From Candidatus Bathyarchaeota archaeon (GTDB taxonomy: Archaea; Thermoproteota; Bathyarchaeia; TCS64), in the NCBI GenBank assembly GCA_018396865.1, contig JAGTRB010000015.1, positions 1-52,491 of the forward strand: DNA of 52,491 nt. Reading direction: 5' to 3'. Position 1 is the first letter of the stretch. Every line of letters starts with the position of its first letter. The translations under genes and the position numbers were made by a program. Below, piece by piece: positions 1 to 52,491 of this stretch. The notes under the pieces are model-generated. The model did not search any database and had not been told where the DNA came from. It saw only the letters and a program-made list of their open reading frames with translations.

Positions 1-345
1 ATTCTTGCCTTTTTGGTCAAGGGATAACTATATCTATTGTTGCCCTGCCTGGAGTATGGTGTGGCCTCTTTTCCCGCCCCATGTGTTCTATGATCATCTC
101 CCCAGCTGAACCGTAGTTCCCTGTACACTGCGGTCAGAGCAAGCCCTGATCAACTCTCTTTAGGCGCCTTCTGTGATGTTGAGCCTCTGGTCGGCGGAGT
201 AGACCAGGGAGGGGAGCGGAAACCCGTGCTTGAAGTAGTATCTTGAGCCCCTTATCTTCCACCACAATGATCTCCTCCCTTTAGAAGCCCCATACCGACC
301 TGCCTCTCGAGGAGACTTGTCACCGTCGGCTTAACTTCCTTGAGA
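1..345 (-). pseudogene. decayed ORF remnant, frameshifted
   Basis: No open frame spans this stretch, but the minus strand yields protein-like pieces in different frames. One piece near bases 165-270 reads SRYYFKHGFPLPSLVYSADQ and ends at a TAA. A second, near bases 30-140, reads VYRELRFSWEMIIEHMG and then continues to a stop. An upstream piece near 285-340 reads KPTVTSLLERQVGMGLLKG. The pieces lie in order on one strand, as expected of a gene broken by indels. The second piece has a transposase-like feel, but I do not recognise the family with certainty. It could also be chance coding potential in GC-rich DNA. Confidence 0.3.
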
Positions 346-486
346 TAAAACTATTTATGGAAACTCGTTGGAAGATATCCTATAATCTCTGTTATATTTA
401 TTTAGTCACGGAAAGTTATGATGTTGAGTTCTCTATATTAAAGTTATGAGATAATTTGATTATTTTAGGTTATGTGTTTAGCGGTT
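346..486. other. AT-rich intergenic stretch
   Basis: This AT-rich spacer separates the decayed ORF from the end of the asparagine synthetase gene. It contains short runs such as GTTATATTTATTTAG and no open frame of note. Termination of the minus-strand gene probably occurs here, but no strong hairpin is visible. Confidence 0.4.
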
Positions 487-1554
487 TTATGGGGAAGGGA
501 TCCCCGGAACCTTCGGGAATGGAACCGCATCCCAGATGTTCCTCAGGCCGCATATGTAACGGGTCAGCCTCTCCACCCCTATCCCGAAGCCGGCTGAGGG
601 GGGAACCCCCTCCTTGAGCATCTCGATGTACCATCCGTACTCCTCTGGGTCTTCACCCCTCATCCTCATCCTCTCTAGGACCCTCTCAGCCTGGAACTCC
701 CTCTCCCCTCCTGAGACACCCTCCCCGAAGCCTTCAGGGTATATCAGGTCGAAGTCCCTCAGGACACCCCGCCTTTCGGGGTCCTCCCTGTCGTAGAAGC
801 CCCGCGCCGTCATGGGATAATCGTATATCCAGAAGGGGGAGTCGAACATTGCGGAGATCGCCTCCTCAGCATCCCACGGTATTTCCACTCCATGCTCAAC
901 TCTGAACCCCTCAGACCTCAACATCTCCAAGGCCTCACAATAACTGATCCTCTTGAAGGGGATTCTCGGAACCCTCAGCCATCTACCCAAAGCCTCCAGC
1001 TCTACATGGCAGGCCCTTGAGACCCTCTCTAGTACGCTGGCGACCATCCTCTCGCATAGAACCATAGCATCATTATAGGTCGCATGGGCCATCTCCACAT
1101 CGATCTGGCGGAACTCGGCTAGGTGCCTCCCAGTCCTCACGGACTCCTCAGGCTCTAGGCGAATGTTCGGAGATAGGGCGAAGACCCTATCAACGCTGAG
1201 CAGCGCCATCTGCTTGTAAAGGATCATGCTGCTCATCAGCTTGAACCCGTGGCCATAGTAGTCTACGGATACCTGCTTAGCGCCTCTTATCCCCGGATCC
1301 GTTACAGGCCCGATTATGGGGGCCAAGATCTCGATGAACCCCTCACCCCTCAGGAAGTCCCTCAGGGCTGAGAGGACCTCATCCTGAACGCGGAGGACGA
1401 GCCTCATCTCAGGCCTTCTGATATACCTGTAGCGGTCCACCACCCCGCGTGCTAGTTCCCTGAACTCCATGTCCTGTAGGACCACAGAAGGTTGACCACA
1501 CCCCTCTGAGATATAAATTTTTTCCATAAATTTCGGAAAAAAATACGAATACAA
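487..1554 (-). CDS. archaeal asparagine synthetase A (class II aaRS-like)
   Basis: Predicted to make asparagine from aspartate, ammonia and ATP. The protein has a class II aminoacyl-tRNA synthetase catalytic fold without an N-terminal OB anticodon-binding domain. This matches the archaeal asparagine synthetases derived from AspRS/AsnRS, rather than a tRNA synthetase. Motif 2 is visible around residues 132-155 (IRLEPE, then FRQIDVEMAHA), and motif 3 near 322-333 (GFGIGVERLTRY). The first 30 or so residues are poor in family-like sequence, so the true start could be an internal ATG (EKIYISEG at residue 10, or EFRELARG at residue 30). The gene is divergent from an Lrp/AsnC regulator only 41 bases away, which suggests control by that regulator. 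A truncated AspRS-like paralogue is the alternative reading. Confidence 0.8.
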   Translation of the reverse strand: MYSYFFPKFMEKIYISEGCGQPSVVLQDMEFRELARGVVDRYRYIRRPEMRLVLRVQDEVLSALRDFLRGEGFIEILAPIIGPVTDPGIRGAKQVSVDYYGHGFKLMSSMILYKQMALLSVDRVFALSPNIRLEPEESVRTGRHLAEFRQIDVEMAHATYNDAMVLCERMVASVLERVSRACHVELEALGRWLRVPRIPFKRISYCEALEMLRSEGFRVEHGVEIPWDAEEAISAMFDSPFWIYDYPMTARGFYDREDPERRGVLRDFDLIYPEGFGEGVSGGEREFQAERVLERMRMRGEDPEEYGWYIEMLKEGVPPSAGFGIGVERLTRYICGLRNIWDAVPFPKVPGIPSP

Positions 1555-1595
1555 ACATAAATATAGGGGAATTTCTATAATTTTTTCGAAGGGTA

Positions 1596-2153
1596 ATGGA
1601 GCTTGATGAGAAGGACATCGAGATTTTGAGGCTCCTCCAGAGGGACGCGAAGATGAGTGTGAAAGAGATAAGTGAGAGGCTAGACAGCCCCGTTACAACG
1701 GTATACTCGAGGATCAAGAGGCTTGAGGATTTAGGGTTTATAAGGGGTTATACTGCCCTCCTCGACGCCTCAAAGCTTGGGAGGGGGACAACCGCCTTCA
1801 TCCTAGCATCCTTCACCTACAGGGCCCCGGGGATAGAGAAGACCCTGGACCAGCGCCAGATAGCCAGAGAGGTGGCCAGATTCCCGGAGGTCCAAGAGGT
1901 CCACATCATAACCGGGGACTGGGATATACTGATAAAGGTGAAGGACAGGGACGTCGCCTCAATAGGGAGGTTCGTGATAGACAAGCTGAGGACAGTGGAG
2001 GGGATAGAGAAGACCCTAACCTGCATGGTCTTCGAGACCTTGAAGGAGACCCAAAGCATCCAGCTGGCCGAAGCCCATAAAGAAGGGGGATCAAGAGATC
2101 CATTCAATTGGTCCAAGCAGCCCATCCAGAGGAGAGATCCCAAATATAAATGA
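1596..2153 (+). CDS. Lrp/AsnC family transcription regulator
   Basis: A 185-residue member of the feast/famine regulators. Residues 1-60 form the helix-turn-helix region (LDEKDIEILRLLQRDAKMSV, then a recognition helix around SPVTTVYSRIKRLEDLGFI). The middle and C-terminal part is a RAM ligand-binding domain with the typical GDWDILIKV strand. About 25 extra residues rich in charged and polar side chains follow the usual end. Members bind amino acids and form dimers or octamers on DNA. The divergent neighbour is asparagine synthetase, so asparagine, aspartate or glutamine is a reasonable guess for the effector. That is inference from position only. Confidence 0.9.
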   Translation: MELDEKDIEILRLLQRDAKMSVKEISERLDSPVTTVYSRIKRLEDLGFIRGYTALLDASKLGRGTTAFILASFTYRAPGIEKTLDQRQIAREVARFPEVQEVHIITGDWDILIKVKDRDVASIGRFVIDKLRTVEGIEKTLTCMVFETLKETQSIQLAEAHKEGGSRDPFNWSKQPIQRRDPKYK

Positions 2154-2229
2154 GGACGCAAAAGGAGGGGGAGATAGTCAACTACAATGGCATGGATCTA
2201 CATGAGAACAGGGTGGCTGAGGATCCCGA

Positions 2230-2270
2230 TTCTCCAGTTCACACAACCTCCACATAAGAGGTGGGGAGAA
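2230..2270. terminator. nested hairpin between convergent genes
   Basis: An outer stem TTCTCC (2230-2235) pairs with GGAGAA (2265-2270), and an inner stem ACCTC (2246-2250) pairs with GAGGT (2258-2262) around a seven-base loop. The element lies between the 3' ends of the Lrp regulator and the kinase-like gene. It has no flanking T-run, so it may serve as a shared 3'-end structure rather than a classical terminator. Confidence 0.3.
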
Positions 2271-2293
2271 CCCGCTTAGAAAGTTATCATAAC

Positions 2294-3907
2294 TCATTTC
2301 CCTTTTTTCATGCGGCACGCCCTTGACGTAGCCAGTAGGATGTGTGGGAGCACTATGGGAGTGAAGACCTTCGCATACTTCAGCCTCGAAGCCTCCTCCA
2401 CATTATTGACCTCCCCTCCACCCTCTAGGTATCCATCTAAGAAGGATTCGGTGATCTTGACAACATTCCTAACGGGATCTAGGGGATCTGCGTAGTGTCC
2501 TGAGAAGTATATGAACTCTGCTAGGTCCCAAGCCATCTCGTCGCTCCTCCCCCCCTGCTCGAGGTCCACTATGGTGGGGCAGTCATCGGCCAGTATGAAG
2601 TTCTCTGGCTTGCAGTCTCCTAGTATGGCACCTAAACAGTGCACCGCAGCGACCAGGTTGCCTGCTCCGCGTATCAGTTCGAGGTCTCTTTCCCCTCCCA
2701 CCCCTTTGACTACCCTCTTCACGATCTCCGCCAGGTTCTCCCCCTCAATATACTCTCGGATTATCAGCTGGTCCTCGAAGCTCGCCTGCAGAACCTCTGG
2801 GGCTGGGATCCCCTCCCTCCTCAGGAGGATTGACATGGCGCACTCCCTCTCCATCCTAGATCTGCCTAGGACAGAGAAATTCCTCGTCCCCATCGTCCAA
2901 AGGACTATAGGAGCCCATTTGATGCTCGTCCAAGAGGTGTAACGCTTCATAATCACCCTCCTATCCTCACCGCCCGCCATGTAGGTTAGTAGATAAACCT
3001 CGTTGAGGACGCCGCCATACCTCTGGATCCTCAGCCCCTCAACCTCAGAGCCCTCGAGAGATGAAAGCATAGAGGGGAGATCCAGGGTCCTTGATAAGGG
3101 GGTTAAGCCCCTAGCTGTGGGGTAATAAACATATCTATGGGCCCTCTGAGCCTCCACAGTCCTGAGCGCGGTGAGTATGCGAGGCTCCAATGGGCTCTTG
3201 ATGAGAAGCTTGAGGAGGCCCCTAACCCAGCTGGGACCGTGCCTCATAGACCTCCTGACCAGCATATGAGCCCTAGTGATATGATCGGTGAGGGCTAACC
3301 TCCTCCTCACGGAGCCGGCGAAGCTAGGATCGACCTTGAAGTAGCCGTCCACCCTAGAGATAACGCCATCCCTCTCAAGGTTCTGGATGGCCTCCTCATA
3401 CCCACTAATGGAGCTGAGGCCATCTTCCTCAAGCTTCTGGAGGAGGATCGAGGATGGGAGATCCTCATGGGAGACCCTCAGAAGGATATCCGCGAGGAAG
3501 TATCTGGGGTCTATCAACATCTCCGTGGAGAGAACAGGATGCTCCAAAACCAGGCCGGTGAGGCTTTCCCTGATCTTCCTGTACCTGTACCTACCAATCA
3601 GCTCCTCGAGGTAATCTCCCCCTATAACCACCTTGTATGGTAGGAGGAGCCTCCACGCGACCGCCTCTAAGAGGGCGGATTCTAGGAGATCCGACTCGAA
3701 GAGTTCCTTATCTATGATCAGAAGCTCGAACTCCTTCCCCTCGAGGGAGACCAGACGTCTCTGAAAGGCCTCTTCAAAATCCTCGACAACCGCTAGGACC
3801 TTCGAGCTGTCCTCCTCCACACCTTCGAGTTGGCTGAGGGCTACGGCGAAGACCCGTGGACTGATCTCCTTCAATACGTCGAGGAGCTGCCTCTCTAGTT
3901 CACCCAA
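2294..3907 (-). CDS. atypical kinase-fold protein with long N-terminal region
   Basis: The C-terminal half (about residues 290-520) resembles the RIO/Bud32/APH kinase fold. It has an ATP-binding lysine in VIMKRY (K321), a glutamate in RECAM, a catalytic-loop equivalent ILGDCKPENF (D431, N436) and a metal-binding aspartate in IVDLEQG (D448). The usual histidine of HGD is leucine. The N-terminal 200 residues are not recognised; residues 150-192 look like a winged-helix segment. The protein may phosphorylate a protein or small molecule or act as a pseudokinase. The start is TTG, placed about 30 bases from a TATA-like AATTTTTTATG, consistent with a leaderless message. The gene stands alone, convergent with the Lrp regulator. 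Confidence 0.6.
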   Translation of the reverse strand: MGELERQLLDVLKEISPRVFAVALSQLEGVEEDSSKVLAVVEDFEEAFQRRLVSLEGKEFELLIIDKELFESDLLESALLEAVAWRLLLPYKVVIGGDYLEELIGRYRYRKIRESLTGLVLEHPVLSTEMLIDPRYFLADILLRVSHEDLPSSILLQKLEEDGLSSISGYEEAIQNLERDGVISRVDGYFKVDPSFAGSVRRRLALTDHITRAHMLVRRSMRHGPSWVRGLLKLLIKSPLEPRILTALRTVEAQRAHRYVYYPTARGLTPLSRTLDLPSMLSSLEGSEVEGLRIQRYGGVLNEVYLLTYMAGGEDRRVIMKRYTSWTSIKWAPIVLWTMGTRNFSVLGRSRMERECAMSILLRREGIPAPEVLQASFEDQLIIREYIEGENLAEIVKRVVKGVGGERDLELIRGAGNLVAAVHCLGAILGDCKPENFILADDCPTIVDLEQGGRSDEMAWDLAEFIYFSGHYADPLDPVRNVVKITESFLDGYLEGGGEVNNVEEASRLKYAKVFTPIVLPHILLATSRACRMKKGK

Positions 3908-4073
3908 AGGGCTTCCGTTCCCTTCCCCATAAAAAATTTAGGGCTTTGGTAAGATATATCTAAGTCTATAAGGAGAACCTCACCACAAAGGATGATCAAA
4001 AGGGTCAGAGCACGGTTTTTCCTATCTATTCTAACTCCCTGGGCGTTCAATGTGTTGTTAAGAGAGAAGCCAT

Positions 4074-6338
4074 CTAGATTGACGCAAGGCTCTTGAGGGT
4101 TCTTTCAGGGATTCCTACAGCTGAGATGAGCCTAACCACTGGGGGTATCACCTGCTTTTCTATGTAATAGTCCACATCAACCTTAGATTGGTCGGCCTCG
4201 AAGTATGGAACCGCCTTCTCATATAGCCTCCCCTTCCCTTTCATAATTATGAAGCCAACTAGGTCTCCGGGCTTTACATCCCAACCAGCCTCTATCATCC
4301 TCTTAGCCACGGCTACATGGGGTGCTGCCACCTCATACTCCTCGAGACCCTTCGTCAGCTTCTTCCATATTATCAGCTTCTTGATCGGTACCCTCCCCTC
4401 CCTTAGGGCCTTTATGGTTACCCTTACCCTCTTCAGCGCCTCCTCGCCCCCCTCCTTGAGGATGGCCTCCAGGGCTGAGAGCTGGGCCTCCTTGGCTATG
4501 GCGCTCCAGTCCCCTCTGACAATCTCGAGCCCTACGGTCTCGATCTTTCCATCAATCGTGAGGCCTCCGTATCGTTTCTTCGCCTCGGTGAAGAGGATCC
4601 TCCTATACCTCCTGTCTACCCTAGCCTCAAGGCCCAAGGCCTCGCTTATCCATCGCAGGAGGCTCTTTATCCTCTCAGGGTCGTCCCTCACGAAGAGGCT
4701 GTCAGTGTCCCCGTAGATTATCTCCAGGCTCAGCTCCTTAGCCTTCTCCATGGCCGACCTTATGGTCTCCCTACCCCAGGCCGTGGTTGCCTCAGCAGCT
4801 TCCCTGCAGTACCACCTAGCGCCTGTCCAGCCCATATAACCATATGTGGCGTTGGCTATGACCTTCAGGGCCCTCTGCCTAGCCTCCAAAACCCTCCTCT
4901 CCACCGAGCCCTCTGGATGCATATCCGCGAGACTCCTCGCCCTCTCCCTCTCCTCTAAGAGCCTTTTCAGGGCTCTTGGAATGAATCCAGCCTCCTCCTT
5001 GAAAGAGTAGGGTAGGTTTGGGGTCCTGTGGACGCCGTCGACGCTAAGGGTGTCGAAGGAGATGTTATACTTCATCATGATGTTTGGATACATGCTCTTG
5101 AAGTCTATGACCGCCACATCCTCGTGGAGGCCAGCTCTAGGCTCCATCACGACGCCGCCTGCGTAGGTCGTGTAGGTCGCCTCCCCCCTCGGTGGAACAA
5201 GTTCACCGGCCTCCATGGCCAAGCCCATTAGGTAGTTCTCAACCCTGAAACCTGTTGCAGCCGTGAGGACATGGTCCGCCGGGAGTCCAGTTATCTCCGA
5301 CAAGGAGAATATGTAGTCGGAGACCGCCCTATAGACCTCCAAAATCCCCCTAGCCCTCTGCATCGAGTAGTCCAGAACCCTAGACCTCTCTCTACTCCAG
5401 GCCTCCGCTAGGTCGTATTCATCGATCGTATCGTATTCAACCTTCAAGCCTAGATAGGAGGAGTACTCCTCGAGGGTTTCAAGCTTGATCTCTGGGGTCT
5501 CCTCGGCGAGGTCGTAGAGGTCTATGTTCAGCCTCCCCTGGAGGGACTGGTGGCCGTACACGCTAGTCCTAGGCTCAGCCCCTAGCCTGCCTATGGAGAG
5601 TCTGAAGCCAAGCCTCCTGCACCTCTCAGCCATGTATGGGAGGAGCCTCCTGTTCGTGTTGAAGCCGACCACCACATCCGGGTCATAGCTCTCAACAAAG
5701 CTTATGAACTCCCTGAGAAGCCTCTCCTCACCTCCCGAGAACTGTCTTTCCTCCCCACCGTCTGTCACAGCTGAGGTGACGATGACTGGGTCAATCTCTG
5801 GCTTGGGGGTTCCCCTACTGGCTAGGGAGAAGGAGTCGAAGGCCAAGACCCTGAGGGCTGGAGCCTCAACCCTCTCAAGCTTTTGGTAGTCCCCCGAGGC
5901 CCTGTAGACCCTGAAGCCCCCTACAACCTTAGACTCGGAGGCTTCCACAGCATACCAAGAGGAAGGTCTAAGCCCCCTCCTCAGAAGGAACTGGCTGGAC
6001 GCCCTTACGTCTGCCTCGAAGACCCCTTCAGCTCCGCACCTCCTCATCAGCTTCTCTGCCAGCTCCTCAAGCTCATCGGTCTTCGAGGAGACCATAACAG
6101 CCTTGAGAGGCTTACCTAAGAGCCTCCTCTCGACCATGCTGAAGCCTGAGATGGGAAGCTCCCTGTAGGCCTCCAAGCATTTATAGACCTCCTTTAGATC
6201 GCCCCCAGTCAGGTAGAATATTGGTGTGAAGGGTTCCTTGACTATGAGCCTAGAGCCATCCTCCCCGATGGACCAGATCCAGACAACAGGCCCATCCTCC
6301 ATCTCAGTAGCCACATCGAGAACCCAGAATCCCAGCAT
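4074..6338 (-). CDS. polB: family B DNA polymerase, exonuclease residues lost
   Basis: DNA-dependent DNA polymerase of the archaeal B family. Numbering here is from an ATG at 6347; an ATG three codons later (6338) is preferred because it lies 29 bases from the TATA-like ATTTAAAAT. Polymerase motifs are intact: DFKSMYPNI (415-423), KVIANATYGYMG (495-506), YGDTDSLF (545-552), plus YAGGVV (395-400) and KKRYGGL. The N-terminal exonuclease fold is recognisable but its acidic residues are gone: Exo I reads FDSFS at 170-174 where FDIET-like is expected, Exo II has N230 but RL where FD should be, and Exo III reads YSMQR at 327-331 where YxxxD is expected. No clear C-terminal PCNA-interacting box is seen. 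It is probably a paralogue to a replicative PolB encoded elsewhere. Confidence 0.92.
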   Translation of the reverse strand: MLGFWVLDVATEMEDGPVVWIWSIGEDGSRLIVKEPFTPIFYLTGGDLKEVYKCLEAYRELPISGFSMVERRLLGKPLKAVMVSSKTDELEELAEKLMRRCGAEGVFEADVRASSQFLLRRGLRPSSWYAVEASESKVVGGFRVYRASGDYQKLERVEAPALRVLAFDSFSLASRGTPKPEIDPVIVTSAVTDGGEERQFSGGEERLLREFISFVESYDPDVVVGFNTNRRLLPYMAERCRRLGFRLSIGRLGAEPRTSVYGHQSLQGRLNIDLYDLAEETPEIKLETLEEYSSYLGLKVEYDTIDEYDLAEAWSRERSRVLDYSMQRARGILEVYRAVSDYIFSLSEITGLPADHVLTAATGFRVENYLMGLAMEAGELVPPRGEATYTTYAGGVVMEPRAGLHEDVAVIDFKSMYPNIMMKYNISFDTLSVDGVHRTPNLPYSFKEEAGFIPRALKRLLEERERARSLADMHPEGSVERRVLEARQRALKVIANATYGYMGWTGARWYCREAAEATTAWGRETIRSAMEKAKELSLEIIYGDTDSLFVRDDPERIKSLLRWISEALGLEARVDRRYRRILFTEAKKRYGGLTIDGKIETVGLEIVRGDWSAIAKEAQLSALEAILKEGGEEALKRVRVTIKALREGRVPIKKLIIWKKLTKGLEEYEVAAPHVAVAKRMIEAGWDVKPGDLVGFIIMKGKGRLYEKAVPYFEADQSKVDVDYYIEKQVIPPVVRLISAVGIPERTLKSLASI

Positions 6339-6362
6339 CCCGATCAACCATAGATGCCCAAG

Positions 6363-6371
6363 ATTTTAAAT
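6363..6371 (-). promoter_or_regulatory. TATA-like box of polB
   Basis: Minus-strand ATTTAAAAT is centred 29 bases upstream of the ATG at 6338. With archaeal initiation about 25 bases downstream of TATA, the message would be nearly leaderless. This spacing argues against the ATG at 6347, which is only 20 bases away. Confidence 0.45.
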
Positions 6372-6453
6372 CTGCCGAGTTGCCCAACTCTTGGGATGAA
6401 ATAAACCCAGAGAATTGGCTCAGCTGGATCAACGCGCTTTTTAGTCTGAATTC

Positions 6454-6460
6454 TATATTA
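6454..6460 (+). promoter_or_regulatory. TATA-like box of purM
   Basis: TATATTA is centred 28-29 bases upstream of the ATG at 6485, the same geometry as at the divergent polB gene. It supports the internal ATG as the true purM start. Confidence 0.45.
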
Positions 6461-6484
6461 AGTAAGGATATAAAGCTGAGAGTT

Positions 6485-7642
6485 ATGTCGAGGTATGGCG
6501 AGCTCGGCGTAGACGTCGGGAAGAGGGGGGTGGAGGCCTTCAAATCCTCCCTCGAGACCTTATATCCGGACGCCTTCTGCACGGTTCAGATCGATCCCGA
6601 CAACCCTGGCTGGGGCCTCGTGGGACACTCCGATAGCGCTGGGAGCAAGCCCATCCTGAGCTATATATACTGGAGGGAGACCGGAGAGCCGAGTTGGTTC
6701 AAGGGATTGGCCCAGGATGTGGTGGCCATGAATCTCGACGACATAGTATGCGTGGGTGCGAGGCCCATCCTCTTCCTCGACAACATCTCCCTAAACCCTA
6801 TGAATATAGATAGGGTGATGCTCCTCCGAACCCTCTCGAATGGGTTCCAAGACTGCTTCGAAAGGCTCTCGGAGCTGGGTCTGCCCATAAGCTTCGCTGG
6901 GGGCGAGACAGCTGACCTCCCAGACCAGGTTAGGACCCTGGATGTCTCAGGCTTCATACTAGGCCGTGTGAGGCTAGAGGAGGCCATAACTGGGAGGGAT
7001 ATCCGGGCTGGAGACCTCATAGTTGGGCTGAGGAGCGGGGGCCGGGCCAGATATGAGAAGGAGGTTAACAGTGGGATAATGTGCAACGGGTTAACCCTTG
7101 CGAGATGCGTCCTATTGGCCTCGGAGTACCAGGAGAGATATCCCGAGACATCGCACTCCAAGGGGAGGTATAAGGGCAGATATAGGGTGGAGGACTACAT
7201 AGAAGAGCTGGGGATGACCTTGGGCGAGGCCCTTCTCTCCCCTACAAGGCTATTCGCCCCTATCGTCAAGGAGGCTTTAGATGGATTCGGGGGCATGATA
7301 CATGGAATAGTTCACAACACAGGGGGAGGCCTCACAAAGTGCCTCCGACTCGGGAGAGGGGTTCGCTACATAAAGGACTCGCTCCCAGACCCAGATCCCA
7401 TCTTCACCCTAATCCAGAGGGAGGGGAGAATAGACTGGAGGGAGATGTATGTGGATTTTAACATGGGGGTTGGGTTTGAGCTCATAGTCCATCCCGAGGT
7501 CGTGGATGAGGTGATAAGCATCTCTGAGAGGTTCGGTGTGGGGGCCCAAGTGATAGGACGATGTGAGGATGGAGAGGCAGGGAACGCTCTAACCATCGAG
7601 AGCCAACACGGGAGGTTCCACTACACACAAAACCGGGAATAG
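6485..7642 (+). CDS. purM: phosphoribosylformylglycinamidine cyclo-ligase-like (AIR synthase)
   Basis: Fifth step of purine synthesis: ATP-dependent closure of FGAM to AIR. The protein aligns by eye with the PurM fold: SRYGELGVDVGKRG near the start, HSDSAGSKP in the ATP-binding region, DVVAMNLDDIVCVGARP, then GGETADLPD and a C-terminal AIRS domain with GGGLTK. It is 385 residues from the ATG at 6485. An upstream in-frame ATG (6380) would add 35 residues unlike the family, so it is rejected. It could be one of the AIR-synthase-related paralogues, but the PurM signatures are good. It is divergent from polB and convergent with an aminotransferase. Confidence 0.8.
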   Translation: MSRYGELGVDVGKRGVEAFKSSLETLYPDAFCTVQIDPDNPGWGLVGHSDSAGSKPILSYIYWRETGEPSWFKGLAQDVVAMNLDDIVCVGARPILFLDNISLNPMNIDRVMLLRTLSNGFQDCFERLSELGLPISFAGGETADLPDQVRTLDVSGFILGRVRLEEAITGRDIRAGDLIVGLRSGGRARYEKEVNSGIMCNGLTLARCVLLASEYQERYPETSHSKGRYKGRYRVEDYIEELGMTLGEALLSPTRLFAPIVKEALDGFGGMIHGIVHNTGGGLTKCLRLGRGVRYIKDSLPDPDPIFTLIQREGRIDWREMYVDFNMGVGFELIVHPEVVDEVISISERFGVGAQVIGRCEDGEAGNALTIESQHGRFHYTQNRE

Positions 7643-7721
7643 TTAAAAAAGTGGGATATACCGATCCACCTAGACCTGACGACCCTTCTAACCGGAGCTG
7701 AATGGGAGGGAATATGGACCC

Positions 7722-8879
7722 CTATACCTTGGATAGGAGCACCTCTTCAAGGACTCCTACTCCCTCCCCCAGTTTGAGGCTGTAGCCTGACTCCTTCAGG
7801 GACATCTCGAGGGCCGCCATGGTCGCCACGAGGTCGTTTGTGGTCGCGCTCCCCATATGGCCGATCCTCAATATTTTACCGGCAAGCTTTCCCAATCCCC
7901 CTGCTATGACCACGTTATGCTTCTGCCTCATCAACCTCCTAACATCCGCGTCGTTGACCCCCTGGGGGACCTCTGGAACCGAGAGGGTGTGGGCCTCATA
8001 CCCCTTCGCGGAGAAGATCTTCAGCCCTATCGCCTCCAACCCAGCCCTGAAGGCCTCGGAGTAAATCCTATGCCTCCTCCACCTCGCCTCGAGACCCTCC
8101 TCGAGGACTATCTTCATCGCCTCAAGCATCCCGAGGACCATGCCGGTGGCCGGGGTGGCGAAGTATCCGCTCGGCCTATCCATGACCGGCCTCCACCTCC
8201 TGAGGTCTGCATAGTAGTCTGAGACCCCCGTCTTCCTCGACTCCACAAGCCTCCAAGCCCTATCATTGAGGCATACAAGCGTCAATCCAGGTGGGGCGCC
8301 AAGGGCCTTCTGGCTTCCGGTGACGCAGAGATCTATGTTCCACTCATCCATCTTAACCGGCATGCCGCCGAGACCGCTTATTGAGTCGACCACGTAGAGG
8401 GTGTCAAGCCCCCTAACAGCATCTCCAATCTTGTCCAAGGGACTCGCCACACCCGTAGAGGTCTCAACGTGGACAACTGTAAAGGCCTTATACTCTCCCT
8501 CCTCAAGCCTCTCCCTGAGCCTCTTCGGATCCACGGGCTGACCCCAATCGAATCTGAGGTGGTCCACGACACCCCCATGGGCCTCGGCTATCTCAGCCCA
8601 CCTCTCGCTGAAGAATCCGTTCTCAGCACACAAGATCCTGTCACCTCTCTCAACGATGTTCGCCATCGCGACCTCCATCCCAAGGGTTCCGCTCCCAGCT
8701 ATCAAGAATGGGTACCCCCCCGTGCAGAAGATCTTCTTCTGGAGCTGTAAGGCCTCCGTGAAAGCCTGGATGAACTCGTTCGACCAGTGGCTGAGCACGG
8801 GCCTTGAGAGGGCTCTCAGCACTCGGGGCGAGACCATCGTGGGCCCTGGGATCATAAGCAACTCGCGCTCAAAGTCCAT
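7722..8879 (-). CDS. class V aminotransferase, alanine-glyoxylate/serine-pyruvate type
   Basis: PLP-dependent transaminase of the serine-pyruvate/alanine-glyoxylate aminotransferase family. It begins ERELLMIPGPTMVSPRVL, typical of the family. The substrate loop has SGTLGMEVA, the PLP aspartate is in VVDSISGLGGMP, and the Schiff-base lysine is in TGSQKALGAPPG (K195 counted from an ATG at 8891). The ATG at 8879 gives the usual N-terminus and is preferred. Likely activities are glyoxylate-alanine or hydroxypyruvate-serine transamination. It is divergent from the LarA-UxaA operon, so the two could share a hydroxy-acid or oxo-acid pathway, but that is only positional evidence. Confidence 0.88.
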   Translation of the reverse strand: MDFERELLMIPGPTMVSPRVLRALSRPVLSHWSNEFIQAFTEALQLQKKIFCTGGYPFLIAGSGTLGMEVAMANIVERGDRILCAENGFFSERWAEIAEAHGGVVDHLRFDWGQPVDPKRLRERLEEGEYKAFTVVHVETSTGVASPLDKIGDAVRGLDTLYVVDSISGLGGMPVKMDEWNIDLCVTGSQKALGAPPGLTLVCLNDRAWRLVESRKTGVSDYYADLRRWRPVMDRPSGYFATPATGMVLGMLEAMKIVLEEGLEARWRRHRIYSEAFRAGLEAIGLKIFSAKGYEAHTLSVPEVPQGVNDADVRRLMRQKHNVVIAGGLGKLAGKILRIGHMGSATTNDLVATMAALEMSLKESGYSLKLGEGVGVLEEVLLSKV

Positions 8880-9059
8880 TTGACACCACATTATAGATTC
8901 AACCCAATATGATTAAAGATTTTCTCTGTTGATGACCGAGATATCTGAGAAACCCAATCTCACCGTCCTAAAAAAATGATCATGACATAGATCTAGCTGA
9001 GGAGACAAAAAATTAAAGTAGTCCATAACCCAAAACTGGGATCACCTGAGGTATTTAAT

Positions 9060-10322
9060 TTGAGGATGATGGAGGTCTCAGTTCCTAGCCTAGCGTGGTT
9101 CGGGAACATCCCTCTAAAGCTGGAGTTTCCAGAAGACTGGGAGGTGAAGAGGTGCAAGGTGGAGTGCGAGGGGCATCAGGCGATGGGCGACCGTGAGATC
9201 AGGGCTGCTATTGAGAACCCCATAGCCTCCAAGCCCCTCAGCAGACTGGTTAAGGGATGCCCAGAGGTAGCTATAATCATCGACGATATGACCCGCCCGA
9301 CGAGGAGCTATCAGTACGTAAAGCCGATCCTAGAGATACTCCACGGGGCGGGAGTTCCCAGGGATAACATAAGGTTCATAATGGCAGGGGGCAGCCACGG
9401 AACCTTCGGCAGGCTGGATTTCGCTAAGAAGCTCGGTGACGATATAGTAGCCGAGTACCAATGCTACAACCACAACCCATACGAGTACTTGGAGTATCTC
9501 GGGGATACCACCAGGGGCACACCCGTACATGTTAACGCAGAGGTGATGAGCTGCGAACTCAAGATAGGGATAGGGACAGTGCTCTTCCACAGGCTCATGG
9601 GATTCACCGGAGGGGGCAAGATAATCCTCCCCGGAGTCTCGGGGATCGACACAATAGAGCACAACCACGGTAAGGTGGGAGGATTCGGCCCTGGCCTGAC
9701 ACCCCATCCATCGACGGGCTACCTGAAGAACGAGGGGAATATAATTCGCCTAGACGCGGAGGAGGCTGCGAGGATGGCTGGCCTCGACTTCAAGGTCGAT
9801 ACCGTCCTCAACCTAGACCTAGAGCCCATGAGTGTCTACTCTGGAGACCTCGTCGAGGCCCATAGGATGGCCTCCCGTGATGCCTTGAGGTGGCATAGAA
9901 CAGAGGCCCCAAAGGAGATGGACATAGTGGTCGCCAACACCTATATGAGGGCAAATGAGGCCCAGCTCGGCCTCTGGCCGGCATACCAATCGGTTAAGGA
10001 GGAGGGCTCCATAGTGCTAATAGCCAACGCCCCTGATGGGGAGAGCCCCCACTGGATCTTCGGCCAGCATGGGAAGAGGAGGGGAGCCCGCCTCTGGAAT
10101 CCCGAGAGGAGGCCCCTCCTCAAGGGTAAAAGATTGATAATATACTCCCCATACAAGGAGAGGAGCTACGACATAAAGCTCGGACTTCCGGAGCAGACAG
10201 TCTGGATAAGGGAGTGGAGAGAGGTACTGGAGATCCTGAGAGCATACCATGGTGACAGGGCTAAAGTCGCAGTCCTCCCCGACGCCACCATGGGAATACC
10301 CGAGACTGCTATGGAGGTTTAG
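9060..10322 (+). CDS. LarA-like nickel-pincer racemase/epimerase family protein
   Basis: Member of the LarA superfamily (DUF2088), known for racemising or epimerising 2-hydroxy acids with a nickel-pincer nucleotide. Visible landmarks are DDMTRPTRS near residue 78-86, a histidine-bearing loop AGGSHGTFGR, the HNP segment, and GFTGGGKIILPGVSG, where the lysine corresponds to the residue that holds the cofactor in LarA. The chosen TTG has a ribosome site TGAGGT seven bases upstream; ATG codons follow at 9066 and 9069. It heads a tight operon with SAF and UxaA-like subunits. No cofactor genes (larB, larC, larE) are in the window. The substrate is unknown; sugar acids are plausible. Confidence 0.82.
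   Translation: MRMMEVSVPSLAWFGNIPLKLEFPEDWEVKRCKVECEGHQAMGDREIRAAIENPIASKPLSRLVKGCPEVAIIIDDMTRPTRSYQYVKPILEILHGAGVPRDNIRFIMAGGSHGTFGRLDFAKKLGDDIVAEYQCYNHNPYEYLEYLGDTTRGTPVHVNAEVMSCELKIGIGTVLFHRLMGFTGGGKIILPGVSGIDTIEHNHGKVGGFGPGLTPHPSTGYLKNEGNIIRLDAEEAARMAGLDFKVDTVLNLDLEPMSVYSGDLVEAHRMASRDALRWHRTEAPKEMDIVVANTYMRANEAQLGLWPAYQSVKEEGSIVLIANAPDGESPHWIFGQHGKRRGARLWNPERRPLLKGKRLIIYSPYKERSYDIKLGLPEQTVWIREWREVLEILRAYHGDRAKVAVLPDATMGIPETAMEV
10313..10318 (+). promoter_or_regulatory. ribosome binding site fixing a TTG start
   Basis: GGAGGT lies seven bases upstream of the TTG at 10326 and inside the last codons of the LarA-like gene. It identifies TTG as the start of the SAF-domain subunit and indicates translational coupling. 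Confidence 0.6.
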
Positions 10323-10325
10323 AGG

Positions 10326-10631
10326 TTGAAGAAGGCGATAATGATAGATGAGAGAGACAACGTGGCCACGGCGACCTCTGAGATCGGAGCTGGAGAGGAG
10401 GTGGAGATCATCTCCCCATCCGGCGCCGTAGTCATGAGGCTCAGAGTTTCAGAGCCCCTACCCTTCGGGCATAAGGTTGCCCTGAAGAACATAAGCCCGG
10501 GGGAGGAGGTTATAAAGTATGGGGAGAGGATCGGGGTCGCCTCAAAGCCCATCCTCGCTGGAGCCTGGATCCACACTCACAACCTAGAGAGCCTAATCCA
10601 ACCAAATCCCATCGAGGGAAGGCCTCCATGA
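10326..10631 (+). CDS. SAF-domain small subunit of UxaA-type hydro-lyase
   Basis: A 101-residue SAF domain equivalent to the N-terminal part of altronate dehydratase UxaA or the alpha subunit of (2R)-sulfolactate sulfo-lyase. Characteristic pieces are the PFGHKVALKNISPGEEVIKYG core and GAWIHTHNLES at the C-terminus. In two-subunit members this protein pairs with the large subunit encoded next. It starts with TTG after the stop of the LarA-like gene and overlaps the next gene by four bases (ATGA), so all three are probably made together. Confidence 0.85.
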   Translation: MKKAIMIDERDNVATATSEIGAGEEVEIISPSGAVVMRLRVSEPLPFGHKVALKNISPGEEVIKYGERIGVASKPILAGAWIHTHNLESLIQPNPIEGRPP

Positions 10632-11803
10632 CCGAGTTCTACGGGTTCGAAAGGCCAGATGGCTCCGTCGGGGTTCGCAACCACCTCCTAGTCCTAGCCC
10701 CCATTGATTGCAGCTTCGAGCCGGCCAGGAGAATAGCCTCCCAAGTTGAGGGGGCTGTCGCAGTCACTCAGTACCATGGATGCGGATTTAACGGGATGGT
10801 CTTCAACAACCTCCTAGGCGTAGCTCTAAACCCGAATGTGGCTGGCATCCTGATACTGGGCCTGGGATGCGAGTCCCTAACCCCTGAACTCTTGGCCGAA
10901 AGGATAGAGCCCTCCGGAAAACCCCTCGAGACCCTATCCATCCAAGGGGAGGGGGGAACAATAAGCGCCGTTGAGAGGGGGGTTCGAATCCTCCAGAGGA
11001 TGATCCAAGAGACCTCCGAGATCAAAAGGGAGCCTTTTCCAATATCCCATCTCGTCCTAGCCGCTGAGTGCGGGGGCTCCGACGCCACCTCTGGGATCGC
11101 GGCGAACCCATCCCTAGGATTCGCGGCAGATATGCTGGTAGACGAGGGGGGAACCGTGATAATCAGCGAGACCCAGGAGATGACTGGAACCCAAGATATA
11201 CTAGCAAGGAGGGCCGTCGACGATGAGACAGCTGAGAGGATAAGGGAGATGATTGGCCGTCAGGAGAGGAGGATGAGGATGATGGGGATAGAGAGCCGGT
11301 TTATGTCGAAGGGGAACATCGAGGGTGGCCTCACCACCATAGAGGAGAAGAGCCTCGGGGCTGTGAGGAAGGGTGGAACCAGACCCATCCAGGGGGTGCT
11401 GGAGAACAGCGATGAGAGGCTTGAGAGGCCCACGAGAGGAGGCCTTTGGCTCCAGGATGGCACGGGATGGGATGTCGCCTCCGTCACCCACATGGTCGCA
11501 GCCGGGGCTCAGATAGTCGCCTTCACAACGGGCAGGGGTTCCACCGTGGGCCACGCCATAGCCCCTGTTATAAAGATAACCGGAAACCCCGAGACCTACG
11601 CTAGGATGAAGGATAACATAGACATAGATGCGAGCCCGATTCTAGATGGAAAAGAATCGATAAATTTCGTAGGGGAGAGGATCTTCAGGTTCATCGTCAA
11701 GGTGGCCTCTGGGAGGATGACCAAGGCCGAGGCCCTGGGATATAGGGACTTCGCAGTCTTCTCCAGGGACAGGCTTGCAGAGAGGCTCCTGGGATACTGC
11801 TGA
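10628..11803 (+). CDS. UxaA-family large subunit (sugar-acid or sulfolactate lyase)
   Basis: A 391-residue homologue of the UxaA/SuyB/galactarate-dehydratase C-terminal domain, which removes water (or sulfite) from sugar acids and related 2-hydroxy acids. Recognisable segments are FERPDGSVGVRNHLLVLA at the N-terminus, QYHGCGF, LGLGCES, LAAECGGSDATSGIAANP and a C-terminal FTTGRGSTVGHAIAPVIKI. The conserved cysteines in HGCG, GCES and ECGGSD are probably metal or iron-sulfur ligands. With the preceding SAF subunit it should form the active enzyme. Together with LarA, the order suggests epimerisation followed by dehydration. Galactarate or altronate dehydratase and sulfolactate lyase cannot be separated by eye. 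Confidence 0.85.
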   Translation: MTEFYGFERPDGSVGVRNHLLVLAPIDCSFEPARRIASQVEGAVAVTQYHGCGFNGMVFNNLLGVALNPNVAGILILGLGCESLTPELLAERIEPSGKPLETLSIQGEGGTISAVERGVRILQRMIQETSEIKREPFPISHLVLAAECGGSDATSGIAANPSLGFAADMLVDEGGTVIISETQEMTGTQDILARRAVDDETAERIREMIGRQERRMRMMGIESRFMSKGNIEGGLTTIEEKSLGAVRKGGTRPIQGVLENSDERLERPTRGGLWLQDGTGWDVASVTHMVAAGAQIVAFTTGRGSTVGHAIAPVIKITGNPETYARMKDNIDIDASPILDGKESINFVGERIFRFIVKVASGRMTKAEALGYRDFAVFSRDRLAERLLGYC

Positions 11804-11836
11804 GCAACCAAATCAGGGGGGAGAAAGCCCGGTGAG

Positions 11837-12664
11837 GTGGAGATGGGAGGAGAAGGCCATTACTGGGTGGAGATAATAGCGACAGGAGACGAGATAATGT
11901 TGGGGAGGATAGTGGACACCAACTCCTCCTGGATGGCCAAGAGGATAGCGGAGCTTGGAGCAAGGCTTAGGAGGATCACATGCGTCGGCGACAACCTTGA
12001 GGAGATCTCTGGGGCTGTAAGGGAATCCCTGGCGAGGGAGAACAACCTTCTAATCCTCACGGGGGGGCTAGGCCCCTCAGAGGACGACCTAACGGTTGAG
12101 GGACTCGCCAAGGCCTTAGGGAGAAGCGTTAAGATAAGCGAGGAGGCTAGGATGATGCTCCTAAAGAAGTGTGAGGAGCTTGGGCTGGAGCTCACCCCAA
12201 GGAGGGAGAGGATGGCCCGCATCGTGGAGGGCGGAAGGCCGCTACCCAACAGGATTGGAATGGCCCCCGTCATCAAAGTCGAGGATGGGGCGACGACTAT
12301 AATAGCCCTCCCAGGAGTCCCTGAGGAGATGAAGGCCTCCTTCGAGGATCATGTAGCCCCCATAATAAGAGCCAAAACTCACAAAAGCCTGGTGGCGAGG
12401 AGCATCCAACTAAGAATGGTCTGGAAGGAGTTCTTCCCCCTACTCGACCTTCTTAGAGAGCACTACCCCAAGGCATACTTTAAGCCCGCGGCGACACCCC
12501 CATTGAGGATGGATGAGAGGGAGATGGAGAGGGAGATAAAGATGGACATAGCGGTCGAGGCCCCATCCAAGGAGGCAGGAGAGGCCTTGATGGAAGAACT
12601 CCTAAGAGAGCTTGATGAAAGGTTAAGGGGCTTGGGGGGAAGGATCCTAAGAGCGGCCTCCTAA
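11837..12664 (+). CDS. CinA-like MoCF-domain protein
   Basis: The first 170 residues form a molybdopterin-binding-like MoCF domain: VEIIATGDEIMLGRIVDTNS, then LLILTGGLGPSEDDLTVEGL and IALPGVPEEMKASFE. This is the N-terminal domain of CinA, linked in other organisms to NMN deamidation or ADP-ribose pyrophosphatase activity. The CinA C-terminal deamidase domain is absent; instead about 100 further residues contain RMVWKEFFPLLDLLREHYPK. The start may be GTG 11837, ATG 11843 or GTG 11867; the middle one has GAGGT four bases upstream. The role is unknown. Its 3' end overlaps the convergent PP-loop gene by four bases. Confidence 0.8.
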   Translation: MEMGGEGHYWVEIIATGDEIMLGRIVDTNSSWMAKRIAELGARLRRITCVGDNLEEISGAVRESLARENNLLILTGGLGPSEDDLTVEGLAKALGRSVKISEEARMMLLKKCEELGLELTPRRERMARIVEGGRPLPNRIGMAPVIKVEDGATTIIALPGVPEEMKASFEDHVAPIIRAKTHKSLVARSIQLRMVWKEFFPLLDLLREHYPKAYFKPAATPPLRMDEREMEREIKMDIAVEAPSKEAGEALMEELLRELDERLRGLGGRILRAAS

Positions 12665-13635
12665 ATTCTGAACGAGGAAAGCTCCTCATCCCCAATTGCC
12701 TTCACGGTCATCCTCCTCTCAACGCCGTCCAGGACCAGAACCTCAACCTGGACATCCTTAGGAGCATCAGAATACCTCGCGGTTATGCCCGCAGCCATGG
12801 ATAAGGTGTCCTCACCAGCCTCTCCGATGACCAGGGTTATAGGCCCCATATACCCCAAGACCCTCATCCTGGTCATGCTCCTCCTCTCAGCAATAGCCTC
12901 AAGAACCTTGTTCTCCTCTTCATTCCTCCCAACCACAACCCTAGCTGTCCAAACCCTAAAGTGCCTACCAAACCTAAGAAGCAGAGCGTCCTCCAATGTC
13001 GGCCTCCCCTCGTGGGACAAGTAGTCCCTCAGCCTTCTCGAAAAGTGGGGATCGGTGAGGAGGCACCCACCGGAAGGAGAGGGATAATCCCTTAGGCCCA
13101 GCTCCTCCGCGAGCTGGATCTGGGGGGTCCTCCTCCTCCCCTGGATCGCGTATAGATCCTCCCTCCTCACCAGGCCCCTCCTCTCAAGCTCCGTCTCCCA
13201 TAGAAGCCTTCCTGAGAGGGGCCTGAGGACCTTCCCCTCTAAGCCTGCCTCCCTCTCTATAAGGCTCATCGCCGAGGCTCGCTGGGAGAAAGGCCGCTCA
13301 CCGAGAACCTCACCGGTCACGAAGTACTCGGCGCCGATCCTCTCAGCGAGCTCCTTAGCCTTCTTGAACATGAGGATCCTGCAATCTATGCAGATGTTCA
13401 TCTGGCTCCCATAGCCGTGAGGGGGATCCATCAAGAGGTCTAGAAACTCCTCCCCTAGGAATACGTGGTGAACCCTCACCCCCAACCTCCTCCCCATCTC
13501 CTCCACACCACACTTATCACAGGTGCAGAATGGCATCGTGAAATGGACCGCCTCAACGTCGAGACCGAGCCTCTGGACTATCCTCACCGCTAGGGCACTG
13601 TCAAGCCCCCCGGAGAAGAGGGCTAAAACCTTCAC
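12661..13635 (-). CDS. PP-loop ATPase, tRNA-thiolation-like
   Basis: An ATP-pyrophosphatase with the PP-loop SGGLDSAL right after the chosen GTG start (reading VKVLALFSGG). It is followed by cysteine pairs CTCDKC and ICIDC that may carry sulfur or bind metal. The middle part (RRTPQIQLAEELGLRDYPSP, then GGCLLTDP) matches MnmA/ThiI-related thiouridylase proteins of archaea and thermophilic bacteria. Likely role: ATP-dependent sulfur transfer to a tRNA base. An upstream ATG at 13704 would add 23 residues of doubtful sequence. The C-terminal 100 residues are a separate, less familiar domain. A LarE-like sulfur-insertion role for the nearby LarA protein cannot be excluded but is less likely. Confidence 0.7.
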   Translation of the reverse strand: MKVLALFSGGLDSALAVRIVQRLGLDVEAVHFTMPFCTCDKCGVEEMGRRLGVRVHHVFLGEEFLDLLMDPPHGYGSQMNICIDCRILMFKKAKELAERIGAEYFVTGEVLGERPFSQRASAMSLIEREAGLEGKVLRPLSGRLLWETELERRGLVRREDLYAIQGRRRTPQIQLAEELGLRDYPSPSGGCLLTDPHFSRRLRDYLSHEGRPTLEDALLLRFGRHFRVWTARVVVGRNEEENKVLEAIAERRSMTRMRVLGYMGPITLVIGEAGEDTLSMAAGITARYSDAPKDVQVEVLVLDGVERRMTVKAIGDEELSSFRI

Positions 13636-13818
13636 ACGCTTAGGCTCCGAAGCACTGAGAGAGCAGGATATTGAGGACACCCTGAGGACCCAAGATCTCG
13701 CCACAGCCCGGGATAAGAAGCTTTTTCTCCCACCAAGACCTTGGACTTGCGCCGGAGATCCGACAAGAGGTTTATTGCTCAGTTGAACCGGAAGGATAAA
13801 TCTTAAGGAAAACCCGAT

Positions 13819-14304
13819 CTATAGCTTGATCTCTTCGTTGAAGATTCTGGAGAGCTCCTCCCTCCCCACCCCGAGCTTTTGGGAGAGCTCTATAACCCAT
13901 CTGGTGTATGATCGGAAGGCGTTTCTGATGATCTCCCTCTTCTCCTCATTCGAGAGATGCTCCTCCTCAACTAGGAGGAGGGCAAACCACCTCCCAAGAT
14001 CCGTGAGGGTATAGTACTTCACCCAGACGGCTCTTCCGGAGCTCTCGGACTTCTCAATATGCTCATCCACGATTTTTAGCCCTGTTAAGGCCTTGAGATG
14101 ATCAATAATAGTCTTATTCGAATAATTAAGGGTTGAAATAAGCTCTTTCTGGTATATCTTCTCGAAGATCCCCTTTCCTATCGCGAACCTGAGGATCTCT
14201 ACTGGGACCTCAGAGCCGAAAACGGCCTCGAGAACCCTCCTCTTCCTATCCTTGGGCAGAAAGATGACATAGGGATATAGCCGCTCATTCATGGAGGCCG
14301 CCAT
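13819..14304 (-). CDS. winged-helix transcription regulator
   Basis: A 161-residue DNA-binding protein with a helix-turn-helix in the middle: EKIYQKELISTLNYSNKTII, then DHLKALTGLKIVDEH, and a wing (RAVWVKYYTLTDLG). An N-terminal extension and a long helical C-terminus flank it. The arrangement resembles archaeal ArsR/MarR-like regulators. A second ATG at 14292 is an alternative start. The promoter region holds a perfect TGTCAT/ATGACA palindrome just downstream of a TATA-like box, which suggests that it represses its own gene. Confidence 0.75.
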   Translation of the reverse strand: MAASMNERLYPYVIFLPKDRKRRVLEAVFGSEVPVEILRFAIGKGIFEKIYQKELISTLNYSNKTIIDHLKALTGLKIVDEHIEKSESSGRAVWVKYYTLTDLGRWFALLLVEEEHLSNEEKREIIRNAFRSYTRWVIELSQKLGVGREELSRIFNEEIKL

Positions 14305-14638
14305 TAAGCTTCACTATACAACCATTTGTCATCCATGACAGTTAAATTTTGATCCCCAAAACCACCATTCAGCTCAAAACCCCTATGAGGCTCGCCAACC
14401 ATATGAAATGAAGCCACAGCCCTACCTTTACTCAAAACTCATGCGGCAAACACTCCCAATAGGAAAGCCACCTCAGCCGTGTTCGAATAGAAGGTTATCC
14501 ATCCGCACATTAAACCCCTAAGTGGATCAATCAATTTCAAAAGGAATGAAAACATACAAACAACATTAAAGCCATATACTTATTTCTATAAGGGGAAGCT
14601 ACTTAACAGTGAAGGGTATTCCCCCAGGAGAGAGTTGA
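14305..14638. other. divergent intergenic region, AT-rich
   Basis: A 334-base stretch without a gene. The left edge carries the promoter and palindrome of the winged-helix regulator. The right edge carries the GGAG ribosome site of the HAD gene and a TATA-like TTATTTCTATAAG near 14580. The middle has no open frame or structured RNA that I can support. Confidence 0.5.
14327..14340. promoter_or_regulatory. palindromic operator candidate
   Basis: TGTCAT, two bases, ATGACA: a perfect 6-base inverted repeat. On the minus strand it sits just downstream of the TATA-like AAAATTTAAC (14341-14350) and before the regulator start at 14304. A bound dimer there would block polymerase recruitment, as expected for autorepression. 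Confidence 0.45.
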
Positions 14639-15334
14639 TTGACTGTTGAAGCTGTCCTATTCGACCTTTATGGAACCCTAGCTTATGTGGAAGAGGAGGT
14701 CCCTGATGAGGTGGCCTCCGAGCTTTTGGTCAGGCGTGGTTATGAGGTCTATCCCCAGCCATTTGATGCTTCATGGAGGTTTGTCGGTTTTATTGATTAC
14801 CCGAAATATGGGTATAGATCTTGGGAAACATACTTGAGAAGGATTTTACAAAGGTTGGGGGTAAAAGTTGATAAAGAAACGCTGGGAGAACTCGCGGATC
14901 TTTATAAAAAGACCCGTTGGAAAATTTACCCAGATGTGAAAGAGGCATTAGACAGCGTCAAAAAGCAAAAGCTCAAAACGGCTGTGGTAACAAGTATAGC
15001 CAAATTTAAATACATAGAAGCCCTAAAACCAGTTAGAAGAAAAATAGACCTTATAGTCGATTCACATACATTCCATTGTGAAAAATCAAATCCAAAAATC
15101 TACCTGAAAACCCTTGAGACATTGAAGATTAAGCCTCAACAAGCCATAATGGTTGGAGATGAAATTAAACTGGATGTAGAGCTACCAAAGAAACTCGGCA
15201 TGAAAGCGATACTCCTAGATAGAAAAGGAGTATATGTCCTAGAAGGAATTTCTAAGCCTGATTTTATAGTAAGTAATCTAATGGAAGCAGTTGAAATAAT
15301 CTTTTCAGCAAATATCTCCAAAAAAATTTATTAA
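14639..15334 (+). CDS. HAD-superfamily hydrolase
   Basis: A haloacid-dehalogenase-type phosphatase of 231 residues. Motif I is LFDLYGTLA near the N-terminus, motif II is the threonine-serine in VVTSIAKF, the motif III lysine lies in KSNPKIYLKTLETL, and motif IV is VGDEIKLDVELPKKLG. An alpha-helical C1 cap (about residues 20-85) fits phosphoglycolate-phosphatase-like members. The TTG start has GGAG eight bases upstream. The gene is noticeably richer in A and T (AAA and ATA codons) than genes on either side, which may point to transfer from another lineage. The substrate is unknown. Confidence 0.85.
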   Translation: MTVEAVLFDLYGTLAYVEEEVPDEVASELLVRRGYEVYPQPFDASWRFVGFIDYPKYGYRSWETYLRRILQRLGVKVDKETLGELADLYKKTRWKIYPDVKEALDSVKKQKLKTAVVTSIAKFKYIEALKPVRRKIDLIVDSHTFHCEKSNPKIYLKTLETLKIKPQQAIMVGDEIKLDVELPKKLGMKAILLDRKGVYVLEGISKPDFIVSNLMEAVEIIFSANISKKIY

Positions 15335-15388
15335 ATATTATTTATTTTTAAAAATAAGAGAAGTATTGTTTGAGAGAGAATTCTTAAG

Positions 15389-15679
15389 CTATTTCTTCAT
15401 CTTCAAGTAGAGTTCTGTGAGTTTGGCAGAGTCATTTATTAGGAGGAATTCCTACATCATTTCAGGCGTGTAGAAGATTGAAATGTTTGCAAGTTTATTT
15501 GGATCGTAATTCTCAAAAACTGTGAAGCCCCTGTGCCCTCCTGAGATATGGAATGTCCCGAAAATTGTCTTAGCAAACCTCTCAGCTCCCTTCTCCCTCT
15601 CAGCCGTCATCTTTCTGAACTTCTTGATCACCTTCATGATTTCTTCGGCTTCGTAATCCCAAAACCCTATAAATTTCAC
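15389..15679 (-). pseudogene. DUF3303-like small protein interrupted by in-frame TAG
   Basis: The open frame from a GTG at 15679 encodes 75 residues (KFIGFWDYEAEEIMKVIKKF, then HRGFTVFENYDPNKLANISI) and stops at TAG (15452-15454). The same frame continues with EFLLINDSAKLTELYLKMKK before the next stop at 15389-15391. That tail looks like the natural C-terminus of these roughly 95-residue proteins. The TAG is therefore either a recent nonsense mutation, a suppressed codon or a sequencing error. TAG is used as an ordinary stop elsewhere in the window, for example at 7640 and 10320. The function of the family is not established. Confidence 0.55.
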
Positions 15680-15887
15680 TCCCTTTTCACGTGCCTTTAC
15701 CTTTTCGAGTTCCAGTTAGGAGCTGAACTCTACCAACTTGCAAAGTAAGCTGATTTCAAGCTTGGACCTCTATGCTAGCTTTACAAAGCAGACAAAGCTC
15801 AAACTATTTTGGGTATCTTTCCCCTTAAAAGGTTTTGAAATTTATCTATCTATATTTGCTCGCTGGAGTTCAAGTATATTGTTAGAG

Positions 15888-16670
15888 TTAGATCTTCGTG
15901 AGGCCACCCCGCCTAAGTGCGTAGATTATTCCGACTGCGATGGGGACTGCTATGAGGGTCATTAGGATTCTCTCAACTATGTAGATGGGGAAGGTCAGTG
16001 CGAATAGGGCTCCAAGACCCGTGGGATCCTCTTTCGGTAGACCCGACTTCAGCCAGGAGAAGCCCATGGTCACGATCGCATCCCTTATACCCTTCAGCTG
16101 GACAAACCAGCCGACTGATGATATGAATATCAAGCTTCCAACCATGTGGTTGGCCATCATACCGCAGAGGCTTGTCACGAAGGCCCCTAAAGCCATCCTC
16201 CTCTTATCACCACTCTCCACCAGCTCAGCCACCCTTCCCCTAAGGACTAACACCAAGATCAATGCAGCAAGGTGTAGGGATGGATAATATGGAACTATGA
16301 AACCTGGTATGGAGATGTACCAGAGGAGGATAAGCGCTAAGAGAATGGAGGCGGTTATCTTCCAGCCAGATCTATTATCCCTGCTTACTAGGGCCCCTGA
16401 GGCCACTGCCCCTATCGGACCGGTTGGGAGCATGAGCAATCCAAAGAAGGTTGTGCTCGGTATGAGCCAGGCTATAAAGTTCCCTAAAAAGACGGCTAGA
16501 CCTCCGATCCAGGGACCAAGGAGCATCCCTATAACAGGCATAAGTAGAATTGTAGGCTCAATCCTACCCGATGTTAATCCAATGACGGGTATCCCCGGCA
16601 GCCTGGAGAGAATAACCTGGAGGGCCGAGAAGATGCTTATCAGGGCAACCTTCCTAGCATCCAATTTCAC
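15888..16670 (-). CDS. multi-spanning membrane protein, ECF S-component-like
   Basis: A 260-residue integral membrane protein with about six to seven hydrophobic segments. The start (LDARKVALISIFSALQVILS), followed by glycine-rich segments such as RIEPTILLMPVIGMLLGPWI, resembles the vitamin-binding S components of energy-coupling-factor transporters, here somewhat longer than usual. The GTG start is preceded by an AT-rich promoter-like region. No ECF A or T subunits are nearby, as is common for group II systems that share a module. The substrate cannot be told from sequence. Another small-solute transporter family is possible. Confidence 0.6.
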   Translation of the reverse strand: MKLDARKVALISIFSALQVILSRLPGIPVIGLTSGRIEPTILLMPVIGMLLGPWIGGLAVFLGNFIAWLIPSTTFFGLLMLPTGPIGAVASGALVSRDNRSGWKITASILLALILLWYISIPGFIVPYYPSLHLAALILVLVLRGRVAELVESGDKRRMALGAFVTSLCGMMANHMVGSLIFISSVGWFVQLKGIRDAIVTMGFSWLKSGLPKEDPTGLGALFALTFPIYIVERILMTLIAVPIAVGIIYALRRGGLTKI

Positions 16671-16789
16671 TTCTCAACACCGCCATTTAAAATTATAATA
16701 TACTATGTAGAATTTTAAACTTATCGGGATATCCTATGGAGCCCATGAGAGATTCTACTTTCCAGTAACCCTTCCTTCCAGTTTCACCT

Positions 16790-17233
16790 CTAGGTTCGAG
16801 GGCCCCTCAAGGTCCACTCAGGGGTCTTCGCGTCCGGCACGGAGTCGGCCCTCGGGGAGTATGGCTTGATATCTATGATGGGGGTTCCCTCGACTGCGTC
16901 TAAGCCCACGACCCTCAAAAGGCATCCATCTACCGAGTCCAGCCTAACAACCGTCAGGCCTATCGGATTGGGCCTAGAGGGGCTACGGCAGGCGAATACG
17001 CCGGTCAGGGGGGCCCCCTCATGCCTCCGGGGCACAACCCTCAAGGTCCTCCTGTTCCGCTCGTCGTCCCTCAGATGGAGCCAGTATAGCACGATCAGAT
17101 GGGAGTATTCCTCGATGCCGAGAAGGCCCTCACAGAACTCCTCGAATACCTGGATTGTTGAGACCTCCCCGGCAGACTTAACTCTTCCGATGAATAGGAC
17201 TTCACCCTTGCCCTTCATCCCCTTAAGTCCCAT
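16790..17233 (-). CDS. trmO: tRNA m6t6A37 methyltransferase-like (TsaA/TrmO)
   Basis: S-adenosylmethionine-dependent N6-methylation of t6A37 in tRNA-Thr is the known role of TrmO; archaeal members share the fold. Signature residues are visible in GEVSTIQVFEEFCEGLLGIE, EYSHLIVLYWLH, and the highly conserved TGVFACRSPSRPNPIGLT and GTPIIDIKPYSP. The ATG at 17233 has AGAGGT just upstream; an ATG at 17218 is the other candidate. Longer upstream readings overlap the divergent DUF362 gene and are unlikely. Confidence 0.88.
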   Translation of the reverse strand: MGLKGMKGKGEVLFIGRVKSAGEVSTIQVFEEFCEGLLGIEEYSHLIVLYWLHLRDDERNRRTLRVVPRRHEGAPLTGVFACRSPSRPNPIGLTVVRLDSVDGCLLRVVGLDAVEGTPIIDIKPYSPRADSVPDAKTPEWTLRGPRT

Positions 17234-17280
17234 CAAACCTCTGAATTTAACCCTTCCCCATTGGAAAAGCTTAGATTTCC

Positions 17281-18453
17281 ATGGATGAATATCGAGATAT
17301 GATGGCGAAGATCTCAATAGTCAGGGGGCCAAAGGGGCCGAGTTTCGAAGAGATTCAAGGGATGGTGAAGAGGGCTATAGGATTATTGGGCGGGATGAGC
17401 CGCTTCGTGGGATCTGGAGAGAGGGTTGCGCTTAAGCCCAATATCGTCACAGGAAGGCTCTCCGGCAGGGGTGTTACCACCGATCCAAGAGTCCTTGAGG
17501 CCTTGGTGAAGATGGCATATGAGGCCGGCGCAGAGGAGGTCCTTATAGTCGAGGGGGCTGGATACGGCTCACCCACATCCGAGGCCTTTAAGCTGAGTGG
17601 GGTTGAGGAGATGGCTGAGAGGGTTGGGGCTGGGATAGTGGATGTGGATGAGGATGAGCTGGTCGAGGTGGAGGTTCCAGATCCCCTCGTGCTTGATAGA
17701 ATAAAGGTCTCTAAGAGGTTCTATGAGGCCGATGTTAAAGTGAATGTCCCAGTGATGAAGACTCATGACCAGATGCTCATGACCCTAGGGATGAAGAACA
17801 TGAAGGGGGTGATCCCAAAACCCTGGAAACGCCTATTCCACAGGGTAGGGCTGGCCAGAGCCATAGTGGACCTCAACAAGGCGGTCTCAGTGGACTTGAC
17901 GGTCGTTGACGCCATCCATGCAATGGAAGGGTTAGGCCCATCCCTGGGCGAGGTCTTCGAGATGGACCTGATAATGGCCGGAGACAACGTCTACGCCTTG
18001 GACTGGGTAGGATCAAGGGTCATGGGATTCTCCCCAGAAGAGGTTGAATACCTAAAGCTGGCCTCGGAGCAGGGGCTCCTCAACCTCAAGGGAGAGGGGA
18101 TCACGATTCTTGGAGAGAGCATCAACTCTGTCGCAAGGAACTTCAAGAGGCCACCGATGGATCTCGCGCCCCAAGAGGGGGTCACTGTCATCGAGGGAGG
18201 AGCATGCAGCGCCTGCAGGGGGACGATAAGAAGCGTCTTCTACGACCTAGAGAGGATGGGCCTCCTGAACAAGGTTCAAGGCCTGTTAATTGTTGTTGGA
18301 CCCAAGGCCGAGCCGCCCGAAGGGCTTAGGCAGACCCCTCTCATAATGGGCACATGCCTCAAGGGGCTTGAGGAAAGGGGGCGCTATGTGGTAGGATGCC
18401 CGCCAAACAATGACAAGATGATAGAGGCCATAAGGGAGCTATGCAACATCTAA
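17281..18453 (+). CDS. DUF362 family protein
   Basis: A 390-residue DUF362 protein. The core shows VALKPNIVTGRLSGRGVTTD, VLIVEGAGYGSPTSEAFKLS, VNVPVMKTHDQMLMTLGMKN and a GDNVYALDWVGSRVMGF segment. Many relatives carry a ferredoxin domain at the C-terminus; this one instead has a GGACSACRGTIRS motif with two cysteines, not a full 4Fe-4S set. The biochemical function of the family is not settled. ATG 17302 (reading AKISIVRG) is a more family-like start than 17281. The gene ends four bases before the HD gene and is probably co-transcribed with it. Confidence 0.85.
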   Translation: MDEYRDMMAKISIVRGPKGPSFEEIQGMVKRAIGLLGGMSRFVGSGERVALKPNIVTGRLSGRGVTTDPRVLEALVKMAYEAGAEEVLIVEGAGYGSPTSEAFKLSGVEEMAERVGAGIVDVDEDELVEVEVPDPLVLDRIKVSKRFYEADVKVNVPVMKTHDQMLMTLGMKNMKGVIPKPWKRLFHRVGLARAIVDLNKAVSVDLTVVDAIHAMEGLGPSLGEVFEMDLIMAGDNVYALDWVGSRVMGFSPEEVEYLKLASEQGLLNLKGEGITILGESINSVARNFKRPPMDLAPQEGVTVIEGGACSACRGTIRSVFYDLERMGLLNKVQGLLIVVGPKAEPPEGLRQTPLIMGTCLKGLEERGRYVVGCPPNNDKMIEAIRELCNI

Positions 18454-18457
18454 AACT

Positions 18458-19039
18458 GTGAATGAGCCAATGTGGAAAGGTGTTCTAGATCTCCTCGAAG
18501 CCGCGGGGAAACTGAAGAGGATCAAGAGAGCAGGATGGGTTGAGGTGGGGATCCAGGAGCCCGAGTCCGTGGCGGAGCATAGTTACAGAACAGCCCTTTT
18601 AGCGATGATACTCGCCGACCTCCAAGGCCTCGACGCCGAGAAGGCCGTCAGGATGGCCCTCCTCCACGACCTGGCGGAGGCAGAGGTGGGAGACCTCACC
18701 CCCGAGGAGAAGGAAGCGAAGGGCCCAGCCCACACCCTGGAAGAGTATAAAGCCATGGATAAGCTCTTATCCCCCCTTCCAGAGCCCCTCTCAGCGAGGT
18801 ACAGCTCACTATGGAGGGAGTTCCGATGCGCAGCCTCACCCGAGGCCGATGTGGTGACACAGGCGGATAAGCTTGAGATGTGCATACAGGCTTTAGAGTA
18901 CAAGAGAGAAAGCTTCGACCCCTCTAGACTGAACAGGTTCCTCAGAATTGAGGTGAGAGGTCTCCCCAAGGAACTCTTAAAAGAAGTTATTGAGAGGGAT
19001 AAGGGTAGAAATAATAACAAATCTGATCTGAGACTATAA
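18458..19039 (+). CDS. HD-domain phosphohydrolase, YfbR-like
   Basis: A 193-residue HD-domain enzyme. Metal ligands are visible as H41 in SVAEHSYRTALLA, H70-D71 in ALLHDLAEAEVGDL and D137 in VVTQADKLEMCIQAL. This set matches the YfbR/HDDC2 group of 5'-deoxynucleotidases, which hydrolyse deoxynucleoside monophosphates. The start is GTG 18458 or ATG 18470. It follows DUF362 by four bases. The C-terminus is lysine/arginine-rich and loosely conserved. Confidence 0.85.
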   Translation: MNEPMWKGVLDLLEAAGKLKRIKRAGWVEVGIQEPESVAEHSYRTALLAMILADLQGLDAEKAVRMALLHDLAEAEVGDLTPEEKEAKGPAHTLEEYKAMDKLLSPLPEPLSARYSSLWREFRCAASPEADVVTQADKLEMCIQALEYKRESFDPSRLNRFLRIEVRGLPKELLKEVIERDKGRNNNKSDLRL

Positions 19040-19141
19040 ATAAAGAAGAAGGGAAAAGTCCTTTTTCCATATTAATTGAATGATTGAATATTTAATTAAT
19101 GATCGTTCTCTGTCATGATCTTAAAATTGGAATAAGAGATA

Positions 19142-19172
19142 AAGGATTTAACGAAAATTATTCTAAATCCTT
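19142..19172. promoter_or_regulatory. inverted repeat at the DUF3782 promoter
   Basis: AAGGATTTA (19142-19150) and TAAATCCTT (19164-19172) form a perfect 9-base inverted repeat with a 13-base spacer. The right arm runs into the TATA-like CTTAAATATT (19170-19179), whose centre is 29 bases from the ATG at 19204. It is a good position for an operator. Confidence 0.4.
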
Positions 19173-19203
19173 AAATATTGGTGATTCGATTTAAGACGAG
19201 AAT

Positions 19204-19893
19204 ATGAGTGAAAGGCTCAAACGCGAGTTTATAGAGCTGCTGGAGAAGGATCTAGAGTTTCGATATACGGTGGCAGGTTACCTAGGACTTTCAGAGATCC
19301 TTAAAAGGATGGATGGGCACGAGAAGAGACAGGAAAAACTCTGGGAAGAGGTCAAAAGCCTAAGAGAGGGACAGGAAAAACTCTGGGAAGAGGTCAAAAG
19401 CCTAAGAGAGGGACAGGAAAAACTCTGGGAAGAGGTCAAATCTCTCAGGATTGAACAAGACAAAATGAAGAAATATATGGTTTCTGGATTTAGGGATCTA
19501 AGATTGGCACTTGGAGTCACGTTTGAGCAACATTCTGCATCCTTCCTGGAGTTAATGCTTGAGGAGATAGGTTACTCAGGAGCTGTTGTTGAGAAGAAAT
19601 ATCTGGTTCATGAGGGAGAAGTTGTTGAGATAAATATGTTCTGTGAGGACCCTCTTTTAGTTGGTGAATCAACAATAAGTATTAGAACAGCAGAAGAAGC
19701 TAAAAAAGATGTTGAAAAACTTATCAAACGTGCGGAGATAGTTGAGAAGAAATATGGAAGAAAACCCATTCTCATTGTTCTATCTGTAGCCAAGGCCACC
19801 CCAGAAGCATCTGAAATCCTAACAAGAATGGCTATGGAATATGGCATAAAACTAATTTTGGGAAGTGAAATAGAGGAGTTCTTCCAATTATAA
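19204..19893 (+). CDS. DUF3782-like protein with coiled-coil repeats
   Basis: A 229-residue protein of the archaeal DUF3782 type. The N-terminal 40 residues are helical and are followed by a coiled coil of near-identical 14-residue units (GQEKLWEEVKSLRE). A C-terminal PD-(D/E)XK-like fold includes FLELMLEEIGYSGAVVEKKY, then EINMFCEDPLLVGESTISIR and KPILIVLSVA. The expected nuclease core residues are partly present (E in VVEINMF), but the motif is degenerate. Function unknown. The message looks leaderless. The gene is AT-rich compared with its neighbours and stands alone, as expected for a mobile or accessory gene. Confidence 0.7.
   Translation: MSERLKREFIELLEKDLEFRYTVAGYLGLSEILKRMDGHEKRQEKLWEEVKSLREGQEKLWEEVKSLREGQEKLWEEVKSLRIEQDKMKKYMVSGFRDLRLALGVTFEQHSASFLELMLEEIGYSGAVVEKKYLVHEGEVVEINMFCEDPLLVGESTISIRTAEEAKKDVEKLIKRAEIVEKKYGRKPILIVLSVAKATPEASEILTRMAMEYGIKLILGSEIEEFFQL
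19329..19440 (+). repeat. 42-base tandem repeat, about 2.7 copies
   Basis: Units begin at 19329, 19371 and 19413. They are identical through the third copy until it diverges at 19441. Each unit encodes 14 residues, i.e. two heptads, so copy number changes lengthen the coiled coil without breaking the frame. Perfect identity implies recent expansion or gene conversion. Confidence 0.9.
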
Positions 19894-20020
19894 TGAACTA
19901 TTTTCTCTACTGAGTTTATAGATCTAACTAATAAACTTCCATAGAATTCACAAGATTTAATAGAGAGAGTGTTATTTTACTTTTTGAAAGCTCTACATCC
20001 AAGTATATCTAGTAAAATTT

Positions 20021-21001
20021 TTAAATTACTTTTATGAAATCACTGGCCTTTGTTTTTCTACTTCCTATCCTTGGTATTGCTAGGTCGGTTGCCCCAACCT
20101 TTGAGATCTTTCCCTCTGGCCAGTTCTCCTCGACCAACCGGATGATGCGTTCGGCATATATGACCTTATCCTTCGCCAGCCTCTCGAGACCGATCCCCCA
20201 AGGCTTGTATAAGGCGGAGACGCTGGGGCCTGGCTCTATCTTGAAGTAGCAGGGGGAGCATACCCTCGCCATCTCCGGAGTCTCGTATAGCCTGTTAAAT
20301 CCGCCCCAAGAGTCGAAGATTGAGACGTGGATATCTATGGGTATCTTCACGGCCTTCCTTAACGCTGAAAGCTGGGGTAGGGTCAGGTCTGCGACCGGGT
20401 TGAATGTGTCAGCCCCCAGCATCTCCAAGACCTTGGCACCCGCCGGATTCGAGTGGCCCATGAATATGGAGGCCTTGAAGACGACATCCCTGGGGATATA
20501 TCCCAACCTTCTCAGCTCGCTCAGGGCCCATAAACCTCCCTCGCAGGTTATTAGGAAGCCCCTAAATCCGAGTTCGATGAGGTGGAGGACATCCTCAACC
20601 ACCTCTATAAGCCCCTTCATGCCCCTGTATCTGACCCCGCTCAGAGAACCCTCGGGGGTCGCGGCCTGCCTCCCGATATCCCAGAGGGCCCTGGGCCCAG
20701 GTGTGAGGATCACCTCAATCCCTGCGCCTCTAGCAACCTCAGCAAACTCCATAAGCTCCTCATCGCTTAAAAGGGAGGCACCCATGACTGTTGAGATTAT
20801 CCTATGAACTGGGACATCTCTCCTATCCATCTCCTCAACAAGGGCGTTGAGGACCGATAGGCGCTCGATGCCCGATATCTCGATTCTATAGTTGGCTCCA
20901 TCCGGGAAGGTGAGGGGGGAGGTAGGCAGGTCATATGCGTCTCCCTCGGGAAGACCAGCCTCGGCAAGGATCCTAGCCGTCTCCCTTAGCATATAAACCA
21001 C
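20021..21001 (-). CDS. TIM-barrel protein, U32-peptidase-like
   Basis: A 326-residue protein with alternating strands and helices typical of a TIM barrel: EVILTPGPRALWDIGRQAAT, GFRGFLITCEGGLWALSELR, VVFKASIFMGHSNPAGAKVL and VKIPIDIHVSIFDSWGGFNR. The closest resemblance I can give is to proteins annotated as peptidase U32-like in archaea, though the cysteine signature of true U32 peptidases is not apparent. It may be an enzyme acting on small molecules instead. It is convergent with the DUF3782 gene and has its own promoter region, with the LigD-domain gene just upstream. Confidence 0.45.
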   Translation of the reverse strand: MVYMLRETARILAEAGLPEGDAYDLPTSPLTFPDGANYRIEISGIERLSVLNALVEEMDRRDVPVHRIISTVMGASLLSDEELMEFAEVARGAGIEVILTPGPRALWDIGRQAATPEGSLSGVRYRGMKGLIEVVEDVLHLIELGFRGFLITCEGGLWALSELRRLGYIPRDVVFKASIFMGHSNPAGAKVLEMLGADTFNPVADLTLPQLSALRKAVKIPIDIHVSIFDSWGGFNRLYETPEMARVCSPCYFKIEPGPSVSALYKPWGIGLERLAKDKVIYAERIIRLVEENWPEGKISKVGATDLAIPRIGSRKTKASDFIKVI

Positions 21002-21085
21002 TTAGTATCTCTTCAGAATCGTATTTAACATTAATTGGCGTCTCAAGGATGGTCACAAGTCGTAGTATCCTGATGCTCTGAGGCA

Positions 21086-21472
21086 TCATGTCTTCGTCTT
21101 GAACAGTAACCAGTTCTCTGGCTTATCCGTGAATCTGAGAAGGGTGTAGCGACCCCTCATCTTCTCCCCCTGGAGCTCGAATACGAGCTTGTCAGGCTTC
21201 CTGCTCTCGAGGATGTATACTCCTTTATCCCAGATCGTCACAGTCCCCGCCCCATACATCCCCTCTGGGATAACCCCTTGAAAGTCTATGTAGCTCAAGG
21301 GGTGATCCTCAACCTCCACGGCCAGCCTCCTAACCCCCGGCTGGGTAGGAGGCTCCTTAGGAACCGCCCAGCTCTTAAGGACCCCATCCAATTCTAACCT
21401 GAGGTCCCAGTGGAGGTGAGTGGCATGATGCTCATGAACCACAAATCTCTGGCGGCCAGTCTCAACCATCAA
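21086..21472 (-). CDS. stand-alone LigD 3'-phosphoesterase domain
   Basis: A 128-residue protein equal to the phosphoesterase (PE) domain of bacterial DNA ligase D, which trims 3'-phosphate or ribonucleotide ends before end joining. Active-site and metal histidines lie in RFVVHEHHATHLHWDLRLEL. Other family segments are KSWAVPKEPP, VEDHPLSYIDFQGVIPEG and WLLFKTK. No LigD ligase, polymerase or Ku gene is in the window. A TATA-like AAATATAGG about 30 bases upstream suggests a leaderless transcript. Archaeal stand-alone PE proteins are known and enzymatically active in a few species. Confidence 0.92.
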   Translation of the reverse strand: MMVETGRQRFVVHEHHATHLHWDLRLELDGVLKSWAVPKEPPTQPGVRRLAVEVEDHPLSYIDFQGVIPEGMYGAGTVTIWDKGVYILESRKPDKLVFELQGEKMRGRYTLLRFTDKPENWLLFKTKT

Positions 21473-21785
21473 TAGCTAGGATAAGTGAAGCCCTATATTT
21501 CCATGTCCCCCAGCATCGAGGATCCCCTCATCGAACCTGGATACTGGATAATCCCTTATCCATGTGTTCATCCTATGGGAGGGAGAAAAATAGGCATGAT
21601 TAATAAATTTCTGAAAAACTTACAAGTATGAATGTTCCCGTTTTATTCGATCTATAAAAATTTACAATTTCACCTCATTTAGAGAGTTATATAAGGGGGT
21701 TCTTATTATATATAATATGATGATCTATACTTTTCTATCAGCTAATCTTTTTATATTGCCTTTAAAGGTGAATTGAGATACATCC
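21473..21785. other. divergent promoter region
   Basis: A 313-base intergenic stretch. The left part holds the promoter of the LigD-domain gene. The right part is AT-rich, with TTTTTATATT (21748-21757) about 33 bases upstream of the CoA-transferase ATG. A short palindromic run ATTATATATAAT lies near 21706-21717. I see no RNA gene or small ORF. Confidence 0.5.
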
Positions 21786-22934
21786 ATGAAGAGGCCTTTG
21801 GAAGACACTAGGATACTTGATTTAAGCCATGTCTGGTTCGGCCCCTACTGCACCATGCTCCTCGCCCATCTAGGGGCCGAGGTCATCAAGGTGGAGCCGC
21901 CATGGGGTGAGATGACCAGGTTCTTTCCTCCCCTCATAGAGAATGAGAGCCCCACCTTCATATCGATGAACCTGAATAAGAAGGATCTTACCCTAGACCT
22001 AAAGCATCCCAAGGGAAAGGAGATATTCCTGGAGCTGGTCAAACTCTCTGATGTGGTGGTGGAGAACTTCACCCCTGGCACTATGGAGAGGCTAGGCCTA
22101 GGATACGATGTGCTGAGGGGTGTGAGGCCAGACATAATCTACGCCAGCCTGAGCGGCTTCGGCCAGACAGGCCCATACGCCAAAAGGCCCTCATACTTCT
22201 CCATAGCGGAGGCTATCACGGGCCATGCATATATGGCAGGCTTAGAGGAGGATGAGGAAGGTGAGCCCAAGGGATCACCTCAGGCCTATGGCGACCTGGG
22301 CCCAGCCCTCTTCGCAGCCCTATCAATAGTCTCAGCCCTTAGATACAGGGACAAGACCGGGAAGGGGCAGTGGATAGATGTGGCTCAGGCTGACTGCATG
22401 GTCTCCCTAGCGTCTCAAGCCATAGTCACATACACGGCTGGAGGCCTAACCCCCTTGGAGGCTAGAAGGAGGAGGAGGGGGCTGGGACAAGTGAGTGTTG
22501 GAGGCTTCTTCAAAGCCACGGACGGGTACATCGCGGTGCTGGCGACGAGGGGATCCATAATGGAACGGCTGGCTAATGCCTTGGGGGTTGAGGAGGTGAA
22601 TGTGGAGATGTTTAGGGAGTGGGTTAAAGACAAGACGGTCGCGGAGGTGGTGAACATCCTCGTTAAGGCCGATGTACCCGTTGCACCGGTCCTGAACGTT
22701 GACGAGGTGGTGAAGGAGCCCCACCTATTAGCCCGAGGGGTCTTCGCAGAAGTGGAGCATCCAAAGCTCGGAAGGATAAAGGTTCCAGGCTTCCCCGTGA
22801 AATTCTCCGAGATCGGTGAGTTCCCCATCATGCCATCCCCAACCCTTGGACAACATACAGAGGAGATCCTGATAAACCTCTTAGGCTACTCCAGGGAAAA
22901 GATAGAGGAGCTTAGGGGTGAAAGGGTAATCTAG
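21786..22934 (+). CDS. CoA-transferase family III (CaiB/BaiF type)
   Basis: A 382-residue class III CoA-transferase. The start (TRILDLSHVWFGPYCTMLLA), HLGAEVIKVEPPWGEMTR, DLKHPKGKEIFLELVKLSDV and GFGQTGPYAKRPSYFSIAEA are characteristic. The catalytic aspartate that carries the acyl anhydride is D170 in AYGDLGPALFAAL. It transfers CoA between carboxylic acids; substrates vary from carnitine to oxalate to dicarboxylates, so specificity is open. The downstream flavoprotein resembles 2-hydroxyglutarate oxidase, so a hydroxy- or dicarboxylate substrate is an inference. The transcript is probably nearly leaderless. Confidence 0.92.
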   Translation: MKRPLEDTRILDLSHVWFGPYCTMLLAHLGAEVIKVEPPWGEMTRFFPPLIENESPTFISMNLNKKDLTLDLKHPKGKEIFLELVKLSDVVVENFTPGTMERLGLGYDVLRGVRPDIIYASLSGFGQTGPYAKRPSYFSIAEAITGHAYMAGLEEDEEGEPKGSPQAYGDLGPALFAALSIVSALRYRDKTGKGQWIDVAQADCMVSLASQAIVTYTAGGLTPLEARRRRRGLGQVSVGGFFKATDGYIAVLATRGSIMERLANALGVEEVNVEMFREWVKDKTVAEVVNILVKADVPVAPVLNVDEVVKEPHLLARGVFAEVEHPKLGRIKVPGFPVKFSEIGEFPIMPSPTLGQHTEEILINLLGYSREKIEELRGERVI

Positions 22935-23079
22935 GGGGTCCAAATGACTGATTTTTATCTGTCAAACCAAGAAGGTTAGAAAAGTCATTTTAATATCTGT
23001 TTTTTAATGTCTCCACTTTAAGGCCCGATGGAGTAATCGGAAAATACTTATTCCCTCCCTTTTCCTATTTGAAAGCCAG

Positions 23080-24204
23080 ATGGAGAAGGCCGATATATTA
23101 GTGATAGGAGCGGGAGTTGTTGGGCTGGCCGTTGCCTCCGAGTTGGCTAGAAGAGATAGAGACCTATTCATAGTCGAGAAGGAGGAGAAGTATGGGATGG
23201 GGGCCAGCAGCAGGAATAGCGAGGTCATCCACGCAGGCATCTACTATCCCAAGGGATCGCTAAAGGCGGAACTCTGCGTCAAGGGGAACAAGATGCTCTA
23301 CAACATATGTAGGGAGAACAGGATACCCCACAAGAGGCTTGGAAAGCTTATAGTCGCAACAAACGAGGAGGAGATGAAGACCATAGGAGACCTCTACCGC
23401 CAAGGGAGGGAGAATGGGGCTGAGGGTTTGGAGATGATCGATGAGGATGGGATTCGGAGGTTTGAACCCGAGGTCAAGGCGATAGGAGCCATCTACTCCC
23501 CCTCGACAGGGATCCTCGACGCCCACGCCCTAATGGACCACTTCTACAGGAAGGCAAGGAGAAACAGCGGAATAGACCCCCTCATCCTCGGGACAGAAGT
23601 CATCGACGTTAAACCAGTAAGAGGCGGATACAGGGTGGAGATGCTGGGGATGGGAGAACGCACCTCAGTAGAGGCTGAGGTGGTGATAAACTCAGCCGGG
23701 CTTAACGCAGACAGGATCGCGGAGATGGTGGGGATAGATGTAGATAGAGAGGGGTATAGGATCCACCCCTGTAAGGGGGATTACTTCAGCCTATCCGGGA
23801 GACCTCCAGTCAGGATGCTCATATACCCCGAACCACCCAAGGGCGGAGCCGGGCTTGGCATACATGCCACACCCGACCTTACAGGTCGCATAAAGTTCGG
23901 ACCCAACGCATACTACGTGAAAGAGATCAACTACAAGGTGGAGTCCGAAGTCGAGGAGTTCTGGAGGGACATAACAAAATATCTTCCATGTATAAGAAAG
24001 GAGGACCTCCATCCCGACATGGCGGGGGTAAGGGCGAAACTCCAAGGCCCCGGCCAACCCTTCAGGGACTTCGTCATAAAACATGAGGAGGATAAGGGCC
24101 TCCCGGGCTTCATCGACCTCATAGGGATAGAGTCCCCAGGCCTAACAGCATCCCCAGCCATTGCGGAGATGGTCAAAAATATGGTGGAAGAGATCCTAGA
24201 ATAA
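23080..24204 (+). CDS. FAD-dependent L-2-hydroxyglutarate dehydrogenase/oxidase-like
   Basis: A DAO-fold flavoprotein of 374 residues. The N-terminal dinucleotide-binding motif is VIGAGVVGLAVASEL with GxGxxG at residues 10-15. It is followed by SSRNSEVIHAGIYYPKGSLK, a hallmark of the L-2-hydroxyglutarate dehydrogenase (LhgO) group. The C-terminal FAD-contact segment reads IGIESPGLTASPAIAEMVKN. The likely reaction is oxidation of a 2-hydroxy acid to a 2-oxo acid with electrons passed to oxygen or a membrane carrier. The start ATG follows a TATA-like AATACTTATT by some 35 bases. It is separated from the CoA-transferase by 145 bases, so co-transcription is uncertain. Confidence 0.85.
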   Translation: MEKADILVIGAGVVGLAVASELARRDRDLFIVEKEEKYGMGASSRNSEVIHAGIYYPKGSLKAELCVKGNKMLYNICRENRIPHKRLGKLIVATNEEEMKTIGDLYRQGRENGAEGLEMIDEDGIRRFEPEVKAIGAIYSPSTGILDAHALMDHFYRKARRNSGIDPLILGTEVIDVKPVRGGYRVEMLGMGERTSVEAEVVINSAGLNADRIAEMVGIDVDREGYRIHPCKGDYFSLSGRPPVRMLIYPEPPKGGAGLGIHATPDLTGRIKFGPNAYYVKEINYKVESEVEEFWRDITKYLPCIRKEDLHPDMAGVRAKLQGPGQPFRDFVIKHEEDKGLPGFIDLIGIESPGLTASPAIAEMVKNMVEEILE

Positions 24205-24284
24205 AGAAGAATGGCCGATTAAACCTGTTTAATTAAAATGATACTCAGGATTCCATATCAGGCATCAACCTTTCGAGGACGGGA

Positions 24285-24806
24285 CTGGTCGAACTGATCA
24301 TCCTCCTCTGCGGGCCTGTTGGAGCTGGGAAGACATCTATTGCGAGGAGACTGGCGGAGAGGCTAGAGGATGCCATGATCATCCCATCCGAACGGTTCAA
24401 GGGGAGGGTTTATGAGAGGATGTTCAGGGAGGCTGAGAGGAGGTTAGGAAGGCAAGAGTACCTAATCCTGGACGCCACCTTCTATAAGGAGGCCTACAGG
24501 AGGAGGATGATGGAGCTGGAGTCGAAGGGTGAGAAGGTAGTAACAATCTTACTGGACTGCCCCCTCGAGATCTGCCTCAAGAGGAACAGGGAGAGGGAGA
24601 GGCCTATACCTGAGAGGGCGGTTAAAATCATATGGAGGGAGTTCGAGAGGCCTGAAACACCTGATATCTACATAGACACTGGCACCTCGAGCGTTGAGGA
24701 GGCAGTCAAAACAATTCTATGCAGATTGAAGACGTCAGATAGATTGGAAGTTGATTCTATGAAACCCGAATATGGTTTAACACGGCAACATCCTCGGGCT
24801 GTTTGA
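24285..24806 (+). CDS. P-loop kinase-like protein, no canonical start codon
   Basis: The frame ending at 24806 contains an ATG only at 24375, but the Walker A loop lies before it: IILLCGPVGAGKTSIARRLA encoded from about 24297. The frame is open from a TAA at 24234, with no ATG, GTG or TTG before the P-loop. A CTG at 24285 with GAGG six bases upstream is the best candidate start. Downstream are a lid or substrate segment (ILDATFYKEAYRRRMM) and CPLEICLKRNRER, giving a nucleotide- or small-molecule-kinase of the AAA_33 type, about 173 residues. A start-codon mutation or sequencing error is the alternative. Confidence 0.65.
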   Translation: MVELIILLCGPVGAGKTSIARRLAERLEDAMIIPSERFKGRVYERMFREAERRLGRQEYLILDATFYKEAYRRRMMELESKGEKVVTILLDCPLEICLKRNRERERPIPERAVKIIWREFERPETPDIYIDTGTSSVEEAVKTILCRLKTSDRLEVDSMKPEYGLTRQHPRAV

Positions 24807-24864
24807 TCTTGGAATAATGCAAAATAGGAGAGGTTTAAGAGGGTTAGGCGGTATTAATCACGTG

Positions 24865-25572
24865 GTGAAGGTTTTGGCTCTCTCAAGGATAAGGTTCCCA
24901 TTGATACTGATTAATTATAAGACCTTTAGGGAGGCGACTGGAAGAGGGGCGGTGAGGCTAGCTGCACTGGCCGAGGAGGCCTCAAGAAAAACCGGGATCT
25001 GCTTCGCGGTCGCACCTCAGGCGGTGGACCTAAGGCTTGTGGCCATGTCCGTGGAGATACCCGTATTCTCACAACATGTAGATCCAGTCGGTCAAGGCCA
25101 GTTCACGGGACATATCTCCCCCGAGGCCGCCGTCGACGCCGGCTGCATAGGCACCCTCATCAGCCACTCTGAGAGGCCCTTAGGCTTGGAAGCCATAGAG
25201 GTGACCGTTAGAAGATCAAGAGAGGTGGGTCTGATCCCAATCGTCTGCGCAGACTCGGTGAGGAAGGCAGAGTCCATAGCCTCCTTCAAACCCGATATTA
25301 TAGCGATCGAGCCCCCTGAACTAATAGGAACTGGAATACCAGTCTCAAGGGCTAGGCCCGAGGTTGTCTCGGGGACAGTCCAAGCCATAAAGAGGCTGGA
25401 GCCAGGTATAAGGGTTCTATGCGGGGCTGGGATCTCTAGAGGCGGGGATGTCTCAGCGGCGCTTAGGCTGGGGACTGAGGGGGTTCTCCTGGCGAGCGGT
25501 GTGGTCAGAGCTGCGGATCCCCTAGGGCTTCTCCTCGAGCTTGCAGAAGGGGTTAAGGCTGTATCATTCTAA
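24865..25572 (+). CDS. tpiA: triosephosphate isomerase, archaeal type
   Basis: Interconverts dihydroxyacetone phosphate and glyceraldehyde 3-phosphate. This is the short archaeal form, 235 residues from the GTG at 24865 (24862 and TTG 24874 are close alternatives; ATG 24817 would add 16 unlike residues). Catalytic residues, numbered from the ATG, are K35 in LINYKTF, H117 in LISHSERPL and E165 in IAIEPPELIGTG. The phosphate-binding C-terminal loop is LCGAGISRGGDVSAAL. Its 3' end overlaps the convergent phosphohexomutase gene by nine bases. Confidence 0.95.
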   Translation: MKVLALSRIRFPLILINYKTFREATGRGAVRLAALAEEASRKTGICFAVAPQAVDLRLVAMSVEIPVFSQHVDPVGQGQFTGHISPEAAVDAGCIGTLISHSERPLGLEAIEVTVRRSREVGLIPIVCADSVRKAESIASFKPDIIAIEPPELIGTGIPVSRARPEVVSGTVQAIKRLEPGIRVLCGAGISRGGDVSAALRLGTEGVLLASGVVRAADPLGLLLELAEGVKAVSF

Positions 25573-26922
25573 GGATTCCACAGCCTCTGTGACAAGCCTC
25601 TTATGCCTTTCGATCAGGCTGGATACCCTGCTCGGGTCTCCAGCCTCCGCGTACAGTCTAAGTATGGGTTCTGTTCCGCTAGGCCTTATGAGGATCCAGC
25701 TCCCGTCGTCATACCAGAGCTTTAATCCATCTATGGTCTCTATCCTGGATGCCTTTACCACTCCCCTAATAGACCCCATCACCCTTTCCTTTAGGTGGTT
25801 CGGGCAGGGGATCCTCTCCTTCATCTGGTGGTATCTCGGTAGCCCCCCGAAGAGCTGGGAGAGGGGTTTCCCCTCCCTGGCCATTATATCGAGGATGAGC
25901 GCCATCGCCATGGTCCCATCCCTCACAGGTAGGTGGGGCGAGTAGAATATCCCCCCGTTCTCCTCCCCCCCAAGCTTTATGCCCGACTCAACCATCGTCC
26001 TTGAGACGACCACGCTGCCAACCCTCGTGTAGATGATCCTCCCCCCTCCACCCTTGACCACATCCTCCACAGCCCTGGATGAGCTTACAGGCGTGGCCAC
26101 AGCCTCTCCTGGGTTTCTGGCTATGAAGTCCCTCGCGACCAAGGCGAAGGACCTATCCCCCCAGTGCACCTCCCCCCTCTCGTCAACGAATATAGCCCTG
26201 TCCCCATCCCCATCAAAGGCAACCCCTAGATCTGCACTCGAGGCCTCGACGAGCGCCCTCAGGCCTTCAAGGTTATCGGGCCTTGGCTCAGACCCCCTCC
26301 CAGGGAACCTTCCATCAAGTTCGGCATTTATGGAAATGACGGCGCAGCCGAGCTTCCTCGCCACCGAGGGGGCTGTGAGTGCTGAGACGCCGTTTCCCGG
26401 ATCTATCGCGACCCTAAACCTGGACCTCCTTATCAACTCGACATCGACGTGTTTTAGCATCGCAGTTTCATAGTCCTCTATGGGATTAACGCTTTGAACC
26501 CTTCCCACCTCATCCCAACGGCATAGGGTTGGGCCGCCCCTAAAATATAGGGCTTCTATACTCTCCTCCAACTCCCTTGGAACCTCAACCCCGTCTCGGG
26601 CTATGACCTTCAGTCCGTTGAACTCGGGGGGGTTGTGGGAGGCCGTAAGCATAAGCCCCCCATCAAGGCCGTAGTGTTTCACGGAGAACTGCAGGGCTGG
26701 GGTGGGGAGGATACCCATATTGTATACCGTGCATCCGGCGGAGAGTAGGCCTGAAATGGCCGCCTCCTCGAACATCAGGCCACTTGTCCTTCCATCCCTC
26801 CCCAAGGCTATATTCTTTCCGAGGAGGGAACTGGCTGTGGAGGCCAATCTCAGGATCATCTCGGCGGTCAGCTCCCTGTTCACAACCCCCCTTACCCCAT
26901 TAGTACCGAAGAGCCTTCCCAT
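25564..26922 (-). CDS. phosphoglucosamine/phosphomannomutase
   Basis: Alpha-D-phosphohexomutase of 452 residues. The phosphoserine loop is MLTASHNPPEFNG (S95), the metal loop is FDGDGDRA (237-242), and the C-terminal phosphate-binding loop is RPSGTEPILRLYAEA. It interconverts hexose 1- and 6-phosphates; the archaeal GlmM/ManB group is the likely match (glucosamine or mannose). The sugar nucleotidyltransferase encoded just upstream on the same strand would use its product, so the pair probably makes a nucleotide sugar for glycans. A TATA-like element lies about 38 bases upstream of the ATG. Confidence 0.93.
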   Translation of the reverse strand: MGRLFGTNGVRGVVNRELTAEMILRLASTASSLLGKNIALGRDGRTSGLMFEEAAISGLLSAGCTVYNMGILPTPALQFSVKHYGLDGGLMLTASHNPPEFNGLKVIARDGVEVPRELEESIEALYFRGGPTLCRWDEVGRVQSVNPIEDYETAMLKHVDVELIRRSRFRVAIDPGNGVSALTAPSVARKLGCAVISINAELDGRFPGRGSEPRPDNLEGLRALVEASSADLGVAFDGDGDRAIFVDERGEVHWGDRSFALVARDFIARNPGEAVATPVSSSRAVEDVVKGGGGRIIYTRVGSVVVSRTMVESGIKLGGEENGGIFYSPHLPVRDGTMAMALILDIMAREGKPLSQLFGGLPRYHQMKERIPCPNHLKERVMGSIRGVVKASRIETIDGLKLWYDDGSWILIRPSGTEPILRLYAEAGDPSRVSSLIERHKRLVTEAVESLE

Positions 26923-27109
26923 CCCTCAATCACTGTTCTAACTCGTATCTACCTTAAAAAATCTATCTCGAATTAATTTTAATCAATTCAATAAAATAGA
27001 TCCAATATTTTGATGCTTTTATTATCTATTAAACTAATTTTAAAGTTATTTAACTTCCATTCTTCCGATTCAATAAATTTGGGTGGTGGCTGAATTATTT
27101 TTGGGTTCT

Positions 27110-28210
27110 CTACATCACTTGATGGACCTCTAGTATGCTCTCCTCCACCCTCTTTGAGGGGCATATGGTGACGTCGTGGGTTATGGTTACGCCGTCAGCT
27201 ATCTCTGCATAGTCTCCTATTAGGCTCCCACTCTCGATCTTAACCCACCTCTCTATGGTGGCGTTCTCTCCCACTATTGCATTCCTTATGGATGTGTGAT
27301 CCCCTATCATCGCCCCTGGGAAGATTATTGAGCCCTCGATCCTACACCCCTTCCCCACAATTACGTCGTCCCCTATCGAGGTGTAGGGGCCGATGACGGA
27401 GTCTTCCCCTATCTCGACGCCCATCCCCACATGAACTGGGGGGAGGATCTTTGCCCCCTCATCTATATCCGCCCCTTCAGCGATCCGTCCAACCTCAGGT
27501 TTTGAGAGGAGAAGGCGATTCGCGGTCAGATAATCCTCCGGTATGCCTATGTCGATCCACAGACCCTTCACCTCATATCCATATAAGGTTCCATCCTTCG
27601 CCAGGGTGGGGAAGACCTCCCTCTCGGTGGAGACCCTCCTCCCAGGGGGTATGTATTCCAAGACCTCCCTGTTGAAGACGTATATCCCCGCGTTTACTAG
27701 GTTGCTTGGGGCCTTACCTGGCTCAGGCTTCTCCACAAATCTCATGATCCTCCCCTCCCCGTCAACCTCCACAGAGCCGTAGCGGCTTGGATCCTCCACC
27801 CTATATAGTGCGATCGTCGCTAGGCCACCCTTCTCCACGTGAAACTGGATTAGGCGTCTGTAGTCCAGGTCTGAGAGGACATCACCGTTTAGAACCAGGA
27901 ACATGTCGCTGTCCTTTAGTAGCCCCTCGGCCATCTTGATGGGCCCTCCAGTACCCATGGGCCTGTTCTCCCTAGAGTATAGGATCCCGACGTTGAACCT
28001 CGTGGGGCCGAGGTATCTCACGAAGGATTCTGCCATGTAGTTGACTGCTAGGATAGCAGTATCAACCCCGACCTCAGATAGGCCTTGTAGGATCCAGTCT
28101 ATTACCGGTTTTCCGGCGACGGGGAACAGGAGCTTTGGCCTAGTGCAGCTCAAGGGCCTGAGACGGGTCCCGAAGCCTCCTGCCAGTATGAGGGCCTTCA
28201 ACCCATTCAC
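27110..28210 (-). CDS. sugar-phosphate nucleotidyltransferase with left-handed beta-helix
   Basis: A 366-residue enzyme joining a sugar 1-phosphate to a nucleoside triphosphate. The signature LILAGGFGTRLRPLSCTRPK, the metal site in VLNGDVLSD and LWIDIGIPEDYLTANRLLL belong to the nucleotidyltransferase domain (1-235). The C-terminal third has hexapeptide repeats (EIGEDSVIGPYTSIGDDVIV) forming a left-handed beta-helix, which in relatives adds regulation or acetyltransferase activity. Mannose-1-phosphate guanylyltransferase, glucose-1-phosphate thymidylyltransferase and GlmU-like UTP transferases look alike at this level, so the base and sugar are not assigned. Confidence 0.9.
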   Translation of the reverse strand: MNGLKALILAGGFGTRLRPLSCTRPKLLFPVAGKPVIDWILQGLSEVGVDTAILAVNYMAESFVRYLGPTRFNVGILYSRENRPMGTGGPIKMAEGLLKDSDMFLVLNGDVLSDLDYRRLIQFHVEKGGLATIALYRVEDPSRYGSVEVDGEGRIMRFVEKPEPGKAPSNLVNAGIYVFNREVLEYIPPGRRVSTEREVFPTLAKDGTLYGYEVKGLWIDIGIPEDYLTANRLLLSKPEVGRIAEGADIDEGAKILPPVHVGMGVEIGEDSVIGPYTSIGDDVIVGKGCRIEGSIIFPGAMIGDHTSIRNAIVGENATIERWVKIESGSLIGDYAEIADGVTITHDVTICPSKRVEESILEVHQVM

Positions 28211-28305
28211 CTTGAATATTCAACATCCTCTCTTTTTAAGAAGCTTTTGCAATGTTTAAACCATTTAATAAGCCCAGCTAGAGGTATTGGTCAATCTTTA
28301 CCATG

Positions 28306-28506
28306 CTAGGATTTCCTAGCTACTATCATTATAACCCCGATGAGGGTGATGAGTAGGCCTATTAGGGTTATGATCTGGGGGCCTGAGACCCCTATCTCCC
28401 TTACCTGCAAGGAGGAGTAGACTAGGAACAGGCCTATGATCAGGATGACAAGACCGATTAGGTTTATGGCGATGGTCCCGGGGTTTAGGCCTTCAGCTTC
28501 TGACAT
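28306..28506 (-). CDS. small two-helix membrane protein
   Basis: A 66-residue protein with two hydrophobic segments (TIAINLIGLVILIIGLFLVY and IITLIGLLITLIGVIMIVA) joined by a short polar loop. Its end is RKS. It lies 40 bases upstream (in coordinates) of the end of topoisomerase VI A and 95 bases from the nucleotidyltransferase start. Function unknown. The regular hydrophobic pattern and compact location make it a likely real gene. Confidence 0.6.
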   Translation of the reverse strand: MSEAEGLNPGTIAINLIGLVILIIGLFLVYSSLQVREIGVSGPQIITLIGLLITLIGVIMIVARKS

Positions 28507-28545
28507 CCCATCATCAACGCCCCTTTCTCCCTATAAAACCAGTGG

Positions 28546-29664
28546 TCAGGCCCCCTCCAGCTTGTCTGGGAGATACTTGTCCACTATATATGTTAGGCCG
28601 TAGCGGCTGAAGGCCTCGAGCTCGGCCTTTACCCCAAGTTTAATGAATAGATCTATCTCCCTCTGCCAGAGCTCCCCCTCATATCTTGGGTCCTTCTTAA
28701 GCTCCTTGAGCCTCTTGATGTCTATATCGGTGAGCTTCTCCGTGGGCAAACGGTACTTCACTATATCGGTGGCCCAAACCCCTATCCACCTCGCATCCGG
28801 GGTTGCGAGCCCTCTCAGGTGGGCGGCGTTCGCCGAGCCTGATATGATCACCATAGCTATGTGGATGCCCCACGGGTCACCATCGGTGAAGATGTAGACA
28901 GGCATCTTCCCTAGCTGGTTTAGCCTCTGGATTATGCTCCTCGTGGACCGAGGCGCCTGACCAGCTGTGTGGATCAGGATGGCGTTGAACTTCTCGTGAG
29001 CCCTCTCCTCGACCAGCCTAGTGAACATGGCTCCCTTCTCTATGACTAGAACCTTGTCTGCCGATGTCTCTATGAACTCCGCGCTTGTCAGGGCAGGGCC
29101 TATCATAACCCCATCAGGATGCTCGGTCAGGTTCATCCTCTTACCCTCGTATCCAGGGACAGTGTACTCAATGGTGAGATCTCCGAAGATCGCGCTTCTC
29201 TCCTCGGGGTAGATGTTGAAATCCTCTCTGGGCCTACTCAGGGCCGTCTCAAGGTCTGTTATGATGTTATCTGACTCGTCCTGATCCTTGAACTCTATAT
29301 CCCTCTGCCCTCTAGCCGAGTAGTATACCTCCCTCAGGGTGCTGGTCTTCCTGTGCCTCAGGAGTTCCCTGCTGAACCAGGCGGTCCATATGAGCTGGGC
29401 GAAGGGGCGGATGTGGGCTATGTTCCTAGAATGCCTTCTGATCAGCCGGTCTCCCAGTACATACTGCTTGAGTTCCGGATCATAGATTATGTTGTCAGTT
29501 GACCTGCTCTGTATCATGATCCAAGGGAACTCCCTAGCCCTTATCTGCTCGTAGACGAGATTCCCCAGCTGCTTCAGGGCGATCTCGGTCATCTCCCTCT
29601 GCCTATCAGCCTCTCTAACAGCCTTCCCCGACAACCTGAGGTACCTCTCTAATCCTCCTCTCAA
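28546..29664 (-). CDS. top6A: DNA topoisomerase VI subunit A
   Basis: Spo11-like subunit that cuts both DNA strands in the type IIB topoisomerase, relaxing supercoils and separating daughter DNA. The catalytic tyrosine region is TLREVYYSARGQRD (Y114 or Y115), and the Toprim metal site is VYIFTDGDPWGIHIAM. The start overlaps the end of the B subunit by 50 bases, using TTG; an internal ATG (TEIALKQLG, residue 25) is the other option. It is the last gene of the operon aIF1A-RIO1-KH-TopoVI B-TopoVI A. Confidence 0.97.
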   Translation of the reverse strand: MRGGLERYLRLSGKAVREADRQREMTEIALKQLGNLVYEQIRAREFPWIMIQSRSTDNIIYDPELKQYVLGDRLIRRHSRNIAHIRPFAQLIWTAWFSRELLRHRKTSTLREVYYSARGQRDIEFKDQDESDNIITDLETALSRPREDFNIYPEERSAIFGDLTIEYTVPGYEGKRMNLTEHPDGVMIGPALTSAEFIETSADKVLVIEKGAMFTRLVEERAHEKFNAILIHTAGQAPRSTRSIIQRLNQLGKMPVYIFTDGDPWGIHIAMVIISGSANAAHLRGLATPDARWIGVWATDIVKYRLPTEKLTDIDIKRLKELKKDPRYEGELWQREIDLFIKLGVKAELEAFSRYGLTYIVDKYLPDKLEGA

Positions 29665-31204
29665 CCTCTTCGAGGTCTGCCCCCACAGCCCTAAGGAGGG
29701 GCGTTATATCTGGAATCTCCTCTTTATCCGCGAGCTTCGCGGAGAACTCCGCGATCTTGGGGAGGAACCTTTCAAACACGCTAAGCCTCCTTCTCTCCCT
29801 CGCCATCCTTATGCTCCTAGAGATATAGAGCCTAAGGTGCCTGGCAAGCTGACGGATCGCGTTGGTTATCTCCCTCTCGACCTCAGGCTGATCGGCTAGG
29901 AACTCCTTCCCAACGCTCTTGTAGGGGATCTTTGTTGAGCAGATATGGACGGCCACCACAAGTGGTGTATCGGGTGTGACGAGGTATGTGCTCCAGTTTA
30001 TGTTCCTATTGACCGCTTTCCAGATGACGCAGCTAGACTCGTCGAAGAGGAGGGGTATCCTGTTCGCGAACCTATAGAGGGTGATGCCGGTGAATCCCTG
30101 CCTCGCGAGGGACTTTCCATGAGCCATAGCTGCCTCCACGATGAAGGGGAAGCCTAGGTAGGTGGAGGGCCTCCTCTGAACGGCCATCAGGAAGTCCGCA
30201 TCAGTCAGGTTCAGCTCCTTCTTCATCCCCATTCCCAGAAGCTCCTCGCCAATGGGTGATAGACAGCTTGGGTCGGGTCTGCTGAACTCCTCGAAATCGT
30301 TCGCTGCGCGGACCAGTTTGACGATATCCTCAGGGCTCAGCTCCTCCGGGGAAGCTTTGGGATCAATCGAGGCTGCGTTAAGGAACCTCTCAGCCGTCAC
30401 CTCCCCAACTCCTTGGAAGTGCTCTATCATGAAGGCCTTCATGTTCCTCATCCTCGTTGAGGCCACCATCCTCCTCAGGGTCTCCACATCCACCCCTTTA
30501 GGATGGGGTTTAACCGCCCTCGGTGGTGGGGGCATCTTGTCGGTAGCCCTCTCAAACCTGTATAGGCGCCCCTTGGGATCGACGAAGGTTATATCCGCGT
30601 AGGGGCAGACCATCGCCGTCTGCTTCAGGTACTCGTATATCTTGTTCATGCTCCTCGAGTAGTCTCCTTCGAGCTGAAGCTCTACTATGGTTCCCCGCCA
30701 CCCCTTCCTGCTCTCATGAACCTCATGCCTAAGCACTATGGGCTCGTTGTGCTCTATGTCGATCATCATCTCGTACTCGTGTATCTCCTTCCCTGTGCTT
30801 GAGGCCACCCTCACGGGTTTATGGGTGGTGATCTGGCCGTAAAGTATGGTGATGGTCCCTCCAAGGCCGAAGGTCCCCCTTGACTGCTTGAGGATGTACT
30901 TCGATCCAAAGAAGACCTTTCCGAAGCAGAGGGGGATATATTCCTTGGGGATGCCCGTCCCATTATCCTCTATCCTCAGCGAATAGACCTCGGGCCCCTC
31001 CTCCGCCCTCGATGGAATCACCTCTCTGATCCTTAGATATATATCGGGGGGGACTCCCCTAGCCTCGCAGGCGTCTAGAGAGTTCTCCAGAAGCTCCCTC
31101 ACAGCGGAGTAGAGGGCCCTGCTCGGATTGCTGAAACCAGCTATCTCCCTGTTCCTGTAGAAGAAGTCAGAGGGGCTTATGGATTGGTAAGATGCCTCGG
31201 TCAA
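29615..31204 (-). CDS. top6B: DNA topoisomerase VI subunit B
   Basis: ATPase subunit of topoisomerase VI, 529 residues. The GHKL ATP site is visible as RELLENSLDACEARG (N box), IEDNGTGIPKEYI (G1 box) and FGLGGTITILYGQ. The helix-two-turn-helix (ERFLNAASIDPKASPEEL) and transducer domains follow. Dimerisation on ATP controls DNA passage by subunit A. The TTG start has GGTGA six bases upstream. The protein ends within the start region of subunit A, which indicates translational coupling and a balanced ratio of the subunits. Confidence 0.97.
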   Translation of the reverse strand: MTEASYQSISPSDFFYRNREIAGFSNPSRALYSAVRELLENSLDACEARGVPPDIYLRIREVIPSRAEEGPEVYSLRIEDNGTGIPKEYIPLCFGKVFFGSKYILKQSRGTFGLGGTITILYGQITTHKPVRVASSTGKEIHEYEMMIDIEHNEPIVLRHEVHESRKGWRGTIVELQLEGDYSRSMNKIYEYLKQTAMVCPYADITFVDPKGRLYRFERATDKMPPPPRAVKPHPKGVDVETLRRMVASTRMRNMKAFMIEHFQGVGEVTAERFLNAASIDPKASPEELSPEDIVKLVRAANDFEEFSRPDPSCLSPIGEELLGMGMKKELNLTDADFLMAVQRRPSTYLGFPFIVEAAMAHGKSLARQGFTGITLYRFANRIPLLFDESSCVIWKAVNRNINWSTYLVTPDTPLVVAVHICSTKIPYKSVGKEFLADQPEVEREITNAIRQLARHLRLYISRSIRMARERRRLSVFERFLPKIAEFSAKLADKEEIPDITPLLRAVGADLEEVERRIREVPQVVGEGC

Positions 31205-31210
31205 GCCGCT

Positions 31211-31786
31211 TCACCCGTATTCGGCGCCGCCCTTCTCCCAGAGTTCCACCGCCTCCCTCTTCATCCTCCTCCTCTGCTCGTAGAGGTAGTTCCAGACGGT
31301 CTTGTGGAAGGCCCCCTTCACGAGCATTATGATGGCCTCCCTCGCTATGTTAAGCCTATCCGTCCTACCGATTATAGAGACGGTCTCGCCGTAGACGCTT
31401 ATCATCGTCTCCGTAAGCTCCTCTAGCAACGCCCTAGCCCGGCCTTCTCGTCCTATGATCCTGCCTTTCACCCTCTCGATAGAGTTCTTAGTCCTGCAGT
31501 ACTCTGAGAGGTCGATGATGAGGAGGTCATGGTCCTCCTCTGCTAGCCTCTCAGCCTTCCTAGGGTTAAAGCCCCTCCCAATGGCCTTAACGATGTTCTG
31601 AACCGTGAATAGGAGAGATATGTCCTTCGCCTCCGGGCCTAGGGCTATCTCCACAGAGCCCGAGTCGCTGTCTACATCAAGGGAGACCCCGAAGATCCTC
31701 TCTATCCTCCTCTTCACCCTCCCCTTCGACCCAATTAGGACCCCAACCCTATCCAGAGGAATCTTGATATAGCTCTTCCTCTCCAC
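31211..31786 (-). CDS. KH-domain ribosome assembly factor (Pno1/Dim2-like)
   Basis: A 191-residue protein with two KH-like domains: IKIPLDRVGVLIGSKGRVKR near the start and the atypical RVKGRIIGREGRARALLEEL in the second half. This arrangement matches archaeal Pno1/Dim2, which binds near the 3' end of 16S rRNA during small-subunit maturation. The GTG start has GGAGGTG ten bases upstream and overlaps the end of RIO1 by 38 bases. Co-expression with RIO1 and aIF1A agrees with a role in small-subunit assembly. Confidence 0.92.
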   Translation of the reverse strand: MERKSYIKIPLDRVGVLIGSKGRVKRRIERIFGVSLDVDSDSGSVEIALGPEAKDISLLFTVQNIVKAIGRGFNPRKAERLAEEDHDLLIIDLSEYCRTKNSIERVKGRIIGREGRARALLEELTETMISVYGETVSIIGRTDRLNIAREAIIMLVKGAFHKTVWNYLYEQRRRMKREAVELWEKGGAEYG

Positions 31787-32567
31787 CCCTCACATACACC
31801 TCCAAATATTCAGCGCTTAGGATTTCAACTCCGAGGCGGCTGAAGTACTCATTAATCCTCTCTATATCTCTCCTCAGCAGAGCCCCTGCGTTCGGGTGGG
31901 CCGCTAGAACTGCCTGGGAGACGTCGAAGATGACTGGAGCCCCCTCCCAGACCATTATGTTATACTCGCTGAGGTCCCCGTGGACGAGGCGGGCCCCCAG
32001 GTAGAGGCGCCTAACATCCTCTATCAACCTCTTGTAAAAATCCTCCGGGCTCTGAAGCTCAACCTCCCTCAGAAGCGGGGCTGGAACCCCATCCACTCCA
32101 ATGAAGCTCATCACGAGGATATTTCTAAAGCACTCTATGGGCCTTGGGACGTTGACCCCAGCCTCTTCCGCTAACTTCAGGTTCTTGAACTCCTTCTGGG
32201 TCCAGGTGTAGACCAGGCCTCTGGGATCTCTCCTCACCCTCTTAAACCTTGGATCTCCCTCTATGTACTTCATCATGCCCTGCCTGAACTCGCCCGTGAC
32301 GGTGTAATAGATCTTGACGGCGAGCTCTGCTCCCCTTGGGTCCCTCCCCCAGTATATCCTCCCCTCCTTGCCGGCCTTCACCACCCCGTAAATCTTGTCT
32401 ATCACCCCCCTCCTGATCAGCTTGTATAATCCCTCCAGGGTTGGCCTGTCGAATACCTCCTCGAAGACCTCGAACTCCTCTCCCCTCTTCTCGAGCATGA
32501 GGCTCTCCTCCTCATACCTCCTGAGCCTCCTCTCCGCCTCCCTCTCAGGGCTCCTCCGGCCGGTCAA
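31749..32567 (-). CDS. rio1: RIO1-family protein kinase
   Basis: Atypical serine kinase/ATPase active in late small-subunit ribosome maturation. The ATP-binding lysine is K85 in LAVKIYYT, the catalytic loop is LVHGDLSEYNIMV (H196, D198, N203), and the metal-binding aspartate is D215 in VIFDVSQAV. The flexible loop after FRQGMMKYIEGDPRFKRV, followed by YTWTQKEFKNL, is a RIO1 hallmark. The TTG start lies 17 bases after the aIF1A stop. The long overlap with the following KH gene suggests tight coupling. Confidence 0.95.
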   Translation of the reverse strand: MTGRRSPEREAERRLRRYEEESLMLEKRGEEFEVFEEVFDRPTLEGLYKLIRRGVIDKIYGVVKAGKEGRIYWGRDPRGAELAVKIYYTVTGEFRQGMMKYIEGDPRFKRVRRDPRGLVYTWTQKEFKNLKLAEEAGVNVPRPIECFRNILVMSFIGVDGVPAPLLREVELQSPEDFYKRLIEDVRRLYLGARLVHGDLSEYNIMVWEGAPVIFDVSQAVLAAHPNAGALLRRDIERINEYFSRLGVEILSAEYLEVYVRGGEEELYQDSSG

Positions 32568-32583
32568 GGTCCATCCAGCCCCT

Positions 32584-32892
32584 CTACTCTATCTTAAGGA
32601 TGCCCTCTCTCCTCAGCTGCTCAACCTGGTTCGCTGTATACCTCCAGAATATCTCCCCCCTCTCCTCCCCCTGGAAGTCCCAAGGAGAGACTAGGACGAC
32701 ATCCCCCTCCCTTATCCATGTCTTCCTCTTCATCTTCCCCCTGATCCTACAAACCCTTGTATGGCCATCCTGGCATTTCACGAGCACCCTATCGTAGCCT
32801 AGCATCTTCACGGCTATGCAGAGGACATCGTTCTCGGAGGGATAGACCATCTCCTTCAGCTCTCGCTCGCTCAGCACCTTCTTCTTTCCCAT
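32584..32892 (-). CDS. translation initiation factor aIF1A
   Basis: An OB-fold initiation factor (102 residues) that binds the A site of the small ribosomal subunit. Landmarks are ENDVLCIAVKMLGYDRVLVK, RVCRIRGKMKRKTWIREGD and VVLVSPWDFQGEERGEIFWR. It is the first gene of the operon with RIO1, the KH factor and topoisomerase VI. A purine-rich GAGGGAGGGTCG lies just upstream of the ATG. The region 32893-33034 probably carries the operon promoter (ATAAAAATTATTTAG around 32920). Confidence 0.97.
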   Translation of the reverse strand: MGKKKVLSERELKEMVYPSENDVLCIAVKMLGYDRVLVKCQDGHTRVCRIRGKMKRKTWIREGDVVLVSPWDFQGEERGEIFWRYTANQVEQLRREGILKIE

Positions 32893-33034
32893 CCGACGAC
32901 CCTCCCTCGATAAAAATTATTTAGAACCTTAAAAATCATCCCCTTCAAAATGGTTTGACCCTGGAGGAGATTAACGGAAATGTGTTAAATCCTCCACTAC
33001 TTAAGCATGGTAAATAAAGGAACCCATACAGGGC

Positions 33035-33721
33035 TTAAAACTCCATGGGCAACCTTCTATCAAGCTCGATGGAGGAGAGCGAAACCTCGCAGGTGTATGC
33101 ATATGCCTCCACACCCCTCTCGACGGCGGTTTTCAGGGCCTCAGAGAACCTTGGATCGACCCCCCAGTTTGGCCTGAAGACCTCGGCATCACCCCTTTGG
33201 ACGAGGAAGAGGACTGCTGCCCTCCCGAAGTCCAACGCTCTTATGAGGGTCTTCATATGCCTCTCTCCCCTCGATGTAGGCGCATCCGGGAATAGGGCGA
33301 CCCCCTCCTCCACAAGAGTGCAGGACTTCACCTCCAAGAATAGATACTCTCCTCCCCCGTGGAGGAGGAAGTCTAGCCTTGAACCCTGGAGATGGGCCTC
33401 TCTCTCCTTTATATGCAAGCCCTTAAACTCGGGTATCAGGCCCGACTCAACAGCTTCTCCTATAACCTTGTTAGGCATCCTTGAGTCGACCGAGACCAAG
33501 CCCTCCCCTAATTCAACTAGGATCAGATCGTATCCTGTCTTCCTACCCCTAAGGCCCCTCTCAGAAAGGTGCACTTTAGCCCCAGCCCACAGAAGGCCCC
33601 TAAGCCTTCCAGGATTCGGTATGAAGCAGCCTCGGGATTCACCTTCAACCTCTACGAGGCCTAGGAACCGGTTGAGTCTATCCCTAAACCTCGCAGGTAT
33701 AAGTGGCCTCTCGAAATGCAA
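33035..33721 (-). CDS. sfsA: SfsA-family protein
   Basis: A 228-residue SfsA homologue. The N-terminal OB-like part (RFLGLVEVEGESRGCFIPNP, GRLRGLLWAGAKVHLSE) precedes a PD-(D/E)XK-like nuclease core visible in RLDFLLHGGGEYLFLEVKSC, then FPDAPTSRGERHMKTLIRAL. Related proteins were named for sugar-fermentation stimulation and have been suggested to be DNA/RNA nucleases. The archaeal role is unknown. The gene ends beside an unrelated operon and starts three bases after the phosphatase gene, so the two are probably co-transcribed. Confidence 0.93.
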   Translation of the reverse strand: MHFERPLIPARFRDRLNRFLGLVEVEGESRGCFIPNPGRLRGLLWAGAKVHLSERGLRGRKTGYDLILVELGEGLVSVDSRMPNKVIGEAVESGLIPEFKGLHIKEREAHLQGSRLDFLLHGGGEYLFLEVKSCTLVEEGVALFPDAPTSRGERHMKTLIRALDFGRAAVLFLVQRGDAEVFRPNWGVDPRFSEALKTAVERGVEAYAYTCEVSLSSIELDRRLPMEF

Positions 33722-33724
33722 TCC

Positions 33725-34522
33725 CTAGCGCTCCCCTATACGGCTCATGATCTCATCCAGCAGCTCCCGGCTGGAGGCTGCTACGAGCCTAAGCCTAGAC
33801 CCCCTCGATAGCATCAAATCAGCATCCATCGCCCCGTCTATAACATATACTCCTCCAGCTTCCTTCAAGATGAAGAGGCCGGCCGCCGCATCCGTCGCCC
33901 TCAAAGCTCCCCTATAATCAATATGGGCGTCCATGCTCCCCGACGCAACATGGCAGAGAGAGATGGAGGCGCATCCGAGTTGACGGAGATGACCCGCCTC
34001 ACCTATGAGCCTCTCTAACGAACGGAGATAGAATCCCTTGCTTATGTCGATAGAGATCAGGGCATCTTTAACTCTCGCGGGTCCCGAGGGCCTTATCCTA
34101 GAATCCCCCAGCCAAGCCCCTCTCCCCCTTTCCGCCCAGTATGTTAATCCAGAGTTCAGCTCCATGACTATGGCGGCTAGGGTTCCAGAGAGGTATGGCG
34201 TCTCTGATACGGCGATACTCGTGGTTGCATAGCCTACTCCCCTAGCCAAGTTGGTCGTGCCGTCTATGGGGTCCACGATGAGGTGCGCCTCTCCACCGCC
34301 GAGGGTGTACTCCCCCTCCTCGCTCACGACATTCATCGATGCTCCTATTTGGGTGAGGGTCTTTCGAATGGCATTATGAGCCAATAGGTCCAAGGTCCTC
34401 TTGAGCTCCTCCACTTCCAAGCCTCTCCTCTTTCTTAATACATACAGGACTTGTCTTCTAACGTTCTCCGCGGCATCAAAGAGGTTCGAGATGAGCTTGC
34501 CCTTCGACTCAGAATAGGACAT
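33725..34522 (-). CDS. inositol-monophosphatase-family phosphatase
   Basis: Magnesium-dependent, lithium-sensitive-type phosphatase. The metal site is VVSEEGEY, then IVDPIDGTTNLARG, and later LRATDAAAGLFILKEAGGVY; the usual tryptophan before the last aspartate is threonine. Archaeal members act on inositol phosphate, fructose 1,6-bisphosphate or 3'-phosphoadenosine phosphate. The ATG at 34522 is preferred because a TATA-like TAATTTAATC lies about 24 bases upstream. A longer reading from 34621 adds 33 residues unlike the family. APS-kinase-like and APH-like genes lie upstream, so PAP could be a substrate, but this is inference. Confidence 0.85.
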   Translation of the reverse strand: MSYSESKGKLISNLFDAAENVRRQVLYVLRKRRGLEVEELKRTLDLLAHNAIRKTLTQIGASMNVVSEEGEYTLGGGEAHLIVDPIDGTTNLARGVGYATTSIAVSETPYLSGTLAAIVMELNSGLTYWAERGRGAWLGDSRIRPSGPARVKDALISIDISKGFYLRSLERLIGEAGHLRQLGCASISLCHVASGSMDAHIDYRGALRATDAAAGLFILKEAGGVYVIDGAMDADLMLSRGSRLRLVAASSRELLDEIMSRIGER

Positions 34523-34717
34523 CCTGGAATTATTATTCGGGATTAAATTAATGGATTTCCCATGAAATTGCTTAACAAAAGTTTTATTGATTGGTCCTCT
34601 TAGGCTTTTGCTTTGATCCATTCCAAGATCTCAGCCTTAATAGGCTTTTCAACTTCTTTAGGTCATTTCAAAATGAGGGGGAAATAAGTTCTGGTTGAAA
34701 TTATGTTTTCCATTTTT

Positions 34718-35245
34718 CTATATGAAGCCGTTCTCCTTCATGATCTCTATGATCTTCTCGGCTGCTTTCTCTGGGGATTCTCTTACGCAGTCGATCTCCA
34801 GATCCGCATCCCAGGGCTCCTCGTACTCCTCTTGGAGGCCTGGAACATATTGGGCCTCACCCGCCTCCGCCTTCTTATATATCCCCTTTTTATCCCTCCC
34901 CCTGCAGACCTCCAGAGGACATCTTATGTAGACCTGCAGAAACCGGTCTATTAGGCCTCTGGCGGCCCTCCTCCACCTCCTCCTGTTTGCGGTGGCATCG
35001 AAGATCACGTTCACCCCGTTCTGGGTCAGCAGGACGCCTATGTAGACCAGGGAGTTATAGAAGGTCTCCCTCTCCTCGGGAGAGTATGTGGGGTTCGGCG
35101 TGAGGACCTTTCTAACAACATCGGATTCCAGGATCTGTACATGGACCCCCAGCCTCTCGAGCCTCTCCTTGACCGTCCTCGCTAGGGTAGACTTACCTGA
35201 TGCTGGAAGCCCAGTGATCCAAATAGCCCATCCCTCTTTCACCAA
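34718..35245 (-). CDS. APS-kinase-like P-loop kinase
   Basis: A 175-residue P-loop kinase closest to adenylylsulfate kinase (CysC). Walker A is TGLPASGKST (residues 11-20), and IRCPLEVCRGRDKKGIYKKA is the conserved CysC lid region. Residues that usually hold APS differ: ESDVVRKVL replaces the DGDNVR-type loop, ETFYNSLVYIG the ENIRR segment, and VIFDATANRRRWRR the FISP segment. The substrate may therefore not be APS. It starts two bases after the end of the APH-like gene, so the two are translated together. The name cysC should be used only with caution. Confidence 0.75.
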   Translation of the reverse strand: MVKEGWAIWITGLPASGKSTLARTVKERLERLGVHVQILESDVVRKVLTPNPTYSPEERETFYNSLVYIGVLLTQNGVNVIFDATANRRRWRRAARGLIDRFLQVYIRCPLEVCRGRDKKGIYKKAEAGEAQYVPGLQEEYEEPWDADLEIDCVRESPEKAAEKIIEIMKENGFI

Positions 35246-35247
35246 GA

Positions 35248-36357
35248 TTAATCCTCCAGCAAGCCGTTAACCTCATGGTGATCGAATGTTGAAACCTCTA
35301 GGATATTTCTGGCGAAGTTTAGAATCTTCCTTCTCACATCTAATGGGAGGTTGGGATACCAGATTGGGGATGCTATGACCAGGGCCCTCCAGCAGAAGAA
35401 GGGCTGAACCACCTGGAGAAGCTCGCGATCTCCCGCGGCCTCAAGATAATTCTCGAAGAATGTCTCCCAGAGAATCTTGAAGGGTCCATCCAGCTCACCG
35501 GTCTGTTGGAGGGCGTAGAAGAGGTAGTTGATGGCTAGGGCTGTTACATCATCCGCCGGCTCACCCCACTCTCCCCTGCTCCGGTCCAAGAGCTTGAACT
35601 CAGTATCCCCCGTGAAGATGATGTTCCATGGGTGGTAGTCGCCGTGAACCATTGAGAGGCGGTGGGTGAGGTTCTTCAACCTCCACCTCCAGTCTATGCA
35701 TCTCTTCTCGATGGCTGATAGCTCTCCGGGTCCAATGTATTCTAAACCAGTTGGGTAGCTGTCGGTGAGGCCGAAGATGCACTCGCTATGACCTACGAGC
35801 TCTCTGATCCTCCTCTCATAGAGCCCAGGCTCACAACCTTTAACCGAGTGAATCTCGGCCAGATATCCCGCTAGGGCCTTACAACGCCTCAAGTCTAGAT
35901 CCGATAAATCCCCGGTCTCCCTTATCCTGTCAAGATCTCTATAGTATTCAAGACCCTCTGCCATCTCTGTCAAGATGAAGAACTCGATGGGATCCTCAAT
36001 GGATCTCATTGATCCCTTCCTCGTTATGACCCCGACATCTATGGCCTTCACATGCCTTGGGAGGGTGTTGAAGGCCTCACCCTGCCAGATTAGGATGGCT
36101 GCCCTGTCCGCCATCCTCTCATGGCCAAACCCTCCAGCCCTCACCGTGTTGAGGACAACCCTTCTGTGGACCCCTTCAACCGTGAATTCTATTGAGAGAG
36201 CTGTTCCATAGCTATAACCCTTAAGGGCTTCTTCGGGCTTTATCCCCGTAATCCCTAGGGGACTCAGGCTTGTGATCTGGACTTCACCCCCGTAGAGGTT
36301 CGAGAGATAACCCCTGAGAGCCTCGAGGCTTATCTTCATGTTCTCACATTTCATCAT
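35248..36357 (-). CDS. APH-fold small-molecule kinase
   Basis: An aminoglycoside-phosphotransferase-like (APH) kinase of 369 residues. The catalytic loop is SMVHGDYHPWNIIF (H238, D240, N245), and the metal-binding aspartate is D258 in KLLDRSRGEWGEPADD. The N-terminal lobe (about 1-130) has GYSYGTALSIEFTVEGVHRR, where a lysine or arginine would bind ATP. Such enzymes phosphorylate choline, homoserine, sugars or antibiotics; nothing here picks one. The two-base spacing to the APS-kinase-like gene argues for a common pathway or complex. Confidence 0.8.
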   Translation of the reverse strand: MMKCENMKISLEALRGYLSNLYGGEVQITSLSPLGITGIKPEEALKGYSYGTALSIEFTVEGVHRRVVLNTVRAGGFGHERMADRAAILIWQGEAFNTLPRHVKAIDVGVITRKGSMRSIEDPIEFFILTEMAEGLEYYRDLDRIRETGDLSDLDLRRCKALAGYLAEIHSVKGCEPGLYERRIRELVGHSECIFGLTDSYPTGLEYIGPGELSAIEKRCIDWRWRLKNLTHRLSMVHGDYHPWNIIFTGDTEFKLLDRSRGEWGEPADDVTALAINYLFYALQQTGELDGPFKILWETFFENYLEAAGDRELLQVVQPFFCWRALVIASPIWYPNLPLDVRRKILNFARNILEVSTFDHHEVNGLLED

Positions 36358-36490
36358 ACACCTACATCCTAAAAGGTGTTCGGTTTTTAAGAGAGTTTAA
36401 TTTGCCTATCTCTCCATTATATCTTTAATTTAAACAGTTAAATAATTGATCTTGTTTAATGAAATCGATGAAAAGAAAGATGATTATAGA

Positions 36491-36504
36491 GATACATATG
36501 TATC
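36491..36504. promoter_or_regulatory. 14-base perfect palindrome
   Basis: GATACATATGTATC is a perfect palindrome within the 281-base AT-rich space between the divergent APH-like and argS genes. It could be an operator for either gene. Nothing else in the spacer except TATA-like AT runs is recognisable. Confidence 0.3.
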
Positions 36505-36647
36505 CTTTTTTCCATCACTTTCATATGGAGGTAAGATCTTATCTCGGATGTTGAAAACCCTTTAAAGGAAAAATTTTTCAGTGAGGGCTGTATTATCTCC
36601 TCGTCCACCCTGGTCGATAAACCGGATTTTAAGGACGTGTGAAATGG

Positions 36648-38579
36648 ATGTCTAACCCTCTCTTGCAGCTAAGGGCTGAGTGCAGAAGGCTATTAGAGGA
36701 GGCTTTAAAAGGGCTCTACCCGGATACTGAGCTTCCTGAAGATAGGTTATCGAGGCCCCCAAGCATAGAGATGGGGGAGATCTCATCCTCGTTATGCCTA
36801 CAACTCGCCCAAAGGCTCGGCCTGAAGCCCATAGACCTAGCAAAGAGAATGGTAACGGAGATAAATATTGCCTCCAGGAGGCTGGTGGCCTCAGCTGAGG
36901 AGAAGAATGGATATATCAACTTCCATGCGGACACTGGAAACTTCTCCAAGCTTGTCCTCGAGGCTGCGACCGGAGATGAGGAATATGGCTTCTTGAAGAC
37001 AGACTCGCCTGAGAGGGTTATGGTGGAGCACACCAGCGCTAACCCCATACGCCCCCTCCACATCGGAACAGCTCGAAACTCCGTTCTCGGAGACGCCTTA
37101 GCCAGGATGCAGAGGAGGAGGGGCCACAGCGTCGAGGTTCACTTCTACGTAGATGACATGGGAAGGCAGGTAGCTACGGCTACCTATGGCTGGAGGCTGT
37201 TGGGGAAGCCTGAGCCATCAGGCAGAGCGGATGAATGGTTCGGTGAGATATATGCCATAGTGAATGTCCTAAAGGAGGTTAAGAGGCTGAAGAGGGAGCT
37301 CGAGGAGGCGAAGGAGAGGGGGGACGACGAGAGGGTTTGGAGGATAAATAAGGAGCTGGACAAGTACGCCTCTGCGGCTAACGAGCTCAGGGAGAGGAGC
37401 CCCCTGTTCGACGAGCTTAACGAGAGGATGAAGTCAGAGCCAGACCCCGAGGGAGGCATTATGAAGCTAAACACAGAGTATGAGAGGGGGATCCCCGAGG
37501 CCAAGAGCGATGTAAGGAGGCTGGTGGAGCACTGCGTGAGGGGCTTCGAGGAAGTCCTAGGAGAGCTGGACATAAGGTTTGACTTTTGGGACTACGAGGG
37601 AGACCTAGTCTGGAGCGGGGCCGTGGAGGAGGCCATAGAGGCCCTCAGGAGAACCCCATACACCTCCTATGAGGAGGGGGCCCTGATCCTTGACTGTGAG
37701 GCCGTTGCAAGATCTCTAGGGCTGAAAGAGAGGTGGGGGATAAACCCCTCATATGAGATACCCAGGCTTGTACTGATGAGGGCGGATGGAACAACCCTCT
37801 ACACGCCCAGGGATATAGCGTACTCTATCCAGAAGTTCAGGAGGGTCGACAGGGTCATAAACGTTATCGGGTGTGACCAGAGCCTAGCCCAGCTCCAGCT
37901 CAGGATAGCTTTGGCAGCGATGGGAAGGCTGGAGCTCGCCGATAGGCAGATCCACTACGCCTACGAGTTCGTCAGGCTTCCGGAGGTGAAGATGAGCGGC
38001 CGCCTGGGTAGATATGTGACCCTGAGAGAACTCCTAGAGAGGGCTGTATCCCTCGCCTACGAGGAGGTCTCAAAGAGATCCCCAAACCTCACAGAGGAGG
38101 AGATGCGCAGCATTGCGAGGATGGTGGGGCACGGAGCCGTGAAGTACACTTTACTCAGTCTAGACCCGATGAAGGTGGTGGTCTTCGACTGGAATAAGGC
38201 GCTGAACTTCGAGATGAACAGCGCCCCATTCATCCAGTACTCCCACGCCAGGGCCTGCAATATACTAAAAAGGGCTCCGAGCCGCCCAGAGCCAGATTAC
38301 TCCCTGCTCAATGATGCCAGGGAGAGAGAGCTGGTGCTCCTGATAGCCCAGTTCCCGGAGGTGTTCTCAGAGGCCTGCGAGAGCCTCAGGCCGAGTGAGA
38401 TCTCCTCATATGCTAATATCCTAGCTGACAGGTTCAACGCCTTCTATTCAGCCCTTCCAGTCATAAAGGCCGAGCCCCCGGGACTAGCTGGAGCCAGACT
38501 CATGCTCGTCGACTCCGTGAGGATAGTCCTCAGAAACGCCCTCTCGGTATTGGGAATAGAGGCGCCGGAACGGATGTGA
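36648..38579 (+). CDS. argS: arginyl-tRNA synthetase
   Basis: Class I aminoacyl-tRNA synthetase charging tRNA-Arg. The HIGH-type motif is in HTSANPIRPLHIGTARNSVL, and the KMSK-type motif is VKMSGRLGRYVTLREL. An N-terminal Add1 domain and a C-terminal DALR anticodon-binding domain (EMNSAPFIQYSHARACNILK and onward) are present. The total of 643 residues from the ATG is normal for archaea; a GTG three codons earlier (36639) is possible. A charged helical insert, rich in E, K and R, sits near residues 195-275. Confidence 0.96.
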   Translation: MSNPLLQLRAECRRLLEEALKGLYPDTELPEDRLSRPPSIEMGEISSSLCLQLAQRLGLKPIDLAKRMVTEINIASRRLVASAEEKNGYINFHADTGNFSKLVLEAATGDEEYGFLKTDSPERVMVEHTSANPIRPLHIGTARNSVLGDALARMQRRRGHSVEVHFYVDDMGRQVATATYGWRLLGKPEPSGRADEWFGEIYAIVNVLKEVKRLKRELEEAKERGDDERVWRINKELDKYASAANELRERSPLFDELNERMKSEPDPEGGIMKLNTEYERGIPEAKSDVRRLVEHCVRGFEEVLGELDIRFDFWDYEGDLVWSGAVEEAIEALRRTPYTSYEEGALILDCEAVARSLGLKERWGINPSYEIPRLVLMRADGTTLYTPRDIAYSIQKFRRVDRVINVIGCDQSLAQLQLRIALAAMGRLELADRQIHYAYEFVRLPEVKMSGRLGRYVTLRELLERAVSLAYEEVSKRSPNLTEEEMRSIARMVGHGAVKYTLLSLDPMKVVVFDWNKALNFEMNSAPFIQYSHARACNILKRAPSRPEPDYSLLNDARERELVLLIAQFPEVFSEACESLRPSEISSYANILADRFNAFYSALPVIKAEPPGLAGARLMLVDSVRIVLRNALSVLGIEAPERM

Positions 38580-38640
38580 CGAGAGACTCGAGTAGGGTTT
38601 AAATATTCGATTTCAAGGGTCATCTAACGAGGTCTAGAAG

Positions 38641-39603
38641 ATGAACCTTTGGAAGCTGAGGCTATCCATGGCTGGAACCCTGGCCGTGATAATTGGCATC
38701 ACGACCTTGGGATTTGCATTGGTTCTATCGCTCATGAACTCTCTGAGCCTCCTATCTCTCGTAGTCCTAGTCGCGGCCTTCAACATAATCCAATGGCTTA
38801 TAGCCCCATATATGGTCGACATGCTATATAGGGTTCGGCCCTTAGGGGCTGATGAGAGCCCTAGGCTGCACAGGATCCTTCAAGAACTCTCGCATAGATC
38901 TGGAATAAGGCCTCCTAAGCTGATGATGGCCGACCTACCCGTGCCAAATGCCTTCGCATATGGCTCCCCCCTCACCGGGAGCAGGGTGGCCGTTACTAGA
39001 GGGCTCCTCAGCTCCCTTGATGAGGAGGAGGTTGAGGCGGTTATAGGCCACGAGCTTGGCCACCTCAAGCACCGCGATGTCCAGGTGATGATGTTCGCCT
39101 CCTTCCTTCCATCCCTCTTCTACCTATTAGCCAGGTCGATGCTCTATTCCAGCTATTATTATGATCGCAGGGATAGGAGGGATGGGGGAGGACTGGCCCT
39201 GCTTGGCGGGGTCTCGATGCTCATCTACTTCGTTCTCCTCCTCTTCTCCTTAAGCCTGAGCAGGCTTAGGGAGTACTACGCAGACCAGCACAGCGTCTCC
39301 GTAGTTGAGGATGGAGCGAGGAAGCTATCAGAGGGGCTGGCCAAGATAGTCTCATCAACCCTCAGGGTTCGATCTTATACGGGAGGCTCCCTTGGCATAA
39401 GCGGCTTCAAGACCCTATTCATCTCCGACCCCGATAGGGCATCTCAAGACGCCTTGGATCTCCAAGCAGCTTGGAGGGGTGGATCGGACAGCGAACTGGT
39501 GAGGAGCATCTTGAGCAGGAAGGTCACCTGGCTCGACAACCTACTGGAGCTTTTCTCCACCCATCCGAATATAGTGAAGAGGATTAGGGCCCTTCAGTCA
39601 TAA
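38641..39603 (+). CDS. htpX: HtpX-like zinc metalloprotease
   Basis: Membrane-bound M48 protease for quality control of membrane proteins. The zinc site is AVIGHELGHLKHRDVQ (HELGH at 137-141), with the third ligand E211 in LREYYADQHS. Two hydrophobic segments precede the catalytic domain (ITTLGFALVLSLM and LVVLVAAFNIIQWLIAPYMV) and two more follow (LPSLFYLLAR and LGGVSMLIYFVLLLFSLSL). It lies 61 bases after argS. Its last six bases overlap the convergent uracil-DNA glycosylase gene. Confidence 0.95.
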   Translation: MNLWKLRLSMAGTLAVIIGITTLGFALVLSLMNSLSLLSLVVLVAAFNIIQWLIAPYMVDMLYRVRPLGADESPRLHRILQELSHRSGIRPPKLMMADLPVPNAFAYGSPLTGSRVAVTRGLLSSLDEEEVEAVIGHELGHLKHRDVQVMMFASFLPSLFYLLARSMLYSSYYYDRRDRRDGGGLALLGGVSMLIYFVLLLFSLSLSRLREYYADQHSVSVVEDGARKLSEGLAKIVSSTLRVRSYTGGSLGISGFKTLFISDPDRASQDALDLQAAWRGGSDSELVRSILSRKVTWLDNLLELFSTHPNIVKRIRALQS

Positions 39604-40224
39604 AGATGCCTCAAGGCCGTCTAGAATACTCCTAAGAGATTCGAAATCCCTCCTTAACACATACTCCAATCCCTTTGTGTAGAGGGCTGAGGCTGGGTGA
39701 TAGGAGGGGAGGAGGATAACCTCCCCCCAAGGAGCCTCAACTCTGAAGGATTTTCCATGGACCTCCCCAATATACCTTGGACTCAACCCGAAGCGGGTCA
39801 TCAGGTACTGGGTCGCAGTATTGCCCATGGAGACGATGATCCTGGGCCTCAAGATACTTAGCTGCCGCTCCAAGTAGGGGGAACAGGCCTCCACCTCCTC
39901 TGCTCTAGGAGGCCTATTCCTAGGGGGACGGCATTTCACCACGTTTCCAATATAGACATCGCCCCTACTCAGCCCTATGCCCCCGAGGAGATCGTTCAAC
40001 AGTTGGCCGGCTGCCCCAGCGAAGGGCCTCCCGGTCTCATCCTCCCTTCTCCCAGGTGCCTCTCCCACGAGGAAAGCCTTCGCATCAAGGCTCCCCTCTC
40101 CTAAAACCGGGTTCCTCCTTCCCTCCCAGAGGCCACACCTTCTACAGCTTTGAACCTCCAAGTGCAGGTTCCTCATACTCTCCGACTTTTCTCGGGCCTG
40201 GAGGCTTTGCGGGAGGCTCATCAA
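39598..40224 (-). CDS. uracil-DNA glycosylase, family 4
   Basis: Iron-sulfur UDG that removes uracil from DNA. Four cysteines for the 4Fe-4S cluster are visible: CRRCG near the start, VKCRPP and VEACSPYL. The catalytic and uracil-binding motifs are LVGEAPGRREDETGRPFAGA, the NVVKC segment and SYHPASALY. It is of typical length for thermophilic archaea at 208 residues. An ATG near 40168 (reading RNLHLEVQS) may be the real start. Upstream it is divergent from the ArsR-like regulator. Confidence 0.93.
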   Translation of the reverse strand: MMSLPQSLQAREKSESMRNLHLEVQSCRRCGLWEGRRNPVLGEGSLDAKAFLVGEAPGRREDETGRPFAGAAGQLLNDLLGGIGLSRGDVYIGNVVKCRPPRNRPPRAEEVEACSPYLERQLSILRPRIIVSMGNTATQYLMTRFGLSPRYIGEVHGKSFRVEAPWGEVILLPSYHPASALYTKGLEYVLRRDFESLRSILDGLEASL

Positions 40225-40320
40225 ATCTATCGAGGTTTAAGGAGAAAATTTAACATTCCCTTATCACAGAGGGACAGAATCGCAACATTTTTATGCAACG
40301 CTGCAGAGTTCTGTAGAACC

Positions 40321-40932
40321 TTGAGAGAAGTACTCATAATAAAGGACCCTGAGATTGCAAAGCTATTCGCGGATGAGACCAGGCGCCAGATCCTTCACCG
40401 CCTGAGGCATCGGGAGCTATCAGCATCGGATCTAGCCGAGGCGCTGGGCAAGAGCCATTCAAGCATATTACATCACCTGAAGCTCCTCCAAGATGCGGGG
40501 CTAGTCGAGGAGACAAGGATTGAGAGGAGGAGGAACCTCGTCCAGAGCTATTACAGGAGCACCGCGAAGATGTTCATAATCTCATACACCCTCACAGAGA
40601 CCCTGGGAGATATGGAGGGCTTCCCCTGGAGCAGAGAGGTGCTCAGGAGGATACTGGATGGATTGAGGGATATGGGTTATGTATACCCAGAGGGGAAGGG
40701 GGATAGGGTCCTAGAGCTAATAGGGGGCTGCTACATGAAGGAGCAGAAGGCCCTCGAGGAGATCATAGAGAGGCAGACCACCCCAATAAAGGCAGATAGA
40801 CACATCTACTTCGCGACGACCAGGCTCCTTACGATGCTGAAGCTATCAAGCGACGAGGAGTACATGAGGATGATAGGGGAACTCAAGGAACTCTTAAGGG
40901 GTCCCCAGGGAGAGGACGAAAATGGATCTTAA
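40321..40932 (+). CDS. ArsR-like winged-helix regulator
   Basis: A 203-residue regulator. The N-terminal winged helix is LFADETRRQILHRLRHRELS, ASDLAEALGKSHSSILHHLK and LLQDAGLVEETRIERRR. A long C-terminal helical part follows (residues 80-200). The TTG at 40321 is chosen: it lies about 33 bases after the TATA-like ATTTTTATGC and gives a family-like start. Readings extending to 40150 overlap the divergent glycosylase gene. The gene overlaps the first ABC-transporter gene by 11 bases, so it probably controls that operon. Confidence 0.8.
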   Translation: MREVLIIKDPEIAKLFADETRRQILHRLRHRELSASDLAEALGKSHSSILHHLKLLQDAGLVEETRIERRRNLVQSYYRSTAKMFIISYTLTETLGDMEGFPWSREVLRRILDGLRDMGYVYPEGKGDRVLELIGGCYMKEQKALEEIIERQTTPIKADRHIYFATTRLLTMLKLSSDEEYMRMIGELKELLRGPQGEDENGS

Positions 40933-42793
40933 ATCGGGAGGACGGAGGGGAGGCTTGAAGAACCTCCCCCGAGTCCTGAGATACCCAGTCAGATACTGGC
41001 AGTTCAAGGTTGCCCTACTCCTCGTCATCTCCGCTACAATACTTGAAGTCTTCACACCCGCTCTAATTGGGGGGATTATCGACACCGTTAAGGCAGTGGT
41101 GGCTGGAGAGGATCCAGAGAGGATCACCGGATTCGGCGGTATGATCAATAGGGCCTTAACCCCCGCATTCGAATGGTTCTCCGAGAACCTCAAGCTGAGC
41201 CTGAATATATCGACGCTCATCGTCCTATCCTCAACTCTCATACTGATCTCGGCCCTAGTCGGAGCTGTGAGGTACCTCCAGAGGTATATACTAGCCTACA
41301 TATCACAAAGGGCCGCCTTCGAGATCCGGAGCGACCTTTACAGCTCCCTTTTGGAGCAGTCCTTCAGCTTCTACGACGAGCAGAGGACTGGGCAGTTGAT
41401 GGCTAGGGCTACGAGCGACGTGGACCAGCTTGAGAGATTCTTCGGCTTTGGGTTAACCCAGCTGGTCTCCACCATCCTCCTATTCTCCATGGTCCTCTAT
41501 ACCATCGTTATTATGAGCCCCCAGCTCACCCTAGTATCAATGATCGTCCTACCACTGATAATGTTCACCACCCTCAGGTTCGCTAGGAGGATTGGCCCCA
41601 TTTGGCTTAGGATAAGGAACCAGTTCGGGGAGATCTCCTCAGCGGTTCAGGAGAACCTTATGGGGGTGAAGGTTGTGAGGGGGTTCGCCATGGAGGGTTA
41701 CGAGGAGGAGAAGTTCACGAAGCTCTGTGACGAATACTTCGAGACGAACATGGAGGGGGCGAGGCTGAGATCGTTCTATATGCCCCTCGCATCCATGCTG
41801 ACCTCAATGGGTGTGGCCCTGATAATCTGGTATGGAGGACTCCGGGTAATAAGCGGAGCCCTCAGCCTAGGGACCCTCATAGCCTTCTACTTCTACCTAA
41901 TCCGCCTAGCCGGGCCTGTGAGGATGTTCGGCTTCATGGTAGCCACATTCCAACGGGGAATGGCAGCAGCCGAGAGGATATTCGAGATAATTGATAAACC
42001 CTCAACGGTTTCTGACAAGGAGGGTGCCGTAGAGCTGGCGGATGTGAAGGGGCATATAGCCTTTGAGAATGTGAGCTTCAGCTACGACGGGAGGAACATG
42101 GTCCTCAAGGGGATAAACCTGGAGGTTAAACCAGGGATGAAGGTAGCCATCCTAGGAGCGACAGGCTCAGGTAAGAGCTCTATAATAAACCTGATACCTA
42201 GATTCTACGACGTCACAGAGGGGAGGATAACCATAGACGGATACGATGTCAGGGATGTGACTTTAAGGTCTCTGAGGAGGCATATAGGGATAGTGAGGCA
42301 GGACCCATTCATATTCTCCACAACCATTAAAGAGAACATAGCCCTAGGAGTTGAGAACCCGAGGTTTGAGGATATAGTGGAGGCTGCGAGGAGGGCTCAG
42401 ATACACGACTTCATCTCCTCTCTACCAGAGGGCTATGATACAAGGGTGGGGGAGAGAGGGGTCACCCTATCGGGTGGGCAGAAGCAGAGAATAGCCATAG
42501 CGAGAGCCCTACTCAAGAACCCGAAGATACTCATACTGGACGACTCAACATCTAGCGTCGACATGTGGACTGAGTATGAGATACAGAGAGCCCTTAAAGA
42601 CCTGATGGAAAACCGGACCACATTCATTATAACACAGAGAATATCCACAATTAGAGATGCAGATTACATATTTGTTCTGGAGGGGGGAAAGATAGCAGAA
42701 GAGGGAACACATGAACAGCTGATGTCCAAGAAGGGGATATACTACAGGCTCTATAAAACACAGGTAGCCCATGAGGATGTGGAGGAGAATTAA
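40922..42793 (+). CDS. ABC exporter half-transporter, degenerate ATP site
   Basis: A 623-residue type IV ABC exporter half: six membrane helices in residues 20-345, then a nucleotide-binding domain. Walker A is GATGSGKS (412-419), the signature is LSGGQ (516-520), Walker B is ILILDD with aspartate D541 where the catalytic glutamate should be, and the switch residue is Q572 in TQRIST instead of histidine. This is the expected pattern for the subunit contributing Walker motifs to the degenerate site of a heterodimer. Substrate unknown; drug, lipid or metal-complex export are possibilities. The partner gene begins three bases downstream. Confidence 0.92.
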   Translation: MDLKSGGRRGGLKNLPRVLRYPVRYWQFKVALLLVISATILEVFTPALIGGIIDTVKAVVAGEDPERITGFGGMINRALTPAFEWFSENLKLSLNISTLIVLSSTLILISALVGAVRYLQRYILAYISQRAAFEIRSDLYSSLLEQSFSFYDEQRTGQLMARATSDVDQLERFFGFGLTQLVSTILLFSMVLYTIVIMSPQLTLVSMIVLPLIMFTTLRFARRIGPIWLRIRNQFGEISSAVQENLMGVKVVRGFAMEGYEEEKFTKLCDEYFETNMEGARLRSFYMPLASMLTSMGVALIIWYGGLRVISGALSLGTLIAFYFYLIRLAGPVRMFGFMVATFQRGMAAAERIFEIIDKPSTVSDKEGAVELADVKGHIAFENVSFSYDGRNMVLKGINLEVKPGMKVAILGATGSGKSSIINLIPRFYDVTEGRITIDGYDVRDVTLRSLRRHIGIVRQDPFIFSTTIKENIALGVENPRFEDIVEAARRAQIHDFISSLPEGYDTRVGERGVTLSGGQKQRIAIARALLKNPKILILDDSTSSVDMWTEYEIQRALKDLMENRTTFIITQRISTIRDADYIFVLEGGKIAEEGTHEQLMSKKGIYYRLYKTQVAHEDVEEN

Positions 42794-42795
42794 AT

Positions 42796-44649
42796 TTGGG
42801 CATGCACCCTGGACACTGGCATATGATGATGGAGGAAGAGGAGACCTATAAGAGGAAGTCCTCAGATAAGGTTCTCGCTGGGAGGCTGCTGAGATACGTT
42901 CTCAGGTTTAAGCGTAGGGTGATCCTCCTAATATCGGCGGCCCTAATAAGCACCCTTCTCGGGTTAGCTCCTCCAGTCCTATTCGCGATGGCTGTGGACA
43001 GATACATAACCTCCCTAGACACCATAGGCCTAGCCCTTATCGGGGCTGCCTATGCCCTACTAAGCATACTATCTTTCACAGCTCAATACGCTCAAAACTA
43101 CCTGATCGAATGGATGGGAAACAGACTCGAGTATGAGATAAGGGTTGACATGTTCCGCCACCTACAGAAAATCCCCCTAGATTACTACGCGGAGAGGGAG
43201 GTTGGGAGCATAGTCTCAAGGGTAACCAACGATGTGGAGAAGATAGCCGAGATGGTCACCTCCGGTGTTGTGGGGAGCATCGTCGACCTCGTCACCTTGG
43301 TGGGGATCGTAACCATAATGTTAAGGATGAATGTGAGGCTCTCCCTGATCTCCTTCACCGTCATCCCGATGATCGTCACCTTCCTCTACTTCTGGGGCAG
43401 GAAGGTACGCTCGGTCTACAGGAGAACACGGATGACGATAGCCAGCGTCTCTGCTAAGATCGAGGAGAGTGTGAGCGGGATGAAGGAGATCCAGGCCTAT
43501 TCAAGGGAGAAGGCCACCCAGAGCGAGTTCTTAAGGGCCAATATATCCAACATGGAGGCGAATGTCGAGGCCAGCAGGGTCATGTCGGCCTTCTGGCCAG
43601 CCGTGGGAATATTCAGCGCCCTCGGGCAGAGCCTAGTCCTATTATTCGGGGGAATGGCCATCATGAGGGGGGAGGTGACCATAGGGACCCTCTTCGGCCT
43701 CATGTCATACATCGAAAGGTTCTTCATGCCCATCCAAGACCTGAGCATGTTCTGGAACAACGTTCAGTCCGCTATGGCTGCAGCTGAACGCGTCTTCAAC
43801 CTCCTCGACGTGGAGGAAGAGGTGGAGGAGAAGCCTGGGGCGATCCGCCTAGATAGGATCGAGGGGAGGATCTCCTTCGAGAATGTCACATTCGGCTACG
43901 ACCCGGATAGGCCTGTCCTTAAGAATATAACCTTCACCATAGAGCCCAAGAAGACCGTAGCCCTAGTCGGGCCTACGGGCGCAGGGAAGACCACCATGGC
44001 AAACCTAATATATAGGTTCTACAGCCCCCAGGAGGGAAGGATCACCATAGACGGATATGATATTAGGGATTTAGACCTCAGATCCTTAAGGAGCCAGATG
44101 GCCATAGTCCTCCAAGACCCCTTCCTCTTCACAGGTACGGTCAAGGAAAACATAAGGTATGGAAGGCCCTGGGCCTCAGATGAGGAGGTTATAGCTGCAG
44201 CAAAGGCTGTGGGAGCCCATGAGTTCATCGAGGCGCTGCCAGAGGGCTATGAGACCGATGTGAGGGAGAGGGGGGGGAGACTGAGTATAGGGCAGAGGCA
44301 GCTCATCTGTTTAGCCAGGGCCCTCCTCGCGGATCCAAGGATCCTGATCATGGATGAGGCCACCTCAAGCATCGACCCATACACTGAACTCATCATCAAA
44401 AAGGCGTTGGAGAAGGTCCTAAAAGACAGGACCTCCATAGTCATCGCCCACCGCCTCTCAACAGTTAGAAACGCCGACGTGATAGTGGTCCTAGATGAAG
44501 GTAGAATAGTCGAGATGGGGACTCATGATGAACTTCTAAGGAGAGGCGGACTCTACAGCACCCTCTACGAGACACAGTTCATCTATCAGAAGCCCCAGGA
44601 GCTTGAGAATGAGATCCAAATTAGCATGACCCAAAATAGCCGTAAATAA
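42796..44649 (+). CDS. ABC exporter half-transporter, canonical Walker site
   Basis: The partner of the preceding gene, 617 residues. Membrane helices lie in residues 35-320. Walker A is GPTGAGKT (392-399), Walker B ILIMDE has the catalytic glutamate E521, and the switch histidine is H552 in AHRLST. The signature is altered to LSIGQ (496-500). The altered signature faces the altered Walker site of the partner, so one site is consistently degenerate and one canonical. The N-terminus MHPGHWHMMMEEEE is rich in His and Met and may bind metal. The start may be TTG 42796 or ATG 42802. Confidence 0.92.
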   Translation: MGMHPGHWHMMMEEEETYKRKSSDKVLAGRLLRYVLRFKRRVILLISAALISTLLGLAPPVLFAMAVDRYITSLDTIGLALIGAAYALLSILSFTAQYAQNYLIEWMGNRLEYEIRVDMFRHLQKIPLDYYAEREVGSIVSRVTNDVEKIAEMVTSGVVGSIVDLVTLVGIVTIMLRMNVRLSLISFTVIPMIVTFLYFWGRKVRSVYRRTRMTIASVSAKIEESVSGMKEIQAYSREKATQSEFLRANISNMEANVEASRVMSAFWPAVGIFSALGQSLVLLFGGMAIMRGEVTIGTLFGLMSYIERFFMPIQDLSMFWNNVQSAMAAAERVFNLLDVEEEVEEKPGAIRLDRIEGRISFENVTFGYDPDRPVLKNITFTIEPKKTVALVGPTGAGKTTMANLIYRFYSPQEGRITIDGYDIRDLDLRSLRSQMAIVLQDPFLFTGTVKENIRYGRPWASDEEVIAAAKAVGAHEFIEALPEGYETDVRERGGRLSIGQRQLICLARALLADPRILIMDEATSSIDPYTELIIKKALEKVLKDRTSIVIAHRLSTVRNADVIVVLDEGRIVEMGTHDELLRRGGLYSTLYETQFIYQKPQELENEIQISMTQNSRK

Positions 44650-44773
44650 GTTTAAAACAAAATCTATTATGAGAGATAAAAACATAAATTCCAAAATTGA
44701 TGCACCCAAAACCTAAAACAAGTGATGATTTTGAATTTTGAATGAAACTATTCTTTCAATCGATGATTAAATG

Positions 44774-45100
44774 CTAGTTAGCACAGTTGTTTTGCCTCAC
44801 AACTTCCAGGTATGGGGCGAACCTCTCCTTAAGGCTTAGCCCCTTAGGTGTTGGCCTGTAGGTGAATCTGTTAGAACCCTCACCTGAGAGGTTCCTCTCC
44901 AGCATCCCCATCTCGCATAGATCCTTCAGGTGGTGGTAGACGTTTCGGCACTCCCCATCGTTGATATATATGTGGAAGTTAGATTTAAGGGCCTGCCATA
45001 TATTGTAGCCGTAAGATTCAAGCCCGCACTCCCAGTTGTAGCATACTATTGCCATGATCTTAAGCTTGGTGGCTCCGGCAGTACCTCTAGGCTTAGGCAT
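44774..45100 (-). CDS. PadR-like winged-helix regulator
   Basis: A small DNA-binding protein (108 residues from the ATG at 45100; an ATG at 45127 adds nine). It shows ATKLKIMAIVCYNWECGLES, YGYNIWQALKSNF, the recognition-helix region NDGECRNVYHHLKDLCEMG and a wing ending RFTYRPTPKGLSLKERF, the pattern of PadR-type regulators. It is divergent from the TFB gene, and two perfect palindromes lie in the space between them. The region 44650-44773 downstream, shared with the convergent ABC gene, is AT-rich and empty. Confidence 0.75.
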   Translation of the reverse strand: MPKPRGTAGATKLKIMAIVCYNWECGLESYGYNIWQALKSNFHIYINDGECRNVYHHLKDLCEMGMLERNLSGEGSNRFTYRPTPKGLSLKERFAPYLEVVRQNNCAN

Positions 45101-45113
45101 CTTGGGTCTCGAA

Positions 45114-45127
45114 ATGCTTATAAGCAT
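45114..45127. promoter_or_regulatory. 14-base palindrome ATGCTTATAAGCAT
   Basis: A perfect 14-base palindrome just upstream of the preferred ATG (45100) of the PadR-like gene. Its centre TTATAA could also act as a TATA element. It lies 10 bases from the larger palindrome at 45138-45160, so two dimers could bind on related faces. Confidence 0.4.
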
Positions 45128-45137
45128 AGCAATATTT

Positions 45138-45160
45138 ATATTTTACCAGGGGTAAAATAT
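45138..45160. promoter_or_regulatory. 23-base operator candidate between TFB and PadR-like gene
   Basis: ATATTTTACC, three bases AGG, GGTAAAATAT: perfect 10-base inverted repeat arms. The repeat overlaps the probable TATA boxes of both divergent genes (TTTATATTTT on plus, AAAATATAAATATT on minus). Binding here would regulate TFB and the PadR-like gene together. Confidence 0.5.
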
Positions 45161-45184
45161 CCATCCCTTCAGGGAGGGAGAGGT

Positions 45185-46171
45185 TTGGAGAACTCTGGCA
45201 GCAGGTGTCCCAGATGCGGGAGCACGGAAATAGTCACCGATCCAGATCTAGGAGAGGAGATCTGCGGAAGGTGCGGCCTCGTCATATCAGAGGTCATAGT
45301 GGACAGGGGACCCGAGTGGAGGGCTTTCACGGCATCGGAGAGGGATGAGAGGCCTAGAACAGGCCTAGCCGAGTCCTACACCCTTTACGATAAAGGGCTC
45401 ACAACGAGCTTCGGAGGCGTCAGAGATGCCCACGGTAGGCGCCTAGACCTACAGACCTTGGAGAGGATGAGCCAGCTAAAGAGGCATGATACCCGTTCGA
45501 AGATGGATGAGTCCTGGACAAGGAACCTGAGCATAGCTATGTCGGAGCTTGATAGGCTTTCAGCAGTCCTCCACATCCCCCAGAGCGTTAAGGAGCACGC
45601 TGCATTGATCTACAGGAAGGCCCTCCAAAAGGACCTAATCAGGGGTAGGTCAATAGATGCCTTCGTAGCGGCCAGCCTCTACGCTGCATGCCGCCTAAAC
45701 CAGGTTCCAAGGACCCTGAGGAGGATCGTACAGGCCAGCACCAGGGATCACTCAGAGATCGCCAGGTCATATAGGCTGCTGATCAGGGAGCTGAGGCTCA
45801 AGATGCCCATCGACGACCCGATAAAGTTCGTCCCAAACATCGCCTCCAAGCTCAACCTCAAGCCTGAGACCGAGATAAGGGCGGTGGAGATCCTCAGAGA
45901 GGCCAGGGAGAAGCAAGGGCTAGCCGGCAAGGACCCGAGAGGGCTTGCGGCTGCTGCTCTATATCTGGCATGCGTGGAGATGAAGGAGAAGAGGGTTCAG
46001 AAGGAGGTTGCCGCTGCAGCGGGAACCACCGAGGTAACCCTCAGAAATAGGCTCAGGGGGTTGGAGACGGTTCTGAGGGGTTCAACATCTAGCAGCAAAG
46101 TGCCTCCGGCGCCTCCTGTCATAGGTGAGGAAGACTCTAGGATCTCTCTTCCTTCTCAACCAGTTCCTTGA
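45185..46171 (+). CDS. tfb: transcription initiation factor B (TFB)
   Basis: Archaeal TFIIB homologue (328 residues) that recruits RNA polymerase to TBP-bound promoters. The N-terminal zinc ribbon is CPRCGSTEIVTDPDLGEEIC then GRCG, followed by the B-finger (GPEWRAFTASERDERPRTGL) and two cyclin repeats (SVKEHAALIYRKALQKDLIR, then PKFVPN-like IKFVPNIASKLNLKPETEI). A tail rich in P and S ends the protein. The TTG at 45185 has GGGAGGGAGAGG directly upstream, which decides the start. The last 35 bases overlap the convergent zinc-finger gene. Confidence 0.95.
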   Translation: MENSGSRCPRCGSTEIVTDPDLGEEICGRCGLVISEVIVDRGPEWRAFTASERDERPRTGLAESYTLYDKGLTTSFGGVRDAHGRRLDLQTLERMSQLKRHDTRSKMDESWTRNLSIAMSELDRLSAVLHIPQSVKEHAALIYRKALQKDLIRGRSIDAFVAASLYAACRLNQVPRTLRRIVQASTRDHSEIARSYRLLIRELRLKMPIDDPIKFVPNIASKLNLKPETEIRAVEILREAREKQGLAGKDPRGLAAAALYLACVEMKEKRVQKEVAAAAGTTEVTLRNRLRGLETVLRGSTSSSKVPPAPPVIGEEDSRISLPSQPVP

Positions 46172-46397
46172 CCTCTTTCAGGTATCTCTCATACTCCTTC
46201 TTCCTACAGTCAGCGCATAGGTATCTTGTCTTCCTCCTTGGAGATCTTCTAGTCAGCTGGATTATCCTAATATCATCCGGGGTGAGAGGCTTTCCACAAA
46301 CAGCGCAGACCTTCTCCGACAACTCATCCTGAATAGTCGTCCAAGCTGAAAACCTTTTCGGCATACAGCTAATATTTGAGTTTTCAAAGATCAACAT
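46137..46397 (-). CDS. small zinc-finger protein
   Basis: An 86-residue protein with two CxxC pairs: VCAVCGKPLTPDDIRIIQL and YLCADCRKKEYERYLKEV, spaced like a zinc knuckle, with a basic stretch RRSPRRKTR between. A helical acidic-basic tail follows. It may bind RNA or DNA, but its function is unknown. An ATG at 46364 (reading PKRFSAWTT) is a possible later start. It overlaps the 3' end of TFB on the opposite strand. Confidence 0.65.
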   Translation of the reverse strand: MLIFENSNISCMPKRFSAWTTIQDELSEKVCAVCGKPLTPDDIRIIQLTRRSPRRKTRYLCADCRKKEYERYLKEVKELVEKEERS

Positions 46398-46526
46398 GTG
46401 TTTGAGGTAGAGCGCGATAGAAAACCCAATCGTGGTAAGTTCCGAAATAGAGCAGATCCTAAGATTTTGATAGAGGGAGAACCTGATTCAGGTATCAAAA
46501 GGGCTCTATTAAAATGAGGCGCTGAC

Positions 46527-46573
46527 AGCCTACTGATTTGGAATCGGGGCCCCAGAGGCTTAACCCGAACGGG
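46527..46573 (+). other. possible structured element in intergenic region
   Basis: AGCCT (46527-46531) can pair with AGGCT (46556-46560). Inside, CTGATT pairs with AATCGG around a three-base loop. A separate CCCG-AA-CGGG hairpin follows at 46564-46573. The 235-base gap 46398-46632 otherwise holds only a TATA-like TTAAATTTTAAGG near 46590 for the next gene. It could be a small RNA or chance pairing. Confidence 0.2.
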
Positions 46574-46632
46574 CTTTAAAAGAGAAGTGTTAAATTTTAA
46601 GGCTCCCTTTTCTCAGATAGAGTGTAACCCTC

Positions 46633-46860
46633 ATGGAGGAGAAGTATGCCTTCAAGGAAGCTCTCAGGAGGAATCGCCAAGCCTTCCTAGTGGTCCTTCT
46701 ATTACCTGTCTTTGGTATGACACTCTCCATACCCCTGATAATCGTGAGGTCTCCAAGGAACCTCGCAGTCTCCCTCTCCCTCATCTCTATATTATTGGTT
46801 CAATATCTCGTCCTCTTTCTCTACATTAAGCGGAGAATAGACAGTTTTCTATCCTCCTGA
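46633..46860 (+). CDS. small membrane protein
   Basis: A 75-residue protein with a charged start (EEKYAFKEALRRNRQ) and two membrane segments (AFLVVLLLPVFGMTLSIPLI and LISILLVQYLVLFLYI) ending in a basic tail. A TATA-like TTAAATTTTAAGG lies some 40 bases upstream. Function unknown. Other overlapping frames on the opposite strand look like shadows. Confidence 0.55.
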   Translation: MEEKYAFKEALRRNRQAFLVVLLLPVFGMTLSIPLIIVRSPRNLAVSLSLISILLVQYLVLFLYIKRRIDSFLSS

Positions 46861-46936
46861 TGACGGGGTTCAGGAGATTCGACCTTCAGTAAGGGTTTTA
46901 GGAGGGCGGAGTCCTATTCAACGGAGCTGATGCCAT

Positions 46937-47473
46937 TTGAGGAAGCTCACTTTGGAGATCGACGATGACCTCTACGAATACCTTGAATTCTTGGAGAGGA
47001 TGGGGCTTATATATCATAAGGGGGAGGCCGTTGCCAGGGCGCTCAATTTTTTCAAGAGGCTCTCGATGAATGACTGGACCCCAGGACAGTATAAGATTGG
47101 AGACGCCCGGATCATCCTTATGGAGAGAGGTATGCTCCTAGACCTCCTAGAATCCCTCACAGAGTTCGAGATGTACAGGGCTGGGAGCCTGACGGCGCTC
47201 AAGAGGAGGATTATGAAGCCAGAAATTAGGGAGATAGACCTGACCAAGCCTTCGAACTGGATGATCATCCTGAAGGAGCTGGAGATCTTCGGCTGGGGAA
47301 CCTTCAATAGGATCGATAATGAGATAAAGGTTGAGAACTGCGCCGTTCCTTTTGAGTTCCTTAGAGGCTACTTGGAGTCCATGTTCAAATGGGAGCTGGA
47401 GGAGCACAGAACAGGGATGGAGGGGCTGATCGTCTTCATAGCCAAGAGACCCCTCAGGGAAGACTGGCGCTGA
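46937..47473 (+). CDS. unknown protein with possible ribbon-helix-helix start
   Basis: A 178-residue protein not recognised. The first 45 residues (RKLTLEIDDDLYEYLEFLER, then GEAVARALNFFKRL) resemble a ribbon-helix-helix DNA-binding domain. The remainder (GDARIILMERGMLLDLLESL, then PSNWMIILKELEIFGWGTFN) has the look of a small alpha/beta sensor domain. The start is TTG. Its stop is one base from the end of the convergent Lrp-type gene. A regulator role is inference only. Confidence 0.6.
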   Translation: MRKLTLEIDDDLYEYLEFLERMGLIYHKGEAVARALNFFKRLSMNDWTPGQYKIGDARIILMERGMLLDLLESLTEFEMYRAGSLTALKRRIMKPEIREIDLTKPSNWMIILKELEIFGWGTFNRIDNEIKVENCAVPFEFLRGYLESMFKWELEEHRTGMEGLIVFIAKRPLREDWR

Positions 47474-47474
47474 A

Positions 47475-47921
47475 CTAAAGCCCTGTTAATGGGCACCTTT
47501 TATAGGGCCCTATAACAACCGTCACCACGGTCCCAAGTATGCCGTCTAGGACAAGCTCCCTCTCGAGGAAGGAGTTCAGGTCCTCCATCTTCTCGAAGAT
47601 CACCTCGAACATCAGGTCGACGTCACCACTTGTCCTATAAAGGACGTGGACATCAGGATGCTTCTTTATATGATCAACTATCGACTGAAGCTTTGCGGGC
47701 TGGACCTTCAGACCTATGAATGACTTTATGGCTCTACCAAGCTTGTGGTAATCTAGCACAACAGTGAACTTCTGGATGACCCCCTTCTCCACAAGGCTAT
47801 CGATACGGTTCTTCACGGTCGCCTCACTCGCCCCAACAACTTCAGCTATAGAGCGATAGGTGCGACGCCCATCCTCTAAAAGGCAGCCAATTATCTTCAT
47901 GTCAAGCGTATCTATGGACAT
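47475..47921 (-). CDS. Lrp/AsnC family transcription regulator
   Basis: A second feast/famine regulator, 148 residues. The HTH is DTLDMKIIGCLLEDGRRTYR, SIAEVVGASEATVKNRIDSL, and the RAM domain contains FIGLKVQPAKLQSIVDHIKK and SGDVDLMFEVIFEKMEDLNS. The minus-strand TATA-like TTTTTAAAGG (47944-47952) is about 27 bases from the ATG, so the message is probably leaderless. An AT-rich inverted repeat just beyond the TATA could be its own operator. Confidence 0.92.
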   Translation of the reverse strand: MSIDTLDMKIIGCLLEDGRRTYRSIAEVVGASEATVKNRIDSLVEKGVIQKFTVVLDYHKLGRAIKSFIGLKVQPAKLQSIVDHIKKHPDVHVLYRTSGDVDLMFEVIFEKMEDLNSFLERELVLDGILGTVVTVVIGPYKRCPLTGL

Positions 47922-47956
47922 TCAACATGAAAACTTAAGAAGTCCTTTAAAAAACT

Positions 47957-47976
47957 TTTCATTTTTTTAAATGAAA
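47957..47976. promoter_or_regulatory. AT-rich inverted repeat upstream of lrp gene
   Basis: TTTCATTT, four T bases, AAATGAAA: perfect 8-base arms. It lies upstream of the TATA-like box of the Lrp-type gene. Lrp proteins often bind AT-rich dyads, so autoregulation is plausible. The remaining 282-base spacer (47922-48203) is extremely AT-rich and carries no gene. Confidence 0.35.
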
Positions 47977-48203
47977 TCCCATTTTAATTAATAAAAATAG
48001 GAATTTATAAGGGAACGAAGTTTTAAAACATGGGTAAATTTTTAACAGCTTCATTTAAAAATCATAATTAATCATATTTTAATTTGACTTTTTAGTTATT
48101 TGAAAAATGTTTTCCCCTTAAATAATTAAAGTTTTATTGTTTAAGATTTCAAAAAATTTAAATTAACTTAATTTTTTTAAATCATGGCAATGGAAAATTA
48201 TTA

Positions 48204-48506
48204 ATGTCCCTTCCACGAACTTATAGTGGAATGGAGAAAATCATTGAAGACATTCCGGTTTCTCTTTACAAGGAGGTCTCAGCTAGGCTTTCCTCCATAG
48301 TCTTGAGTGCAAGGAATAAAGATGCTCTTCCTACAGACCTCGTTAAGAGAATAATCTTCCTCTGGCGCCAGGATCAGCTCGAATCTAAGGCCGGTGTGAA
48401 GGCCCTCCTTGAGGCAGCTGAGATATTGAGCCCGGATGATACATCCAAGCTTCTTAGCGAGTTAGGGCTCCAAAAATTGGCGAAGGCTCTAAGAAACACC
48501 CGCTGA
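48204..48506 (+). CDS. small helical protein of unknown function
   Basis: A 100-residue (or 91 from ATG 48231) mostly helical protein: EKIIEDIPVSLYKEVSARLS, SIVLSARNKDALPTDLVKRI, then ESKAGVKALLEAAEILSPDD. I do not recognise the family. A TATA-like TTTTTTAAATC lies about 30 bases upstream of the first ATG. It is followed after 71 bases by the stand-alone RAM-domain gene, but a separate promoter is likely. Confidence 0.6.
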   Translation: MSLPRTYSGMEKIIEDIPVSLYKEVSARLSSIVLSARNKDALPTDLVKRIIFLWRQDQLESKAGVKALLEAAEILSPDDTSKLLSELGLQKLAKALRNTR

Positions 48507-48577
48507 ACCCCCATCATTTTTTTCTGTATTAGAAATATAGGGAGATAAGGTTTTAATGTTGAAGGTGAGGTATACCG

Positions 48578-48835
48578 TTGATGATTACCAGTTACACCCT
48601 TGCAAGGGTTCTCCCCGCAAAGGAGGAGGAGGTTTACAAAAAGGTTAAGACCTATCCAGAGGTCAGGGAGGCCGTTTTGACCTATGGGGAGTACGACCTC
48701 CTCCTAAGGGTAGAGGCGAACTCACTTGAGGAGCTTGACAATTTCATATTCAACAAGCTTAGAACCACGAGCGGTATCCTAGCAACAACTACCCTCATAG
48801 AGGCAAAGCCTAAGAGGATTGTGGGGGGAGGCTAA
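48578..48835 (+). CDS. stand-alone RAM (Lrp ligand-binding) domain protein
   Basis: An 85-residue protein made only of the RAM domain of Lrp/AsnC regulators: TSYTLARVLPAKEEEVYKKV, then VREAVLTYGEYDLLLRVEAN. It lacks DNA-binding helices. Such proteins may sense amino acids and modify full-length Lrp partners. The start is TTG 48578 or ATG 48581, with GGTGAGG upstream. The CBS-pair gene follows within five bases, so they probably share a transcript. Confidence 0.85.
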   Translation: MMITSYTLARVLPAKEEEVYKKVKTYPEVREAVLTYGEYDLLLRVEANSLEELDNFIFNKLRTTSGILATTTLIEAKPKRIVGGG

Positions 48836-48839
48836 GGCC

Positions 48840-49277
48840 TTGGAGAGGCTCCCCTCACTGGTCGAGGATGTGATGAGCAGCCCAGTAATAACCATAGATG
48901 GTGAAGCCAGCATCAGGGAGGGAGCCCAGCTCATGAGGGATAGGAAGATAGGTTGTTTAATAGTCACCATTCACGAAAGGCCAGAGGGAATATTAACGGA
49001 GAGGGATATCCTGGAGAGAGTTGTGGCTCAGAATAGGGATATTAACAACACAAGGGTGAGGGAGGTGATGTCTGCACCCTTGATCACCGTACATAGGAGG
49101 ATGGGTATCCTTGAAGCCATGAGGATCATGAGGAGGCGAAACATCCGCCGCCTAGTGGTTATGGAGAACCATACCCTACTTGGCATAGTGACGGAGAGAG
49201 ACATAATAAGAGGGGTCACCATAGCCTCACTAACATCTTTCACGACCCTCCTGAGAAGAGAGGAGCTAGAGGGGTAA
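48840..49277 (+). CDS. CBS-domain pair protein
   Basis: A 145-residue protein with two CBS domains: VEDVMSSPVITIDGEASIRE through TERDILERVVAQ, and VREVMSAPLITVHRRMGILE through TERDIIRGV. Such pairs bind adenine nucleotides or S-adenosylmethionine as a sensor. The TTG at 48840 is chosen because GGGGGAGG lies ten bases upstream; a TTG at 48819 would overlap the preceding gene. Neighbourhood with the RAM-domain gene suggests a regulatory pair. Confidence 0.9.
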   Translation: MERLPSLVEDVMSSPVITIDGEASIREGAQLMRDRKIGCLIVTIHERPEGILTERDILERVVAQNRDINNTRVREVMSAPLITVHRRMGILEAMRIMRRRNIRRLVVMENHTLLGIVTERDIIRGVTIASLTSFTTLLRREELEG

Positions 49278-49482
49278 CCAGCTTGAAGAACTCCTGAAAA
49301 TAGGATTCCTGAACTTATATAACGAAGATGTGAAACCGTTTAGTTTTAAGACCTTTGATCAGAATTGTTTACATCGCCTCATGATAGAGACATTTATGTT
49401 TGCTCTTACCATGAAAATTAACGGTCGTTGGTGGGGCTCCGAAAACTTTTAATGGGACAAGCTTCTGTGATGTTGAGGCGAG

Positions 49483-51726
49483 TTGATTAAAAAGGTCACG
49501 ATAATCACGCCGCCGGAGTACGATATACTAGTTCTGGAGAGGCTTGGTAGATCGGGGATTACGCAGCTCAAGGAGGTGGCTGGTACTGAGATGGACCGTC
49601 TTCAAGGGGTAGCCAGAGTTGAACACGATTATAAAACCCTGTATGAGAGGGTCAACTCACGTTACCTAGAGTTCATGGAGATGGTGGGCATAAGCCCAAA
49701 ACCATATGCGCTCACACTAGAGGAGCTAAAGGAGTTCGCAGCTTCCCCGAGTGCGGTAGTGGAGAAGGCCGTAAAGGAGCTAGAGAGGTTAATAGCCCAG
49801 TTCAAGGAGTTGAAAGACTCTCAGAGTGAAGAGGTTAAATATCTCGCCAACGAGCTGCAGAGGGCCATAAACGAGGAGAACGCCAGATACGAGGCCGAGA
49901 GGGAGAGGGAAAAGGCGGCATATGAAGTGGAGGAGAGAAGATTATCGACATCTCAGCTATCGATGATCGCCTCATCCCGAGATTTGAGGGGGAGGCTTAG
50001 CCTGATAGAGGCTTTAAAGCCTGAGGAGTTCAAGAGCTCCTTCGCAGCCGGAATAGCAAGAAATGATGATATCGAGAAGCTTCAGGAGTATCTCGGCAGA
50101 TATCCAGATATCTACTACAGGACCGAGAGCATCTCCCCTGAAGAGAGCATCATCTTCATCTTCGGCCCGGAGGAGGTCCGAAACTGGGTCGAGGCGCTTT
50201 TCCTTGTCTTCAATGTGAGAGAGGTCTTCGAGGTAATGAGCCCTGGTGATGTCCTTCTAGTCCTAGATCCGGAAAGGAGGAGGGAGATTATAGAGAAATA
50301 TAGGGAAGCCCTCCGACAGCTAGAGGAGAGCCAGAGGAAGGCCGAAGAGGAGCTCCCGGAGAGGCCGAAGACCGATCTTGAGAGGATTCTAAATCTGGAG
50401 ATCGAACACAAACAGAGGTTGGAAGGCCTTATGAGGCGACATGAGGAGAGGATGAGGGAGCTCGAGGCCAAACACGCTAAAGAGATCGAGGCTCTAAAGG
50501 AAGAGCAGGTTCATGCCTTAAGCCGCATAGCAGCCTTGAACAACTTCCTAAAAATACTTTCAGAGTTTAAGGTCCCAATGCTCAGGACGAGGATCATAAC
50601 CATCCTCCAGGGATGGGTTCCGGAGAAGAAGGTAACGGAGTTCGAGAAGGTTGTAAGCGGCGTGGAGGCCGAGATAGGGGAGAAACTGTTCATCCAGTTC
50701 TCAGACCCAGATCCAGAGGAAGATGTTAACATCCCGACACCACCACCTGAGATTAAACCATCATTCCTCCAGCCAGCCTGGACACTAACAACCTTGAGGG
50801 GGTGGCCATCACCCCATGAGGTCAACCCAGCCTACATAACCATCCTGATCTTCAGCCTCCAGTTTGGGCTTATGTTCGGGGACATCGGCCAGGGAGCAGT
50901 CTTCCTGATAATGGGCTTATACCTAACCAGAAAGTATAAGAGGGGTATGATCTCAAAGCTCGGAACCCTCTTCATACCCATGGGGATATCGGCCATGATA
51001 TTCGGATTCCTATACGGTTCAGTCTTCCTCATGGAGCATCTAGAGATAGGCCCAGTTAAAATAGAGCCCATACTCCTAAGCCCGATACATGAGATAGGCA
51101 AGCTGATGAAGATGGTTCTCGGGATAGCCGTAGCTGAGATGTGCCTAGGACTCGCCATAGGAGCCATAAACCACATCAAAGAGGGTGAGCCTCTGGGAGC
51201 AATAGGAGAAAGGGGGTTAGGAGGAATCCTTTTCACCGTGGGCCTATACCTTGGAGGGCTAGAGTTCCTGCGCATCGGCGATGTTATGGCCCTAATGTCT
51301 CACTGGACCTTCTTCATGATGATAGGAGGCCTCCTCCTCTCGGCGATAGAGCCGATGCTCCTCTCGATAACCCATAAACACTTCGGTATGGAGGCGGTTG
51401 GAGAGGGCATCGGCGCCCTCCTCATGACCTTCGTGGAGAACCTCGCCAACTTCTTCTCCTTCCTACGAATAGCCGCCTTCGCCCTAGCCCACGCCAGCTT
51501 AGCAATAGCGGCAGAGGCTCTCGGCCACTTCATGGGCCCTGGAGGCTTAGTTATGACCAACGGCATAGCCATGACCTTCGAGTTCGTCTCAAGCACCGTT
51601 CAATCCCTCAGGCTGCTATACTACGAGTTCATGGGAAAGTTCTTCCAGGGAAAGGGTGTTCCCTTCAGACCCTTCGAGATCGGCTCCGAGAAGGAAGCCG
51701 AGGCCGAAACAACTTCAATTCCCTGA
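49483..51726 (+). CDS. atpI: A-type ATP synthase subunit I (a)
   Basis: Stator subunit (747 residues) that forms the ion channel beside the proteolipid ring. The N-terminal 400 residues are cytoplasmic with long coiled coils (ARYEAEREREKAAYEVEERR and HKQRLEGLMRRHEERMRELE). The C-terminal half has about seven to eight membrane helices, starting near INPAYITILIFSLQFGL-type sequence. The essential arginine for ion transfer is R662 in FFSFLRIAAFALAHASL, and a second conserved arginine is R710 in VQSLRLLYYEFMGKFF. TTG start with GAGGCGAG upstream and a TATA-like CTTTTAAT about 33 bases away. Confidence 0.96.
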   Translation: MIKKVTIITPPEYDILVLERLGRSGITQLKEVAGTEMDRLQGVARVEHDYKTLYERVNSRYLEFMEMVGISPKPYALTLEELKEFAASPSAVVEKAVKELERLIAQFKELKDSQSEEVKYLANELQRAINEENARYEAEREREKAAYEVEERRLSTSQLSMIASSRDLRGRLSLIEALKPEEFKSSFAAGIARNDDIEKLQEYLGRYPDIYYRTESISPEESIIFIFGPEEVRNWVEALFLVFNVREVFEVMSPGDVLLVLDPERRREIIEKYREALRQLEESQRKAEEELPERPKTDLERILNLEIEHKQRLEGLMRRHEERMRELEAKHAKEIEALKEEQVHALSRIAALNNFLKILSEFKVPMLRTRIITILQGWVPEKKVTEFEKVVSGVEAEIGEKLFIQFSDPDPEEDVNIPTPPPEIKPSFLQPAWTLTTLRGWPSPHEVNPAYITILIFSLQFGLMFGDIGQGAVFLIMGLYLTRKYKRGMISKLGTLFIPMGISAMIFGFLYGSVFLMEHLEIGPVKIEPILLSPIHEIGKLMKMVLGIAVAEMCLGLAIGAINHIKEGEPLGAIGERGLGGILFTVGLYLGGLEFLRIGDVMALMSHWTFFMMIGGLLLSAIEPMLLSITHKHFGMEAVGEGIGALLMTFVENLANFFSFLRIAAFALAHASLAIAAEALGHFMGPGGLVMTNGIAMTFEFVSSTVQSLRLLYYEFMGKFFQGKGVPFRPFEIGSEKEAEAETTSIP

Positions 51727-51818
51727 AAAAGATATATAGGTCTAAAGAGCGATTCTAGGGGAAACAAGTGAGGGCATTTAAATGAAGCCTAAAGATATGA
51801 TAGAGATGGCTCGGATTC

Positions 51819-52451
51819 GTGGAGGTGATGACCATAGATAACCTTTTGTCTGCTGCAATTACCCTCGGAACAAGTATCATAGCGGCCGCGTGGTGCATAA
51901 CACATGCAGCTACAATAAATGCCTCGGCAGCCGTTGAGAGGGGAAGACCCTCTGTATGGGGTGTATCTCTAAACATCATCGGCTCTCTAATATTGGTATA
52001 TGGATTCATGCTAGGCCTCATGATGATGATGGGACAGCTATCCTCCTTGATGACACTATTCTTAGGAATTCTCCTCTTCCTCGGTTTTCTGCTTATAACG
52101 TCACTCTCTACGAGTGGGGGCGATGAAAAAAGCATAAAAGGGGCATTCGACGATGTAAGATCGGTGGGAGTGGTATCTCTGATAGTATTTGCTCTAAGCA
52201 TACTCTTCATAACAATCTTCGGAGGTGAGAGTGGTTTGTTGGAGGTTGAGGCCCTTCGCCCTCTCATGGGGGCTCTGACCATGATCGGCGCAGCCTTCGC
52301 GGCCGCCCTATGTATAGTGGCGGCCGTGAAGGCGGGCTCGGAGATGCTCCTCCAGAGACCCGAGCTGTCGATCTGGTCCCTACTCTTCGTGGCCCTCGGT
52401 GAGGGGCTGGCCATCTATGGGTTGATAGTGGCAATACTGCTGGTCAGTTAA
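51819..52451 (+). CDS. A-type ATPase proteolipid (c/K), six-helix, single glutamate
   Basis: A 210-residue membrane protein (numbering from GTG 51819; ATG 51828 is an alternative) with six hydrophobic segments. Its last hairpin is proteolipid-like: LLQRPELSIWSLLF then VALGEGLAIYGLIVAILLVS, with ion-binding glutamate E195. The first hairpin resembles the last (AVERGRPSVWGVSLNIIGSL, ILVYGF) but has S56 at the glutamate position. The middle hairpin (79-134) shows no carboxylate in its outer helix. It looks like a triplicated proteolipid carrying one ion site. GGAGGTG sits very close to the ATG. A non-rotor homologue cannot be excluded because the rest of the operon lies outside the window. Confidence 0.75.
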   Translation: MEVMTIDNLLSAAITLGTSIIAAAWCITHAATINASAAVERGRPSVWGVSLNIIGSLILVYGFMLGLMMMMGQLSSLMTLFLGILLFLGFLLITSLSTSGGDEKSIKGAFDDVRSVGVVSLIVFALSILFITIFGGESGLLEVEALRPLMGALTMIGAAFAAALCIVAAVKAGSEMLLQRPELSIWSLLFVALGEGLAIYGLIVAILLVS

Positions 52452-52464
52452 CTGTTACGCCATT

Positions 52465-52485
52465 CCCCTTTATCTCAAAAAGGGG
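52465..52485 (+). terminator. hairpin after the proteolipid gene
   Basis: CCCCTTT (52465-52471) and AAAGGGG (52479-52485) form a perfect 7-base stem with a 7-base loop, 14 bases after the stop codon. No strong T-run follows. It may mark a 3' end or a processing point that sets the proteolipid message apart from the following ATPase genes. Confidence 0.4.
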
Positions 52486-52491
52486 CTATTA

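Follow-up and report, generated by a model that had tools for sequence, protein, structure and literature searches.

A conserved internal start site and a predicted nested proteolipid gene in an A-type ATPase locus of Bathyarchaeota

The c ring of a rotary ATPase fixes the number of ions per ATP. The duplicated c/K subunit of Pyrococcus reportedly carries a single carboxylate and the triplicated c subunit of Methanocaldococcus jannaschii is said to carry two. ClpB and IF2 of Escherichia coli are reported to give two proteins each by in-frame internal initiation, a device for which we know of no example in an ATPase rotor subunit. Duplication, triplication and ligand loss in archaeal c subunits are described in the available portion of PMC2359735. 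In the hybrid F1Fo rotors of Acetobacterium woodii and Clostridium aceticum, a single-hairpin c is combined with a four-helix, one-carboxylate c1; the accessible part of the source gives fewer ions per ATP for this rotor and calls it a low-energy adaptation (PMC7911925). Several Bathyarchaeota are without an ATP synthase, according to the sections of PMC10656485 at hand. A literature search by title and abstract opening, with most subscription journals outside its scope, retrieved no report of a proteolipid made from a nested gene or by internal initiation, and the available portions of PMC9012536 and PMC5662883 contain nothing on a nested proteolipid. Here, we describe a bathyarchaeal proteolipid gene with a conserved internal start, a stronger finding than those of the preliminary description of this DNA, which missed it.

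The window (the whole stretch of 52,491 nucleotides that was analyzed) belongs to a genome of 1.83 Mb in 43 contigs (97% complete, 3.2% contamination), the named relatives of which are Bathyarchaeota. The gene encodes the proteolipid of an A-type ATPase. Its GTG lies 92 bases past the end of the subunit I gene, which scores under the cut-off of the NCBIfam subunit I models, and the features of the locus are collected in Table 1. The contig continues beyond the window, where a run of N precedes a reading frame that we name FtsX-like. Pfam ATP-synt_C (PF00137) covers only residues 151–208 of the long ORF (35.6 bits; cut-off 24). The six helices of the preliminary description agree with six hydrophobic segments and with the six helices of an AlphaFold2 model of low confidence (mean pLDDT of 52.7), which was left out of the placement of the middle helices. 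In a Foldseek search with this model V-ATPase c chains rank first (best E of 0.023), with no matches at an E of 0.001 or better. The single recognizable carboxylate that had been described, with serine at the corresponding place of hairpin 1, is borne out by the alignments: E195, in the last hairpin, is the sole outer-helix carboxylate of the long ORF and is invariant in 13/13 aligned sequences, and its equivalent in hairpin 1 is S56 in the window gene and S, A, V or G in relatives. Acidic residues are absent from TM1–TM4 in 12 of the 13 triple rows, as had been noted for the outer helix of the middle pair of the window gene; the exception is G013, in which a single Glu lies in TM4 at the edge toward the linker.

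Table 1. Positions of the features of the proteolipid locus in the window.
Feature	Position	Strand	Evidence
A-type ATPase subunit I (stator a), immediately 5' of the long ORF	49483..51726	+	Pfam V_ATPase_I, 93.8 bits
Long ORF: hairpin 1, middle helix pair and hairpin 3; 210 aa from GTG	51819..52451	+	
Shine-Dalgarno-like site GGAGGTGA for the long form	51821..51828	+	read from the sequence
Possible long-form start ATA (alternatives ATG 51828, GTG 51819)	51834..51836	+	inferred
Hairpin 1, carboxylate-free proteolipid homologue (S56 at 51984-51986)	51840..52034	+	hhalign to hairpin 3, 93%
Middle helix pair, missing from two-hairpin forms	52035..52217	+	no detectable proteolipid-hairpin homology
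Internal Shine-Dalgarno GGAGGTGA (codons GGA GGT GA-)	52221..52228	+	
Internal in-frame start codons TTG TTG, 7 and 10 nt past the Shine-Dalgarno	52236..52241	+	
Proposed nested gene, conventional single-hairpin c, about 71 aa	52236..52451	+	separate 73-aa ORF in G027
Ion-binding Glu codon, E195 in VALGEGLAIYG	52401..52403	+	aligns with the second-hairpin Glu of V-ATPase c chains

A window-type protein is found in 33 of the 61 genomes of relatives, 43 of which contain PF00137. The order was sampled with 32 genomes, 27 of them with PF00137. Twelve of these 27 have a long form of about 210 residues, present in two copies in the window's own genome (G000), and 12 have a double of about 150 residues that is made up of hairpins 1 and 3 without the middle pair; both forms occur in G016. 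The gene is split in G027, G028 and G030 have a single hairpin of about 100 residues, and G018 has a decayed copy together with another two-hairpin c gene. Ten of the 12 long-form genomes have no other PF00137 locus, the exceptions being G000 (second copy) and G016 (double). A profile of hairpin 1 finds 25 of the 256 genomes of the class, and all 25 belong to this order. The one-carboxylate long form is thus a family trait and more than chance, because the same anatomy recurs in 12 genomes and the dN/dS of hairpin 1 and of the middle pair is below 0.5 wherever it was computable in the ten pairs compared (one undefined value for each of the two segments). Contamination as the whole explanation was rejected, as the single-contig genomes G005 and G017 have the same form as their only PF00137 locus.

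PF00137 identifies two loci in the window's genome, the window gene and, close to the end of contig C1, a further copy of this form, and no second conventional c gene elsewhere. The preliminary description had named a normal adjacent c gene as evidence against itself; such a gene appears to be present, nested within the long ORF. The end of contig C1 (L001, 200256–202697) repeats the subunit I end, the c gene and the FtsX-like gene of the end of C15 (L002), and its c protein is 78% identical to the window version. This second version probably comes from a sister strain or species in the bin and possibly from a real duplication. In G018, contigs C44 and C14 (L060 and L104) carry between them a two-hairpin c gene decayed by in-frame stops and, on a different contig from it, an intact one that has Glu in both hairpins; the pair represents either replacement or contamination. 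In another lineage of Thermoproteota, five loci (L085–L089 in G072, G079, G093, G100 and G107) contain c frames of 233–239 residues with three hairpins, each matching PF00137 and each with Glu, a full triplication.

Hairpins 1 and 3 of the long form are homologous (hhalign E of 3.5e-7), but the triplication first described is not supported: the middle pair matches neither, with hhalign probabilities of 0.6% against hairpin 3 and 0.3% against hairpin 1, and has no detectable homology to them. The fraction of Gly, Ala and Ser is 0.24 and 0.23 in the middle helices, compared with 0.44 in TM1 and 0.41 in TM5. When compared with hairpin 1 plus linker of the doubles, the middle pair plus linker gives 83.6%, which falls to 2.2% with the shared linker removed. 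The middle pair is thus possibly a degenerate copy of hairpin 1, the 83.6% depending on the shared linker. The doubles likely arose by losing the middle pair; the base of a subunit I tree (25 rows, quick method, four changes) is open on the polarity of doubles and triples.

The linker before hairpin 3 reads GGA GGT GAG AGT GGT TTG TTG in the window, with TTG ATG in place of TTG TTG in the C1 copy. The 16S of the window's own genome ends GGATCACCTCCT, which fits the Shine-Dalgarno (SD) sequence GGAGGTGA. Linkers were compared in 26 genes: the 13 triple rows, G027 and 12 doubles including the second G016 gene. GGAGGTGA is exact in 23 of them, GGAGGTG is present in 24 and GGAGG in all 26; the variant sites are GGAGGTGG in G029 and GGAGGAGGAGAA in G014 and G003. 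The in-frame codon past the site is ATG in 16 genes, GTG in five, TTG in four and CTG in one, at a distance of 7 nt in 21, 4 nt in four and 10 nt in G027; the short product predicted from it would begin with Met-Ile-Pro-Glu in many relatives. In G013 the ATG lies one codon earlier, still within SD range. The split gene, seen in the one genome G027, has TAA as the codon before AAA GGA GGT GAG, so that hairpin 3 is a separate ORF of 73 residues with its own ATG. The upstream ORF of G027 (267 residues; L044, 9518–10321) consists of an N-terminal extension, hairpin 1 and one more hydrophobic segment. The extension adds about 130 residues, including a hydrophobic stretch, before hairpin 1, and this extra domain probably sits outside the cell.

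The linker site was compared with chance in several ways. When the 16 linker codons were redrawn synonymously from local codon use, P was 0.006–0.10 in 23 genes; the exceptions, without the full pattern, are G014 (0.39), G003 (0.87) and the second G016 gene (1.0). Fisher's combination gives 1.7e-8 for 16 representatives and, when each of nine genera is represented by its worst member, 1e-4; relatedness is only partly removed from these values, the genera not being fully independent. The two linker glycines are encoded by GGA and GGT in 13/13 triples, and the codons of other invariant glycine columns vary. Across all columns of the codon alignment, an SD of at least 7 with an in-frame start occurs in the linker only (13/13 triples and 9/11 doubles); at an SD of at least 5, the linker has it in 11/11 doubles, and a few other columns have it in 2–3 rows. 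Strong pairs of this kind also arise by chance: in the 41 longest frames of the window, seven internal SD-start pairs of at least 7 occur in 11,975 codons. Twenty stretches from other lineages of the phylum served as controls; three had no c gene by the script and two had single-hairpin genes, which left 15 multi-hairpin c genes, two of them identical in sequence. None of the 15 has an SD-start site at the linker; an in-frame start with an SD of 5 occurs somewhere in six and one with an SD of at least 6 in none. With the three exceptions named, the internal site is thus conserved beyond the demands of the protein sequence. The mRNA is predicted to be slightly less folded at the internal start (Wilcoxon P of 0.0008 on related rows; median at the 34th percentile).

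Other ATPase genes also have SD sites: 29 of 74 matches to A1 genes have an SD of at least 5 if the most favorable start nearby is chosen for each (nine in A, ten in B, nine in E and one in F), with none in the C or D genes among the 74, and within these operons the sites of A, B and E often lie inside the upstream gene. The first 35 codons of 41 long window frames contain an SD of at least 5 in 17 cases and of at least 7 in one, a crude count, as the true starts of these frames are not established. At the 5' end of the long form, an SD-like sequence stands shortly before the codon aligned with residue 6 in most triples. This codon is ATG in five of the 13 triple rows and ATC, ATA or GTA in eight; at start distance, the latter are possible non-AUG starts of the long form. 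If the residue-6 codon is the real start, initiation would be weak in most rows and the long form would be a minor product.

Hairpin 1 and the middle pair evolve as a separate, faster module that is still under purifying selection. Between C15 and C1, codons differ at same-residue positions at a frequency of 0.49 in hairpin 1 and 0.41 in the middle pair, and of 0.09–0.15 in the neighbors and hairpin 3. Window positions 51840–52217 have low GC3 and are far more diverged from L001 than their flanks, as in a module that evolves fast or was exchanged. Hairpin 3 has low synonymous divergence, which was rejected as proof that a gene is nested here, since the values for subunit I and the FtsX-like gene are equally low. 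Mean GC3 in the triples is 0.30 in the linker, 0.56 in hairpin 1 and 0.71 in hairpin 3, and it is 0.24 in the linker of the doubles; low linker GC3 is the expectation just past a start codon, but the window's own genus, which has TTG at the internal start, lacks it (0.54–0.62). The A/B codon-use fit is higher for hairpin 3 than for hairpin 1 plus the middle pair in 5/7 rows and lower than for subunit I in five of the six rows computed.

The locus would be a nested in-frame gene pair for the rotor of an A-type ATP synthase. Initiation at the 5' end would give a long membrane protein in which a carboxylate-free, proteolipid-like hairpin and an additional helix pair precede a normal c hairpin, the additional pair being part of the predicted long form in 12 genomes. 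Initiation at the internal SD would give the last hairpin alone, an ordinary c with one carboxylate. Both products would carry hairpin 3 and hence the carboxylate. Two SD sites, the conservation of the internal site and start, a natural split of the gene and purifying selection upstream are observed. We infer that both proteins are made, and likewise their ratio and their presence in one ring. On the sequence evidence, we consider it probable, with room for real doubt, that the long ORF yields a conventional c by internal initiation in addition to the long form. The ring would then probably consist mainly of the short form, and the long form would probably be either a minority ring subunit that dilutes the ion sites or an assembly helper. 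A mixed ring arising by dual initiation, with many short c subunits from the strong internal start and few long ones from a weak and often non-AUG start, is a bold possibility to which we would give slightly less than even weight.

Dual initiation might also supply a long form that acts outside the ring proper as an assembly factor, ring plug or regulator with the c hairpin as its anchor; this reading, whose weight is counted within that of dual initiation as a whole, we regard as rather unlikely. The G027 gene speaks for it, its upstream part being a protein of its own with three helices and with an extension N-terminal to hairpin 1, as do the dispensable middle and the faster divergence of hairpin 1 and the middle pair relative to neighboring genes. 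It is opposed by the in-frame fusion to hairpin 3 in 25 of the 26 genes and by hairpin 1 itself being a proteolipid homologue.

A homomeric ring of the long protein alone, with one carboxylate per six helices and few ions per turn, seems improbable. The ORF is open, with purifying selection throughout, and is the sole proteolipid locus in ten of the 12 long-form genomes, and one-carboxylate four-helix c subunits are known (from the available part of PMC2359735). Set against this are the conserved internal start, the split gene of G027 and a middle pair that is unlike a ring hairpin. In the preliminary description, a rotor ring formed by this protein had one carboxylate for every six helices; since an ordinary c is probably made from inside the long ORF, with hairpin 3 having its own conserved SD and start and standing separately in G027, such a ring is unlikely. 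Its observations on the sequence stand in part and its inference on the ring probably falls.

There is an equally small likelihood that the internal SD acts, without initiation, as a pause signal between hairpins that aids membrane insertion. The SD is located exactly at the linker between membrane hairpins, as such a signal would be, yet pausing needs no start codon, and ATG, GTG or TTG stands at start distance in 25/26 genes. Moreover, the shifted ATG of G013 keeps its spacing, G027 has a separate ORF and the site is absent from the other multi-hairpin c genes (0/15). A fused precursor from which a protease would release the c hairpin is very improbable, in spite of a linker exposed between hairpins and a hairpin 3 that stands alone in G027, as the conserved feature is the nucleotides (GGA GGT in 13/13 triples), and the residues after them vary.

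The further ATPase genes that the preliminary description proposed to look for are present, with subunit I directly upstream and the A1 operon on contig C8. Pfam matches on C8 are vATP-synt_AC39, ATP-synt_D, ATP-synt_ab (twice), vATP-synt_E, ATP-synt_F and Proton_antipo_M (three times). In relatives, the I–c pair is convergent with an operon C-D-B-A-E-(H)-F, which is then followed by antiporter-type (complex-I/Mrp-type) subunits in eight fetched loci of the order. The ATP-driven pumping of the preliminary description is not favored by this context: an A1 operon adjoining complex-I/Mrp-type antiporter subunits fits ATP synthesis powered by an ion pump better than an enzyme that only pumps at the expense of ATP, although context does not prove the direction. 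Na+-translocating c subunits have extra ligands besides the carboxylate (Gln in the inner helix and Ser, Thr or Gln in the outer helix). In a comparison by eye with the ligand positions of Enterococcus hirae, Ile and Gly or hydrophobic residues occupy these places here. As the Na+ ligands were not seen in this comparison, protons appear to be the likelier ion.

If dual initiation holds, the synthesis of two ring subunits from a single message would represent a novel route to a mixed rotor, and translation could tune the gear ratio. The ions needed per ATP in a mixed ring would be set by the relative use of the two starts, which would give energy-starved archaea an adjustable gear. For annotation, the ORF alone misleads on the carboxylate count of a proteolipid: 25 of the 26 genes, all except the split one, would hide an ordinary c.

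The predicted arrangement resembles that of ClpB and IF2 of E. coli, with one ORF, two starts and a long and a short product. Like the triplicated c of M. jannaschii, as given in the available part of PMC2359735, the long form has six predicted helices and about 210–220 residues; unlike it, the long form has a middle pair that is not detectable as a proteolipid hairpin, and one carboxylate is left. The double of the order, with its carboxylate in the last hairpin, is similar to the duplicated V-type c/K of E. hirae, which has one site per two hairpins in the portion of the same source at hand (PMC2359735), and differs from it in the internal SD and start between the hairpins and, in the long form, in the extra helix pair. 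A further parallel, within the accessible part of PMC7911925, is with A. woodii and C. aceticum, in which a single-hairpin c and a multi-hairpin one-carboxylate c are likewise encoded together. There, the two are separate genes of an F-type, Na+-dependent enzyme; here, they would be one nested in-frame gene of an A-type enzyme.
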